Part shown: positions 1-64,000 of the stretch, piece after piece | Layout of the letters: each line of letters opens with the position of its first letter | How positions within the stretch are numbered: the stretch's first letter is position 1 | Origin: Ziziphus jujuba | Lineage: Eukaryota; Streptophyta; Magnoliopsida; Rosales; Rhamnaceae | Direction of reading: 5' to 3' | Assembly: GCF_031755915.1 (NCBI RefSeq) | Contig: NC_083388.1 | Location: 9,547,001 to 9,611,000, forward strand | DNA length: 64,000 nucleotides | Made by a program: the position numbers and the translations under genes | The notes under the pieces: model-generated | Seen by the model: only the letters and a program-made list of their open reading frames with translations | Told to the model about the DNA's origin: nothing | Databases searched by the model: none

Positions 1-780
1 TAAGGAGTAAAGAAGAGCACATGAAATATTTAAGAAAGAGTGCTATAGACCCTAATGCAGCACTAAATGGCCAAATTTAACAAATGTGAGGTTTGGCTAA
101 ACATGGTAGGTTTCTTTAGGTGCATAGTATCAATGGATGGCAGTGAGTTTTGGCTAAACATGGTAGGTTTCTTTAGGTGCATAGTATCAATGGATGGCAT
201 GTACGTGTATCTCGAGAAGGTGAAAGCTGTGTTAAATTGGGAGAGTCCTACCTCAGTGATGGAAGTGTACAGTTTCCTTGGCATAACAAAATATTATTGC
301 AATTTCATTGAAAGATTATATAAGATAGTAGGGCTAACTTATTACCTAACACAGAAGGGGATCGATTTTGAATGGACAGACAAATATGAGTGGAGTTTCC
401 AAAAGTTAAAGGAAAAGATGACATCCGCTCTTGTTTTAACTTTACCAGATGGAAATGAGGGTTTTAAAGTTTATTGTAATGCGTTCCATCAAGGATTGAG
501 CTGTGTATTGATGCAAAACCAAATGGTAGTTGCATATGCTTTGTAACAATTGAAAAAGTATAAGCTGAACTACCTTACACATGATTTGGAGCTTGCTATG
601 GTAGTTTTGGCCCTAAAGACCTGGAGGCACTACCTGTATGAAGCCACGTATCAAATCTACACATGACCACAAAAGCCTCAAGTATATTTTCAACAAGAAG
701 GACTTAAATATGAGGCAGAGGAGGTGGATGGAGCTATTGAATGATTACAATTATGTGATCGATTATCGCCCAAGCAAGGC
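1..780 (+). pseudogene. Outer Ty3/gypsy element: reverse transcriptase C-terminus and RNase H (relic)
   Basis: This is the left-hand remnant of a plus-strand Ty3/gypsy polyprotein gene, which originally copied element RNA into DNA. From about 190 the translation follows the end of the reverse transcriptase and the start of RNase H. It contains EKVKAVLNWESPTSV, a SFLG..KYY.NFI block and an RNase H-side block around FEWTDKYEWSFQKLKEKM. After a stop at 544-546 the homology continues (residue blocks DHKSLKYIF and [21 protein letters not shown], 660-779) until an inserted LTR interrupts it. The catalytic part of the reverse transcriptase lies left of the window. Internal stops and loss of frame between blocks show that it is dead. 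The domain assignment is firm from the motifs; the clade (chromovirus) rests on the chromodomain piece further right. Confidence 0.88.
86..199 (+). repeat. 57-bp in-frame tandem duplication inside the reverse transcriptase relic
   Basis: Bases 86-142 and 143-199 are nearly identical 57-bp copies. Each encodes a FWLNMVGFFRCIVSMDG-like block, which corresponds to one copy in related polyproteins. Because 57 is a multiple of three, the frame survives. Confidence 0.9.
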
Positions 781-1512
781 TGATACTAACCTAGGTCGAC
801 TTGCTCCTAAACACGTACTAAATTAGCCCGAGTCAAAATTAAGTTCAGATTTTAATGGTTACCTTGACCCCTACTCAATTTGTGATTAGAAACCTTGTTA
901 CATTGACCCCTACTATAATAGGGTATGGAATGTCCTATTGATAAGTTAAGCTGGAACACTAGTTCTCTAATGTAATTCTATGAAAATAAAGAGAAATATC
1001 TCTCATAAGTAATTTTTTGTATGAATGATGATCTGCATATTATTAAGAAAATAAACCTTTAAATAGGTTTGAGTGACAAAAATAAAACCTTAAAGTCAAT
1101 AGGTAAAACCAGCCATTAGGGTTTAGAAAGTGAAATTGTCGTTTTGCTCTTTGTCTTTCCTAATATATTTTGTATTAATTAATTCCTTAATTTTGAAAAA
1201 GGAATCAATTAATTTACAATAAAAAATATTAAATAACAAATTTTCTAAATAAATTTGTCCAGTAAATAATTAAATAAAAACCAAAGCAAAAGGGTATTTT
1301 CTAATTTAAAAGTCAAATTTTAGATTTGGAAAGTAGTTGACTAGTTTTTCAAATAAGTTATTTTTGTCCAATCACTAGCTAGTTTAGGCTCCAAATCATA
1401 TTCAATATGCAATATAGGATGCTTAGTAGGATTAGAATTGGTCTCCACACATTGCATAGGATCAACACTCAAGTGTGTTGTTGTTGGTATGGATACAGTC
1501 GGATTCTCATCA
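781..1512 (-). mobile_element. Solo LTR inserted in the outer element's RNase H region
   Basis: This 732-bp insert begins TGATACTAACCTAGG and ends GGATTCTCATCA on the plus strand. These are the same ends as the LTR-family members at 30781-31918 and, in reverse, 10424-11445. It lacks internal coding sequence, so it is a solo LTR left by recombination. It is shorter than its relatives, consistent with internal deletion. Flanking pentamers AAGGC (776-780) and ACGAC (1513-1517) match at three of five positions and look like an aged target-site duplication. RNase H coding homology stops at 780 and resumes at about 1518 in the register expected after removing the insert and one duplication copy. 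The sense strand is inferred from the family's coding orientation. Confidence 0.82.
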
Positions 1513-3036
1513 ACGACTAATATGGTAGCTGATGCTTTACATAACAAGGCTACTAGATCCTTAGCCTATGTACAGCATGTCCAGCTTCCTCTAATAGTTG
1601 AGTTGAAGAAAATGAGAGTAGTGATGCATATACACCTTTCTGGAGTACTCTTGACAAGTTTTCAAATGCATTCGGTGTTAGTGGATTATATGTTGGAAGT
1701 CCAAATGGAAGCCCCAAACTGAGGATAATTAAAAGCAAGATGGAAGAAAGGAATAACCTTGGAGTTTTCTATCAGAAGGGATGGAGCCCTAGGGTTCAGT
1801 GGCAGGCTTTGTGTTCTCGATATACTAAAGCTTAATAGGGAGATCTTAGAGGAAACATATAGTTTGATATGCAATTCATCCGGGAAGTGCCAAGATGTAT
1901 TGGACCTTGGTAAAATACTATTGGTGGATTGGCATGAAAAGAGAGGTTTTGGAATTCATATTAAAGTGCTTGATCTGTTAACAAGTAAAGGCGAAAAGGG
2001 AGAAACCTTTAGGACAACTTTAACTATTGCCTATCCTCGTATAGAAGTGGGAGAACCTCACTATGGACTTTATGTTTAAACTCCCTCCTATAACAAAAAG
2101 GTACAATGGTATTTGGGTGATTATCAACCTAATCACCAAATCATCACATTTTCTACCTGTGTGAGAATGATTCTCTCTAGAAAAGTTAGCTAAGATATTT
2201 ATGAACTGTATAATGATTCTGTATAAGGTACCTGTAAGCCTCCCATCCGATCGAGATCTACATTTTACTTCGAGGTTGTGGTGGATTTTAGTAAATGCAC
2301 TTAGGGCAAAGCTTAATTTTAATATGGCTTTCCACCTGCAAACTAATGGATAATCAAGGCGGACCATTCAAACCTTAGAGGATATGCTGAAATCATGCAT
2401 TATGCAATTCAAGGGAAGGTGGGACAAGCATCAAACATTGGTGGAGTTTGTTTATAACAATAGTTATCAATTGAGTATTAAGATGTCCCCATACGAAGCA
2501 TTATGTGGGAAACAGTACCAGACCCCATTTTGTTGGAGTGAGGTGAGTGAAGAAAAACTCCTTAAATCAGAAAATGTGGTTAAATCTAATTACTTACAGA
2601 TGACTATGGATAAGGTGAAAGTCATCTGAGATAAACTATAGATTGTGCAAGATTGACAGAAAAGCTGTATAGATGTATGCTAAAAAGACCCTAAATTTGA
2701 AGTCGGTGATTAGGTATTCTTAAAGTTTTCCCATGGAGAAGAGCTGGGTGTTTCGGCTGATGAGGGAAGCTAAGTCCTTGTTATATAGGCTCATATGAAA
2801 TAACTGAAAGAATTGACCTAATGACATATGTGTTGGCTCGACCTGCTGAGCTAGCACGAGTGCATAATGTATTTCATATTTCTATGCTGCGGAGTACATC
2901 TCTGATCTTTCACACTTGCTTGAGACATCCAACATTGAGCTAAGAGAAAACCTATGAGTAGCTAGTGCAGATTTTGGACTGTAAAGAGTGAGTGCTTCGT
3001 AATAAGACTATTCCTCTAGTTAAAGTCCTTTAGAGG
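1513..3036 (+). pseudogene. Outer Ty3/gypsy element: RNase H end, integrase and first part of chromodomain (relic)
   Basis: The polyprotein resumes with the VADAL block that ends RNase H, followed by the linker to integrase. The integrase zinc-binding region lies near 1759-1860 (GRLCV...LNREILEE). The core lies near 2070-2630 and includes WDKHQTLVEFVYNNSY and a SPYEALCGKQYQTPFCW block. The C-terminal module follows near 2690-2890 (RYIGPYEIT-like and HNVFHISML-like blocks). From about 2965 the homology is to a chromodomain, with a VQILD start and a NKTIPLVKVL block, and this is cut at 3036 by the next element. Stops and frame changes are frequent. A chromodomain at the end of integrase is the mark of chromoviruses, which used it to target integration to chromatin. 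Confidence 0.85.
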
Positions 3037-3041
3037 AACCA

Positions 3042-3971
3042 TATTACGAACTTAGGTTGACTTGTTCCTAAACCTGTAAGAAATAAAGTATGCATCATTC
3101 TAAAACAAGTTTTAATGGAAACCTGTATCTTTAATCAACCTGTAACTAAGAACTTTGATATAATGATAACGCCACAATAGGGGATGAGAAACCTATTGAT
3201 AAGTCTAGGATTTGAATGCTACAAATAAAGCTTGATAATTTTAATAATTCTTAGAGAACCAAGAGAATAACTCTCACAATTATGTTGAAAATTTTTGAAT
3301 TGTTTTATTCGATTAAAATGGGTGCCTATTTATAGGCAAAGTACAAATAAAATTAAGGAAAAATAAATTCTAAATTTTGGCCATTAAACATAAAGTATGA
3401 CTAGCCAAATTTTCTAGTTTCCTAAAATAAAAAATTGACATTAAATCTTGTTTCCTAATCTTAATTTGACCAATCAATCTTCCTTTAATTGAAATTAGTA
3501 AAAGTGATTTAATTACATGATTAAGGCAAATTAGGAAACTAATTTAACACTTGTCTTAATATTAAATAAACACAAAAATAACAAAGATTTCTAATTATAA
3601 TTTGAAAACTAATTAATAACTTGGACACTAAGAAAAGTCAATTCGGCCTTAAAGCTAATCAAATGTACACAAATGTCACATAGGACACCATATGATACTG
3701 CCACATCACTATGCCACTTCAGTAAGATGCCACATCATTGTGCTAAGTTAGCAAAGGCTTTTCTTCATGGATTTGGCTATACAATCTTGTACATTGGACC
3801 ATCCTTAATTCATCTTCAGTAGTGAATTTCGTTTGAAAGCTAAACACCTCTTAGATTAAACCATTTAGTGCTTCTTTAAATCTTTTAGCTTGAACTTGTG
3901 TTATTGGTATTGTCTTCAATTGTATAGGATTTTGGCTCTAGCTTGTTGGGCTCTTAGACATGTCCTCATCA
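3042..3971 (-). repeat. 3' LTR of the inner Ty3/gypsy element
   Basis: This 930-bp direct repeat matches 9603-10423 plus 11451-11581. Both copies start with a (T/A)TTACGAACTTAGG block and end CATGTCC(T/C)ATCA on the plus strand. The copies differ at many positions and by small indels, so the insertion is old. Coding for the polyprotein tail runs into this LTR from 3971 down to a stop near 3938. Confidence 0.9.
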
Positions 3972-5213
3972 TTCTTCTTCTTTTGCAAAGGATTTATCCT
4001 CAAATTAAAGTTATCACTTGCAAATAAAGGAGATAAGTCAGAAACATTAAAAGTAGCACTAATATTATATTCAGTTGGCAAATCTAATCCATATGCATTG
4101 TCATTTAGTCTCTCCAATATTTGGAAAGGTCCATCTTTTCTTGTCATAACTTAGACTTGCGTTGGGCTGGAAATCTTTCTTTCCTCAAATGCAGTCAAAT
4201 GCAATCTCCAGGTTCAAACACCATAGGTGTTCGCCTTTATTAGCTACACATGCATATTGTTCCATTCTTCTTTCAATGTTTGCATACGCCTTTTTATTTA
4301 TCTTCTTTATAAATTTTATCTTTTTCTTTTCATCAAGATTAGCATGTTCACTTATAGGAAAATATGTTAAATCTAATGGAGTTAAAGGATTCATACCATA
4401 TACAATTTCAAAAAGAGAATATTTTGTAGCAGAATGCACAGTCTTATTATATGCAAATTCTATATGAAGCAAACAATCTTTCTAAGTTTCAATATTTCTA
4501 TCAATTAAAGCATGCAACAATGTAGACAAAGTCCTATCACTACTTTAGTTTGACCATCTGTTTATGGATGACAAGTAATAAAGAATAATAATTTAGTACT
4601 TAAATTAGCCCATAATATTTTCCAGAAATAATTTAGGTACTTAGCATCTCTATTGGATACAATTGTTCTAGCATACCTATAATCTAATAACTTCTTTAAA
4701 AAATAAATTAGCAATATAAGATGCATCATCAGGTTTTTTACATGCAATGAAGTGTATGCCATTTTACAAAGTCTATCCATGATAACAAAAATAAAATCTT
4801 TTCCACACTTTGTCCTAGGCAAACCTAATATAAAGTCTAGAAATATTTGTCCATAAATAAGATGGAATAGGCAAAGGCATATACAATCCATAGGGTTGTA
4901 ATCGTAATTTTGACTTCTTACACTTAATGTATATCTCATAGACCCTCTCAACATCTCATTTCATGTGTGGCCAATAAAAGTGCTATTGTATAATAGCCAA
5001 AGTTTTAGCTACTCCAAAGTGTCCCATAAGACCACCTTCATGTGATTCCCTCACCAACAGCTCACGTGTACTACATGATGGAATGCAAAGTTTATTCTCC
5101 CTAACTAAGTATCCCTCAAACCTATAAAAATTTTCCATCACCATGCTTTTCACAAAGTTTGTAAATTTCACCAAAATCATTATCACATGCATACAAACTT
5201 TTAATTTGTTCAA
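3938..5213 (-). pseudogene. Inner element integrase (relic)
   Basis: Reading the minus strand from 5213 to 3938 gives the end-to-end order of a gypsy integrase. The zinc-binding region comes first (LCIPSCSTRELLVRESHEGG...GHFGVAKT, 5120-4983). The catalytic core follows (FLDFILGLPRTKCGKDFIFVIMDR and a TIVSNRDAKYLNYFWK block, 4860-4600), then NKTVHSATKYSLFEIVYG near 4440, and last the C-terminal module (DGPFQILERLNDNAYGLDLP, then SATFNVSDLSP). Integrase would have inserted element DNA into the host genome. Several frameshifts and stops split it into separate open pieces of 70-130 codons. No chromodomain follows the C-terminal module. Instead the frame enters the LTR. Confidence 0.88.
3972..3984 (-). 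other. Polypurine tract of the inner element
   Basis: The plus strand reads TTCTTCTTCTTTT directly beside the LTR end, so the element's own strand has a 13-base purine run at the position where second-strand synthesis is primed. Confidence 0.75.
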
Positions 5214-5299
5214 ACCTAATCAATCTAGCACCTAAAATGGAAAGTAAAACATAGTTGCTTGTAGCAAATGACATAGGAAAAAGTTTCAATAAACTCCAT

Positions 5300-6460
5300 T
5301 CATTTATCATGTCGCCTATTAAGCTTTACCTTATTCTTTTATGTGCTTCAAAGATTCATGATCAGTATAGATCATAAATTGTTTTGGCCATAAGGAGAAC
5401 TTTCACATTTCCAAAGCCTTAACCAATGCATATATCTCTTTATCATAAGTATGATAGTTTAAGGCTCCCTCATTTATCTTCTCATTGAAATATATGATGG
5501 GTCTTCATTCTTGCATCAAAATAACACCTATACATATTCTTAAGACATCATATTCAATCTCAAAAGTTTTTGAAAAGTTAGGCAAAATTAATTAAGGAGC
5601 ATTAGTAAGTTTTGCCTTCAACAAATTGAAGAACTTTTCTTGTTCTTCTCCTCAATGGAAACTTATACTCTTTTTATTAACCTTTGTCAAAGGTGCAGTA
5701 ATGGTACTTAAATCTTTTACAAACCTTCTATAGAAGCTGGCCAACTCGTGAAAGCTCGTAACATTTGTGATTGAAGTTGGTGTCCACTATTGGATGGCTT
5801 TAATCTTCTTTTAATCAACTTTAATACCTGTATACTTATTACAAAGTCTAAAAAGATAAGCTAATAATGAAAAAAATTACCTTTTTAATATTAGCAAACA
5901 ATCTCTCTTTCCTAAGAACTTCTAAAACTAGTCTAAGATATTCTAATGTTTTCCTAAATTCCTACTATATACAAGAAAGTCACCAAAATACATAACCACA
6001 AACCTACCAATAAAAGCACGCAAAACATGGTTTATTAATCTCATAAAAGTGCTAAGAATGTTAGTTAATCCAAATAGCATAACCAACCACTTATATAATC
6101 TAAGTTTTGTTTTAAAGATAGTTTTTCACTCGTCAACTTTTTTTATGCGTATTTGATGATAATTACTCCTAAGGTCAATCTTAGAAAATATACATGCATC
6201 ATATAACTCATCAAGCATATTATCTAACCTAGGGATAGGTTGCCTATACTTAACAGTTATATTGTTAATAGCTCTACAATCAACATTTAATCTCCATTTT
6301 CCATAATTTTTAGATACTAATAATACTGGAACAACACACGTACTTATGCTTACTCTGATATAACATTTTTCTAACGATTCATTTACCTGACGTTGAAGCT
6401 CCTTCGTTTCCTTGAGATTACTTCTATGTGCTGGTCGTTAGGAATTGTTGCACTTAGAAC
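5300..6460 (-). pseudogene. Inner element reverse transcriptase and RNase H (relic)
   Basis: Minus-strand translation of about 6330-6240 gives PVLLVSKNYGKWRLNVDCRA followed by INNITVKYRQP, the conserved start of the gypsy reverse transcriptase palm. Continuing down, the DDE-L..A..FSKIDLRS.YHQIRI block is recognisable near 6200-6150. The active-site stretch at 5979-5990 reads YFGD where YFDD is expected, so one catalytic aspartate is lost. RNase H homology lies at about 5560-5320, including a [23 protein letters not shown] block and an IYTDHESLKH-like block. Frameshifts and stops interrupt both domains. The enzyme would have made DNA from element RNA and removed the RNA strand; this copy cannot. 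Confidence 0.85.
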
Positions 6461-7082
6461 AAAATCAATTTAATGCTTGATCCCTCTAATTGGTGGAAGT
6501 CCACTTTTTAGCTCATCGAAAAAGAATCATCAAATTCCTGCAACAGAGAAGCTATAGAACTAGGAAGTATAGGATCATCAATGTTAGCAAAATGATTCAA
6601 ATAAACTTTCTTATACATCATTTACAAACATAGGCTTTTTACATAAAAAAAACTCTATTGATCTCACTTGTTTTTGCATATAACCCCTTTTTTTCTTTTC
6701 TTTTTCTTTTTCTACCTCACTCATAAACTTACCTAACTTACCTTTGGAATGTGGTTCGGCTGCATGGTAAAAATTACTTATAGGGGCCTTGTGATCTCTC
6801 TTGGCTACTCAGCCTCTCTCCTTTGTTACATCTTCAGTTAGTCTTCAAAAACCTCTTTAGGAGTTAATAGCATCAGCACAATCTTTTCACTTTTATAAGA
6901 AAATACAATTTTTTTGGTCGACCTTGGTGTTTAGTATCCTTATCAAATTGCCAAGGTCTACCAAACAATATGTGTCCTATATGCATAGGTACAACATCAC
7001 AAAGTACTTCATCATCATAATCATCAATGTTAAATTTGACCTTTACTTGTTTATTAACTCTAACTTCCTCACTATCATTTAA

Positions 7083-7307
7083 TCATTGTAATCTATAAGG
7101 ATTAGGATGCTTTATAGTTATTAAAAATAATTTTTCAACCATAATAGTACTAGTAACATTAGTACAACTCCTTCCATCAATTATCATACTACATATCTTA
7201 TCCTTGATTAGGCATATGGAATGGAAAATGCTCTCTCGTTGTACTTGATCTTCATCTTTATAGAATGCTAGGGCTCTTCTCGCAACTAAACCCAAATCTT
7301 CCTTCAT
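7083..7307 (-). pseudogene. Inner element retropepsin-like protease (relic)
   Basis: A 74-codon open stretch on the minus strand contains the block FHSICLIKDKICSMIIDGRS followed by CTNVTSTIMVEKL. It corresponds to the aspartic protease region of plant gypsy elements, whose active site has the form (I/V)(I/V)DG(G/S)S.TN. The protease would have cut the polyprotein into its parts. Its place between gag and reverse transcriptase fits. Homology probably extends beyond this open stretch towards 6900 in other frames. Confidence 0.72.
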
Positions 7308-7439
7308 CAGGTACTTGCATTGAGATTCCTCTTCATATTTATCAATGTCATCCTCCAGTTATCATCTAACTCATCTTCTTCATACTCAGACTTAATATCC
7401 CTATTATCATTAAGTACCATGATTCTTCTATTTGGACAT

Positions 7440-8430
7440 TGGCTTGTAATGTGTCGTCTGTCATGACATTAAAGCACAAAATATCTCAATTTCTAAATGG
7501 GATAGGGTCGGTTTTATTAACCTGTTTGGCTGAAGTAGGGGTTTTAGCCTTAACACCAAAATTAGGCCTATTTGGTGCTTTCCTCTTGTTTTAGCCTAGG
7601 TGCCTTGTCACAGGTGGGATTCGATCTTTAACTTGCTGGACTTTACCTCCATTAATTGATTGCATCCGCTGGCCATGTGGTGGTAGTACCAGTCCTATTT
7701 AATTATTGCTCAATTTTGACCGTCATATGCAGCATATCATCCATTTCTACATAATATTGCAATTCAACTTGGTTGGCAATCTCTTTATTCAAGCCCATAA
7801 AAAATCTTGCTATGGTAGCTTTAGGATCCTTCACAATGTCAGTCCTCATCATGAAAACCTCCATATCTTTGTAATAATCCTTCATGCTTTTACTACCTTA
7901 TGACAAAAATTAAAGCTTTTGATAGAGGATTATATAGTAGTGACTAAGGACAAGACGTTGACCTACTCTTCTTCAGGCTATGGACTTCTTGTCCTACTAC
8001 TTAATGACATAATCTCCAAATTCTAGGGCAGCAAACTTAACCTTCTTGGATTCTGAGTATGCTTTTGGATCATTCTTGCCTTGAAAAGATGGAATCTTGA
8101 GCTTAATACTACCTAAACTAACTTTCCAGTTTCTTCTTGTCCTTCCTTGTGGTTGTCTTTGTAGGACTCGAATTCCTCATTCAATTCTTATTCTAATTCA
8201 TTTCCATAGTTACCACCTTCAAACTCTTCTTGGGTTTGTCTATGTCCTCCTCTACCATGTTTTCCTTGCGGTACATTCTGAATAGGTTTTTGAAATGTGG
8301 ATGCTCTAGAATTTGTAAATACATGCAATTTGAGTTGCTCCATCTCCTTAACCATTCGCTACATGTCACTCATCAAGATGGTGAACATGTTGGCATCAAT
8401 CTGTATCTTAGAGCTCAATGACTCCTCTTT
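7440..8430 (-). pseudogene. Inner element gag (relic)
   Basis: The minus strand from about 8430 to 7700 reads as a broken retrotransposon capsid gene. The clearest block is at 7885-7703, with KDYYKDMEVFMMRTDIVKDP and then TIARFFMGLNKEIANQVELQ, typical of the plant retrotransposon gag domain. A damaged zinc-knuckle-like stretch (CFNV... where C..C is expected) lies near 7490-7440. Stops and frameshifts occur throughout. Gag proteins form the cytoplasmic particle in which reverse transcription happens. Confidence 0.75.
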
Positions 8431-9587
8431 GTCTTTAGAGATATTTACCTGCTAATTGTTAGTGATAATAAAAAGATCCTTACTAATTCACTTTCTCATG
8501 TGTATCACTCGATCAAGGTGTCAATCTCTCGTGTTTTACACAATTGATTGGCTTTTAACCTTAATGAATTTACACTCTAGTCTTTTACTACTTAAGTTAA
8601 ATGTACTTGGTTCTTTACAAACTAATTTGAACTAATTCAAGTTCTACAAAGAGGTTTAAACTAAATTTAACAATAAGTCTAAACAATAGCAAAGAAAGCA
8701 AAAATCAAATAACTAACAATAATGCCTAGAATTCGCTAAGTAAGAGTGAAACAAAAAAAACTCAAGTTTTGAATGATAATCTGGTCAAGTAAAAATAATT
8801 CAAAGGTTTTAAATACCAAATTGAATAAGTTTGAAGCAATAGAATAAGAAACAAAGGAAGAAAATAAACCTTTTTGGAATTGGCCATGTAATTTCCTTGA
8901 ATCTAAGGTTTTATGTGCTTCCTTGCAAAGCAAAACTTTTAACCTTTTAAAATTAACAAACTCAATCACAATATCAAGAAACTCAAACAATTTGACTTTC
9001 AATGATTTGATTTCTTCTTTTTTATTTTTTTAGATTTTTTTTTTTTTAAGAATAGCAACAAAATAAGATTTCTGATACTACTAATAGGTACTAATTCGTT
9101 CTTCCACTCAGATTTAAACAACTTTTCCAAAAATCACACAATTGGATTTTTAGTGCAATTTCGGAACTTTAATGCTTGATGCAATTTTTTTCAAAGGAAT
9201 GATGAATGCTAATAATGAAAGATTAAAACTCAGCAATAAATTCACACTAAAAACCAATTTCAATTCAAAAAGAAAAAAACTACTAGATACAATCGGCCAA
9301 AGTTTAGGAAACTAGAGATTTTTTTTTTTTTATGCAAGGATGAATTTGGACAATAACAAGAACAAAGCAGATAAGAATAACAATATTAATGATCAAAGAA
9401 AAACCTAGGATGATCAGCCAAAGAAGAAAACAAACACTTTTTTTTTTTTTTTTTAATACTATGGATGGCAAGGATGACAAGAAGAAATATATTAAGCAAT
9501 TCTTACCTAATGAAAAAATTGTAGAACTAAAAGATCAAACAAAAACAATAAGCGTAAGATATATCAAACCCATACTTAGAAAATCTG
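8431..9587 (-). other. Inner element untranslated leader
   Basis: About 1.15 kb lies between the primer-binding site and recognisable gag homology. It contains A-rich and T-rich runs and no domain that I recognise on either strand. Confidence 0.5.
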
Positions 9588-9599
9588 GCTTTGATACCA
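9588..9599 (-). other. Primer-binding site for initiator tRNA-Met
   Basis: The minus strand reads TGGTATCAAAGC, matching the canonical plant initiator-Met primer site TGGTATCAGAGC at 11 of 12 bases. It starts three bases inside the end of the right LTR, exactly where a 5' LTR should be followed by its primer site. Confidence 0.88.
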
Positions 9600-9602
9600 A
9601 AT

Positions 9603-11581
9603 TGTTACGAACTTAGGTCGACACGCTTCTAAACCCCATAACAAATAAAGTATGAATCGTTCTAAAACAAGTTTTAATGGAAACCTCAACCTTTAATCAA
9701 CCTATGACTAACACCTTGGGTATATTGACAATACCACAATAAGGGATGGGAAACATGTTGATAAGTCTAGGGTTTGAATGCCAGAAGCAAAGCTTGATAA
9801 GTTCAATAGTTCTTAGAGAACCATGAGAATAACTCTCAAAATTATGCTGAAAATTCTTGAACTGTTTTATTCAACTAAAGGGAGTGCCTATTTAGCAGCA
9901 AAGTACAAATAAAATTAAGGAGAAATAAAGCCTAAATTTTGGCCATTAAATATAAACTATGGCTTGCTGAATTTTCTAGTTTCTCAAATAAAAAATTAAC
10001 ATTAAACCTAGTTTCTAATCTTAATTTGACTAATCAACCTTCCTTTAATTGAAATTGGGAAATATGATTTAATTACATGATTAAGGCACATTAGGAAACT
10101 AATTTGCTACTTGTCCTAATATAAAAGAAATATAAAAGTAGTTAATATTTCTAATTACAATTTGGAAACTAATTAATAACTTGGATACCAAGAAAAATCA
10201 ATTCGGCTTTGAAGCATATCAAATAGGCACAAATGCCAAATAGAATACAATATGACACTGCCACATCATCCTATTGTTACCACATCACTATGCCACTTAC
10301 GCAAGATGCCACTCCATCATGCCAAGTCAGCAAAGGCTTTTTTTTTTTTATGGATTTGGTCATATAATCCTACACATTGGACCACCCTTGATTCACCTTT
10401 AGTAGTGAATTTTTCTTAAAAGCTGATGAGAATCCGTCCGAACCCGTACAACTGACTATTCGCTGGGATGTTGATCCAATATAGATGAAGACCGACCAAT
10501 CACTAGAGCACAAGTCAAGAGATTTAAGGAAAACCTCGCTAGATTCATACAGGGAGTTATCAATTCTCAAAAGGGTTTGTCCATATCCGAAGATACAATA
10601 CCCATTTTATGCATCCAAATGGTTAATGTCGATATGAACACAAGTAGCTATTTTAGTGCAATTATGGACTCCGGATAGCACGGAATGGGTTCAACACTTC
10701 TTGAATTCAATTAATATCATTAAAAGGTCATTAAATCAAGACAAGGTAGCATAAAAAGCAACCAAAATGGTGATTTGTGCATGGAAGGACTTTTGGACCG
10801 AAAATGCTGTATTTGCCGCTGACTTTACTGTATTTTGTTAATTTGGCATTTTCTCTTTGTTCCAATCAAAAGAAACGTATGAGAATCATCATTAATCCTA
10901 TTTGAAATCATAAATGGCACATTAGATCAGATTTGGAGCCTTTACAAACTGAAATTAGTCAAAGTTAGCTTAGTAGTCAAACTAGTCAACTAGTTTCCTA
11001 ATTTGATTTTAACTTTTTGTTTTAAGAAACTAGCTTTTATTTTGGTTTTATTTAATTATTTTGCTTGAAAAATTAACTTAGGAAAGTTAATATTTTATTA
11101 TTTCAATTGTGAATTAATTAATTTCTAATTCAAAATAAAGGAATTCATTACTCAAAATTAGATTAGGAAATGAATGAAATTTTCGGCCACATTAGGAATG
11201 TGTCAATGTATGGCCAGTTTTGTCTTAGTTTTAAGGGTTATTTTGTTAGACACCATTAGAGAGTGAGTGCTTTAGTTTGACTTATCAATAGGACATCCAT
11301 CACCTATTGTGGCGTCTTCATCATATACCGAGATTTCTAATCACAAGTTGATTAGGGGTTAAGATGACCATTAAAATCTGAATTTAAGTGTGATTCGGGC
11401 TAATATAATACGGGTTTAGGCTCAAGTTGACTTAGATTCGTATCTAAAGCTAAACACCTCTTGGATTAAAACATTTAGTGCTTCTTTTAATCTTTTAGCT
11501 TGAGCTCCTGTTGTTAATCTTGTCTTCAATTGTATAAAATCTTGGATCCAACTTGTTGTGCTCCTAGGCATGTCCTTATCA
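9603..11581 (-). repeat. 5' LTR of the inner Ty3/gypsy element, split by a solo LTR
   Basis: The LTR begins TGTTACGAACTTAGG at 9603, is interrupted at 10424-11450 by another LTR plus a duplicated pentamer, and continues to CATGTCCTTATCA at 11581. Without the insert it is about 950 bp, close to the 930 bp of its partner. The part at 11459-11531, read on the minus strand, encodes the peptide block TTGAQAKRLKEALNVLIQ. Confidence 0.9.
10424..11445 (+). mobile_element. Solo LTR nested in the inner element's 5' LTR
   Basis: This 1022-bp insert starts TGATGAGAATCCGTCCG and ends GATTCGTATCT. It is the reverse complement of the LTR type at 30781-31918. The pentamer AAAGC lies on both sides (10419-10423 and 11446-11450), an exact target-site duplication. 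The interrupted host LTR aligns cleanly across the point with its partner at 3042-3971. The final base is T where family members have A, a point mutation of the CA terminus. There is no internal region, so it arose by recombination between two LTRs. Confidence 0.93.
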
Positions 11582-11586
11582 AACCA

Positions 11587-11698
11587 TTTGGTCGAGGAAG
11601 CAATGTGAGAACCCAAGGAGCATATGCGAGCTTATTATTCTTACCTATTTCAGTGAAGCACGAAATTTCGTGAATGAAATTTTTATAAGGGGGTAGAT
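11587..11698 (+). pseudogene. Outer element: chromodomain remainder, tail and polypurine tract
   Basis: Directly after the inner element the plus strand resumes the outer chromodomain with LVEEAMWEPKEHMRAY-type coding, then runs to the usual end of the polyprotein. A purine-rich AAGGGGGTAGAT tract at about 11687-11698 sits just before the LTR start, as a plus-strand primer should. Confidence 0.85.
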
Positions 11699-12950
11699 TG
11701 TAATACCCCGTATCGAAGCATGCTGAAATTTTTTTGCGCGTTGACAAAGTTATATGAAAGTTGATCGGGATTGATATAGTGGGCTCCATGGTTGACTTTT
11801 TTCTGTGAGTAGAATTTTATGTTGATTAAGGCACCATGGTGAACTATGCACCGCTCTGAGTTCGTAGACAAGTAGTACGTCAAAATTAGAGTTGTGGCTC
11901 AAACGTTATGGATGAAACAAGTTACAATCTGGATTGATCAAGTGAGCCAAGTTTGACTATTTTTATGAGTTTGGTTTTGACTTATATACTATTGTATAGT
12001 ACTCATTGATATGGGTTCATGGACTAGTGGTACGCTTAATTTAAACTTATGATTGAAAAGTTACGGACCTGTAAAGTTTTAATTATTATTTCCAGGACTA
12101 ACTTTATCGGGTGTATTTTTGACATATATGAAAAAGTGCAAAATTGTACCCCACCAACATGTGCCATGCGTCACAAGCCCAGCCAATCCTATGAGTGCAC
12201 AGTGGCACCATAAGTGGCATTTTATTGGACCACTTGGTGGGGGGAGGAGAGGGAAAGAGAGAGAGCTCCCAACCACCCCTATTTTTCACCCATCTTCGGC
12301 CACTAACGGTCTACACATGCTAAACCACAGTGAAGGTCACCTCTAGATCGGTAGGGTCATTTTTGCTAGTGGCAACCATTAGCTTGGCTAATCGATCTCT
12401 CTCTCTCTGGCACCACCTTGCCTCACCACCACCACCACCACCATCACCTTACCCACTCAAAGGCCGACCTTTAAGTAAATTTTCATGGCCGATGGCAATT
12501 TAACGCATCGGTGCCAAAGAATTTTTTTCAGTGACTGCAATAGCTCACCATTTCTCCCAATTTCAGTGAGTTCCCAACCACACTTTTCCACCAAATTTAA
12601 CATTCTTGAATCCAAATCCGAGGTCTTTTTGGCTCAATTTGAGCTAGATCATTTTGAGCTATATCCTAAGATACAAAAGCAGTAAGTTACTCAGGACTTC
12701 CTGGCAAGATCTCGCCAACACTGGCTAGATCTCTAACAGGTAAGATCCGATCCTCGATCCTTACACTCTAAGCTTTATTTTGGTATATAGGTAATTAATT
12801 TTAGTCAAAGTTTGTATTAGCTTTTCCAGATAAATTGTGTGTAAAATATTTGATTAAAATATTATTTTAATAGGTATTGTGTTTTTATTAATATATTAGG
12901 CACCCATGTTAATCGAAGGACTGATGCCGTGGAGGATCTGGAGTGACCTG
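11699..12950 (+). repeat. 3' LTR of the outer Ty3/gypsy element (right end uncertain)
   Basis: The LTR starts TGTAATACCCCGTATCG at 11699, a typical chromovirus LTR start, next to the polypurine tract. Its 5' partner lies outside the window, so the right boundary cannot be fixed. The composition stays LTR-like, with a GC-richer transcribed part near 12160-12480 that includes a (CAC)n run, until about 12.9-13.1 kb. Open frames at 12079-12346 and 12485-12685 have no family resemblance and are treated as chance. Confidence 0.7.
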
Positions 12951-13168
12951 CATTTTTAGGTGAGTGGTACATTTTCCAAATATATATTTTTGGGCAATTA
13001 AATTTATGTTAATTTTATTGTTTAAATTTTTTTAAAAGTATATGGTGCATTTTAACCAAAGAAAAATTATTATTATTTGTGTTACATAAAATATAAAATT
13101 TAATTTGGTTTGAAAAAGAATAAATTATTTCCATACAAATACATATATATATATATATATAATTATTA

Positions 13169-14397
13169 GGAAAAATTCTAATTAGACCCCCTCATGTTTA
13201 ATATAATTACAAAAATACACCCGCAATTTTAGTATAAATTCATTTACCTCCCTTGCCGTTATCATCTTTTGTTAAATTTGACAGAGAAAGGATAATATTA
13301 TAATTTAATTTTTAAAAGTTAATTGCACTACATTTCATATATTGAAAAATGAAAATCTTTATTTTTTACTTCAAAAAAATATGTGGACCCCTCATTTCTT
13401 TCTCGATCACACTCTCATTCTCACTCTCACTCCCTTTCACACACATTTATACATTTAATTCTTTTGACATTTAATATATATATATATATATTTGAAATTT
13501 TCTTTTTCATTTAAATTCATTTTACTTTTAATTAATTTTTATCCATTATTTATACATATCTGGTGATGAAATTGTGGACGACCATTAAGAGGGAAATCCA
13601 CAAGAAGCCGATGAAAATGCACTTGAAGACTTTAGGAATGGCAGAGATAGTGGATGAGAAGGAAATAGGCTTGGAGGTGTAGAGGGAGGCCACAATGAAA
13701 ACCACTGCAGTAGTGGACAAGAGAGAGAAAGCGAAAAGGAAGATGAGAAAGCAGAACTGGAAGATGAGCAGAATGGTCCATCTATGCTAGGTCTGGCTTG
13801 GGTCGGTAGATGGGTTATCGAGCCGAGCGAGAAGTGGGTGGGTGAAGAGTGAGTGAGCTAAGATTGCGAATGACAGAAGGAAAATTAGGGTTAGGGTGAT
13901 AAGGTAGAATGTATGTGGAGATTGTTTAGGGATTGAGATTGATTCCTTAGGATATCTAGGACACTCAAGAATTGAAGCTCTTTTGGGATAGATGCATTAG
14001 ATACTTGATTGGTAAGAGAGAAAGTTGAAAAAAAAAATGAAAGAAAATAATAGTAAACAGAAGAATTAAGAAAGAGAAAAAAAAAATCTAAGTAGTTTCT
14101 TACTTTGTAATTTGTGTATATTTTATATTTTTTGATCAATTTTTTGGGGAATATTTTAAAATTTTAATCCAATAATAGCTTATTTTGTTTAAAATTGATT
14201 TTATGAAAGATGTGAATGAAATTGATTTATGTTTAGAAGTTGAAGAGGATAATTTTGTCATTTAAGGTGCCACATAGGAGAGAGAAAATGATTTGATGGA
14301 AGGATTTTATTCATAAGGGTGCTGAATGTAATACTCAAAACCTGAGAGATTAGATCTAAATTATGGCAAACCTCAAGGGAGGTACATGGAATTTTCC
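13169..14397. mobile_element. Candidate gene-capturing Mutator-like element
   Basis: The two ends face each other as diverged inverted repeats. The left end reads GGAAAAATTCTAATTAGACC; the right end, on the opposite strand, reads GGAAAATTCCATGTACCTCC. Both continue with shared CCTCCCTTG and AT-rich blocks. Such ends resemble plant Mutator-like terminal repeats. The interior carries a host gene fragment (see 13558-13999) that is GC-richer than its surroundings, which is the structure of a Pack-MULE. I see no convincing 8-11 bp target duplication outside the proposed ends, so boundaries and class are tentative. Confidence 0.42.
13558..13999 (-). pseudogene. Captured fragment of a plant multi-pass membrane protein gene
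   Basis: Minus-strand translation gives a long hydrophobic sequence that I recognise as the N-terminal half of a plant family of integral membrane proteins of unclear function. It begins near PKELQFLSVLDILR (about 13990-13945) and shifts frame once. It then continues with FYLITLTLIFLLSFAILAHS and LFTHPLLARL, hits one in-frame TAG near 13788, and goes on with WTILLIFQFCFLIFLFAF, SLLSTTAVVFIVASLYTSKP and a SAIPKVFK block. It ends near LLMVVHNFI at 13558. At least three membrane segments are visible. One frameshift and one stop over about 145 codons, with the C-terminal half absent, make it a fragment. The family link is from memory of the SLLST.AVV..VASLYTSKP motif. Confidence 0.7.
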
Positions 14398-14442
14398 TTG
14401 TATGAAGAACATTGGATTTTTTTAAAGAAATAAATAAATATA

Positions 14443-14473
<31 letters not shown>

Positions 14474-15232
14474 TGCATTTCTATTTTACCCCCATTTATC
14501 ATATATCATAAGGTGAGTTAGGTAGTACATTAGATCAAAATTATATATATTTATATATATAAATTTTTTTCTGGGATTATCTTCTAATTTATCGTAGAAA
14601 ATATGGTAAGGTGGATAACAAAAATGAGACTGACATTCTAGCTTAAGCCTTCTTGAGGCCCCAGGCAAAAATAAACCATATAACAGGACTTAACAATTTT
14701 TAGATATAAAATATAGGTAAAAGAAAAGAAAGAGATTGAGAGGAGATGGAAAAACTAGTTAACATGAAAGTTTTTTAACCCTTTTCTTTTTATAGTTAAA
14801 GCCTGAGACAAATATAAGGAATAAAGAATTTAATTTTTTTTTTTTTTGTAAAAAGAATTTAATAGTTGACTGATGCTCTTCTTCTTCAAAATATATATAT
14901 ATATATATATATATATTAGCAATAATTAAGCGAAAAATAATGAATTGGAATCAAGGTTGAATTCTAAAAAGTCAAAAGTTTATGTTTATAAAAGGAAATT
15001 ATTCTATTAAAGGAATTTAAATAGTTACCTTGAAAAATGTTCATTTTTTTAAATAAAAAATAATATAATTAAATACTCTAACTAAAACTTACCATATATG
15101 ATTGTTGTTATCATTAGTGGTGATAAATAGTAAGATTCAAAATAATATATATATATATATATATATATGAAGTCATGAAGTCATGCATATATGGAAATTT
15201 TAATATGAATTTTTTTAATGAGAAATATATAT

Positions 15233-15234
<2 letters not shown>

Positions 15235-15287
<53 letters not shown>
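15235..15287. repeat. (AG)26 microsatellite
   Basis: An uninterrupted AG dinucleotide run of 53 bases. It is the longest GA tract in the window and a likely polymorphic marker. Confidence 0.95.
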
Positions 15288-15293
<6 letters not shown>

Positions 15294-17153
15294 TGGCAAA
15301 ATAATATATGGAAATTTTTTGGAGCCTTCTTTCTTGGTGGGTCCTATGCTAGGACCCATGGCTCCAACCGGTCCTTCTCACATTGATTAATACATTTGAT
15401 TTTACATATTAATCCTTCATTATTATTTTTTTATTTTTTAAATATTAAAACCTAATATAAAAAAGTGAATCCTTAAGAATAAGCATTTAAATTTCTATAG
15501 AATCATATGAATTCCATTTTTAATATTTACATTAATATATTTTCTAGAATAAACTGAAAGATAATTTTAAAAGAATAATTATATATATAGTCGATCTATG
15601 GTGATGCACCACCATAGAAACATGTGTATATTGCTCCAAAAGACTATTATTGATATAGTTTTTAAATTTTTTTATCACTAATAGTTTTTATTTTCAACTA
15701 TATATTCATGTTTCTATAATAGGAATACCTATATCATAAAATTTACATATATATAATTTTACCATTATAAGTAACATTGCTTTATTTTTAGTGCAAACAA
15801 TCAAATAAAAATCTAACAAGTTGTATGAAAATATGGCCATTGGCGTGCCACTTTATGGTGACCTTGCCTTCCATAAACTTTCTATATATACATATATATA
15901 TATATATATTATATAAAGCAATAGTACACATTCAAAGAAAACATAGTACTACCTCTTCAATAATCTAATGATTAGTGGTTACTAAAATCTTATACTGTAA
16001 TCATTTTATAGTTCAACAATTTTTACACATTAATTTAAAATAAACTCTAGTCGCTAGCTACTAACTCTAAAGTTGATATTAATTTAGTGATTGGTATAAT
16101 TAAGAAAGGGTGCCTACACCATTGTCAATTTTTGTAAAATGCTCTAGCTTCAAAACAAAAATAAATAAATAAATAAATAAACAATTATATTAAAAGTCAT
16201 TTTCCTTATACAATTCTTAAAATATAATGACAAATTTACACTCAGTTAATCTAAGTGAAAAATTATTTAGTATTAGTTTGGTATAACTGATGAATATAAA
16301 ATTTTTACACGTAGATTTTGTATAATAAAAATTTTTTAAAAAATAATTTTATTAAAAAACTAATAAGTATTTTTCATTGTAAATTAAGCTAAATAAAAAG
16401 TTTTCCTAAATAAATTCAAAATTTAAAGTTTTCCTAAAAATTATTTTTTTGATGAATAAATATTTGTTAACTCTTGCCAAATATTTTCATTTCGTGATAA
16501 AAAAACTTTTAACAATCAAATAGAGTTTTTAGACTAAAACAAACTTTGCCAGACGGACTCTCAGTAGATCTTTTCTATGTCGGTATCTCGTGCAAATACA
16601 AAGAGTTCCATGGAACTGAATACTTTTCGCTCTTATTTATTTTTGATTGATTGCTGAAAATATATAGAGCGCTCAATATTTTTAACCTAAATCAAATCCT
16701 TTAGCCCATAATTCAACCATGCAGGAGAAAAAAGCCTACTACGTTAACCGCCTCTTCCCTTAATTTTATATATTATCCTCTGCTAATTGCATTTAAATTG
16801 TTATACCCTTTTTCTTTTTCCATGTAAAACAAATAGCAGAAAGAAAGAGACTAAAAATTAATCATATATTTTGTTGTGGAACATATATGAAAACAGACAA
16901 TTTTCGACAAAAAGTGATTATGTAATGTGGAGTTGTAAATTTTAATTGACTTGGGGGTAAACAAAAAAATTCATACATATATTTAATAATAAATTGTAAA
17001 TGGTGGTAGGGAGCTAGATTCCACGCTGCACTGAAAAAGAAGGTGAAGAAGAAGAAAGTAAAAGGGGATTGCGTAGCACTGGCCCATTTCGAAGAAGAAG
17101 AAGGTCATGATAAAGAAGAAAACAGCAAAAATAAAATAAGAGAGAGAGGGGGA

Positions 17154-17186
<33 letters not shown>

Positions 17187-17592
17187 TAGTTTGATTAATT
17201 TCACGCCTATCCAAGAGTGGGTCATGCAAAATGAACATAAAACAGCAGTATGTCTTGGATTTCCGAGCCCATTTCCCTTTGATTGCTCTTACTCTCTTCC
17301 TTCGTACCAACAACAGCAACCACTCTGCTTTTTCTTTCTTTCTTTCTTTGTTTTCTCCTTTATCTTTGAGACCCATTTTAGACGTTTTTTTCGAATCACA
17401 ATAACTGTTTTCACTGCTTACGTCGTCGCATGACCAACACACCCACAGAGAAAGAAAGAAAGGGCGAGAGAGAGAGACTGTGTGTGTATGTGCGTGCGCG
17501 CTTTTTGGTTGTGTGTGTGCATACTGGTTTTTATTACTTTATTCGTCCATTGCTAGGCAGCCTTGGTTCTTGCAAAAAGTAAAATCCTTTGA

Positions 17593-17625
<33 letters not shown>

Positions 17626-17814
17626 ATTTTTATTTTTATTTTTTTATAGAACTGCCCAACCCCATTTGTATTTTTGAATACTATTATGTCTTTTTTTTCT
17701 AAATTTTAATACTATTTTGTCATTATACAATGGAACATCTATTTTTATATATGTCCTTTTGTATAACATACATAATAGTTAAAGTTACATATATTTTGCG
17801 CATCCAAAAGGAAG

Positions 17815-17892
17815 GGCTTGAGAAACAATAGGGCTTTCTATATATAATCAGGAACGGCTTGAGAAAAAATAGGGCTTTCTATATATAATCAG
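17815..17892. repeat. Two-copy 41-bp tandem repeat
   Basis: Two adjacent copies of a GGCTTGAGAAA...ATAGGGCTTTCTATATATAATCAG unit are offset by 41 bases with few differences, a recent local duplication in intergenic DNA. Confidence 0.85.
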
Positions 17893-19297
17893 TTTTTTTA
17901 TCACGCCAATGTGATAATATTATAATTTTTTAAAAAATATATATAATTAGATTGGAACTAACTTATAGAAATAAATTTAAAGAGTTGATTGGATAAATCT
18001 TTAATATAATATAATATAATATTTATTAAATTAATCTAATAAGATAATGGTCGTGTATATATATATATATATATATATTATGACGGAAAGTTCTTACATC
18101 TTTTGACCCCATGGACTAATTAGAACCCTTTTAAAGTTTTACATAAATCTCCTAATAAAATTCAAGAAAGCCTCCTCAAATGGGTTTGGTTAAAAATGGA
18201 ATTGCATGCATGGTTTTGAGTGGGATTTTTGGCGTTTTATATAGATTGTTCTCTTTCACTTCAAAGTTTCACTCTCACCCTCAACAATAAAAAAATAATA
18301 ATAATTAAAATAAGAACGTCCCATCTCATCATTCTGATTATTATTACAAAAATCATTATAACTGTTTGTATATATGCAAAAGTTATATACTCTCTTTTTC
18401 TCTCTCTCTCTAACTCTTTTTCTGTGATAAGCACAAACCTAAGTAGGAATAGTGTCTCGGTAAACAGTTTCCTTGGGCAGGTGAAAAAACTGAAGAAGGA
18501 ACTTATATCGATCTAAGACGGAAAAAAAAAATTAAAAATCTATTAAAAAATTTTAAGAGCTGAGACAAAAAAAAAATTCTTGGAATTCAAATTTTTGCCA
18601 CATATAGAGAAGCGAGGGAAAATGTGAGAAATAAAGTTGCTATCCTTCGCAGTTTTACGTGAAACACAGAGAGAATTCACTTTATATTCAATAAATTTGA
18701 ATGAGAAACTCCATTGAAAGAAGCTCCGGGTAAATAAATTGAAGGTAGCTAAAGCGCTTTTTTTGGGGCAAAAATCAGTGATACGGATGAAATTCATTGA
18801 TTAAAGATAGCTAGGACCAAAGAGAGAAAGAAAGACTTACAAATGAACGAAGAGGCAGATAATAAAGTACCGGGATTCATATCACCTAGAATATGGATCC
18901 CAACTGTTAGGAATCTCAACTGCAACTTCAATGTAATCTTGATTTAGAAGGTAGCTATATATATATATATATAGTTTTTTACAGTCACATTGTCTCACAA
19001 ATCGATCTTTAACATTGATGCTAGATATGCATAACAACTTTTGCAGCTTTGCAGAAATAGAGTTTTAACGGAGATGACCAAAAAAAAAAAAAAAAAAAAA
19101 AAAGAAAAGAAAAAGATGAACCAAGTCTGAATTGGCACATTATATATAAATTAGCTTCAGCTACATAATATCTAATGGAGTGTAAAGCTTATAAAGTTAA
19201 TCTGTCAGCAGGCCAAAAAAAAAAAAAAAAAAAATAGAAATACTAAACTTTCCCTTCTTCTATATATATATTATTCTTCTTTTAGTTCTATAAATAA

Positions 19298-19328
<31 letters not shown>

Positions 19329-19733
19329 CGATTTTCACTCTTATGCATGCAATCTAGTGGAGTAAAACCAGTGCATGAAAGAGAAGATATTTATATACGA
19401 GGTAAATTAACCATGAAAATGAACCATGAAAATGTTTAACACAAGCTCGCTCATAATTAACTTATAACACACACGGTTCTGGTTCTTTAAGGCAAGCAAA
19501 CACCATACGATACATGACACTTTCAAATAAATATTACAAGTTAAAATTAAACAATACTGTAAAACCAAAACAAAAGAAATTCTAATACAAAAAACACCAA
19601 ATTTCTACCATATTTTCTTGGATACCTTCAATCTGATCTAAAACGATCAGATAGATTGTCGTTGTTGTTGTTGTTGTTGCATTTGGTTACCATCCATCGT
19701 CTCGTTTCGAAACCTTTTTATTCATCAAAAAAC

Positions 19734-20979
19734 TTACAAGAGATGACTTGAAGAAGAAGAAGAGTTGAGACCACCTGATATATCTGTGGACCATGGACTT
19801 CCACCCCAGAATTGATTATTATTTTCCGAAATAGCATTCAGAGTAGGTCTTGATGATGATAGATTCAAACCCTGATGATTGTCTTCCCTTTTCACCGGAG
19901 GATTATTATTAATCTGCGAAACCCTAGACGATGAAAAGTTTCTAATCAGCTGACTCTCTCCAACCATAGGAGGTAGTACTGGTTCAACAACTCCTTCAGT
20001 ACCAACTTGAAATGGGTATAGACCTGAAGAGGAAGACGAATCGAAACCGTTACCCATTAGAGGAGGAAATTGCTGCAATCGCCATTGATCCGCTTCTCCA
20101 CCCGGTAACATCACATTGTTTCCACCTGAATTACCTCCCATCGGGAACCCAATATCACCAGGAACTTGGATCTCACTGAAGTTTAACCCCAAGTTTCCAC
20201 CACCACCACCACCACCGGCGAACCTAGAAAGATGATTTTGTATCGAAAGCATGAAGGAAGAAGATTGATTTTGCTGCGGCGGCGGGAGTAAACGGGAAAC
20301 TACATCGGAGCCACTAGGATTAATCATTAGGTTTGTTGAACTGGAACCACCCATTGGTCTTTCGGTGGAAACCGGAGATTTCGATCGGTTATTGCTTTTG
20401 CTTTTCTTGTTCCTTCGGCATCCTCCTCCAACCGGAACATTCCTAAGGGCACCACCTCTAGTCCAGTAGCGCCGACATGTCTTGCAGAAGTGGCGAGGCT
20501 GAGTGAGGCTGTAATTGTTGAAGTAGCAGAACTTTGTGTTGGTGGATTCGCATCTCGGGCACTTAAGAGCCGCTTCTGGCTGTGGTAACTTCGCTAGTCG
20601 GGCTCGATCAGCCATCGAACCAGGCCTGATCGAGCCGATGCCACCGCCACTACCGCCTCCGACTCCGACATGAGGAGGTGGTGGTGGAGGCAGTGGCGGA
20701 AGCTGGGGTGTTTCGCTGCTGTTGCCGCCGCTTCCTAGTCGATGATGATTTTGCTGCTGCAAGTTAGAAAAATACAATGAATTATAAATCCACAAGAAAC
20801 AAATATTATGTGGTATATTCACAAAAGAGATTACAAAGGAATAGGAATAATAATCTTTGCTCTTTTTTTATTTTTCTTTTTTTGGGTGCTGAAGCTGTTG
20901 ATTCAAATTTTTTGAAGAAAAACCTTACCTGGTGCCAATTGGGAGGATCTAAATATACTGGAATGGATGAGAAAACCAT
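19734..20979 (-). CDS. DOF: Dof zinc-finger transcription factor (OBP3/DOF3.6-DOF5.1 type), two exons
   Basis: Coding is join(19734..20756, 20929..20979) on the minus strand, 357 residues. Exon 1 encodes [17 protein letters not shown] and ends at CAG|GTAAGG. A 172-bp intron ends TTGCAG|CAG, and exon 2 carries the rest in phase. This MVFSS..YLD..NW start with a following intron is typical of the subfamily and decides the start codon. The Dof domain spans about residues 81-139. It has zinc ligands CPRC and, 21 residues later, CKTC, then [20 protein letters not shown] and a basic RNKKSKS tail. The family binds AAAG-core DNA sites in the nucleus and regulates plant development. Upstream of the domain are poly-proline and glycine runs and a [19 protein letters not shown] lead-in. 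The C-terminal two thirds are Ser/Asn/Gly-rich. Exon 2's frame is open past the acceptor, so a single-exon call would give a false N-terminus. Confidence 0.96.
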
Positions 20980-21059
20980 GGTTTTTGATCTATCTTTTGT
21001 TTTTTTTTCTCTCCTTTTTTTTTTTCTTTAATAAAGTTTGATGGGTCTTTACAAATATG

Positions 21060-21175
21060 GTGGAGAATCACACCAGGGAATACCAGAGCCAAGAAAGAAA
21101 GAAAGAAAGAAAGAAGGAAAGAGAAAAGAGAAATAAAGAAAGGAAAGCTAGGGTGAGGCTTTTTTATATTTTGCT
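21060..21175 (-). promoter_or_regulatory. Putative Dof gene core promoter and 5' leader
   Basis: On the minus strand an AATATAAAAAAG TATA-like element lies near 21160-21171. That would put transcription start near 21130-21140 and give a leader of about 150 bases. The leader contains an (AAAG)n/(GAAA)n repeat, seen on the plus strand as GAAAGAAAGAAAG near 21095-21115. It was chosen by position and sequence only. Confidence 0.4.
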
Positions 21176-21239
21176 TTTTATTCTTTCATTCTCATCTCTT
21201 TTTGTTTTATTATATTTTAGGTCTTGAGTAGTGGAAGAA

Positions 21240-24200
21240 ATTTCTTAGCAAATAAGCTTTCTTGAAAACCTATCCTCATGCATAGAAGAGAGTATAATTA
21301 ATTAATACAGTAAATTAAATAATTAAGTTACATATATATTATATATATAATTTGTTCCTCCTCCTTTTCTTTTTTCTTTTCATTTTCTTTTGGTGATTGT
21401 GATGGTTCAATCGCTGCCCTAAGTTATTGAATTACTTTCGGAAAAAGAATTTCTAATCTTCAAATTACAAGAAATGTGCTTAGTAATATTTATAATGCAT
21501 GCATGTATCACCTAATAAGGGAACTCTACCATTTTCCTTTACCACATTCAAGTAGGCTTAATTAATTTCCACATGGTACTCTTTGCTCTAAAGCTAACAT
21601 GTTTGTCATTAATTAGTTGCGGTACCCTGCAGTTATTATCCCTAACCCCTGAGAAAAATCCTGTTTTTAATGGATGATTGGTCTTGTATAATTTTATAAA
21701 TAAACGAATTAAGTATATATATGTGGAGCACATGCTGAGCTTTATTAATCAAAACCGTTATATATACGTATGGAAAGTAAAATAAAAGACGATTTACCCA
21801 AAAGGTGGATTCGGAAGGCAATTAGTAATTTTCTTGGTAATTGATGTTTAATTAAACAAAAAGATGCGTAATTGAATCTCTTTTTAGCTATTCCCTCCAT
21901 TTCCAATTTGAGAAATTGACGAAACTAACCACACAAGAATGTAAGAATGTTTAGCATGACTTTCTTGCTGTTTTCTAAAGCTTAATTTATCACATAGGAA
22001 TTTGGATTGGTTGTCCAGGCTTTGTTGCTTTTGACTATATAACTTTAAGAAAAACAAAAAAAAAAAAAAACAATAAATAAAGGAGCTTGAAAAGAAAACA
22101 TGGTTGTTTCATTATCTGCATTCATCTAGGAAGAAAGAAACAGTGTTCATAAAATTGTTGGTTGATTTTGAAAATTTTTGAAAATAATGTTATTTCTGGA
22201 AAGAAGTTATTGTACCCTCAGAGATATTAGCTACTTAAAATATAGTTCAACACAACATAAAAGGTAAAAATTGTTTTGAGACAAAACAACCAAATTCTTA
22301 CCACGATTATTTAGTACTATTTTTTCTATAATCGTTATTTATACTTGTATTTGTATTGTTAATTAATTGGAGAAAAAAATAACTCTAGATAGATTCATTT
22401 GCATTTATGTTGTACGTACTAGTGTTAATTAATTTTTGAAGAGTGTTAATTAATTGAGAAAACAGTGATAACATTTATATTTTGTAAAAAAATGTAAAAG
22501 AAGATATTACCCTGCATAAATTTCATGCATTATCTTTTATGTTTTGTTTTGTCTTTTTGGTTATTATGATTATTATTATTATTATTATATATAAATATAT
22601 ATATATATATATATTTTGAAAAACGCGTTATCTTCTATGTTTAGGATGAAAAAAATAGTTTGACATATTTGATTGATATTTATTAGGACTGATTTTCAGT
22701 TAACGCGTTGATTTGAGTAAAGAGAACATAATTAATTTTTGTTGTTGTCTTATCCCGAGACTAAGTGGCCAATATTTCAACATGTTTCGTTCTAATTGGA
22801 ATGACATAATTAATAATACCACAACTCTATCTATCTTTATCACCTTTTTAGCTTCACACAAAATCTTTGTTGTCTCTCAACTCAAATTTTTAAAAATGAT
22901 AAAAACCAATTTGTGTTTTTGTCATTTTCTTTAATTTATTTTGGCTTGGACGTAATGAGATTGTTTTACATTATTACATTATTTCTCCCTAGCTTTTTCC
23001 ATGAGTCTTTCTGGTCTGTTTAATCACTTTTTTTTTTTTAGCTTTCTTTTTTAAGATTGAGACCCTAATTCAAGCAAAGTGGATAATTATAACATTTCTT
23101 TATGAGTGGGGGGTACACTGCAGAGAGATGGAATTGTGGAAGCATAAAGACATACATATATATTTATATATATATATGTAAATATATAAATATATATATA
23201 GCGTCATATATATAAAGGAATCTGCTGGCTTATCTCTAAGAGAGAACGTACAAGCTTGTTCTGAAAAAACTAAAGTTTTAATATGACCAATCCTTATAAA
23301 TGGAAGAAAACAGAAGTCTGTACTACTTTCTGAAGAACATTGAATTTGCCCTGCTCTTTCAATCAGCAAAATATGTAGTTATGCATGCCACACTTCTGTG
23401 CCGTTTTACTATTCATGCAGCTGGATACCTTAATATACCTAAAAGCCTAATCATGTTTGTTTGGTTCTATGTGTACGGAGTTTTTTGTTCCTAAAAATAT
23501 TTAAGGACAACTCTAATCATTCTTAATTGAATTGTTATTTCATTTAAACTTTTGAAAATGGTAGTGATTCGATTTAAAATTAAAACAGACAAATTCATGA
23601 GCATCTGTAATCAAAATTTAATCATTTATACATATATATATATATATATATATTAAAAAAAACACAAAAATCTATATTAACCTAAAATATACCCCAATAT
23701 ACGTAAAGAGGGGAATGGTAAGAAATTATAAAGGATTATGCACTTTATCACAATTTAGTACGGATAAGGTTCATTTTGGAGTCTGTAGATTTTATTTTGC
23801 ATTTGATATCATCTAAATTCTAAAAAAATTGCATAGAAGTAATAAAACCATTAAATATATCAGAATCTTTATAATTTATCCATTTTATATTTTTAATTTT
23901 GATTTTTTTGTTTATTTGTCCAATAATTGGTGACTTTTGGATTATTTGGGATGGATTAATGATAACAAAAATTAAAAAGAAAAGGAATTAGAGTTAAAAA
24001 TGGATGAAGCATTAAGTTTCCATGACTATCCATCTAACAGTTTTGTCATCAATGTTATATAATATCTTGAAATTTAGAAGGTATTAAATGAAAAATAGAA
24101 ATAAAATTAAATAATTTAGAAACCTCACACCCACACCTTTGAAATTGGGTTCGAGATATCACACTCTCCCATATTATTGCAATGAAAACTTTGTCCATAC

Positions 24201-27200
24201 TTAAGGTTGTAAAGTACATTTAACTAAAATATGGACATGTAATTAAAATAATTCATGCACTTTCTAATAATTTAAGCTGTTGAAATAGCTGTATTCAACT
24301 CTTGATTAACGATGTATTTAATCACAACATTTGATTATCTCCCTAGTGATCCCATTTGATTTGTGACATAATTTTTAGGAATTAATATGTCTAGAATGAT
24401 GATACCAGCTACTGTGAAGGACATTAAATGTGGTCTAATTCTTAGATACTACTAGGAAAATGAATACTTAATACTTCTTTTCTTTTTTTGCTATAGGATA
24501 GTTAATTTAATACTTCATTTGTTATCATCTACATATCTGTATGTAATAGCATAATATAATTTTTGTTAAATCACGGTTGCAATCTTATAAACACAGATCC
24601 CCAACGTTAAATATTAGAAAACAATGATAATACAAATTAATTCTTAAAAAAGATATATTCATTATTAAACTAAATCTATGAAAATTTTTACTTTGAATTA
24701 GACGAGCTACTAAAGGATATACGTTGGAGTGGCAAAAGCACTCACCACACCCACCCCTGTTTTTGCGCTCTCCAACCTACGGCTCATTCTCAAGACTAAA
24801 AAAATAAATAAATAAACCGTAAAAGGGCTCCAACTCATTCTTGTTTTCCAAAAATAAAAATTCCTCTGGCTCATTCAGATAAACATTTTTTTTTTTTTTG
24901 AAGAGAAACTTTATAGCATTGAGCAAAGTTTTTATTGCCTTTTATTTGTCCGTTGAAAACTTTTTTTCAGACAACATTGAATTGCAATGTCATTCTCAAA
25001 GGCTCCTATCTATTGCACTATAAATCCCAAATTATTGAAGTACTGATTGTTTGCCTTACTAACATTTGTTGTCCTGTTGATAGAGAGAAAAAGAATAGAA
25101 CTAAACCCCACTTAATAGGGTGGGAATAATGGAGTGTATATTGCTGTGCTGAGACACTTGTTTGATTATTAATGAATTAAAATGGGTAAATTTGTTTTAA
25201 TGCTTTAAAAACTTTTCAAGACTAGGGTTTGATTCAGTGATATCACTTCCAAACTCTTCGAGTTACACCTCCTTTCGCTATAGATTTTTATTATTGATAT
25301 ATTGTACTCCTTACAAATAGAAGATTATATATGTTATTATGTAAAATTCGATTTATTTTTTTATTTTTTACTTTTTTTGTACCATTTCCTGTAAATTTGA
25401 TCCGAATTGACTCCTTTCTCCCTAATATATTGAATTAGTACCACAATTAATTCTTTGAATTTATTATACAATGCAGCTACTCTGTAAATTTTGACACCGT
25501 TTATTCCGAACCATTAGATGCACATGCTTTGAATATGAGAGGTGTAGCTAAAAAAATTATAATATAATATATGAAATAATGAATTTGTATTACTATCCCC
25601 TAAACTAAAAATTTGACAACATAAGCCCTCTCTATTCAATTTATAATGTACCAAAATTTTACTTTTATTATTATTAGAGGGTAAAAAATCTGTTTTTTTT
25701 TTTTTTTTTCTTCTTTCATATTAAAAGAAATTTAAAAAGCCTTCCCCCTCCTATTATTTATTATTAAAGTTATTAACATTGTTAGTCCCTCAACAATACT
25801 CACATTCATACTTTGGTCTTTAAACTTTTGTTTTTTCTCCACATTTTGGTAATTGAATTTTAGTTTTTGTTATACTTTGATCCTCAAAACTATTTTTATT
25901 CTAATTTTTACCACTTTTAAGGCTTGCAATGCGATTGATATAGCATGTAAGAGTCTTACAAAGTTGTCTAATTTTGTTATTTTCATGCTTAATATGTCCA
26001 TTGCATATCTCAAAATACTAAAAACTAGGCTAAAAATGGTTTCAAAAACTGAAGTCCAAATGCCAAAATGTCGATAAAAAAAGATTGAAAGACCAAAATA
26101 TGAATATGAAAATAGTTCAGGGACTCAATACTAATAACCATTTTTACTTTATATATACATATATATAGTATTATTATTATTATTATTATAATTATTATTG
26201 AAAAAAAGAGCTCTTTCACGGAGTTCAATCAAACAATATGTATATATGCAATTATTACATACTTTTGAAAATCATTGGTTTTGTTATTACCTTTAAACCA
26301 TGTTTTTTTGTCAACTTTTCCCTAACTGGCAGTTGATATTTATGTAAAAATGATATATTATTTAATTTTCTTAGTTTTCAATATGATAAGGCCGGAGAAG
26401 GAGAATAATTAAATTAATTTCTTTTATAATAAAACAGAAAGATAAAATCCTTACTAAAGAGTTAATTTCTTTTATTATTATATTTAATTCTTCTATGTAA
26501 ATTGTTGATTAACAGATCTCTCATTTTAAACCATCATAATCAATGTTTTTAATTTGAAGTGTAAACAAAAAATAACACATAACAATTTGAGTAGTAAATT
26601 TAATTTGGACTCCTAATGCACCATTGATTAATATAAGGTGTTATACTATCAAATTTTATTTATTTTTATTTTTTTAGTTTTTTTGTGATATGGGAGGATT
26701 AAACTCGAGATGGCTGACGTTGTGTTTAGGCTGTTTTAAAGACAAATAAAAACGAGTGGAAATTTCAGGGGCAACAGTGTAAAAAAAAAATTTATATCTT
26801 TTCAGTAAATGCCACTGTTATACACAAACTCTTACATATGCTAAACGAGTGTAATCTTATAACAAACGATGCCAAGGATTTTAACTGTAGCTACATTGTT
26901 TGAGATGTTCTGAACATTATAATACCAATTCAATTTATATAAAGATAAAATACAAAATCTAGCAAAATTCAAAATGCATTGATACCCAAAAAAAACAAAA
27001 AAAAAAAAAAAAAAACTCATTTTTTATTGGATAAGTCATGCTAGAACTTTCCACATGGGAGCCCTTCGGTTGTAGGATATTTGACAATGACAAAGGTCCC
27101 CATCATTCTGAAGTCAAATTTAAAATAAAATTTTCATCTAAAAAAATTAAAAAGAAATTAAAGATTGCGTTTGGAGTGATTCATAAATCTCCAAAATTGT

Positions 27201-30200
27201 TGTCAAAAGCATTTCAAGTAGTGTTTGGCAAGTGACTTCTCAAAAATCATTGCGAGTGATATCCTAAAGTTTCAAAAATTTCGTGAAGAGGTTAAAAAGT
27301 ACTTTAAATAATATTTGGTAAAAATTCATAAAAATGAAATCCCCTTTTTGGGTCATAATTGAAGAATCACCATAAAATCACATTCCATAAGAGAAGTCAT
27401 TCCTACATAATGATTTTCAAAGTATCAACAACTAAGTATTTTGTGTATATTGAAAAAGAAGAATCCAAAACAAATTTTAACAATTACCAAACCCACGTAA
27501 CAGGAGAATTTTAAGATGGCTTCTAAGCAAGTTGGGCAAAAGTACTATGGTGTGGTAGGACCCAGGGACCCCCTTGAGGACCCATGGACAAAAGTAGGGA
27601 AATAGCACATGATCACCCTGGAAGCGAAGAAAGCATGGGTTGGTGGCCCACTCGTAGCCGTCTGATGTAGCAAGAGGTACGACTATCAACGTCAATCATT
27701 TCCATTTAGATGCTCATGGTCGGGGATTCCTGCTGCCACGTCGATCACCTGTAGGTCCCATTTACGTTGACACGATTCCCTAACTAATAGCCTACGGAAT
27801 ATATACGGCCCGATCTGGACGGTGGAAAAGTATTATTCTCAGTGGCACCACTTCCTCTCTCTCTCTCTCAGTAGCATTACAATTTGAATATTCTTTTTAT
27901 TATTATTATTTTTTTTTTCGTATTGGTTTAGTATTTGTTTTTGTTATAATATCCAAGTATTTGTTTCGGGGATTCATGGTGAAAATCTTTTTCTTTCTCT
28001 ATCGCGGAAGGCAAATGACTTGTCTTTAAATTGATATGTATAGTCGTTATACATAACATTAAAAGGAATATTTAAAAAAAAAAATTATATTCAAACAGTT
28101 GGTAGAAGAAGATTCACCCAATATACGTACTGATTTCGATATTTTCCAAACAAATTGGAGAATATGCTTCACCCACTAATTTGGTGACAATTATAAACTT
28201 GAGAATAAATCAATATATGAGATAATGGTGAAGATCATTTTCTTTTTCTCTTCTTTTTTATTGAAACAAATAAATATCATTTTCATCTGATGAAGAGAAA
28301 CAGCAATCATATACATATCACTCAAGCTTAAATCAAACCGGTCCAGATCTACCTAACTGAGGGGCTTGTAGAGCAATATTGGCATCCAATTAGTGCGTGC
28401 CACGAGGTTTCGTATACATCAGGATAACCTTTTTGTTAATTGTGTGGTATATATATTTTTGTACAGTATTTTTGTCAATTAAAAATTAACCACTTCATAA
28501 TAAATATTAAAAATTATCACTTGTTTAATTAGATTTTTATATGTAATTTACCAATTAAAATTGAAATGTTAAATTCTTCATTTATCACATCAATACATTT
28601 TTACATTATAATGAAAATATATTCTCAACCAGCTTGCAATATTAGAATTTTGAAGTCATAACTTATTGTGTTATATTTAGGTTAATTTAATCACATTAAA
28701 ATTTATCTTTGATTAATCAAGAAAAATTCGTAGATCTTAAAAACTTTTGGGATGAGAATAAGGATTAGATTATTTTAAATCTGCCTAATAAAAATTTAAG
28801 TCCAATTTAGTGTGGTCCAGCATTCTAAACTGTTTGTAATATACATGCATAGATGGACGGGGTGCGGATGATTTCATATTAGAACGTGGATGATTCTGGT
28901 TGAATAAAAAAAACGGAAAAAAAAAAAAAAAAAACAAAAGGAGAAAGAGTAGTGAGGTGGTGGGGATATGGAATCTAATTCCTCTACTCCATCTGTAATG
29001 ACAGAGTACGGGCTTTTCGCTCATTTTCATGGGAAAAGTTGGTGTTCCCTCTGGAGAGATTTAGTTGGAAAGAAAGCCCATATGCAGCCTTAACCAATTT
29101 CACTTGTCTTCTTTCTCTCTCTCACTCAAAACACAAACACAAACACATACACATGCATGAAAGATCAAATAACTAGTACTACTGCACTTTTAGGTTTTAT
29201 ATCATAAATCCAAAGAACACTAGTAGACTAGTAGTCAATAGTGATGATGGGTACGTAGGACCCAAATCCGCTCATATTTCACTTTTAATATATATATATA
29301 TATATATATATGATTTACATATGTTTGCATGAATGGACCCATTAGAGCGCGGGGGTCAACAACATCATGCATATCAAAAGCAATCTTCTTTCTGGGCTTC
29401 CAAACAGAACCTCTACATGGTTTGTTATACAAGTGGCTACAGCCTGCGATTTTATTATTTATGTATATATATATATATATACACATATAAATATATGCAC
29501 ACACATATAAGGATCGAATTAGCTTTTCTTCATAATTGCACATGTATCTGACACTACTGCATATATATTCGTCACCCACTCATCTCCATCTCATATCCAC
29601 TTTTTGCTTACTTGCATATATGGGCTACCTACCCACACCACACACATACACATACATACACATATATCTATACACACTTCAACAATTGTACATAGCTTTT
29701 ATAAAAAAACTCCACAACATAGTTGGGATCGAAATTTGGCAAAAAATGGTAGTTCATTTGAGATTTTGACCGAGCAAATAAATCTTCTTGCTGGGAAAGT
29801 TTGATAGATTAAGTGTTCCATAAAATCCATTGTTCATTTTGCTTTTTCTCTTCTACACATATGTACTAGACTCCCCATGTGGCTTACATATTTGTATTTT
29901 TCAATAACACTTCAGATTATATCAAACGAATATATAAGTAGGTGAGGATCTAACCAGCGACTTGCTAGTTCTATCTGAACAAATGGCAAGTATAATGATG
30001 GCTTAAAATTAATTAATAAAGAAAATTAATTGTAGTATATTGATTTTCTCATAGTTTTCATGTATTTACATAATACATATAAAGTATTGTTAAGTATTGT
30101 TATCTCACACTGATGGTGATCATAACCAGTGGGAACTACAACTAACCTGATAATTAATTGACTTTGTTTGAGTCTTTTTGACTTTTGAAAACAGAAAAGG

Positions 30201-30780
30201 AGAACTTGTGTGCACTAGTTGTACTATCTCACTTATACCATTGTCAATAATCAAGTGTAATATAAATTAAATGATCAATAATTTTGTACAATATTAAAAT
30301 AAAGCAGGTGGGGCCATATAAAATAAATATTGAGTATTCAATTCTGAATGATTTGTTGGATCATATCACTTTATAAATTGTTATATATAAGATTTTGCCA
30401 AAATAAAAATCTGTATATATGGAAAAAGTATTCCCATAACATCTTCCAATATCAACTACTGAGTCTACTGGTGAAGGATCATGAATAGTGGCAAACAACA
30501 TCTTCTATATATAACTGTGTTTACATGTCCTTTTAAATGCACTTCCCAAAGAAAATGTCATTTTAGCTACTAATTGCTATCCAAACAAAAGAATTGTCAA
30601 CTGACTAGATTCTCCTGAATTAGAATGATCCTCAAATTGCCTATTAAAATTATAAAAAACTTCACCTTATATAAGTTTGAGCTTTTAGAAAAACTAGTAC
30701 TTTAACATGGTAGAACAATTTTAGATTCAATCCCATGTTAAGGCCTACACGTGAAAGGAGGTTACTAAAGTGTACAAAAG
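21240..30780. other. Intergenic region
   Basis: About 9.5 kb without a supportable gene. It contains many (TA)n tracts, poly(T) runs, an inverted-repeat element at 25769-26139 and repeat-like AT-rich DNA near 27120-27470. There is also a GC-richer island at about 27530-27860. Open frames such as 23100-23369 and 29235-29579 consist largely of IYIYIY low-complexity sequence. Confidence 0.65.
25769..26139. mobile_element. Small non-autonomous element with terminal inverted repeats
   Basis: The left end reads GTTATTAACATTGTTAGTCCCTCAAC. The right end, on the opposite strand, reads GTTATTAGTATTGAGTCCCTGAAC. Similarity continues inward for about 100 bases on each side, through a CATTCATA(C/T)TTTGGTCTTT block, a (T/G)ACATTTTGG block and a TAGTTTTTG-like block. 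The interior is non-coding. At about 370 bp it has the form of a MITE. A related arrangement occurs at about 40270-40705. I could not identify a clear target duplication, so the superfamily is open. Confidence 0.6.
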
Positions 30781-31918
30781 TGATACGAACCTAGGACGAC
30801 CTGCTCCTAAACCCGTATTATATTAGCCCGGATCTTTAATTAAGTTCAAGTTCTAATGGAATAGACCTCAACCCCTAACCAACCTGTGGTTAGAAACCTT
30901 GGTATAATGTAGACGCCACAATAGGGGATGGAAAACCTATTGATAAGTCAAGCTAAAACAACCAATTTTCTAATGGTGTTTTAGGTGTTCTCAAAGAACA
31001 AAGAGATAATTAATCTCACAAGTATTTTTTTTAGTCAAATCAAAGTTTTTTTCTTATTGATAACTAAGCCTTTAAATAGGCTACAAAGCCACGAAATTCA
31101 ACCCTAAAAATAAAGAAAAACCAGCCACCACACATAAAGAAACCTAGTTGGCTAAAACTATACTTCCTTTCCTAATCTAAGTTTGATTAATTAATTCCTT
31201 TATATTAAATTAGGAATTAATTCATTTACAATGGAAAGAATAAAATAAAAACCTTCCTAAAGTTATTTTTCCAGAAAATAAATAAATAAAAGCCAAAAAC
31301 TAATGGTAGTTTCCTAAAACAAAAAGTAAAAACAAATTAGGAAACTAAAAATGCTAGCCTTTTTGATCAAGTTGACTTTGATCAATCTTTGACCTCTTTA
31401 AGCTTCAAATCAGCTTCTAGATGATTTGTAGGATGCCAAATAAGCTGAATATGAAGTCCCACACGTTGCCCATGCTTGGAAAAATAAGAAAAGGCTAATA
31501 CAGTAAAATACAGTAAAGCCAGCAAGCAAAACAGCAAATTCGGCCAAATTGTTGAGGCTGTCCGTACAAGCCCTTTTTGATTGCATTTGAGGCTGCTTTA
31601 ACTTGATTCCATGACCTATTAGGCATATGTATTGAACCCATAAATCATTGGAACCATTTCATGCTTCCCGGACTCCAAAAATGTACCAAAACCGTCACCC
31701 GGGTCCGTATCGGCTTCCACCACTTGGATGCTTAGAATAGGCTTTGTATCTTCAAATATGGAAAATCTTTGTTGAGATTGATTATCCTCTGTATAATTAC
31801 TCCCAGGTTGCCCATAAATCTCTTAATTTGAGCTCTTGTGATTGGCCTAGTCTTCATCCGTGTCGAGTCAGCACCCCAGCAGGTTATCGGTGGAGCGGCC
31901 TCGGGCGGAATCACATCA
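30781..31918 (-). mobile_element. Solo LTR of the same Ty3/gypsy family
   Basis: This 1138-bp sequence begins TGATACGAACCTAGGACGACC and ends CGGGCGGAATCACATCA. It is bounded by the exact 5-bp duplication AAAAG (30776-30780 and 31919-31923). It matches the solo LTRs at 781-1512 and (reverse) 10424-11445 along its length and is more distantly related to the LTRs of the inner element. There is no internal coding region. On the minus strand near 31857-31800 it encodes a TRPITRAQIKRFMGNLGVII block also present in the other LTRs, so the open frames at 31732-31968 are LTR sequence rather than host genes. Confidence 0.94.
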
Positions 31919-31923
31919 AAAAG

Positions 31924-34900
31924 TTCACCTCCAACAAGCTTTCTTTTTCGCCCCATTGTAATCAGTAAAGCTAATAAAAATCTAAGTCCTTAAAAAAAAT
32001 CAACTTTTTTTATATTTGGATAATTTTTAAAAGATGAAAAAGTATGGATCTAAAAAATTAGATTTTAAAATAAAAATAGATAAGAAAATTGTTTTCACCT
32101 ATATACATGTCATTTTAAAAATACTTAAAAGAAACTAAGTATATAAGTGTGTTTTATAAAAAAACAAAAACAAATTTACTACCTAAGGCCTCTCCGACCT
32201 TGGTTTACGTCTGATTCAATTTACACTTAATTTATAATATAATTTTTAATTTAATTACTTTCAAGTTCCAAATTTTTTATCACTAACCAATAGAAAAATT
32301 TATTCCTATAAAACAAATTTTCGAAAAATTAAATCCCAAAAATCAATTTCTTTTTTAAATTTGACAATTCCCAAAGGGAAAGTCGTACTTTTTTTTTTTT
32401 TTTGGCCCTATTAATGATGTCATTAGACATGGCATCATCCTCCTTAATAATTTATGCTCTTTTTGTTGTTCAATTACTGTAGTTTGTAAAGTAATAAGAA
32501 AGAGGTATTTGAGGAAGAGTTAGTAGAAACCAAATTAATCTCATTAATTAATAGGTTTGAGAAAATTTTGATGTTGTAGTTTTGAACTCCTCCCCCTCCC
32601 CCCCCGGCGTTCATCATGATGATAGAAAGAAAAACAAGTAGATACGTAAATTATTTGCAGAAAATTCCACATGACCAATCATGATTTTACCTTTTCTCTT
32701 TGGTTAGACTTGATACTAGTGTGATTCAAACTTGAATCCTTATCCAAAGAAAGTGACTTTATAATTGGATTATCCTTGAAAGGTTACCTAATTCTGGTAC
32801 TAACTTTTAAGGGCTGTACCACTAAAGGTGATAGTTTAATGGAAAAAAACCACCACTCAACCATCATACATGCAGGTTTGAAAATTATGTTTCAAAGTTT
32901 TAATAAGCTTCGTTATTGTCTTGAAAGATCTCATTTCACTAGCACACTTCAACCTTATGCCTATGATACTACCAAGATTACATCCTTTTTTATTCCGGCA
33001 AAAAACTTCTAAGTGCTTGATTTAATATATGTATAGGTGGCTTCATTTATCTTGGCCTTTATACTAGGCTAGTGGTTTTATTAAAGGGTATCCACTACAA
33101 AGCTTGCCGATTTTTCATTGAACTTTTTTTTCTTTTTTATCATTAATTTCTGATTGAACTTGACGTGGCAATTATATATTATAAAAGACACGTATGGCAC
33201 ACGAGATACGATTGCAACCTTTCTATAGGTATGGTAAAAAGTTCGTTCTAGGGTTTGGAGGGAGGGGGAGACATGATAGATTTTGATGAAGAACAATGCA
33301 TGGAAGATTAAATGATAGAAACTCAAAAAGCATTATAAGATATTAACAAACGAATTCAAGCCCTTCCAATTATTGGGGAGGAAAAGAAAACACTATTGAA
33401 GAGGAAATATATATTATGAACGTTAACTGTGATCAAGTTGGTCATTTATTTTTCCCATTAAGGACATGTTTGTCATCCTATTAAAAGCCTGTCTTTATTT
33501 CGCGTTTGGGTGCGGTCACTTCAAACATTTTCAAGCAAGAATGAACCCAAAAAAAAGTTTATTTATTTATTTTTTTTTTTTGAACAAACAAAAAGAAAGA
33601 GAATGAAACTTAGCGCGTTCAATTCGAGTAGACACCTTCCTGATTCACTCATTCACTTTATTTTTATTTTTATTCCTTTTTAGTAATCAAAAGGATTATT
33701 CACTCGTTCACGTTTGTGAGGGATCGAATTAGGATTATTCATCTTCACCTCAATTATTCTACCTACTTTATGAAAAAGTGCTGCAATGAAAAATATTACC
33801 AAAAACAAAAAGTGTTGCGATAAAAAAGGCTGCTGGACGTGCTCCGATCCAATTCGAAAGCCTACAAGATGAGGTCCAAGTTGTGCTGGTCTCAGGACCA
33901 TGTCTGCGTATTGGATTAATGGCACTAGCCCAATCCAATCTAACTGAAAACTTTCTTTTTTGGGAGGTCAAAATAATTGTTGGACGGACCTGAGGTATAC
34001 AGTATTGATACCATGAACATCGAAACATATATCCAACTTTATCAAAAATATTGTTAAAAAAAAAAAACTTTATCAAAAATAATTTTAGCCCCAAAAAAAA
34101 AAAAACAAAAAAAAAAAACTTTATCAAAAATAAATAAATAATCATACATCCAACCTGTTACTGTTGGCCACGAACACAAGAAAGCTGCCAGTGTTGGCTA
34201 GAACCGAGAGAAGATCGTCTTTCACGGGATTCATTCTCCATTTGAATTTGAAAATATTGAAAAAAGTAAATAATAAATAATAAATTCCAATGCCCTACCT
34301 ATAATATCTGGACCAAGAAAGAAAATTCCTACCAAAAAAGCAATATTTTCTCTGCTAATATTTCAACCAAAAAAAAAAAAAAAAAGGGAGAGTTTTCTCT
34401 GTTTATACATATTGATAAGTACAGTATAAGAACCCAATACAATTTTTTGATGGGTAAATTTGAGGTCTCCAACATCATATCATCGTCTGGAATTTTCTAA
34501 GCTTCTGTTGAGGAGAAAAATCACAGTGAACAAAAAGAATATAAGAGTGGACAATTACCAACGAGAAAAGTAGGTTATATGAGAAATTGAGAAGGCATAG
34601 TAGGCAAATTGTAGATCAGACGGTGATAAGAACAAAAGGAAAGCAGAGAGTAACAAGAGTTTAATACGACGAGGCCTTGTTTCTGGTACTACAAAGCTAC
34701 TATCACTATAAAAAGATAAAAATATAAAAATCACGTTGGCCTTATTATCTTCTGTATTCTACAAAGACGATATTAGAAGTAAGACAGATTTTTAGAAGGC
34801 TTGCATTCTACCAACAGAGCGTAGCTTGCATTCTATCAACAGAGGGTAGAGTCTGGTTTTCCTAAATGAAACTTCCAATAAATTTGTTCCACAAATATCC

Positions 34901-35113
34901 AAAACATTTTTCTCTTCAAAATGAAAAACAACATGTGCCGAGAACCTTTATTACACAAAAGTGAATTTGAAGACCTCTTGCTTCTGCTTCCCTGCTTAAA
35001 TTTCAGCGGTGGAATACAATGACTATCCTTGCTAAGCAAGCCCTTCATAATGATGATCCAAAGAATTAATAAATGCATTAAAGCTTAAAAAATGTTTTCT
35101 ACAAAACCTTAAT
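31924..35113. other. Intergenic region
   Basis: I see no gene in this stretch. Notable content is a poly(T)/poly(A)-rich composition, three spaced copies of an ACTTTATCAAAAATA motif at about 34034-34130, and a 25-bp tandem pair at 34799-34848. Confidence 0.6.
34799..34848. repeat. 25-bp tandem pair
   Basis: Two adjacent copies of GCTTGCATTCTACCAACAGA plus five further bases (GCGTA or GGGTA), with one C/T difference in the first part, on the 3' side of the CHCH-type gene relic. Confidence 0.85.
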
Positions 35114-36087
35114 TTACTTTCTTCCTCTGCTTAGCATTTGCAGGTGGTAATAAATGCTACCCTTTTGTTGGTCTACACTGCAAAGCAGTCACAAGCTTTA
35201 GGGATAGTCTTAAAACAACATTTAATAAACTAAAACCACCAAACAAATTTACAAGTGTAAGGGAAGAAAAAGATAAGAAGCAGATTCCAGAAAAGCAGAT
35301 CTAAAAGTTTAACCGTGCATCCATGCAAGCACTCAACAGATCTTCATGTCGCATGAACTTGCCATAGTTGTTCTGATTACGAGCCAAGCAGTTGAGAAAT
35401 GTTACCATTTCCTTCGAGTTAATACAAACTGTACCGGCTTTTCAACCCATTCTATGCTTTAAAACTACACATATCCAAGTGGACAAGCTGAACATACACT
35501 TCATATAGGATGTATACTAGAATGAAATAATCAAACATCAAGAAAAAGGTCTAATATAAAGAGAGAACATTCACAGACATTGATCCAAATGGAAACTGGA
35601 TCCCATTACCAAGTTCACTCACAATCAAAGTGGCATCTCATACAAAATTCTTATTGGGATTTGTTTAGTACTAAATGCAGGATTATAGTCAACTATTATT
35701 TACAGTAATGCTTTAAGTAGTATTTTTTTTAAATAACATAACTATTAAACATTTATGATAAGTATCAAAACATTTTGGGGTTTCTTTTAATATATATACA
35801 TTTATTTTTTTATTTTTTTTTACTACCAATGATTTATATTTTTCATACTTCATTTTTTTTCCATATTTTTTAGTATCCATATATAGAATATAGCATCCAC
35901 AATCTCCATATATTTTAAAATTTTTGATTTTATAAAACATTACAAAATTAAATAAATATTAGACTTTCAAACGGTATGTGAAATACTCTAGCTTGTCCCA
36001 TAGAACGGGACTATGCTGGCTGTTTATTAGATTACCCCTAAGATTCTAGACCACTCACAAATCCTAGATCTCTTGTCATGTGGATTG

Positions 36088-36228
36088 TGTCACCAAACAC
36101 TTGGTTGGGATTATTCTTGGTCTAATTCTAAACGGTCCTCTGTCCCAATCATGGCTTAAAGGTATGTTTGATGCACTGGATAACTCATTAGACTGGATTT
36201 ATTAGGTCCAGTATCATGTTTGGTGACA
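36088..36228. repeat. Imperfect inverted repeat, possibly a small MITE
   Basis: TGTCACCAAACA at 36088-36099 is repeated exactly in inverse at 36217-36228, and weaker inverted similarity continues inward (TAATNNNTCCAGT-type blocks). It is 141 bp overall, non-coding, and adjoins the MuDR relic. Confidence 0.45.
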
Positions 36229-36339
36229 AAACGGGTGGGCCATCTTAAATAGTCCTACTGAGGAAAAACTAATGTTTTTTAGGCCTATGCCTAGTATTCC
36301 TACTTCTTATGCACTGCCACCTCAACACCAACAATCACC

Positions 36340-37060
36340 ATGCACAAATTATTAGTAAACATTAGTGAAGTGATTGAAATAGGACAAATTCATGCAATGA
36401 AGAAAAATTTTGAGTTTAGGGTAACGAAGTCAGACTGCATGCATTACAAGGTTGGATGGGTGACTGGTAATTACAAATGACAACTACTTGCATTTTCAGA
36501 TTTCTTTGTCGTTAAAAGATTTCAATAGAATTATACTTGCTTTCTTTATTATTTATCCTGATTATTGACCAACAACTAGTTACACTATTGAAGATATTAT
36601 CAAGTTAAAGTACGCTAGATTACAAGTTAGTACAAAACAAAGGAAACCATGCATGATGTTTGGTTGCAGTACGGAAATTGGAAGGAAAAAAAAAAAAAAA
36701 AAAAAAAGAACATAGGTTATGTGAAGGCTTAGATGGCCAGAGAAATTGCCCTGACAAGTACCAAGGGAACTTATTGAAACCACGAGACAGTAACAAATTC
36801 TTATAATTTTTCATGATCATTGGAGCATACATCAAAGGGTTTTCTGAAATATCACTTATTGTAGTTGTTGATGGAACTATATTGAAGAATAGATACAAAG
36901 ATGGCTATATATTGCAACATGTTTGGATAGGAATGAACAAATTTACCTCAGACCAGGAGAGACTAATCCACATGGTTTTTTTGAGAGGATTAGAGATGTA
37001 TTTGGGGAACACCCAGAATTCCTCATTCATGCCAGACAAGGATGTCTATTCTGGAGAGAA
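36340..37060 (+). pseudogene. MuDR-type (MULE) transposase relic
   Basis: Plus-strand translation in shifting frames recovers the order of a plant Mutator-like transposase. The N-terminal DNA-binding part is at about 36375-36480 (IHAMKKNFEFRVTKSDCMHY). A YKTKETMHDVWLQYG block lies near 36630-36680. A GAYIKGFS...VVVDGTILKNRYKD block at about 36820-36900 contains the first catalytic aspartate of the DDE domain. After a frameshift comes NEQIYLRPGE...FFERIRDVFGEHPEF at 36925-37030. Stops and at least three frameshifts make it dead. The active protein cuts and moves Mutator elements. The C-terminal half and zinc knuckle are missing. No terminal repeats could be assigned. Confidence 0.75.
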
Positions 37061-38717
37061 ACATTTCCCCTAGGTGAATCTTGTGGCGGAGGTGGCAGTG
37101 GGGAAGATTCTTCATTGCCTTTGGAAGAGGCCATTGATGGAGGCAGTGGCAATAAGGGCCACGGCGGCGAATAAGGAGGGATGGCTGTGGCCCCCTACAA
37201 AATATATGATTCATAAGTAATTAAGTAATTGATATACATGTCTTTTTATGGGGATTCCTAGTTTACAGGGAACACAATCAGAAATCACGAAACCACCTTC
37301 AAGAATTGTTCTTCAGAATGCTACTAAGTATTTCCCCCATGGGGTGGCGAGATTCTCGAAGGGAACCATCAAGAGAATGAATTTTTACTTTTATATATTT
37401 CCCAAATGCTCTTTGTGGGAAAATCCCAAACCCCCATTACATAAATAACATCAACACCTTCTTCGATCATAGCCCCATCACTGGCATCACAAAACTTTCT
37501 TGTAACGGTTTAACAAGTTTCAATCAACAAAGACCCAAATCAAAACATATGAAGAATAAAAACTATAATTTTCATGCCCTAAACCAAAATAAATCCAAAA
37601 AAGACCTAAATCAGTGTACCCAGATCAATTCATAAAACCCATTCAAAAACTCATCTAACTATCTAAACAAATTCAACAAAGCACGAGATGTTTATAAATT
37701 TTTGTACCTTAATTGACGGAGCCCTGGGCTTGGAATGTTCGGTCACTTCAACCGCTCTTGGCTGGTAATTTGAGCCAGTGGATCACGTCAGTGCTTCCCC
37801 AGTCGCTTCTTCAAAAGGGTCGTTGAAGCTTGCGTAGCAATTTGAGTGCAAGATGGAGCTGTGTAACAGTGAGTAGGGCTTTGGCTCTGGGGCTAAAGGT
37901 GGTCCGGAGGATAAGAAAAACTATGGAAACAGCAATAATAGAGAGGGAAAACGATGAATGGCAAAACAGAAAGTGAGGAATTCTGGATGGCCGTGGCAGC
38001 TTGAAACAATGTAGATGATGCCAGACATCTTTCCTGACACATAAATTTTGGTTGATGCCTTTTGTCCAAAACATAGAAAATGGGGGCAAAGGGATATGGT
38101 AACCACGACAATTACACTAAATACTAGTTAACAAGTTCACGACCGAGAAGTTCCATATGCAAAAACTCTTATTAACTAACAGGGATACGGCGATCCTGCA
38201 ACAAGTTTCCTATTATCACCCTTTCGCATTCCACTGAAAAATAGTAAAATACTACTTTCACAAGCAAATAGCAACAACAAAAATATATATATATATATAT
38301 ATATCCATCCAAACTGAAATGCGATAGTTTGATCACAGCCATTGAAGATGTGTTATGTGTGGCACATTATGTGCATTAAAACAATAACAATCTGTGTGTC
38401 AATGCACGAATGGATACAGACTAATTTTCATTATCAACAAAATTAAAAAGGAGTAGAAACCAGAACAGAACCAAAAAAATAAATAAATAAAATGATCAAT
38501 CACTAAAAATATTTCAAATTTCTTTCAACAAAACGATAGCCGTTAAAAATTTCAAACATGTACAAGAAATTCTGGAACAATAAATAAAACGAAATTTGAT
38601 TCATTTTTTCATTCTTCTATCTTCTTCTTCTTCTTTTTTTTTGTTTTTTTTTGTTTTTGCGGTTATCGGTGAGACAAAGCATAAAGGGAAAAATGAACAA
38701 AGAGCATTAAGAATTAC

Positions 38718-38910
38718 CGGACATCGGAAGCTTTCCACCAGAGAAGATGAGAGAGAGAGAGAGAGAGAGAGGAGCAAGAAGGCACTAAGGCCAGCAGTCC
38801 ACGGTGCAAGAGCCTTCAGTTGTTGCAGAGAGCACGGACCCGCATAATGCTTCGGATCCAAAACATATGGGCCCATAATTTTCTTGGGCTTCCATTCTTA
38901 ACTGGGCTGA
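38718..38910 (-). promoter_or_regulatory. Promoter and leader with site II (TGGGCY) elements
   Basis: TGGGCCCA (38868-38875) and two TGGGCT motifs (38885-38890 and 38903-38908) cluster upstream of a minus-strand leader containing a (CT)n tract (about 38749-38770) and a small exon ending ATGTCCG|GTAATT. Site II clusters are known from promoters of plant mitochondrial and ribosomal protein genes, which fits the CHCH-type gene assigned downstream. Confidence 0.5.
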
Positions 38911-39091
38911 CCCTTTTTAAATCAAGATATTTGTCCCTCTATTTTCTGAAATAAATCAAATCAAATCAACCAAACGCAACACTTTAATCACGGCCATCGA
39001 AATCATCTTTTTTTTTTTTTTTTTTTTTGGGTAGATTGAAAATGAAAGGTTTCTAGAAAAAAAAATAATGGCTTTGCAGTGTAAACTATGA

Positions 39092-39520
39092 TAGATGACC
39101 TGTTAATTTGTTAAAAGCTGAAAGTTTCACTGAAATATTCTTACATTATACAATTTATTTCTTTTTCTATATTTTTTTTAAATTTTTTTTCCATTTAGCT
39201 ACCATCTTTTAATTTAATTATTGTCACTTTAAATAAATTATTATTCTAGTAGTAGTTTAATTCACCAAAAAAGAAATTATAGTAGTAGTTTAGATGAAAA
39301 ATATGTTAAAGGACATGTTAATTTGTTAACAGTTGGAAGTTTCATTGAAGTATCCTAACATTATGCAATTTATCTCTTTTTCTTTTTTCTTTTTTATTTT
39401 TTTTTCCGTTTAGCTACCATCTTTAATTTAATTATTGTCACTTTAATGTGTATTATCATTCTAGCAATAATTTAATTTACAAAAAAAAAAAATTTATAGT
39501 AGTAGTTTAGATGCAAAAGT
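39092..39520. repeat. About 215-bp two-copy tandem duplication
   Basis: The sequence from GTTAATTTGTTAA through TTTAGCTACCATCTTT, TTAATTATTGTCACTTTAA and TAGTAGTAGTTTAGATG occurs twice, offset by about 215 bases (starts near 39102 and 39317), with scattered substitutions and length changes in poly(T). Confidence 0.8.
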
Positions 39521-39584
39521 TGTTTAGGTGATGGTTATTAAAATTTACCACTCAATTTTGGTTTGACTTAAATTTTTTAAAGGG

Positions 39585-39624
<40 letters not shown>

Positions 39625-40269
39625 GGAAAAAATATCAAAATCAACTACTATGCACTCCTTTTTTAAAAACAAAAAAACTATGCACTCCCTTATAAATCCA
39701 CAATTCCACATTTACGAATTTATGGGTTCCTGACATATTTTTTTAAATTAAGAATTGTTGTAACGATGATTAAAAAATAAATAAATAAAACTATTATGCA
39801 CAAACAACTTGATTTCCGTAAGCTGTGTGACTTCCATTGCGTTGCCATTGAGTTCCTCATCTTCTACTCCTCCCATGTCCACAATTCCTATAAAACTCAA
39901 AATTTTTGGTTTTTTTTTTTTTTTTTGTTTTTTTTGTTTTTTTTTGTTTTTTTTGTTTTTTGGGGTTAAACCATATAATTCAAAGTTATTCATATAATAA
40001 ACCACCCAATTAATCAATCTCACGCATAGTCTACTACTAATTAACTATCAGCGACCCATCACTTAATTTATCAAACAAGCCGTAACCACCATTCAAATCA
40101 TTCAATATCTAATCTAATCTAAACAGTCATGTTCAGGTTTCAAATCATCCCACACCAAAATGCCCATCTCTCTCTCTCTCTTCTTTATGTTTAGCTTTAA
40201 AAATATGGCAAATGGACATCTCAACCATCGTTATTAATAAAAATTGATAATAGATTGATCTATTTAACA

Positions 40270-40705
40270 TTTTAATAGTGAGATAGGTTATTAACTATGC
40301 TAGATTGGTCATTAACTCTGCTAGTCTCTTAGCCATGATTGTATTTTGGCCTTTCAACATTTTTCAGTTCTTATTTTTTTTATCCTTTGGTCATTATACT
40401 TTAGTTTTTGATATATTTTAGTTTTTAAATTATATTTTGTCTACTCTTTAGCAATTTTGAGACTTATAGCCTACTTAATACAATATGCAAAAGTTTTATG
40501 CAATTGTTTCATTTTACAATTACGTACTTGTTGTCGAAAATATATTGCAATACTTGTAAACTGCTGAAAATTATATTAAAAGTTCAAAAATTAAAATACG
40601 CAAATAAATTAAGTTTAGAAATTAAAGCGTCAAAAAAAAAATTTAAGGATCAAAATATAACTATCAGTATTGTTATGGACTAAAAAAATCAATAATCCAT
40701 AGTCA
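40270..40705. mobile_element. Possible second member of the small inverted-repeat family
   Basis: The left part (TTAGCCATGATTGTATTTTGGCCTTTCAAC) and the right part read in reverse (ACTGATAGTTATATTTTGATCCTT) are weakly similar. The internal TTTAGTTTTTGATATATTTTAGTTTTTAAA block resembles the corresponding position in 25769-26139. It is diverged, with uncertain ends. Confidence 0.33.
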
Positions 40706-41464
40706 AAATAGATGAGAAAATAATTCCATCAAATTGATTAGACTTGGCATTTGGAAGTTAATATATACCGACATATATACATACACACACAACTAAATGT
40801 TCATATGGGACACAAAATTGAGTTGTCCATGACCAAAGGATACCTTACCCTCGCATGCATTGCAAAAAGTTTCATACCTACCAACAATAACCAAACATAT
40901 GTTCCTAATGGTTTTTGTATAAAGCTTTGATTTGTGGTTATATATATATATATATATATATCTTATTTACTACTATTATTCGAAGACATCGGATTTTTTA
41001 TATTATCTCATTAATGTTTAATTACATATAATTTATAAAATATTTCATCTGAATTATATATAATTAAGCGACAAATGAATAATAAAAATTATTTGATGTC
41101 CTAATAAAATAATTTTTTATATGTATTGTATTATATTATATTAAGCTAGCTACAATCTATCCCATTTGTATCTACCACACCCAACATAAGAATTAGTCAT
41201 TCTAAAAATTTATATGTTAAATAAAAAATAAATAAATAAAAATTTCAATCACAAGAGTTTACCTTATCATTAGAGTTAATCAAATTTTGAATTTTATCTT
41301 ATATATAGAAGAGTGTGAATATTTCCATTAAATTATCCCAAGGAACAACCACACGAGTTTGTTCTAGTACTCCCTCCACAAATGGACTTGCTCAATTTGT
41401 GTACAAAAATATGAACCCATCAACCTTCCTTCATATGCTATGGATTTGGATTCTTACCCCCCAA

Positions 41465-41495
<31 letters not shown>

Positions 41496-44400
41496 TATTT
41501 TTGCGCTATGGATTAAGATATTGGATACAAATCTTACGTTTTTATGGTTTAACATCCTTTAATTTCTATCCGCTTGATATGTGAGTGTCCTTTTTGTTTG
41601 TTTTTATTAGTTTGTATTTGAGATTCATTTATCCATTTTATATATATTTAGGTTGTATATATTAATTTTTCTTTTAATAATATATTGACATATCATTTTG
41701 TCATATGCTTATTTATCATTTGAAAACAGTTTGATTTTTTTTTTCTCATTATTGAAATGTTTTAACATCTAAGTGCTAAATTTAAATTGACATAAGAGTA
41801 TTTACAAAAAAAAAAAAAATGACATAAATAAAAATTCTACACTTCTACACAAATGTAAAAAAATATAGTGTACAATTAAAAAGAAAATCATGTCCGAAAA
41901 ATGTGTGGTACAAAGGCAACAACTTAACAAAACCAATCAAAGCGCTCTCATGGCCCACGCCAAATGAAAGCAAATGGAAGCAAAATCTTTCTTCAAAGGT
42001 TTACTTGATGGGTAGTAGCGGTAGCGGATGCATGAGCATTATTATTCCAAAGGCACCATGTGAAACAACAGTGAATCCAGTACAAAAATTTTGTCAAAAC
42101 CAAACATTTTCTTGGAATGCTCTTATTTTTTCTTTCATTTGTATCAAACTTTGCCCAAATTGATGGGTTGGTGAGCAGTGACTCTTTACCAATTCAATCC
42201 TAATTGTAAGCGTCAAAAAGACCAACGACTATCCAGTAATAATACTATAAATATAAAAGATATTTATCAGATTAATTAAAATGCTTGCCAGCTCACTATG
42301 TTTTTCTTCTTTTTTTTTTTTTTTTCCCTAAGTTTCTTCCATGGTGGGTAATCAGTCAATATTTCGTACTTTTATATATATATTTTATGGGGTTTCCCTT
42401 TTAGGTATGGATGATGGCGTATCAATATAAGCAATAAAGTTCCTATTCAGCATTGGTTTTTAAAATTTTGGACAATTTGTTAATAAGTGCTTCAAACTTT
42501 TGAAAGAGTTTCTGACCAAATCCGAAACAATTAAGGGAGGAAGAAAGAAGCAAAAGTAGCAAAATTAGGTCAAATAAGATCTAGAAGCCTGTATAGAATG
42601 TTGAACTACACCTTGTTAACTCAAATTTAAAGTAATTCAGTTTTATCATCTCAAAATGGATCTCAAATATTTAATTGAAAAAAAACCTTTAAATGACGGT
42701 AATACTATAAATTCTAAATTTTTTTATCAAATGACATATGTATTCATATTTAATCTAAATATGAATTATTAAATCTTGAATAGAAAAAATACATTTAAAA
42801 GTATATTTTTAATATATAATTGATTGATGTATTTATATAATCTAAATATGAATTATTGAACCGAAAAAAGATATTTAAAAAAATAAATCAATAAAATATT
42901 ACTACATCATTTATTAAGTTATTTAATCAATAAATTTAGTAATTATTTTAATTAATCTAGCATTGTTGTTTAAATAATATAACTACTGGATGAAAAAATG
43001 TACATATATAGTAATGCCTCTTTTTGAAATGATCCAATTGATAATAACTAATGATAATATCCTCCGATTCTGATTTTCCTTCATATTAAAACTTCCATTC
43101 CTAATTTATCAAAATATATATATATAGTTATCCTACTTTGGAAAGTAATATAAACTAAAAAATAAATAAAAATTTTAACTCGATAAATTAAATTCAATAC
43201 AAACCAATAACCAATAAAATAATATGAATTGTTATTGACAAAAAAATAGGTAAGCATTTCAATAATATTGTTAAATATTTTAATATTTAGAAGTTCATTT
43301 CTTCATGTATCTTAATCTAAAAACAAGATACTTGTTTTTTATTACCAAAAAAGAAAAAAAGAGATACCCTTATTTTCGTTTCTATATATATATATTAATA
43401 TCTAAATATAAAATTCTGAGCTTGGTATAAGATTTTTTCAAGGATTTTAAATCTTACACTCTAGTGGAAATAAGGAAGGAAATATGACGAATAAAAACCC
43501 ACCAGCTTTCGTATCAGCCAGATATGGTATGTGACCATCGCCACCTCCACGTAGAGGATTGTTTCCTTCTTTTTTTTTTTTTGTTTCCCTTTTTTTTTTT
43601 TTTTTTTTAATTTTTGTGTTGTGTTGTTCATATATCATTGAGAAAACTCTAAAAAATAATCGTCAATCTCAATGTAAGCCACTCAACGCAACGTTATCTT
43701 CAACAACATACTTTGTCTTCAAAACAAAGTCTTTTTAAAATTTGCTTGTTTTTTTGGGGTAAATTCATTGACTGATAGGTTTTTGAATTTAATCTTTTCT
43801 AGCGCTAGGAAGGACAAACGGTTTTGCAACGTTAAAATTCCCACGACAGACAAATGGTGGATGTGCCTAGAAAGTCTGGCCAAGTTCAAAAATTGTCTGG
43901 TCCCACTTTTGAAATTTTACTAGATATATATATGTAATTAAAAAAAAAAAAAAAAGAGGTTGAGACTTGAGTCTTGAGAAGAAGATGCTGTTGGATTAGG
44001 CTTCAGTTTCATCATACATTTCAAATCCAAAATTTAAATGTAATAAAAAAGAAAATAATAATAATAAGAAGAAGAAGAAATTTGATAACTGAATAACAAA
44101 AAAACAAAAACAAAAAACAGTGACCCCACTATGAGGTTTAATGGAATGGGCCCCAATAAATGGCACTAAGTTTTGGAATCTTTGGACCACAAAAAAAATA
44201 AAATAAAAAATAAAAAAATATGATTCTCGTCTCTCACATGGAATGGAACTACATTTATTTTCTAGCTCTTATCTTATCTCAGCCTAAAATAAAGAACCAT
44301 AAACAGAAAATGAATTCTACCCGACATGCAAGCAAACTTGAGCGTGTTTATTGAAAATCTAGACATTAAAACCCCATTATGTTTGTCAAATTGCTTGCTT

Positions 44401-45687
44401 TTAAAGAAAAATAAATAAAATAAAAAGTTACACAACGAAGGTGGAGGCAACTTTCGGCTGAATCGCGTGATAACAGCGACATTTCTTGTTGTTTAGGTAA
44501 AAGCTCATACACCTTTCATATTTCACAATTTGTATTCAATTTTTCTCACTTTGTTTTCTTTTGTTTAAATATCAAGCACTCTTCAAATCCTCCAAAACTT
44601 CATCATTTAACATTTGAAATTACTTCATTTAACTAACAAGCTTTTCCTGTTATCCAACTTTAGCTTTTTAGACACAAAATTATCACCACTAAAATCGATC
44701 TGTATCAAATAAATATCCGAAAGATAAGTTATCTAAATTTTTTTTAATTATTATCAATGATAAATAATATAGATGGTAATAAATAGATTGATAAAAGAAC
44801 TTAAATTCTTACTAAAAGGATAAGATTTAAATTCCATCATCGATTAGGTTGGAGACTTAGTCAGAGCAGCAGAATTATAAATAGATGTACCAAGAGTATC
44901 TTGTCATTGCCTGATGGACTAGGCTTCTAGTTTGACCTATTTGAACAAGTTGTACCACTTTACCATGTACACTATTCCGTGTAAGAAGTGGGAGTCTACA
45001 ATCTTGAAATATGCAGAAGCGAAATTTTGACGATGTAGCCAAAAATTGAATTTGACAAGCATTCTATGTAAGTTGCCTAAAACATATTCATATTTACATT
45101 GGCCTCCTATGAACTGCAGGCTGGTAATGAAAGCAAGGTACCTCTACCTCTTGGAGGCAAAATATATGACCTAGCTTGGTAATGATGCCAATACTTATGG
45201 ATTGACAAGAGAACCTTGGAAGAACAAAACGGCAATTGAAGCAAACAGATGTTAAAAAGGGAAGAATGAGATCGCCCTTTTGGTATAACCAGCAATGGTA
45301 TCTCCAACCCACATTGAATGATTACCAATATTGAGACACTCAGTGCACATGTAGAACGGACAAAAACAGATTGCCCCACAAATTTCCTCCACTAGAAGTA
45401 CCCAGCAGCTTAATATCATTTTGCAGAATTTTTGTCAGTTTCTCCATTGAATTCTCAGTGTAAGTTTGAGTAAATATGTTGCAGAGAATTCATGGGTATC
45501 TCAACTCCACCACCACCACCATTACCCAAAAATGTATAGTAACTAAAAACCTCTATGAAAGAAAATAACAATTAGTGAAGAAAAATACCTTTCTTCTTTC
45601 TGGATTAATACACATGTAACATCTATCTTGAAAATTTTAAAAAGACTAAAAGAATTAACAAACGATCTAAGAGGTTTTATGAAAGAT

Positions 45688-46650
45688 CTATTGCACAGTG
45701 GATTTCTTGTCCAGTGGTCTGAAAGCTGTAGGAGAAGAAGCCAATGGAAGTACCTGGGAAGAGCTTGAAGAGTACTGTGGTCTATGATGATGATGATGAT
45801 TAAGCTCTCTCTCTTTGTTCTTCCCAACAATGAATGTTAAAAAAGATCCATCTTTCTGATCTTCTGCAACCGTAGTTGAATTGAATGGAGCTTGAGTTTT
45901 AGCCATGGAATCTTGAGCAGCAGAGCCACAGTTCTGAGATGCCCTTTTCTCAGCTTCTTCCATCAATCTTCTATACAGTTTTTCCTCTGCATCTCTCAGA
46001 AACTTGAACTTTGGAGGTGGTGAAGATTTAAACCGCTCCGCTTCAGTTGTTGTTGATTCAAAGAGGGGATTGAATCCATGGTGTTTGTAAGAATCCAGAG
46101 GATTCAAAGGAGAGGACTTTAACGGTGGGGAAGCCAAAGGGGTGAGAAATGGAGTATCCACAGCAACTATAAGATCACTCAAGCTTCTTGTTCTTGACCC
46201 TTTTCTGCTTCTATCTCCTCTGGATTTCCCATCTTCAGATTCCAAATCTTCCTTGGTTTCCTCTTTAATGGTGAAGAGGAATCTTGGTGGACCAGCAAGA
46301 TTGTGAAGTCTCATGAGCTCTGATTCAACACCTTCTTCTCCATTGGTCTTGAGCAGCAAATCCTTTGTAGAACCACCAAGTTCAAGGTCAGGTTCATGAC
46401 CATTAATAATGGCATCTGGGTGGTGGTCTCTAATTTCTTTAGTCTCATTTGTGTGCACAGGAGAGGGTCTCTTCCAGCAAACGGAATGAAAGAGTTCCTT
46501 TGCAAAGTTTCTGTATTCATCTTCAATCTCTCTGTCTGTGATTCTTTTCTTCTTCCACCATAACAAATAGTAGAGCTCTGCAACTAGTGCCAGTAAAAGA
46601 CAACCAAAAACTATGCTCAGACTAAGACCTAACCCACTGAAAGATGTCAT
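45688..46650 (-). CDS. Plant single-pass membrane protein of unknown function (At5g59350-like)
   Basis: A single exon encodes 320 residues starting MTSFSGLGLSLSIVFG. The frame is open ten codons further up, but only from a GTG, so this ATG is the plausible start. Residues about 9-31 form one membrane segment ending in LYYLLWWKKKR. It is followed by a conserved-looking EDEYRNFAKELFHSVCWKRP block and a long hydrophilic part. That part contains PPRFLFTIKEETKEDLESED, a basic RSRKGSRTRSLSDLI stretch (a possible phosphosite), TPFLTPLASPP, FKFLRDAEEKLYRRLMEEAE and a C-terminal His/Ser-rich tail. The short N-terminus and basic inner flank suggest a cytoplasmic C-terminal domain. I recognise it as a conserved plant family, in my memory represented by At5g59350, with no established function. 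Codon quality and lack of stops say it is a live gene. Confidence 0.85.
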   Translation of the reverse strand: MTSFSGLGLSLSIVFGCLLLALVAELYYLLWWKKKRITDREIEDEYRNFAKELFHSVCWKRPSPVHTNETKEIRDHHPDAIINGHEPDLELGGSTKDLLLKTNGEEGVESELMRLHNLAGPPRFLFTIKEETKEDLESEDGKSRGDRSRKGSRTRSLSDLIVAVDTPFLTPLASPPLKSSPLNPLDSYKHHGFNPLFESTTTEAERFKSSPPPKFKFLRDAEEKLYRRLMEEAEKRASQNCGSAAQDSMAKTQAPFNSTTVAEDQKDGSFLTFIVGKNKERELNHHHHHRPQYSSSSSQVLPLASSPTAFRPLDKKSTVQ

Positions 46651-48919
46651 TTTTTTTCTTCTTTTGCCTAGGAATTTCACATCCGCAGAAGGGCTATAGA
46701 AACCTGGATTTATAAATCAGTCCAAAGATTCTAACTTACCCGTTATGAAATGAATTATCTCTAAAGGAAAAAATATCAGAAGCAGAAGAACCAAAATGAT
46801 AAGAAACTTAAATGCAAAAAAATTGAAATCTAATAAAATCCAATACTAGAATATTTTTACTTTAGGAAATTAATATTAAATATGCTTTCAATACTAAGAA
46901 AAAAAATAAATAAGTAAATAAAACACAGAAACCCCAGAAGAAGACCCTTATTGAACAGCATAGAAAACTCCTCCTTTTTGTGGAAATTCACATTATAAAT
47001 ATCTTTCTTATAGCCTGAAGCACACGGCACGAGAAAAACCAGGTACCGTATGAAAATTACACAACTTTTTTTTTGAAAACAAAAAACTACCTTATAAATG
47101 AGACCCTCAGAACCAGAACCACAAATAGTGCAAAACCCATGGAAGTTCTTGTAAAATAATAAAAACCATTTTGGGACACAGGTAAAGTTAAAATTTTGAC
47201 AGAACCAGGGTGGCTGAGACACAGAGAGAGAGAGAGAGAGAAGCTTTTATCCTGATTTTCCTGAAGAGGCGCTTATATGATTAGAGGATGGGCAAATCTT
47301 TTAGGCACAGACTGGTTAGTGTGTGTAGGGCAAAAGGTTGGAGAGCAGCTCACATGGGGCTTGGAAAAGCGTGTGTATTATTTTAAATCATATCAATGAA
47401 AAAGTGTGTATAAAAAGAAATGCTGTATTTTTTTCCTTTTTTTCTTTTCTTCTTTATAAAATTTTTACTTTATTTTATTTTATTTTACTCTATCTTTATC
47501 AGTGTAAAATGGTTGAAAAAAAAAAATATATATGTGTAAATACCAACTATGAAAGAATGGATACTAATTGCGTCACCGGTGCCACGTACACACGTAGTCC
47601 AGTTTGAATGAAGTAGGCAGCGACAAAGAAAAACACCCCTCACCCATGTACAATCTAGCTGGCCTTCATCTGGTTGGAACAGAAAATTAAAAGCTTTTGG
47701 TACCCAACAAAGAATTTTAATTTACCTTTTTTTTATTTTTTCTTTTTTTTTTTCGTTTTGATGGTGGTGTGGGGTGGTGGCGTAGCCGACTGTCCTCGCT
47801 GCTTCTTTGCAAACTTTGTTGAATTTGCCCTAAAAATAATAGCTGTCTTTTTATTTTTTTCTTTCTTTTTATTTTTATTTTTATTTTTGGTTTTTGGCTT
47901 TTTCATCTTTTGGATTTAATTCGTAAAGTGGGAAAGAGAGAGATTGAAAAAAGGAGTACAAATCATCTGATTTCTAGTATACATGCTGCTACTTTTTTTT
48001 TATGGTACATCGTTGGACATTACTATTTTATTTATAAATATATTTTATGTATTTATGTAGTTATAATAAAATCCCTTTAAATGAATATATATGGTATTAT
48101 AAAAAATTATTTATTTAAAAAAGTTATTAATTTATTGATAAATAAATAATTTATTGCTTTACTCTCTACTTATGGAAAGTTTTCGCATCAATTGATAATT
48201 TTTATTTCAATTGTTTTTTTCTCGTACATCCTTAAAAAAAATATTTAGATATATATTTTAGAATAAAAAAATATATCAAGTAATTTTTTTTTATTATGCA
48301 TGATAAATGTTGATATATATTGAGTGATTTTTTTTACAATTTCAAAATAACTTTTTACAGTTTTATTTTTTATATACTACTACTTAAATATATAAAAAAT
48401 ATAAAATTACTTAATACAATATTGTTTATTTCTGAAATATTACTAATTTATATCATCTCAAAATTATATATCTCTTACACATAAATTTTTTTTTTTACAA
48501 TTCTAAAATAATTATATATAATCCCATAAAAATTAATTTTATTAAAATATTTTTATTCTTTTTTTTTTTATTTCTCGTTTTGAATTAGGGTTGATTTTTA
48601 TTTTTTTATATTTTTTTAATAATATAAAATGTTATTTATTTGAAAGCAAAAAATCAATGAACAATGGAGGGTACTGGAGATTGAGATTGATATGACCATC
48701 TCATTTTTCAAGATAATTGTTCTTTTCAAGACCAAAAAGTTTTATTATTATTTTTTCATCTTATTTTTCAAGACAATTCCATTATCTATGTCTTTTTCAT
48801 CCTACATATTTTTACACTTAATTACATATGAAGTATCAATGATTGAAAAAAAAAAATTGGCATATTTCATGACGTATGGTATTTAATATTTGTATATTCA
48901 TACAATGTTCGATAGATAA

Positions 48920-49085
48920 AAGCTAAACATTTTAATAATGTTCGGATGGACGCTTTTGAACAATTAAAAAAATGTTCAGTTTTAAACTTCGGTAAAAGAA
49001 AAATTCTAAATATCTTAATAATGTTCAGATTGACGCTTCTGAATAATTAAAAAATGTTCAATTTTAAACTTCTATATAAAATATG
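48920..49085. repeat. 83-bp two-copy tandem duplication
   Basis: The unit TTAATAATGTTC(G/A)GAT(G/T)GACGCTT...AAAAATGTTCA(G/A)TTTTAAACTTC is present twice, offset by 83 bases (anchors at 48933 and 49016), with substitutions. Confidence 0.82.
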
Positions 49086-51759
49086 AATTTTAATATACTA
49101 GGATCAAATATAAGAGTGTTGTTCCTATCTGATTGTTGGTAAGCGATTAAAAAAAAAAAATTTCAAACTAAAGCAATCATCACAATATAAAAAAAGATAA
49201 AGAAAAAACTAAATTCATCTTACTGTTTCATATTTTTAAGCTTCCATAATTTGTGAATAATTATTATATCTGCAATCCTAATTTTAAATGGAATATAAAT
49301 TAGATGAATATATTTAAAATATTATTTGAGAGAAAGAATGAGACTTTATAAAGAAATTATTTAAATAAATTTAGTTAACAAATATCCTTAATAGTATTTT
49401 TAAATAGAAATAAAAATATAAATCAATAATAAAACTGTATAGAATGCAAATGGTAGTGCAATTAGAACTACTTTATATATTATTTATTTATTATAAATTT
49501 AATTAAATATTAATTTATATATTAATAGGTTTTAAAAGATTTTTGAAAAAAATTATTATCATTTACCAAATTTATTAATTTCTTACAAGGGTCCAAATTA
49601 AAAGCAAACAAATTAATTTATTTAACGAATTCATTCATTCAAAAGATACTCATTTATGGAGCTTTTACTATACAAACTTTTTTTTATATAATTATTTTAC
49701 TATTCACATGGAAGTAGATGAATGGTGGAACAGACAATGAGATGTATGCTATGACTTCACAAATAAGGGCGAGTGAATTACTTTAATATACAACACCACA
49801 ACTGTTATCCTCTTATAATGGTAGTGATACACATTACCCAAAAAACAAAAAATAATGGTAGTAATACATAATAATCCGCAAATGGATAAACAAAGGATGG
49901 AGGAAAAAAGAAGAAGATGAAAATGGATAAATAGATTCTTATTGATTGAAAATAACAGAGTCATCAATTTGACAAGGTCTGTATAAATTGAGGATATGTA
50001 TAATTTTTCATAAATTTATTTGCTCAAATTAATTTTTAAAAATGAATTTGTTGCTGTTGTAATGAATAAAAAATATAAATTTTCACAAAGCTTTGTTTAA
50101 TTTGTTTTTTTTTTTTTTTCCTAACTTATTTCATTTCTTTTCCCCTAGGAGATTTATTTCAACCAAATTGATGAAACTTTACGAATATTGGTAATGATTA
50201 AAAACAACAACAATACTATTTTCATACTGTACCATATAATACTTTATTTTATTTTCTGCTTTTGGTTTTTCTTGCTATTCTTTTTCTTGTCAACCTACAA
50301 TGCTTGTGGATGAAAGTTATTGTGTACTTGAACACCGGCTGAAAACGTATATGAGAGAGATATGGGAACTGTGATGATAACACATTTTGGGGCCAATAAT
50401 AGTAGAGCAAGGCCCATCTCTTTAAGACCTACGATATTTATCGTTTCTACATAGTCATCAAACCATGGACCAAGTGGGTCCAAAATTAGGTTGAGTGGGC
50501 CTAATCAAATGACTAATGAGTGACATTTGAGAGGTCATTTCAAACTGCTTATGATTTGGCCGATCATAATAAACTGGCCTCCTATTTCCAATCCAATGTG
50601 AGCTGATTTAGGCGATATGGTGGATGTCTAATGACTTTGTCCCTTCTTTATACCTTCATATACCCTTGATTTTTTATAGTAGTTTCGACAAATTCACTGA
50701 ACAAAGATTATTATGAAAGTGCATTGTATATTATTACCAACAAAAAAAAAAAAAAAAAGGTGCATTGTATATATCAAATTAAAAGCAATTATATAAAAGA
50801 ATGGATCCAAGGCTTGGCTTTTTGTTTATGGACCAACATAGAAATGTGCATGTACACTTTATCTTATATAGTGTGTAACCACGGAGAGAAAAGGGTATTT
50901 CCAATGCAACACGTCTTTGGGGACTTAAAAAAGTAAAATTATTTTGTTTAAAAAATGATATTAATTGCTCATGGAAATATCAATCATGGTGGGTCACATA
51001 TTATGATTGAATACCACTTAAAGGCAGTTTGGGCCTTACGGAATTAAATTGTGGAAGAGTGTTGAGATACACAACAATTAGGGTAAATTTTTTAAAACAT
51101 TCATTCGATGATGGTGTTAATTAAACTAATATTTGATTGACAAAAACTTATGGTTTTTAGATAGGGAGAGAGCATGAGAAAAAAAAAATACATAAAAAAG
51201 AAAATAGAGGAATATGTGTAATTTGTATAGGGGATTAATATTGTTATAATTTTTTTTATAGAGGATTAATATTGGTCACCTACCTTTCAATTGGGCCTAA
51301 ATATAATTTAACCCCTTTTAGCTTTAAAAATATTATGAACCTCAAAGAAATGAAACAAGGAAAACAAACCCCTTGTTTATCAAAAAAAAAAAAGGAAAAA
51401 AAAAACACATTTACAACTTAGTGCCCTCTAGTTTGGAGAAATATATTTTCTACCTTCAAATTTGAAAATTTCAATTTTAGCCTTCAAGTTTTAATTTGTT
51501 GCATTTTGATCCAACTGGAATTATTGGCTAATGGTAATTAACAATTTTGTCATATTTAACCAATATTAAATGCAATTTGTTATAATTAAGACTCTCTAAT
51601 TTTAATTTGTTGTAATTTGACTCTCTATTTTAAAAAAATTACGTTTAATGCTCTTGAACCATTAACCACAAGAACGGAACCAGAACGTTTAGTCCAGGGG
51701 AAAGAAGTGTAAAAGAAAAAAAATTATAATAATTCAAATGTGAAACTTTTTTCTATGTT

Positions 51760-51760
<1 letters not shown>

Positions 51761-51851
<91 letters not shown>

Positions 51852-51859
51852 AATAATAA
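51761..51859. repeat. (TAA)n-(TTA)n microsatellite palindrome
   Basis: About 12 TAA units run directly into about 17 TTA units and then back to TAA. The two arms are exact inverted complements and could fold as a hairpin of more than 30 base pairs. Confidence 0.95.
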
Positions 51860-53725
51860 AGAAAGGGTGCAAAGTTAATACAACTAGGAAGGAAAAATGT
51901 GATGCAAAGAAAATTGGGAAAAAAATATTGAAAAATATCATAAATGTTTGTCTATGGTGGACCAATTTTGCAAAAATCTTGGTATATCGTAACAATAAAT
52001 TTCATGAAACTATATATGGTAGCTTATTATTGTGGGGGGCCAACACTTTCCTTTTTCTTTATTTTAGAATTCTTTGGAATACTATAAAAGCGAAAAGTAT
52101 TGAGTTTTGGAAGGAGGGTGGCCATGGCCGCTTTTTGCCTATATGCAATTCCATTTATGATTAACTTCCATGTGTTAAAATTTTGAAAAATGCTATTTGT
52201 TTATTATTGGTATATGATCACCATTAAAATCTATATATCATTTTAATAGTTATTATTAAATGATTATTTTTAAAATTTTAAAATAATAAAATTAAATATC
52301 TCAATTAAAATTTATTATATAAAATTGTAATGGTGACAAATCACAAAATTTTAAAAATCCATTTGGACTAAAATGGAATATATTTGGGATGTTTTATATT
52401 TGAGGGCCAAAAGTGTATACTTTTTATACACAAGTTATTAAAATGCAATTAATTTAACAAAAAATCATTAACATTTCTTTTCTAGTTTTTAAAAAAACAT
52501 TATTTTTCTCCTTTATTATTTTATATATACATCAATCATTAATATCATCTAGAGTCCCTTATGTGAATGCTAGATGTAATATTTAACATATAAGAGTTTA
52601 AATTATAAATTAATGCAAATTTCATAAATCTAGATTAAACGTTGAAGGTGTCTATGAATGTGAAAAGGATTTGCAAAATGTAGAGAGTATTTTGTGAGCC
52701 AACAAAAAAATTAAGTTTTTTTTTTTTTTTTGGAAAAAAAGAAAAAAAGAAAAAAAGAAAATTGCTGTTGAATAATGATACTTTCCACTCGTTGGGCCAT
52801 CAAACTTATGAAGACAGTAAAACATAGTAGCAAGTTTAATTATAATCAGACTTTAACTTCTTCTCTTTTCTTTTCTTTTTATCTTCTTTATTGAACTAAT
52901 TTGAGTAATGTAGTTGATGAGTAGTCAATTGAAAGTGCAAAGTAATTATGGTCATAATTGTGACCATTCATTTACTGTAAATAGAGGCCCATTGTATAAT
53001 GTATGTCAAAGTCATAAAAAAAAAAGGTTAAATTAATAAATTATATAATAATGTCATTGAGATTTTTTTTTTTTAACTAGTTTTAGTCCCGTTAAATTTT
53101 AATATTAATTTTATAATTTAGCAATATAATTAAAAAATTGCAAATAAAATTAAGTAGAAATATAACCGGTAATATATTAATTGAGGATTAAAAATAAGAA
53201 ATAATTTAATTTTTTTTTTCCCTTAAAACAATATATTTCTTCAAATGACACCGAATAGTACAACCAAGAACCGACCCTAAAAACTGGGCAAGCGAATAAA
53301 ACAAACACAAGTAATGAAAATATCAAAAACGACAACTAGAAGAAAAAAATATAATTAAAAAAAAAAAAAAAGTGAATGTATGATCAATGTTTGGCTAAAA
53401 TTTGCCAAACAACTGAGCCAAATACATGAGGTTAAAGTAGCAACATAGAGAAAGAGCAACCTATAACCTAATTGAAAGAGAGAAAAGAGACAGTCAAAAA
53501 GGAAGCTCTGCGTGATCTATAAGACTACTATATACACCAACCTGCATCGAATTTGACGAAGCAGGAAAAAAGGTGTCACAGAACAGCTGAATAGGGCGGT
53601 TAACGAGGCGGCGCTGAAAGGTGGCGGCACCTTATATTTTGCGACAATCAAATAACAGTACCAGCCTTTTATATTAGAATTATAATATACATTAAAGCCT
53701 ATTATATTTCTGGTTATGTTTTCTT

Positions 53726-53756
53726 CCCCCCCCCCCCCCCCCAAAAAAAAAAAAAA
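53726..53756. repeat. C17-A14 homopolymer junction
   Basis: Seventeen C residues (53726-53742) are followed directly by fourteen A residues, then further A-rich DNA. This is unusual in DNA this AT-rich. Confidence 0.95.
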
Positions 53757-54136
53757 GAAAAAAAAAAGAAAAAAGAAAAAAGAAAAGAAGGCCTTTTTAT
53801 ATTAGCGCTAGCCAGGTGCATAACCATATTATTTATGCATTATTATATAAAACTACACGCATCACGCATGCATGAAAATACGAAATGCACCACCTATTAT
53901 CCGAGAAAAATTTACATGTATCGGTTACACTACAATATGTGTTCGTTAACAGTTATTTATCATGTGTAACTCTATATTGAATAATAAATTATTAAATATT
54001 TAATTATGATTGATTTGTTGCACTATGCTATCCATGTAAATATTACAATCAAATTATTTTCATATTCATGGATGGCCTGCTTTTCTTGTTGTATTATTGT
54101 TTGTCGTCAAACAGAGTCTATTATAAGGGTTACTGG

Positions 54137-54204
54137 GGTGTGTGTGTGTGTGTGTGTGCATGGTGTGTTTGGTGTGTTTCTCTCTCTCTCTCTCTCTCTC
54201 TCTC
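54137..54204. repeat. (GT)n and (CT)n compound microsatellite
   Basis: A GT run at about 54137-54159 is followed after a GT-rich spacer by a CT run at about 54178-54204. The open frames that overlap it on both strands are repeat-derived. Confidence 0.9.
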
Positions 54205-54380
54205 CCCCCACGTTCTCCTTTAACCACCTTCTTAATCTCTTCTATCCTCCAGTTTGTCTGGCTTTCGTTTTGAATATTGCGATGTATTAACTTGTCATCA
54301 ATAAATATGGAATTTGCAGCTGACATGACAATAATGGATTTAGTTGCATTTAAATTCATTTTGACTTTTTAAAATTAAAA

Positions 54381-55550
54381 GATATTGTCATAGCAAGTTT
54401 CTAAACTATATAAGTTGTATCATTTAACTCTCCAAACCTTTCTTTTAGCAATTAAGTCCTCAAACTCATTACAATAGTGCATCGTCAGGAGAAAATCAAA
54501 ATTCGATCCAAATGGATAACAGCATATGCACCTGACAGTCAGGTGGCCATTGGACAAAGATATTGAAGGTCATTTGCCACCTATATTCTCATACTTCCTC
54601 ATAAATCGGTCATTTATTCAGGAAAATTCTAACTCCGCTGACTGGTAAAATCTCCATATCTCCATCTTATACATCTATGTGTTTGGATTTTAGTTGACAA
54701 ATTTGAACTTTCTTTTTTTTTTTTTTTTGGTTCAACAAATATATATATATATATATTTGGTGTGAAGGTTCAAGATGAAGAAAGGCAAATTGGAGAAGTT
54801 TGACATGCTTATGGCTCTGTGCAGGCAAAGATTGATTCAAATTCCAATTGGTATTGGGTTTCTGTATTTAATGCTTGTCATTGTGGAAATTCCACTTATG
54901 TACAGAGGTGGGCTGTTTTTTAGGAGTCTAATGCTTGACATGCTTATGGCTCTATCCAATATGCTGAATATGGAGGAAAACTTGAAGAAAGAGAAAATTC
55001 GACTCATAAAAGCTAAGTCAGAAAACCACCAAAAACGGAATTAGTAGAAGAAATGGATTTGGTGTTAATTTACAACGAAAATCTGAAAAATGAAAAAAAA
55101 TAAATAAATTAATAAAAATCCCTATGAGTAAGAGCGGATCCAAATTCCAAACCCCATACAAATTCAACCCCATAAAATCTTTAATATTTTATTTTTCTAC
55201 TCTTAAAACAAAAGTTGAATTTTATTTATTTTATATGATTTCCATTTAAAAACGGGATTAAATTTTCATAAACAAATCATCTCAAACCATCATCGTTAAA
55301 GCCAAAGTTGCATAGTTTTATCACAGGGAATGGGAAAATTATGGGTGGCAAGTGACCTTTAAATACCTTTGTCAAATGGCCATATGACTTTTTCGTACAC
55401 ATTCTATTAGAGATTTAGATTGAATTTTAATTTTGTTTTTGATTATATACAATTGTAATGAGTTTAAGGATTTAACTATTACAAAAAAAAATTTTAGGGA
55501 GCTAAATGATGCAACCTATATAGTTAAAGGACTTGCTGTAGCAATTTCTC
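54381..55550. mobile_element. Pack-MULE: Mutator-like element carrying a captured host gene fragment
   Basis: The element has long terminal inverted repeats of about 215 bp. The left end begins GATATTGTCATAGCAAGT and the right end, on the opposite strand, begins GAGAAATTGCTACAGCAAGT. The two arms stay alignable through ACTATATA(A/G)GTTG(T/C)ATCATTTA(A/G)C, CTCATTACAAT, and finally GGCCATT(G/T)GACAAAG(A/G)TATT and GGTCA(T/C)TTGCCACC at 54542-54585 and about 55344-55381. The 11-base sequence TAAAATTAAAA lies exactly outside both ends (54370-54380 and 55551-55561), within the 8-12 bp range of Mutator target duplications. No transposase is inside. The interior holds a gene-derived open frame at 54775-55044. 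All three features together define a Pack-MULE, which would have been moved by an autonomous MuDR element elsewhere. Confidence 0.85.
54775..55044 (+). pseudogene. Captured N-terminal fragment of a hydroxyproline O-galactosyltransferase-like gene
   Basis: An 89-codon open frame begins MKKGKLEKFDMLMALCRQRL and continues IQIPIGIGFLYLMLVIVEIP. This resembles the short cytoplasmic tail and Golgi membrane anchor of plant beta-1,3-galactosyltransferases of the GALT type, which have a basic start, a RQR.IQI motif and L..VEIP...R after the anchor. The membrane segment is about residues 22-40. Beyond residue about 46 the sequence departs from the family: a second DMLMALS block looks like an echo of residues 10-16, and the rest is Lys/Glu-rich. 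The galectin-like and glycosyltransferase domains are absent, so it cannot be an active enzyme. It sits wholly between the inverted repeats of the Pack-MULE. Whether it is transcribed is unknown. Family assignment is by recall of the N-terminal motif. Confidence 0.6.
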
Positions 55551-55561
55551 TAAAATTAAAA

Positions 55562-58300
55562 AAGGTGAACATATAATTCATAAAGAATAGCATTTTATTA
55601 ATTTTCGTTTTTTTTTTCTTTTGCTTTTGCAGTTATTGTAATTGAGTATATTTGGGTTAATAAATTTGGTGAGGTGGCATACAGTTGTAGTTACGAAGTG
55701 GAAAATCAAGATCAAGAGTATACTTGAGCAGTAGGGAGTCAGGGTATTAACTAAAGTTTTGGGGGAAAGAAAAAAAAATTGGAACAGAATTTGAATGAAG
55801 TTGTTCCTAAAATCTATTGTGGAATTGAGTTCAATAATACCATAAATTTTGAAAAAAAATAAAAAAATCAAAGTACTCAATAGACCAATTATGGCCATTA
55901 TAAGAAAAAAAAATAATAATAATAATAAATAAATACAGTTGCTGCATAAGTGCTAGCTCGCGCGCGGTAGCGATTTCCAATGGAGAATATATAGAGGTGA
56001 GATCCAATTTAATAGTAATTAAGGAAATACATATTTGTAGAAAATGGCGTTTGAGTGCTTTCAAATACTCTTCAATTGTGGAGCAATAACATCAACGTAA
56101 AGTTTTTTTTTTTTTTTTTTTTTTTTGACATTCTCAATCATTAAAGTAAAAAGGCACAAGAATTAAATTATTATAATGAAGTTCATAATTAATTATAATG
56201 TTTACTTTGTTCTGTAAAATATAAAAAGCACTATTTTGTATTTTCAAAAACCAGAAAATTTGTATTGCTGAACCCAAAATAATTTGATTATCAATTAGTT
56301 CGTTCTCTCTGTTACTCTTTTCATTGATTTTTGCATGTGGTCTACACAATCAGACGTACATCCAGATGATATTTTCAATACAGATATGAAACCAAACCAT
56401 TATTATGATAAAGTTTTATGCTACAAATGTTATCTGTTTTCTATACTCAATAAAAAAACACAAAACAGAGAAGGCAACGACAAAATTAGCTAACAGCAAC
56501 TAGTACAGCCTCAGGAGAAATGGCCCGGATAAACATCAGCAGCATTGATTTTAGCATCATTTGCGGAGACTGGCGCTGTTGGAGCCTAATATTTGTAGTC
56601 TTTTTTTATTTTTTTAATTTTTATTTTTAATATTAATAATATATATATATATATATATATATAGTCTTTTGGTGGTCGAGTTATGGTGATCTTTTGTGCT
56701 TCAATTATTCTTGAAAAGTCTCTTGCTTTGTGGGCACAGACATGAGACAAAAAAAAGCTTGTTTGTTCCCTCTATAATGTTCTTTTAGCTGGCGCTATAC
56801 CAGGAATAGGTCAAGCGATAGAGTCATCAAACTTCTATTTTGCCCAGAAATAAAATATCTTATGATTTCTTATATCCATATATTTGATGGCAATGGCAGA
56901 GATATTGAAGACCTTCAATTTGTTTGGCAAACTTTAAGTCTCAATGTGTTGCTAATAAAGGGGCTATAATTCTCGAGCAACTATAGAAAATATATATATG
57001 TATATATATAAAAATATACACATATGCAACGTATTTTGTAGATATATAGAATGCTCTTTCTCAATTTTCATAGTTCATTTATGCGTAATGGTAAAGTTTT
57101 TGCTTCAACAATCACAAAAGAACAAGCTTTGTTTTTTGTTTTTTTTTGATACAGCACGAAAGAAAAAGATTCTACTGTAATAGGGAAGATGAAATAGATG
57201 AATTTAAGCAGTACATTTTTTTTTTTTTTTTTTTTTAAAGTAGGTACTAGCGGTACTTCAAACAACAAATCAAGAACAGGTACCGATCAAAACATTTAAC
57301 ACATTTCATAGTACTTTTTTGTCTGAAGCAGAATCTTTTTAACCAATGAAGCAGATATATCTATATCAAGATACTGGAGATGAGATTTGTGTAATTTAAC
57401 CGAAAACATTTTCGATCAGTTTTCAGTTGAATTCAGTTAAGACCTTAGAGAAATTCTTTGAGAAATACATATAGTTTAAGCATACAAAATCCCTTTTAAC
57501 TCACTTGTACTTAACACATTAGAACATTTAAGCAAACATGAAAAAGTGTGCCTTATTCCGAGTTCTAGAGCCACATGATGAACAACCTGATATAAAGTAT
57601 GAAAGCATATTTTAAATTAATTCTATATGATGTAACTTGAGTAAAACAAGTTAACAAATCCATCAAATTCACTCAGTATTAGTTCCAATAATTAATATTG
57701 AATGCCTCTGAAACTGTCCCCCTTGAGATTGTTCTCCTTTTTCCTGTCGCAGGCTTTGTTTTTATCTAAACACCAATATTCTCCAAATTCAATAGACGGC
57801 AATTTGTTTACCGAAAGCATTTGTACATATTTTCTCAGGAACCAAACACGGTATACAATATATACAATGTCAAGAGGATTTGAATAAAACAATAGTTACA
57901 ATACCTTTTTCCTGAGGCTGCATCTTCATATAATCTGGTTCAGGAGCTGTGGTTGGTGCATAGTAAGAAGTGATAGTGAAGAAGCTGGTGTGCACTCAAC
58001 TAGACTACTCTCTCTCAGCCATAAACGCCAATATATCCTCTTAACTTCTAACCATTCGCCATTCACCAAACAAAACACAGCCTAGAGTGCCATAGACCCT
58101 TCATCTTCATCACTCTGCAAACCCATCTCTGCTCTCACTTCAATTCCCAAAGCCTAGCCCTTACCTACACCTTACAACCCAACCGCCTGTCTTTTTTCTC
58201 CCCCAATGACTTTTCTACCCTTTCAATCTCAATTCTCTGTCATTCCCGAGACACATCTAACACATTAAGGAACAAAAAATATCACCCTCACACCCTTCAT
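55562..58300. other. Intergenic region between the Pack-MULE and WOX2
   Basis: Mostly AT-rich, with poly(T) runs (56104-56126 and 57218-57235) and a (TA)n tract at 56640-56662. Short exon-like pieces on the minus strand near 57907-57990 and 56500-56592 are noted as a finding. No complete gene can be supported. Confidence 0.5.
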
Positions 58301-58484
58301 AGAACATAGCAAAAGGGTTTATGGGCTCCATTGTCATTTTAACAGATTTCGAACCACGAAAACCATCCTCTAAAGCCTCTCTCTCTCCTCAGCCGCTACC
58401 CGCCATGTTTTCAGAGATATCCAGCGCCAAAAACAATACGCATGTCAATCTCTCTTACCCGCATTCGTTTGACTCTCTATGTCC

Positions 58485-58605
58485 CTCTATAAATGAGTAC
58501 AAAAGCCATGCAAGAAAAATAAAAATAAAAAAAGTAACCGTTCAAAACCCTTTTTGTGTGTCTTCCATCTCTATTTTTCTCTCTGGCTATTTTATACTAT
58601 AAAAA
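58485..58605 (+). promoter_or_regulatory. Putative WOX2 core promoter (two TATA candidates)
   Basis: CTCTATAAATGAG at 58485-58497 and CTATAAAAACG at about 58597-58607 both match plant TATA boxes upstream of the WOX2 ATG at 58654. The first would give a leader of about 130 bases, the second about 25. The upstream 300 bases are CT- and C-rich, as in many plant promoters. Confidence 0.45.
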
Positions 58606-58653
58606 CGAGAAACTCCATTAAGGAAAAACCCAGCTGAGAATTTTTACAAGCAC

Positions 58654-59957
58654 ATGGAGGGTGACAACATTGTAAACAACGGTAGTGGTGGTTCCGGTGG
58701 AACTCCGGCGAGTTCACGGTGGAACCCCACAAAGGAGCAGATAAATATGCTAGAGAATTTGTATATGCAAGGGATAAGAACACCCAGTGCCGAGCAAATA
58801 CAGCAGATAACAAGCAGGCTGAGAGCTTTCGGTCACATAGAGGGTAAGAATGTCTTCTATTGGTTTCAGAATCACAAGGCCAGGCAAAGGCAGAAACAGA
58901 AGCAAGAAAGCTTGGCTTATATCAATCGGTTTCTTCACAGGACTCAGCCAATTTTTCCTTCTCATCCTTGCTCTAATGGTTAGTTTTTTTTTTTTTTTTT
59001 TAATCAATTTTTTTCTTTTTGGGTTCTCTTGTTTATTTCTTCGTTCTTGTTCTTTTTGTTCTTCTTCTTTTTTTTTCTGTTTATAAGTTCTTTTTCGTTG
59101 CAGAGTTCGTGTGTTTTTATTTGCTTTGATTATTTTATTGTATATTTTTGTATTTTAGCTCCAAGCTTTCTGTTCATGCAAACAAGCTCGTTTAATGTGT
59201 AACTGAATATAATAAATATATAAATAGAATATAAAGTTTAGAACTCTGAATTTCACTCTCTTTAATATAAAGTTTTTTTCTAACCATTGTCATTGAGGCA
59301 TTGGGTAAAAGGCCTATCATATTTAAAACTTTTATCAACACAATGACCCGTCTCTTTCCAACTGCTTTTTGCTGCCCTGCCAAGCCTTTGGATAAGAAGA
59401 AGAATCTAATTGCATGTTCCTTTTGCTTGTTAATTAGTTAATCTGAAATGGGGTTCTTCTTTTTTTTTTTTTTTTTATAATATATATATATATATATATG
59501 TATATTTTCAGTGGTTTGCGGTCCATATTTCTTACCGGTACAGTCTGATATGGGCTTCAATCAACAACATATTCCAAAAGTGCCTCTATCAGGAGGCATA
59601 AGGAGGAGACTAAAAACCCATCAGAAAATGGACAAATCAAGAACCAGCTGTGGAGTAGCTGTGTCTCAGCAAGTCACAAACCGAACGATCAGCAACCCCA
59701 TTAATCAAGAAACACGTGCACTCTTTCCTTTGCACCCAACAGGGATTTTACAAGGGAAAGAGGACCAAAACCACCTTTGTGTTTTGGCTGATCAGACTAG
59801 TACTTCTCCGACTACCACTGCTACACCTTCTAGCTCTTCTGAGGTTGAAGAAAGTCCAGCTGGTGATCACCAATATTTCTATAACTTTTTCTGTGGAGAA
59901 CAAGGTTTTTGTGACAGTAGTACTACTACTATTACTACCACCACCACTACTGATTGA
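58654..59957 (+). CDS. WOX2: WUSCHEL-related homeobox 2 transcription factor
   Basis: Coding is join(58654..58978, 59512..59957), 256 residues. The intron (58979-59511) has GT...TTTTCAG ends and splits a valine codon, restoring the CSNV junction that I know from WOX2. The WUS-type homeodomain spans about residues 20-84, with [10 protein letters not shown] at its start, the longer loop typical of WOX proteins, and recognition helix [15 protein letters not shown] at about 66-80. [18 protein letters not shown] just after the homeodomain is closer to WOX2 than to WUS, WOX4 or WOX5. A WUS box, TRALFPLHP, is at about 177-185. The tail is Ser/Thr-rich and acidic, with a FYNFFCGE block and a short threonine run. 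In known plants WOX2 is a nuclear regulator that acts in the apical lineage of the early embryo. Nothing looks damaged. Confidence 0.96.
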
Positions 59958-60107
59958 ACCGTGAAAACCTTGGATATGACAGATCAATTATTGATCTAGT
60001 GGTTTTTTGTTTCTTAGGGTGTAATTTTCAAATGGGGTTGCAGAGATATGGTAAAATGTTCCAAAAGTCTTCGGTGATCTATTTCTTTTTCTTTTCCACA
60101 CACACAC

Positions 60108-60108
<1 letters not shown>

Positions 60109-60139
<31 letters not shown>
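60109..60139 (+). repeat. C31 homopolymer in the WOX2 3' flank
   Basis: A (CA)n stretch runs into 31 consecutive C residues about 150 bases after the WOX2 stop codon, probably within the 3' untranslated region. It is the longest C run in the window. Confidence 0.95.
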
Positions 60140-60141
<2 letters not shown>

Positions 60142-62980
60142 TCCTGTTTTGTTGAAAACCTATTTTGGATTTGAGTAAGATAAATAAGATGAGCTTTTTG
60201 CTCTAGTATTTTACTCAAATGGGGTTGAAATTCTTTTGAGGATTTCGTGCCGTGGAGTATTTGGCTTCAAAGTTTTTTTGGTCTGTATAGAGAAACAAAT
60301 ATGACATCGGAATATGCATTCAATCCATTAGAACAAACAAAAATAATTGTTTTTATTAGAAGGACAGCAGAGATAGAGACAAATGGGTGAGTGAAACAGG
60401 TTAAATTTCCATTTTGCGGTTCCTGTTTATGCAGGAAAACAAATCAATACTTTGAATTTTCATACAAGATTTTGGGAAAATAATTAGATAGTCTTTTTTT
60501 AAATATTCTCTTTGGCTGAAAAAGAAATGTTTAGATAAAGCAAGGAGCTCATTTACACCCCCCACCCCCAACCAAAAAACAAAACAAAAAAAGATGAAGC
60601 AATGAGCCTACAATGACCATATATATTATACCTTAGATTACTACTAAAACATATATAATATTAAGCTTGCTGTCAACATGATGTATATAACTTTTGCAAA
60701 TTTTCTTCCAATGTCATGAAGAGACCAAGTTGATGGAGACACGTATATGCATCCCATTAACATTATTACTAATTTGTTATTTCGTGACATCGCGTATTGC
60801 TAATTAATTATGCATCTTTTCCAAAAAGAAAGTCATTTTTCATAGTTTTAAATATCAATGTCAATTGTTTACATGATAATTTTTTTACACGTATTATATA
60901 TGTCATATTATATCATAAAGCAGCATGTCATGTCGCAACTAATAAAGTGTAGGTGTGGTATGACCCAGAACTCAAACCTTTATATTCGTCCTTCTTAATT
61001 ATTACTATTATTTTTTTTTTTTTGGGTGATAAAAGATGCATTACCCACAAAATGATTCTTGATCATCAATAAAATTTTTAAATGCCATGGAATGAAATAA
61101 AACACATTTTAATATTAACTCTAATAAGTTCTTAAAATGATATATATATATATATATATAAACAAATAAGGTTTTAGCATTACGTTGATTTATGTGGATC
61201 ATGAGAATAATTGAACTTTAATCTTATTGGAAGAAACCTTAAGCAATTGCGGTGATGGGACTAACCTATATAAACAATTTCCCTTAGGTGTGACTTTTTT
61301 TGTTTGATCTAATGAAATACGCAACCTTTGTATCTTTAATACAATTTGTCTTTTATTAACCCCCAACGAAAAAAATAATAATAATAATAAAAAATTAAAA
61401 AAAAAATCTGTCATTTATTCAGTTGATCCAATATTTTTTAAAAGTCTTTCATAACCATTAAAATATTTGACTTTTTTTAATTGGATTAAATTTCATCGTT
61501 TTAAAAGAAAATATAAAAGTTGATATGGAAGATTTTAGTATAACACTGTCATATGAATATGATAAAAATTACACATCTCTTTTCCATTAAAATTTCTATT
61601 TTTAGTTCTCAATAGTTTCAATTTATGAATCGAAAATAAAAAATAAATTTCAAATTTTTATGAATTTATATAAAATTAATTTTATTTTTTTAAAATTTTA
61701 ATATTTCATTATATTTGTATAAAATTTAAATATTTTTTAAATTTTAATTTTAAACAATTTAATAATTTATAATAAATGTTATAATGAAAATCATTGAAAG
61801 ACTATATATATAACTCTTACGTTTAAAGCATTTTGAATAGTGTTTTTCTAAAATAAAAAAAGCTTTTTTAGAATACTTCAATGGCATTCTTTATAATTAT
61901 TTTTTATTATGCATTTTATTATAAATAATTATGACGTTTGTTTTATTTTCTTTTTAACCCCTTATCGTATATAAGAAAAAGTAATGCATTTAAAAAAATG
62001 AAATATTAAATTTTAATTATAATTTTGAATGAATTACTAAATTTATAAAATACTTAAATTTCTTTTGAATTTGATAAGAATGCTTAACCATTGAAATTAC
62101 CCATTTTAATTAATTTTAATTAGAATTATGCATAGAAAGGATAAAATTGACTTTAAATTTAAAAAGCCAGATTTTAATCTTTATTTTAATTTATAAAATT
62201 TATTAGAGCAAAAAAGGTATGATTTTTTAAAATAAAGAGTGGTTGAAATTCAAAAACGAAAACGGTTAGCAGCTTGGCCGATTAAATGTGATGAAAGAGC
62301 CATGGTAAAACGTCTAAATGGGCTTCACAGTGGACCAATAACAACACCTATGCGTTCTCAGCATAGTCCATTACATTGAAATAGTCCAAACCCAAGTAAG
62401 ATCTACAATACATAGCAAGAAATAAATAAATAAATAAATAAAAAATCATAATAAAAATCCTGGGCCAAAAAAAAAAAAAAAAAAAAAAAGAAACAAGCCA
62501 AGACCAATCAAAGCTGAAGATGGCTTTATCATATTCCAAAGGGCCACCAACCCCTTATATTTGATTTGTCCAACGCTTATCTAAACTCTTTGACCACACC
62601 GTCACCGTTTTGTATTTTCCTCTCTTTTTTTCTTACATCATTAATTCGTCCTTATCAATTTAATATTTGATTTTCAAAAACAATAATGTCTCCTTATATA
62701 CAATAATAAGCTTTCGTTTTTGATCTCCAGATCAGCAAACATATATTTAACGTTGACAAATATTATATTCTTTTTAGTACAATTTTATCTATATTAATGT
62801 CGCATAAATATTTTTTTATTATTTTAATATTTATTATCTTTTTTTTTTCTCTCTAAATAGTTATTACAAAATGGAAATTTGCCTTGTTAGGGAAGGTAGA
62901 TTGAAAAAAAATAATAATAATAAATAAATAAATGAATAAAGAAAGAAAAGTCAGAAGCTTTCCATGGAAAAACCAAACGG
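60140..62980. other. Intergenic region downstream of WOX2
   Basis: No gene is visible. Contents are AT-rich DNA, (TA)n at 61141-61160, poly(T) runs and a poly(A) run at 62468-62489. The open frame at 62348-62539 is low complexity. Confidence 0.6.
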
Positions 62981-63112
62981 CCATATGACGGAAACCGTTA
63001 TCGTAGCTTTCCCAATTTTCTTACCCCTCATAAGCAGCTGATTGGCGATGAGGATTTGGGTGTGAGGATCTCTGTGTTTATGTTTGTGGATTCAAAAGCT
63101 ATTCTTCAAAAG

Positions 63113-63572
63113 GTAATATTCCAAAATCCCTGCTTTTTTTTTTTTTTTTTTTTCAACACCCACTTTTCTTTTTTTCCTATTTTATTTTTTTCTTCTAATG
63201 CCCAATACTTAAGTATAAGATTTGCAATCCCTTGATGTTGTATTTCTAGGGTTGCTATTTTTTTTTTTTTTTTTTTTTTGGGGTTTCCTAGCTTAGAATC
63301 TGAATTTTCTTGATCTTTGTTTCTTTCTCTTACCCTGTTTCTAGGCTGGATCAGAAAATTTCCTTTCTGTTTTTGGTTATGTTGATTGTGGAACTGGAAT
63401 ATTGAAATTAGAAGTATGGGGCTTTGATTAGCTTGGGATTGTATGAAAGGGGGTTTGTTGATTTGGGGTTGTGTTATTTGAGGTTCTTTTGTTGAAATTG
63501 GTGAGCATTTGGGAAACTTTTTTTTTTTTTTCTTTTTTTTTCCTTTTTTATCGAAGTGAGAGGAATACTCAG
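63113..63572 (+). other. Probable 5' UTR intron of the gene at the right edge
   Basis: CAAAAG|GTAATATT at 63113 is a good donor, and a T-rich tract leads to candidate acceptors at 63556 (ATCGAAG) and 63572 (ACTCAG), some 30-50 bases before the ATG. Leaders split by one intron are common in plant genes. A short in-frame upstream ATG is absent from the last leader part. Confidence 0.5.
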
Positions 63573-63602
63573 AAAAGAAAAAGAGGATAAAAAGGGTAAC
63601 AA

Positions 63603-64000
63603 ATGGGTGAGGATTTACTTACAAGCCTATCTATGGAGAATCACCACCCATCCACACTTCTGTCCATGGACTCAAGTGCCGTTTCTCATGAAGAATTGGA
63701 TAGAGAGATGAGCCGGCCGATTGTGTTGTCTCGACCACCGGATATCAATCTCCCCTTATCTGCTGAGCGTAGTTCTCCTCCACATTTGTGGAATTCAGAC
63801 CCTTTTGATATGTTGGATGTTGGTCTTGGAGCTCAAATTAATGACTCTGAGGTACACCATCTGCCAAAGAACGGTCGAAAATGCAGTAAAAGGTTGGATA
63901 GTGTTTGGGGTGCCTGGTTTTTCTTTAGTTATTATTTTAAGCCTGTTCTAAATGAGAAATCGAAAACCAAGATCATTCGAGATTCTAATGGGGTTTCGGG
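63603..64000 (+). CDS. 5' part of a conserved plant gene, possibly HSP20-like (At5g02480 type); runs off the window
   Basis: From the ATG at 63603 the frame stays open to the window end, 132 complete codons, starting MGEDLLTSLSMENHHPSTLL. It contains LSRPPDINLPLSAERS, a SPPHLWNSDPFDMLDVGLGA block, a basic KNGRKCSKR stretch, and then LDSVWGAWFFFSYYFKPVLN and a TKIIRDSNGVSG block. The density of ordinary codons, lack of stops and split leader upstream support a real gene. From memory this N-terminal pattern belongs to a plant family annotated as HSP20-like chaperone superfamily, whose alpha-crystallin domain lies near the C-terminus. That domain would be beyond the window, so the name is provisional. 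A shorter overlapping frame at 63721-63951 is a shadow. Confidence 0.72.
   Translation, partial: MGEDLLTSLSMENHHPSTLLSMDSSAVSHEELDREMSRPIVLSRPPDINLPLSAERSSPPHLWNSDPFDMLDVGLGAQINDSEVHHLPKNGRKCSKRLDSVWGAWFFFSYYFKPVLNEKSKTKIIRDSNGVS

Follow-up and report, generated by a model that had tools for sequence, protein, structure and literature searches.

A probable Pack-MULE in Ziziphus jujuba carrying the N-terminal end of a GALT5/6-type gene

Within a 64,000-nucleotide stretch of Ziziphus jujuba DNA (the whole stretch analyzed, hereafter the window), the region around positions 54370 to 55561 raises the question of whether a host gene fragment has been captured there by a Pack-MULE, i.e., by one of the Mutator-like non-autonomous elements that carry genes or gene fragments and that do not encode a transposase, as described in excerpts of PMC3310237 and PMC4858842. 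If so, a second question is whether the open frame that the element carries has any role of its own.

Ends and structure of the element

The region contains the following features, given as window coordinates and strand:

54370-54378, no strand: target site duplication, left copy, TAAAATTAA, exact against 55551-55559, with the match continuing to 54380 as TAAAATTAAAA
54379-54586, plus strand: left terminal inverted repeat, 156/204 against the right repeat; its border is 54381 if the duplication is 11 bp
54587-54774, plus strand: internal stretch 5′ of the gene fragment, reached by a GALT piece from one protein alone (P0117, from 54745 and running into the frame)
54775-55044, plus strand: captured N-terminus of a GALT5/6-type hydroxyproline O-galactosyltransferase, from alignments, tblastn, the family profile, and trees
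54841-54897, plus strand: membrane anchor at codons 23-41 (19 residues with a Kyte-Doolittle mean of 2.21)
54916-54957, plus strand: altered segment, codons 48-61, where the GALT match is lost and a 24-base internal repeat is found
55045-55339, plus strand: internal stretch 3′ of the fragment; tblastn GALT pieces stop at or before 55041
55340-55550, minus strand: right terminal inverted repeat, from its alignment with the left repeat
55551-55559, no strand: target site duplication, right copy, TAAAATTAA, with the match continuing to 55561

We place the element at 54379-55550 of the window, a length of 1172 bp. Alignment of the inverted repeats (54381-54586 vs 55340-55550) demonstrated that 156 of 204 aligned columns are identical, with 9 further gap columns, and that the repeats are therefore 76% alike over lengths of about 206 and 211 bp. 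The local score of this alignment is 144, compared to a maximum of 60 among 2838 pairs of window segments with the same spacing, which remained after pairs near the element were removed from the 3000 drawn. This confirms the presence of the terminal repeats described in the original prediction, although the length given there, 215 bp, is too long. Both lengths fall within the 100-500 bp reported as typical of Mutator-like terminal repeats in excerpts of PMC3310237; the 76% similarity is below the 80% applied to a tomato repeat library in the same excerpts (a threshold standing outside the definition given there), and this counts against assigning the element to the group. When the element was compared with the window by blastn (E 1e-3), the only hits were the element, each of its two repeats, and a single match of 26 bases, and of the 82 inverted-repeat pairs found window-wide, the 25 longest are mostly simple-sequence runs. 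GT and CT microsatellite runs occupy 54138-54207, just 5′ of the element.

Examination of the flanks showed that TAAAATTAAAA is present exactly on both sides (54370-54380 = 55551-55561). At the offset of this flank pair, exact 11-mer matches occur at 7 of 62808 window positions, with the flank pair counted in, and the background rate at offsets of 1000-1399 is 138 in 3588143 sampled pairs; since such matches are this rare, the occurrence of TAAAATTAAAA exactly at the repeat ends is probably not due to chance. The 11-bp duplication proposed earlier is therefore sound as an exact 11-base match, but most likely the duplication itself is better read as 9 bp, TAAAATTAA (54370-54378 and 55551-55559), with the two following A's matching by chance. 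We prefer the shorter duplication because the repeat ends then align without a gap: with the left end set at 54379, the first 50 repeat bases are identical at 38 of 50 positions ungapped, vs 15 of 50 with the left end set at 54381. The right end starts GAGAAATTG and the left end starts AAGATATTG, and the simplest reading is a mutation in the opening base on the left, with the next two A's of the right flank being chance matches. A less favored alternative is a duplication of 11 bp in which the left end has lost 2 bases (an end gap). The exact match of 9 to 11 bp on both sides agrees with the 9-11 bp duplications given for Mutator-like elements in excerpts of PMC3310237.

These observations bear on the possibility that a truncated GALT pseudogene simply came to lie between unrelated repeats and was never transposon cargo. 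We consider this very unlikely, in that the fragment is wholly within the long inverted repeats, the exact duplication is located outside them, and the score of the repeats is far beyond that of the controls.

When stop-free stretches were measured in all six frames of the element, the longest was 92 codons, and this stretch encloses the 89-codon frame and is GALT-derived; in the remaining five frames, the maximum lengths are 46-67 codons. No transposase-sized frame was found among them, as had been predicted. Pfam searches covering three of the six frames (the 89-codon frame and the longest stretch in each of two others) gave no match. The stretch 54587-54774 is possibly the 5′ untranslated region of the donor gene.

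The window as a whole is AT-rich (31% GC) and, from the genes in it, plant DNA, and several other features were identified. A homeodomain frame (58603-58980, plus strand; Pfam Homeodomain, E 1.6e-15) presumably belongs, by its letters, to a WUSCHEL-related homeobox (WOX) gene; its likely start codon is ~3.1 kb downstream of the element, and a frame at 59481-59954, with no Pfam match, may be a later exon of the same gene. Further away are a DOF zinc-finger transcription factor gene (19737-20867, minus strand; Zn_ribbon_Dof, E 4.1e-33), a retrotransposon polyprotein remnant (67-543, plus strand; RT_RNaseH_2, E 1.6e-10), and a frame that is integrase-like by eye and has no Pfam match (4565-4960, minus strand).

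Origin of the captured fragment

The frame at 54775-55044 begins with an ATG and runs for 89 codons to a TAG stop at codon 90, in agreement with the start codon and open frame noted originally. Using Arabidopsis GALT5 as bait, we obtained the best 120 of 1256 passing proteins, plant-type, as a GALT set; many of these carry the name hydroxyproline O-galactosyltransferase, either GALT5 or GALT6, and others are annotated as hypothetical or as galectin-domain proteins. As all 120 were drawn by the GALT5 bait, other GALT clades are barely sampled, and the GALT5/6 label is the best among the proteins seen (the best 120 of 1256). A tblastn search with these 120 proteins against the element (E <= 0.1) gave 124 pieces, 119 of which are in the 54775-55044 frame; the remaining five, each in another frame than this one, are weak matches (E 0.015 to 0.078). 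The best match among these proteins is to a Ziziphus jujuba GALT (P0014; 38/72, E 5e-18), so that the likeness to a Golgi galactosyltransferase anchor, originally proposed from the letters, now extends to retrieved plant GALT proteins, and the repeats enclose part of a known host gene that is not of transposon origin.

Codons 1-47 align with GALT proteins gap-free, with 31 of 47 residues identical to the jujube protein. The match restarts at codon 62, where the fragment reads NMLNMEENL and jujube reads NRLNIEEEL, and an alignment to the Rhamnella protein extends it to codon 84. We also considered a second half taken from another gene and rejected this, as the second half aligns in-frame with GALT residues about 59-83. 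Neither the galectin nor the Galactosyl_T domain was found in the fragment by Pfam, whereas both are found in P0014; the fragment thus lacks the pair of domains expected of a functional GALT gene. Other searches returned no relatives: the 89 residues alone, used as a protein query with candidates confined to 0.55-1.75x the query length, gave nothing; padding the query produced 28 candidates, none with E <= 10; a PDB search of the frame gave no match; scans of bacterial/archaeal genome contigs and of viral contigs yielded no relative; and a text search of the literature for GALT-like letter strings turned up no paper.

Trees were built from the fragment and 30 GALTs hand-picked from the 120. 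Over all kept columns, the fragment groups with Ziziphus (95/77) and then with Rhamnella (96/96); using the anchor part alone (48 columns), the same three sequences group together (80/88), and support for the Ziziphus pairing drops to only 86/38. The tree program flags the long branch of the fragment in both trees and its odd letter make-up in the all-column tree, and warns that so long a row is placed with little certainty. From this grouping, the host probably belongs to the Rhamnaceae or is close to them. The terminal branch of the fragment is 0.52 in the anchor part, about 4x the median of 0.12 (Ziziphus, 0.062), and 1.83 vs 0.18 over all kept columns, with the altered middle of the cargo probably inflating this last value.

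Rearrangement and decay of the cargo

Codons 48-61 have no GALT match, and this segment is 14 codons long vs 11 in jujube. Mostly within it, 54935-54958 repeats 54800-54823 (codons 9-16) at 22 of 24 bases, compared to a best internal 24-base match of 18 in codon shuffles of the frame (n = 300). At one position, the codon now specifies cysteine in the first copy and serine in the second, and serine is the commonest residue at this position in the family (62% of 118 GALTs). Since the second copy retains this commonest residue, the 24-base duplication probably predates a serine-to-cysteine change in the first copy. A second, short match (54869-54881 and 54929-54941, 12/13 bases) adjoins the 24-base repeat. 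This second match suggests that the altered middle was assembled from two templates close by, and the middle looks like the product of template switching during or after capture. The matching halves on either side share one reading frame.

We also analyzed whether the frame resembles a working GALT N-terminus. According to excerpts of PMC4431829, GALT5 is located in the Golgi and spans the membrane once, with an N-terminal segment, and the anchor segment of the fragment is nearly as hydrophobic as the same positions of P0014 (Kyte-Doolittle 2.33). Codon 24, in this anchor, is a proline, where 92% of relatives have leucine and 0 of 118 have proline. The fit of the fragment to a family profile built from 118 GALTs (2 of the 120 were dropped for coverage) is poor but not extreme, as 5 of the 118 fit worse, and highly conserved columns are broken as often or more in 41 of 118. 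In simulations of neutral decay, which started from the jujube sequence, covered 83 codons, allowed substitutions only, and used three settings with 400 runs each, decay to the observed identity gave a stop-free sequence in about 18-20% of runs, and one that was both stop-free and still began with an intact ATG in ~10%; with a milder end point (37/47 identical), the stop-free share was 36-41%. As a frame without stops arises this often under neutrality, the open frame is no evidence of function. These probabilities (0.18-0.20 and ~0.10) are nevertheless low, and some past constraint on the frame would be compatible with them. Because of the long branch, the anchor proline, and the frequency of stop-free neutral decay, the peptide is probably non-functional.

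This analysis weighs against the short membrane peptide originally proposed, which is unsupported in that the open frame fits neutral decay and the branch is long. In its fuller form, this proposal makes the frame a new gene that is expressed from a terminal-repeat promoter and yields a short Golgi/ER membrane peptide under selection, one that might compete for membrane partners with the parent enzyme. The retained ATG, the 89 open codons, the hydrophobic anchor, and the frame kept across the altered middle are all in its favor, and evidence of transcription, translation, and constraint is stated for rice Pack-MULEs in excerpts of PMC4858842. We regard it as very unlikely, given the long branch in both trees, an anchor leucine replaced by a proline seen in none of the 118 relatives, and an open frame that is not significant against simulated neutral decay. 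An extension of this proposal, in which a Golgi-enzyme anchor became a translated free membrane peptide, its middle rebuilt by duplication, that disturbs arabinogalactan-protein glycosylation, is the least probable that we entertain. Alternatively, the element might be a source of small RNAs acting in trans to silence its parent GALT gene. That Pack-MULEs regulate their parental genes has been proposed in the literature (excerpts of PMC3310237), but with 31/47 protein identity to the closest GALT, perfect 21-24 nt matches to the donor may be few, and silencing of this kind is also unlikely.

The best explanation, which we hold with high confidence, is a non-autonomous Mutator-like element (Pack-MULE) with a drifting GALT5/6 N-terminal cargo that most likely has no protein role. 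This is the identity originally proposed, and the repeats, the duplication, the GALT cargo, and the lack of a transposase-sized frame are all consistent with it; on the other side are, besides the repeat similarity, the kept ATG, the two halves in one frame, and the GALTs that fit the profile worse than the fragment does. In this explanation, the 5′-terminal part of a GALT5/6-type gene in a Rhamnaceae-like host, roughly donor codons 1-83, would have been copied between long terminal repeats. A transposase acting in trans would then have made a staggered cut, giving the short duplication, most likely of 9 bp. The cargo would have been rearranged internally, by a short template switch or a duplication, and would now be drifting and most likely inert as a protein.

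Comparison with known Pack-MULEs and GALT proteins

More than 3000 Pack-MULEs are reported in rice alone, and Pack-MULEs are also reported to capture GC-rich sequence (both in excerpts of PMC4858842). Here, the GC content of the 89-codon frame is 37%, vs 29% in the 2-kb flanks, which accords with the GC-rich capture reported in that source, although the left repeat, at 35%, comes close to the frame. Compared to GALT5 and GALT6, which are GT31 proteins with galectin and Galactosyl_T domains, the fragment is alike in its N-terminal tail and anchor (codons 1-47 and about 62-84), and differs in having neither galectin nor catalytic domain, in its altered codons 48-61, and in its stop at codon 90.

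This locus provides a clean single case in which a Mutator-like element has captured a gene fragment, here the 5′ end of a gene together with its start codon, and the internal 24-base repeat of the cargo is a record of cargo rearrangement that bears on how these elements copy host DNA. With the Pack-MULEs of rice, maize, Arabidopsis, and tomato (PM-ZIBP being a tomato example), as described in excerpts of PMC3310237, it shares a non-autonomous structure, long repeats, and a 9-11 bp duplication; like them, it has no transposase and carries a known host gene fragment, and its size of ~1.2 kb (1172 bp) falls in the 1000-1200 bp peak given for tomato Pack-MULEs in the same excerpts. Unlike the Pack-MULEs compared, its repeats are only 76% alike and its cargo is internally duplicated. 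The general picture is unchanged, and the element is a good, ordinary example of the known Pack-MULE kind.
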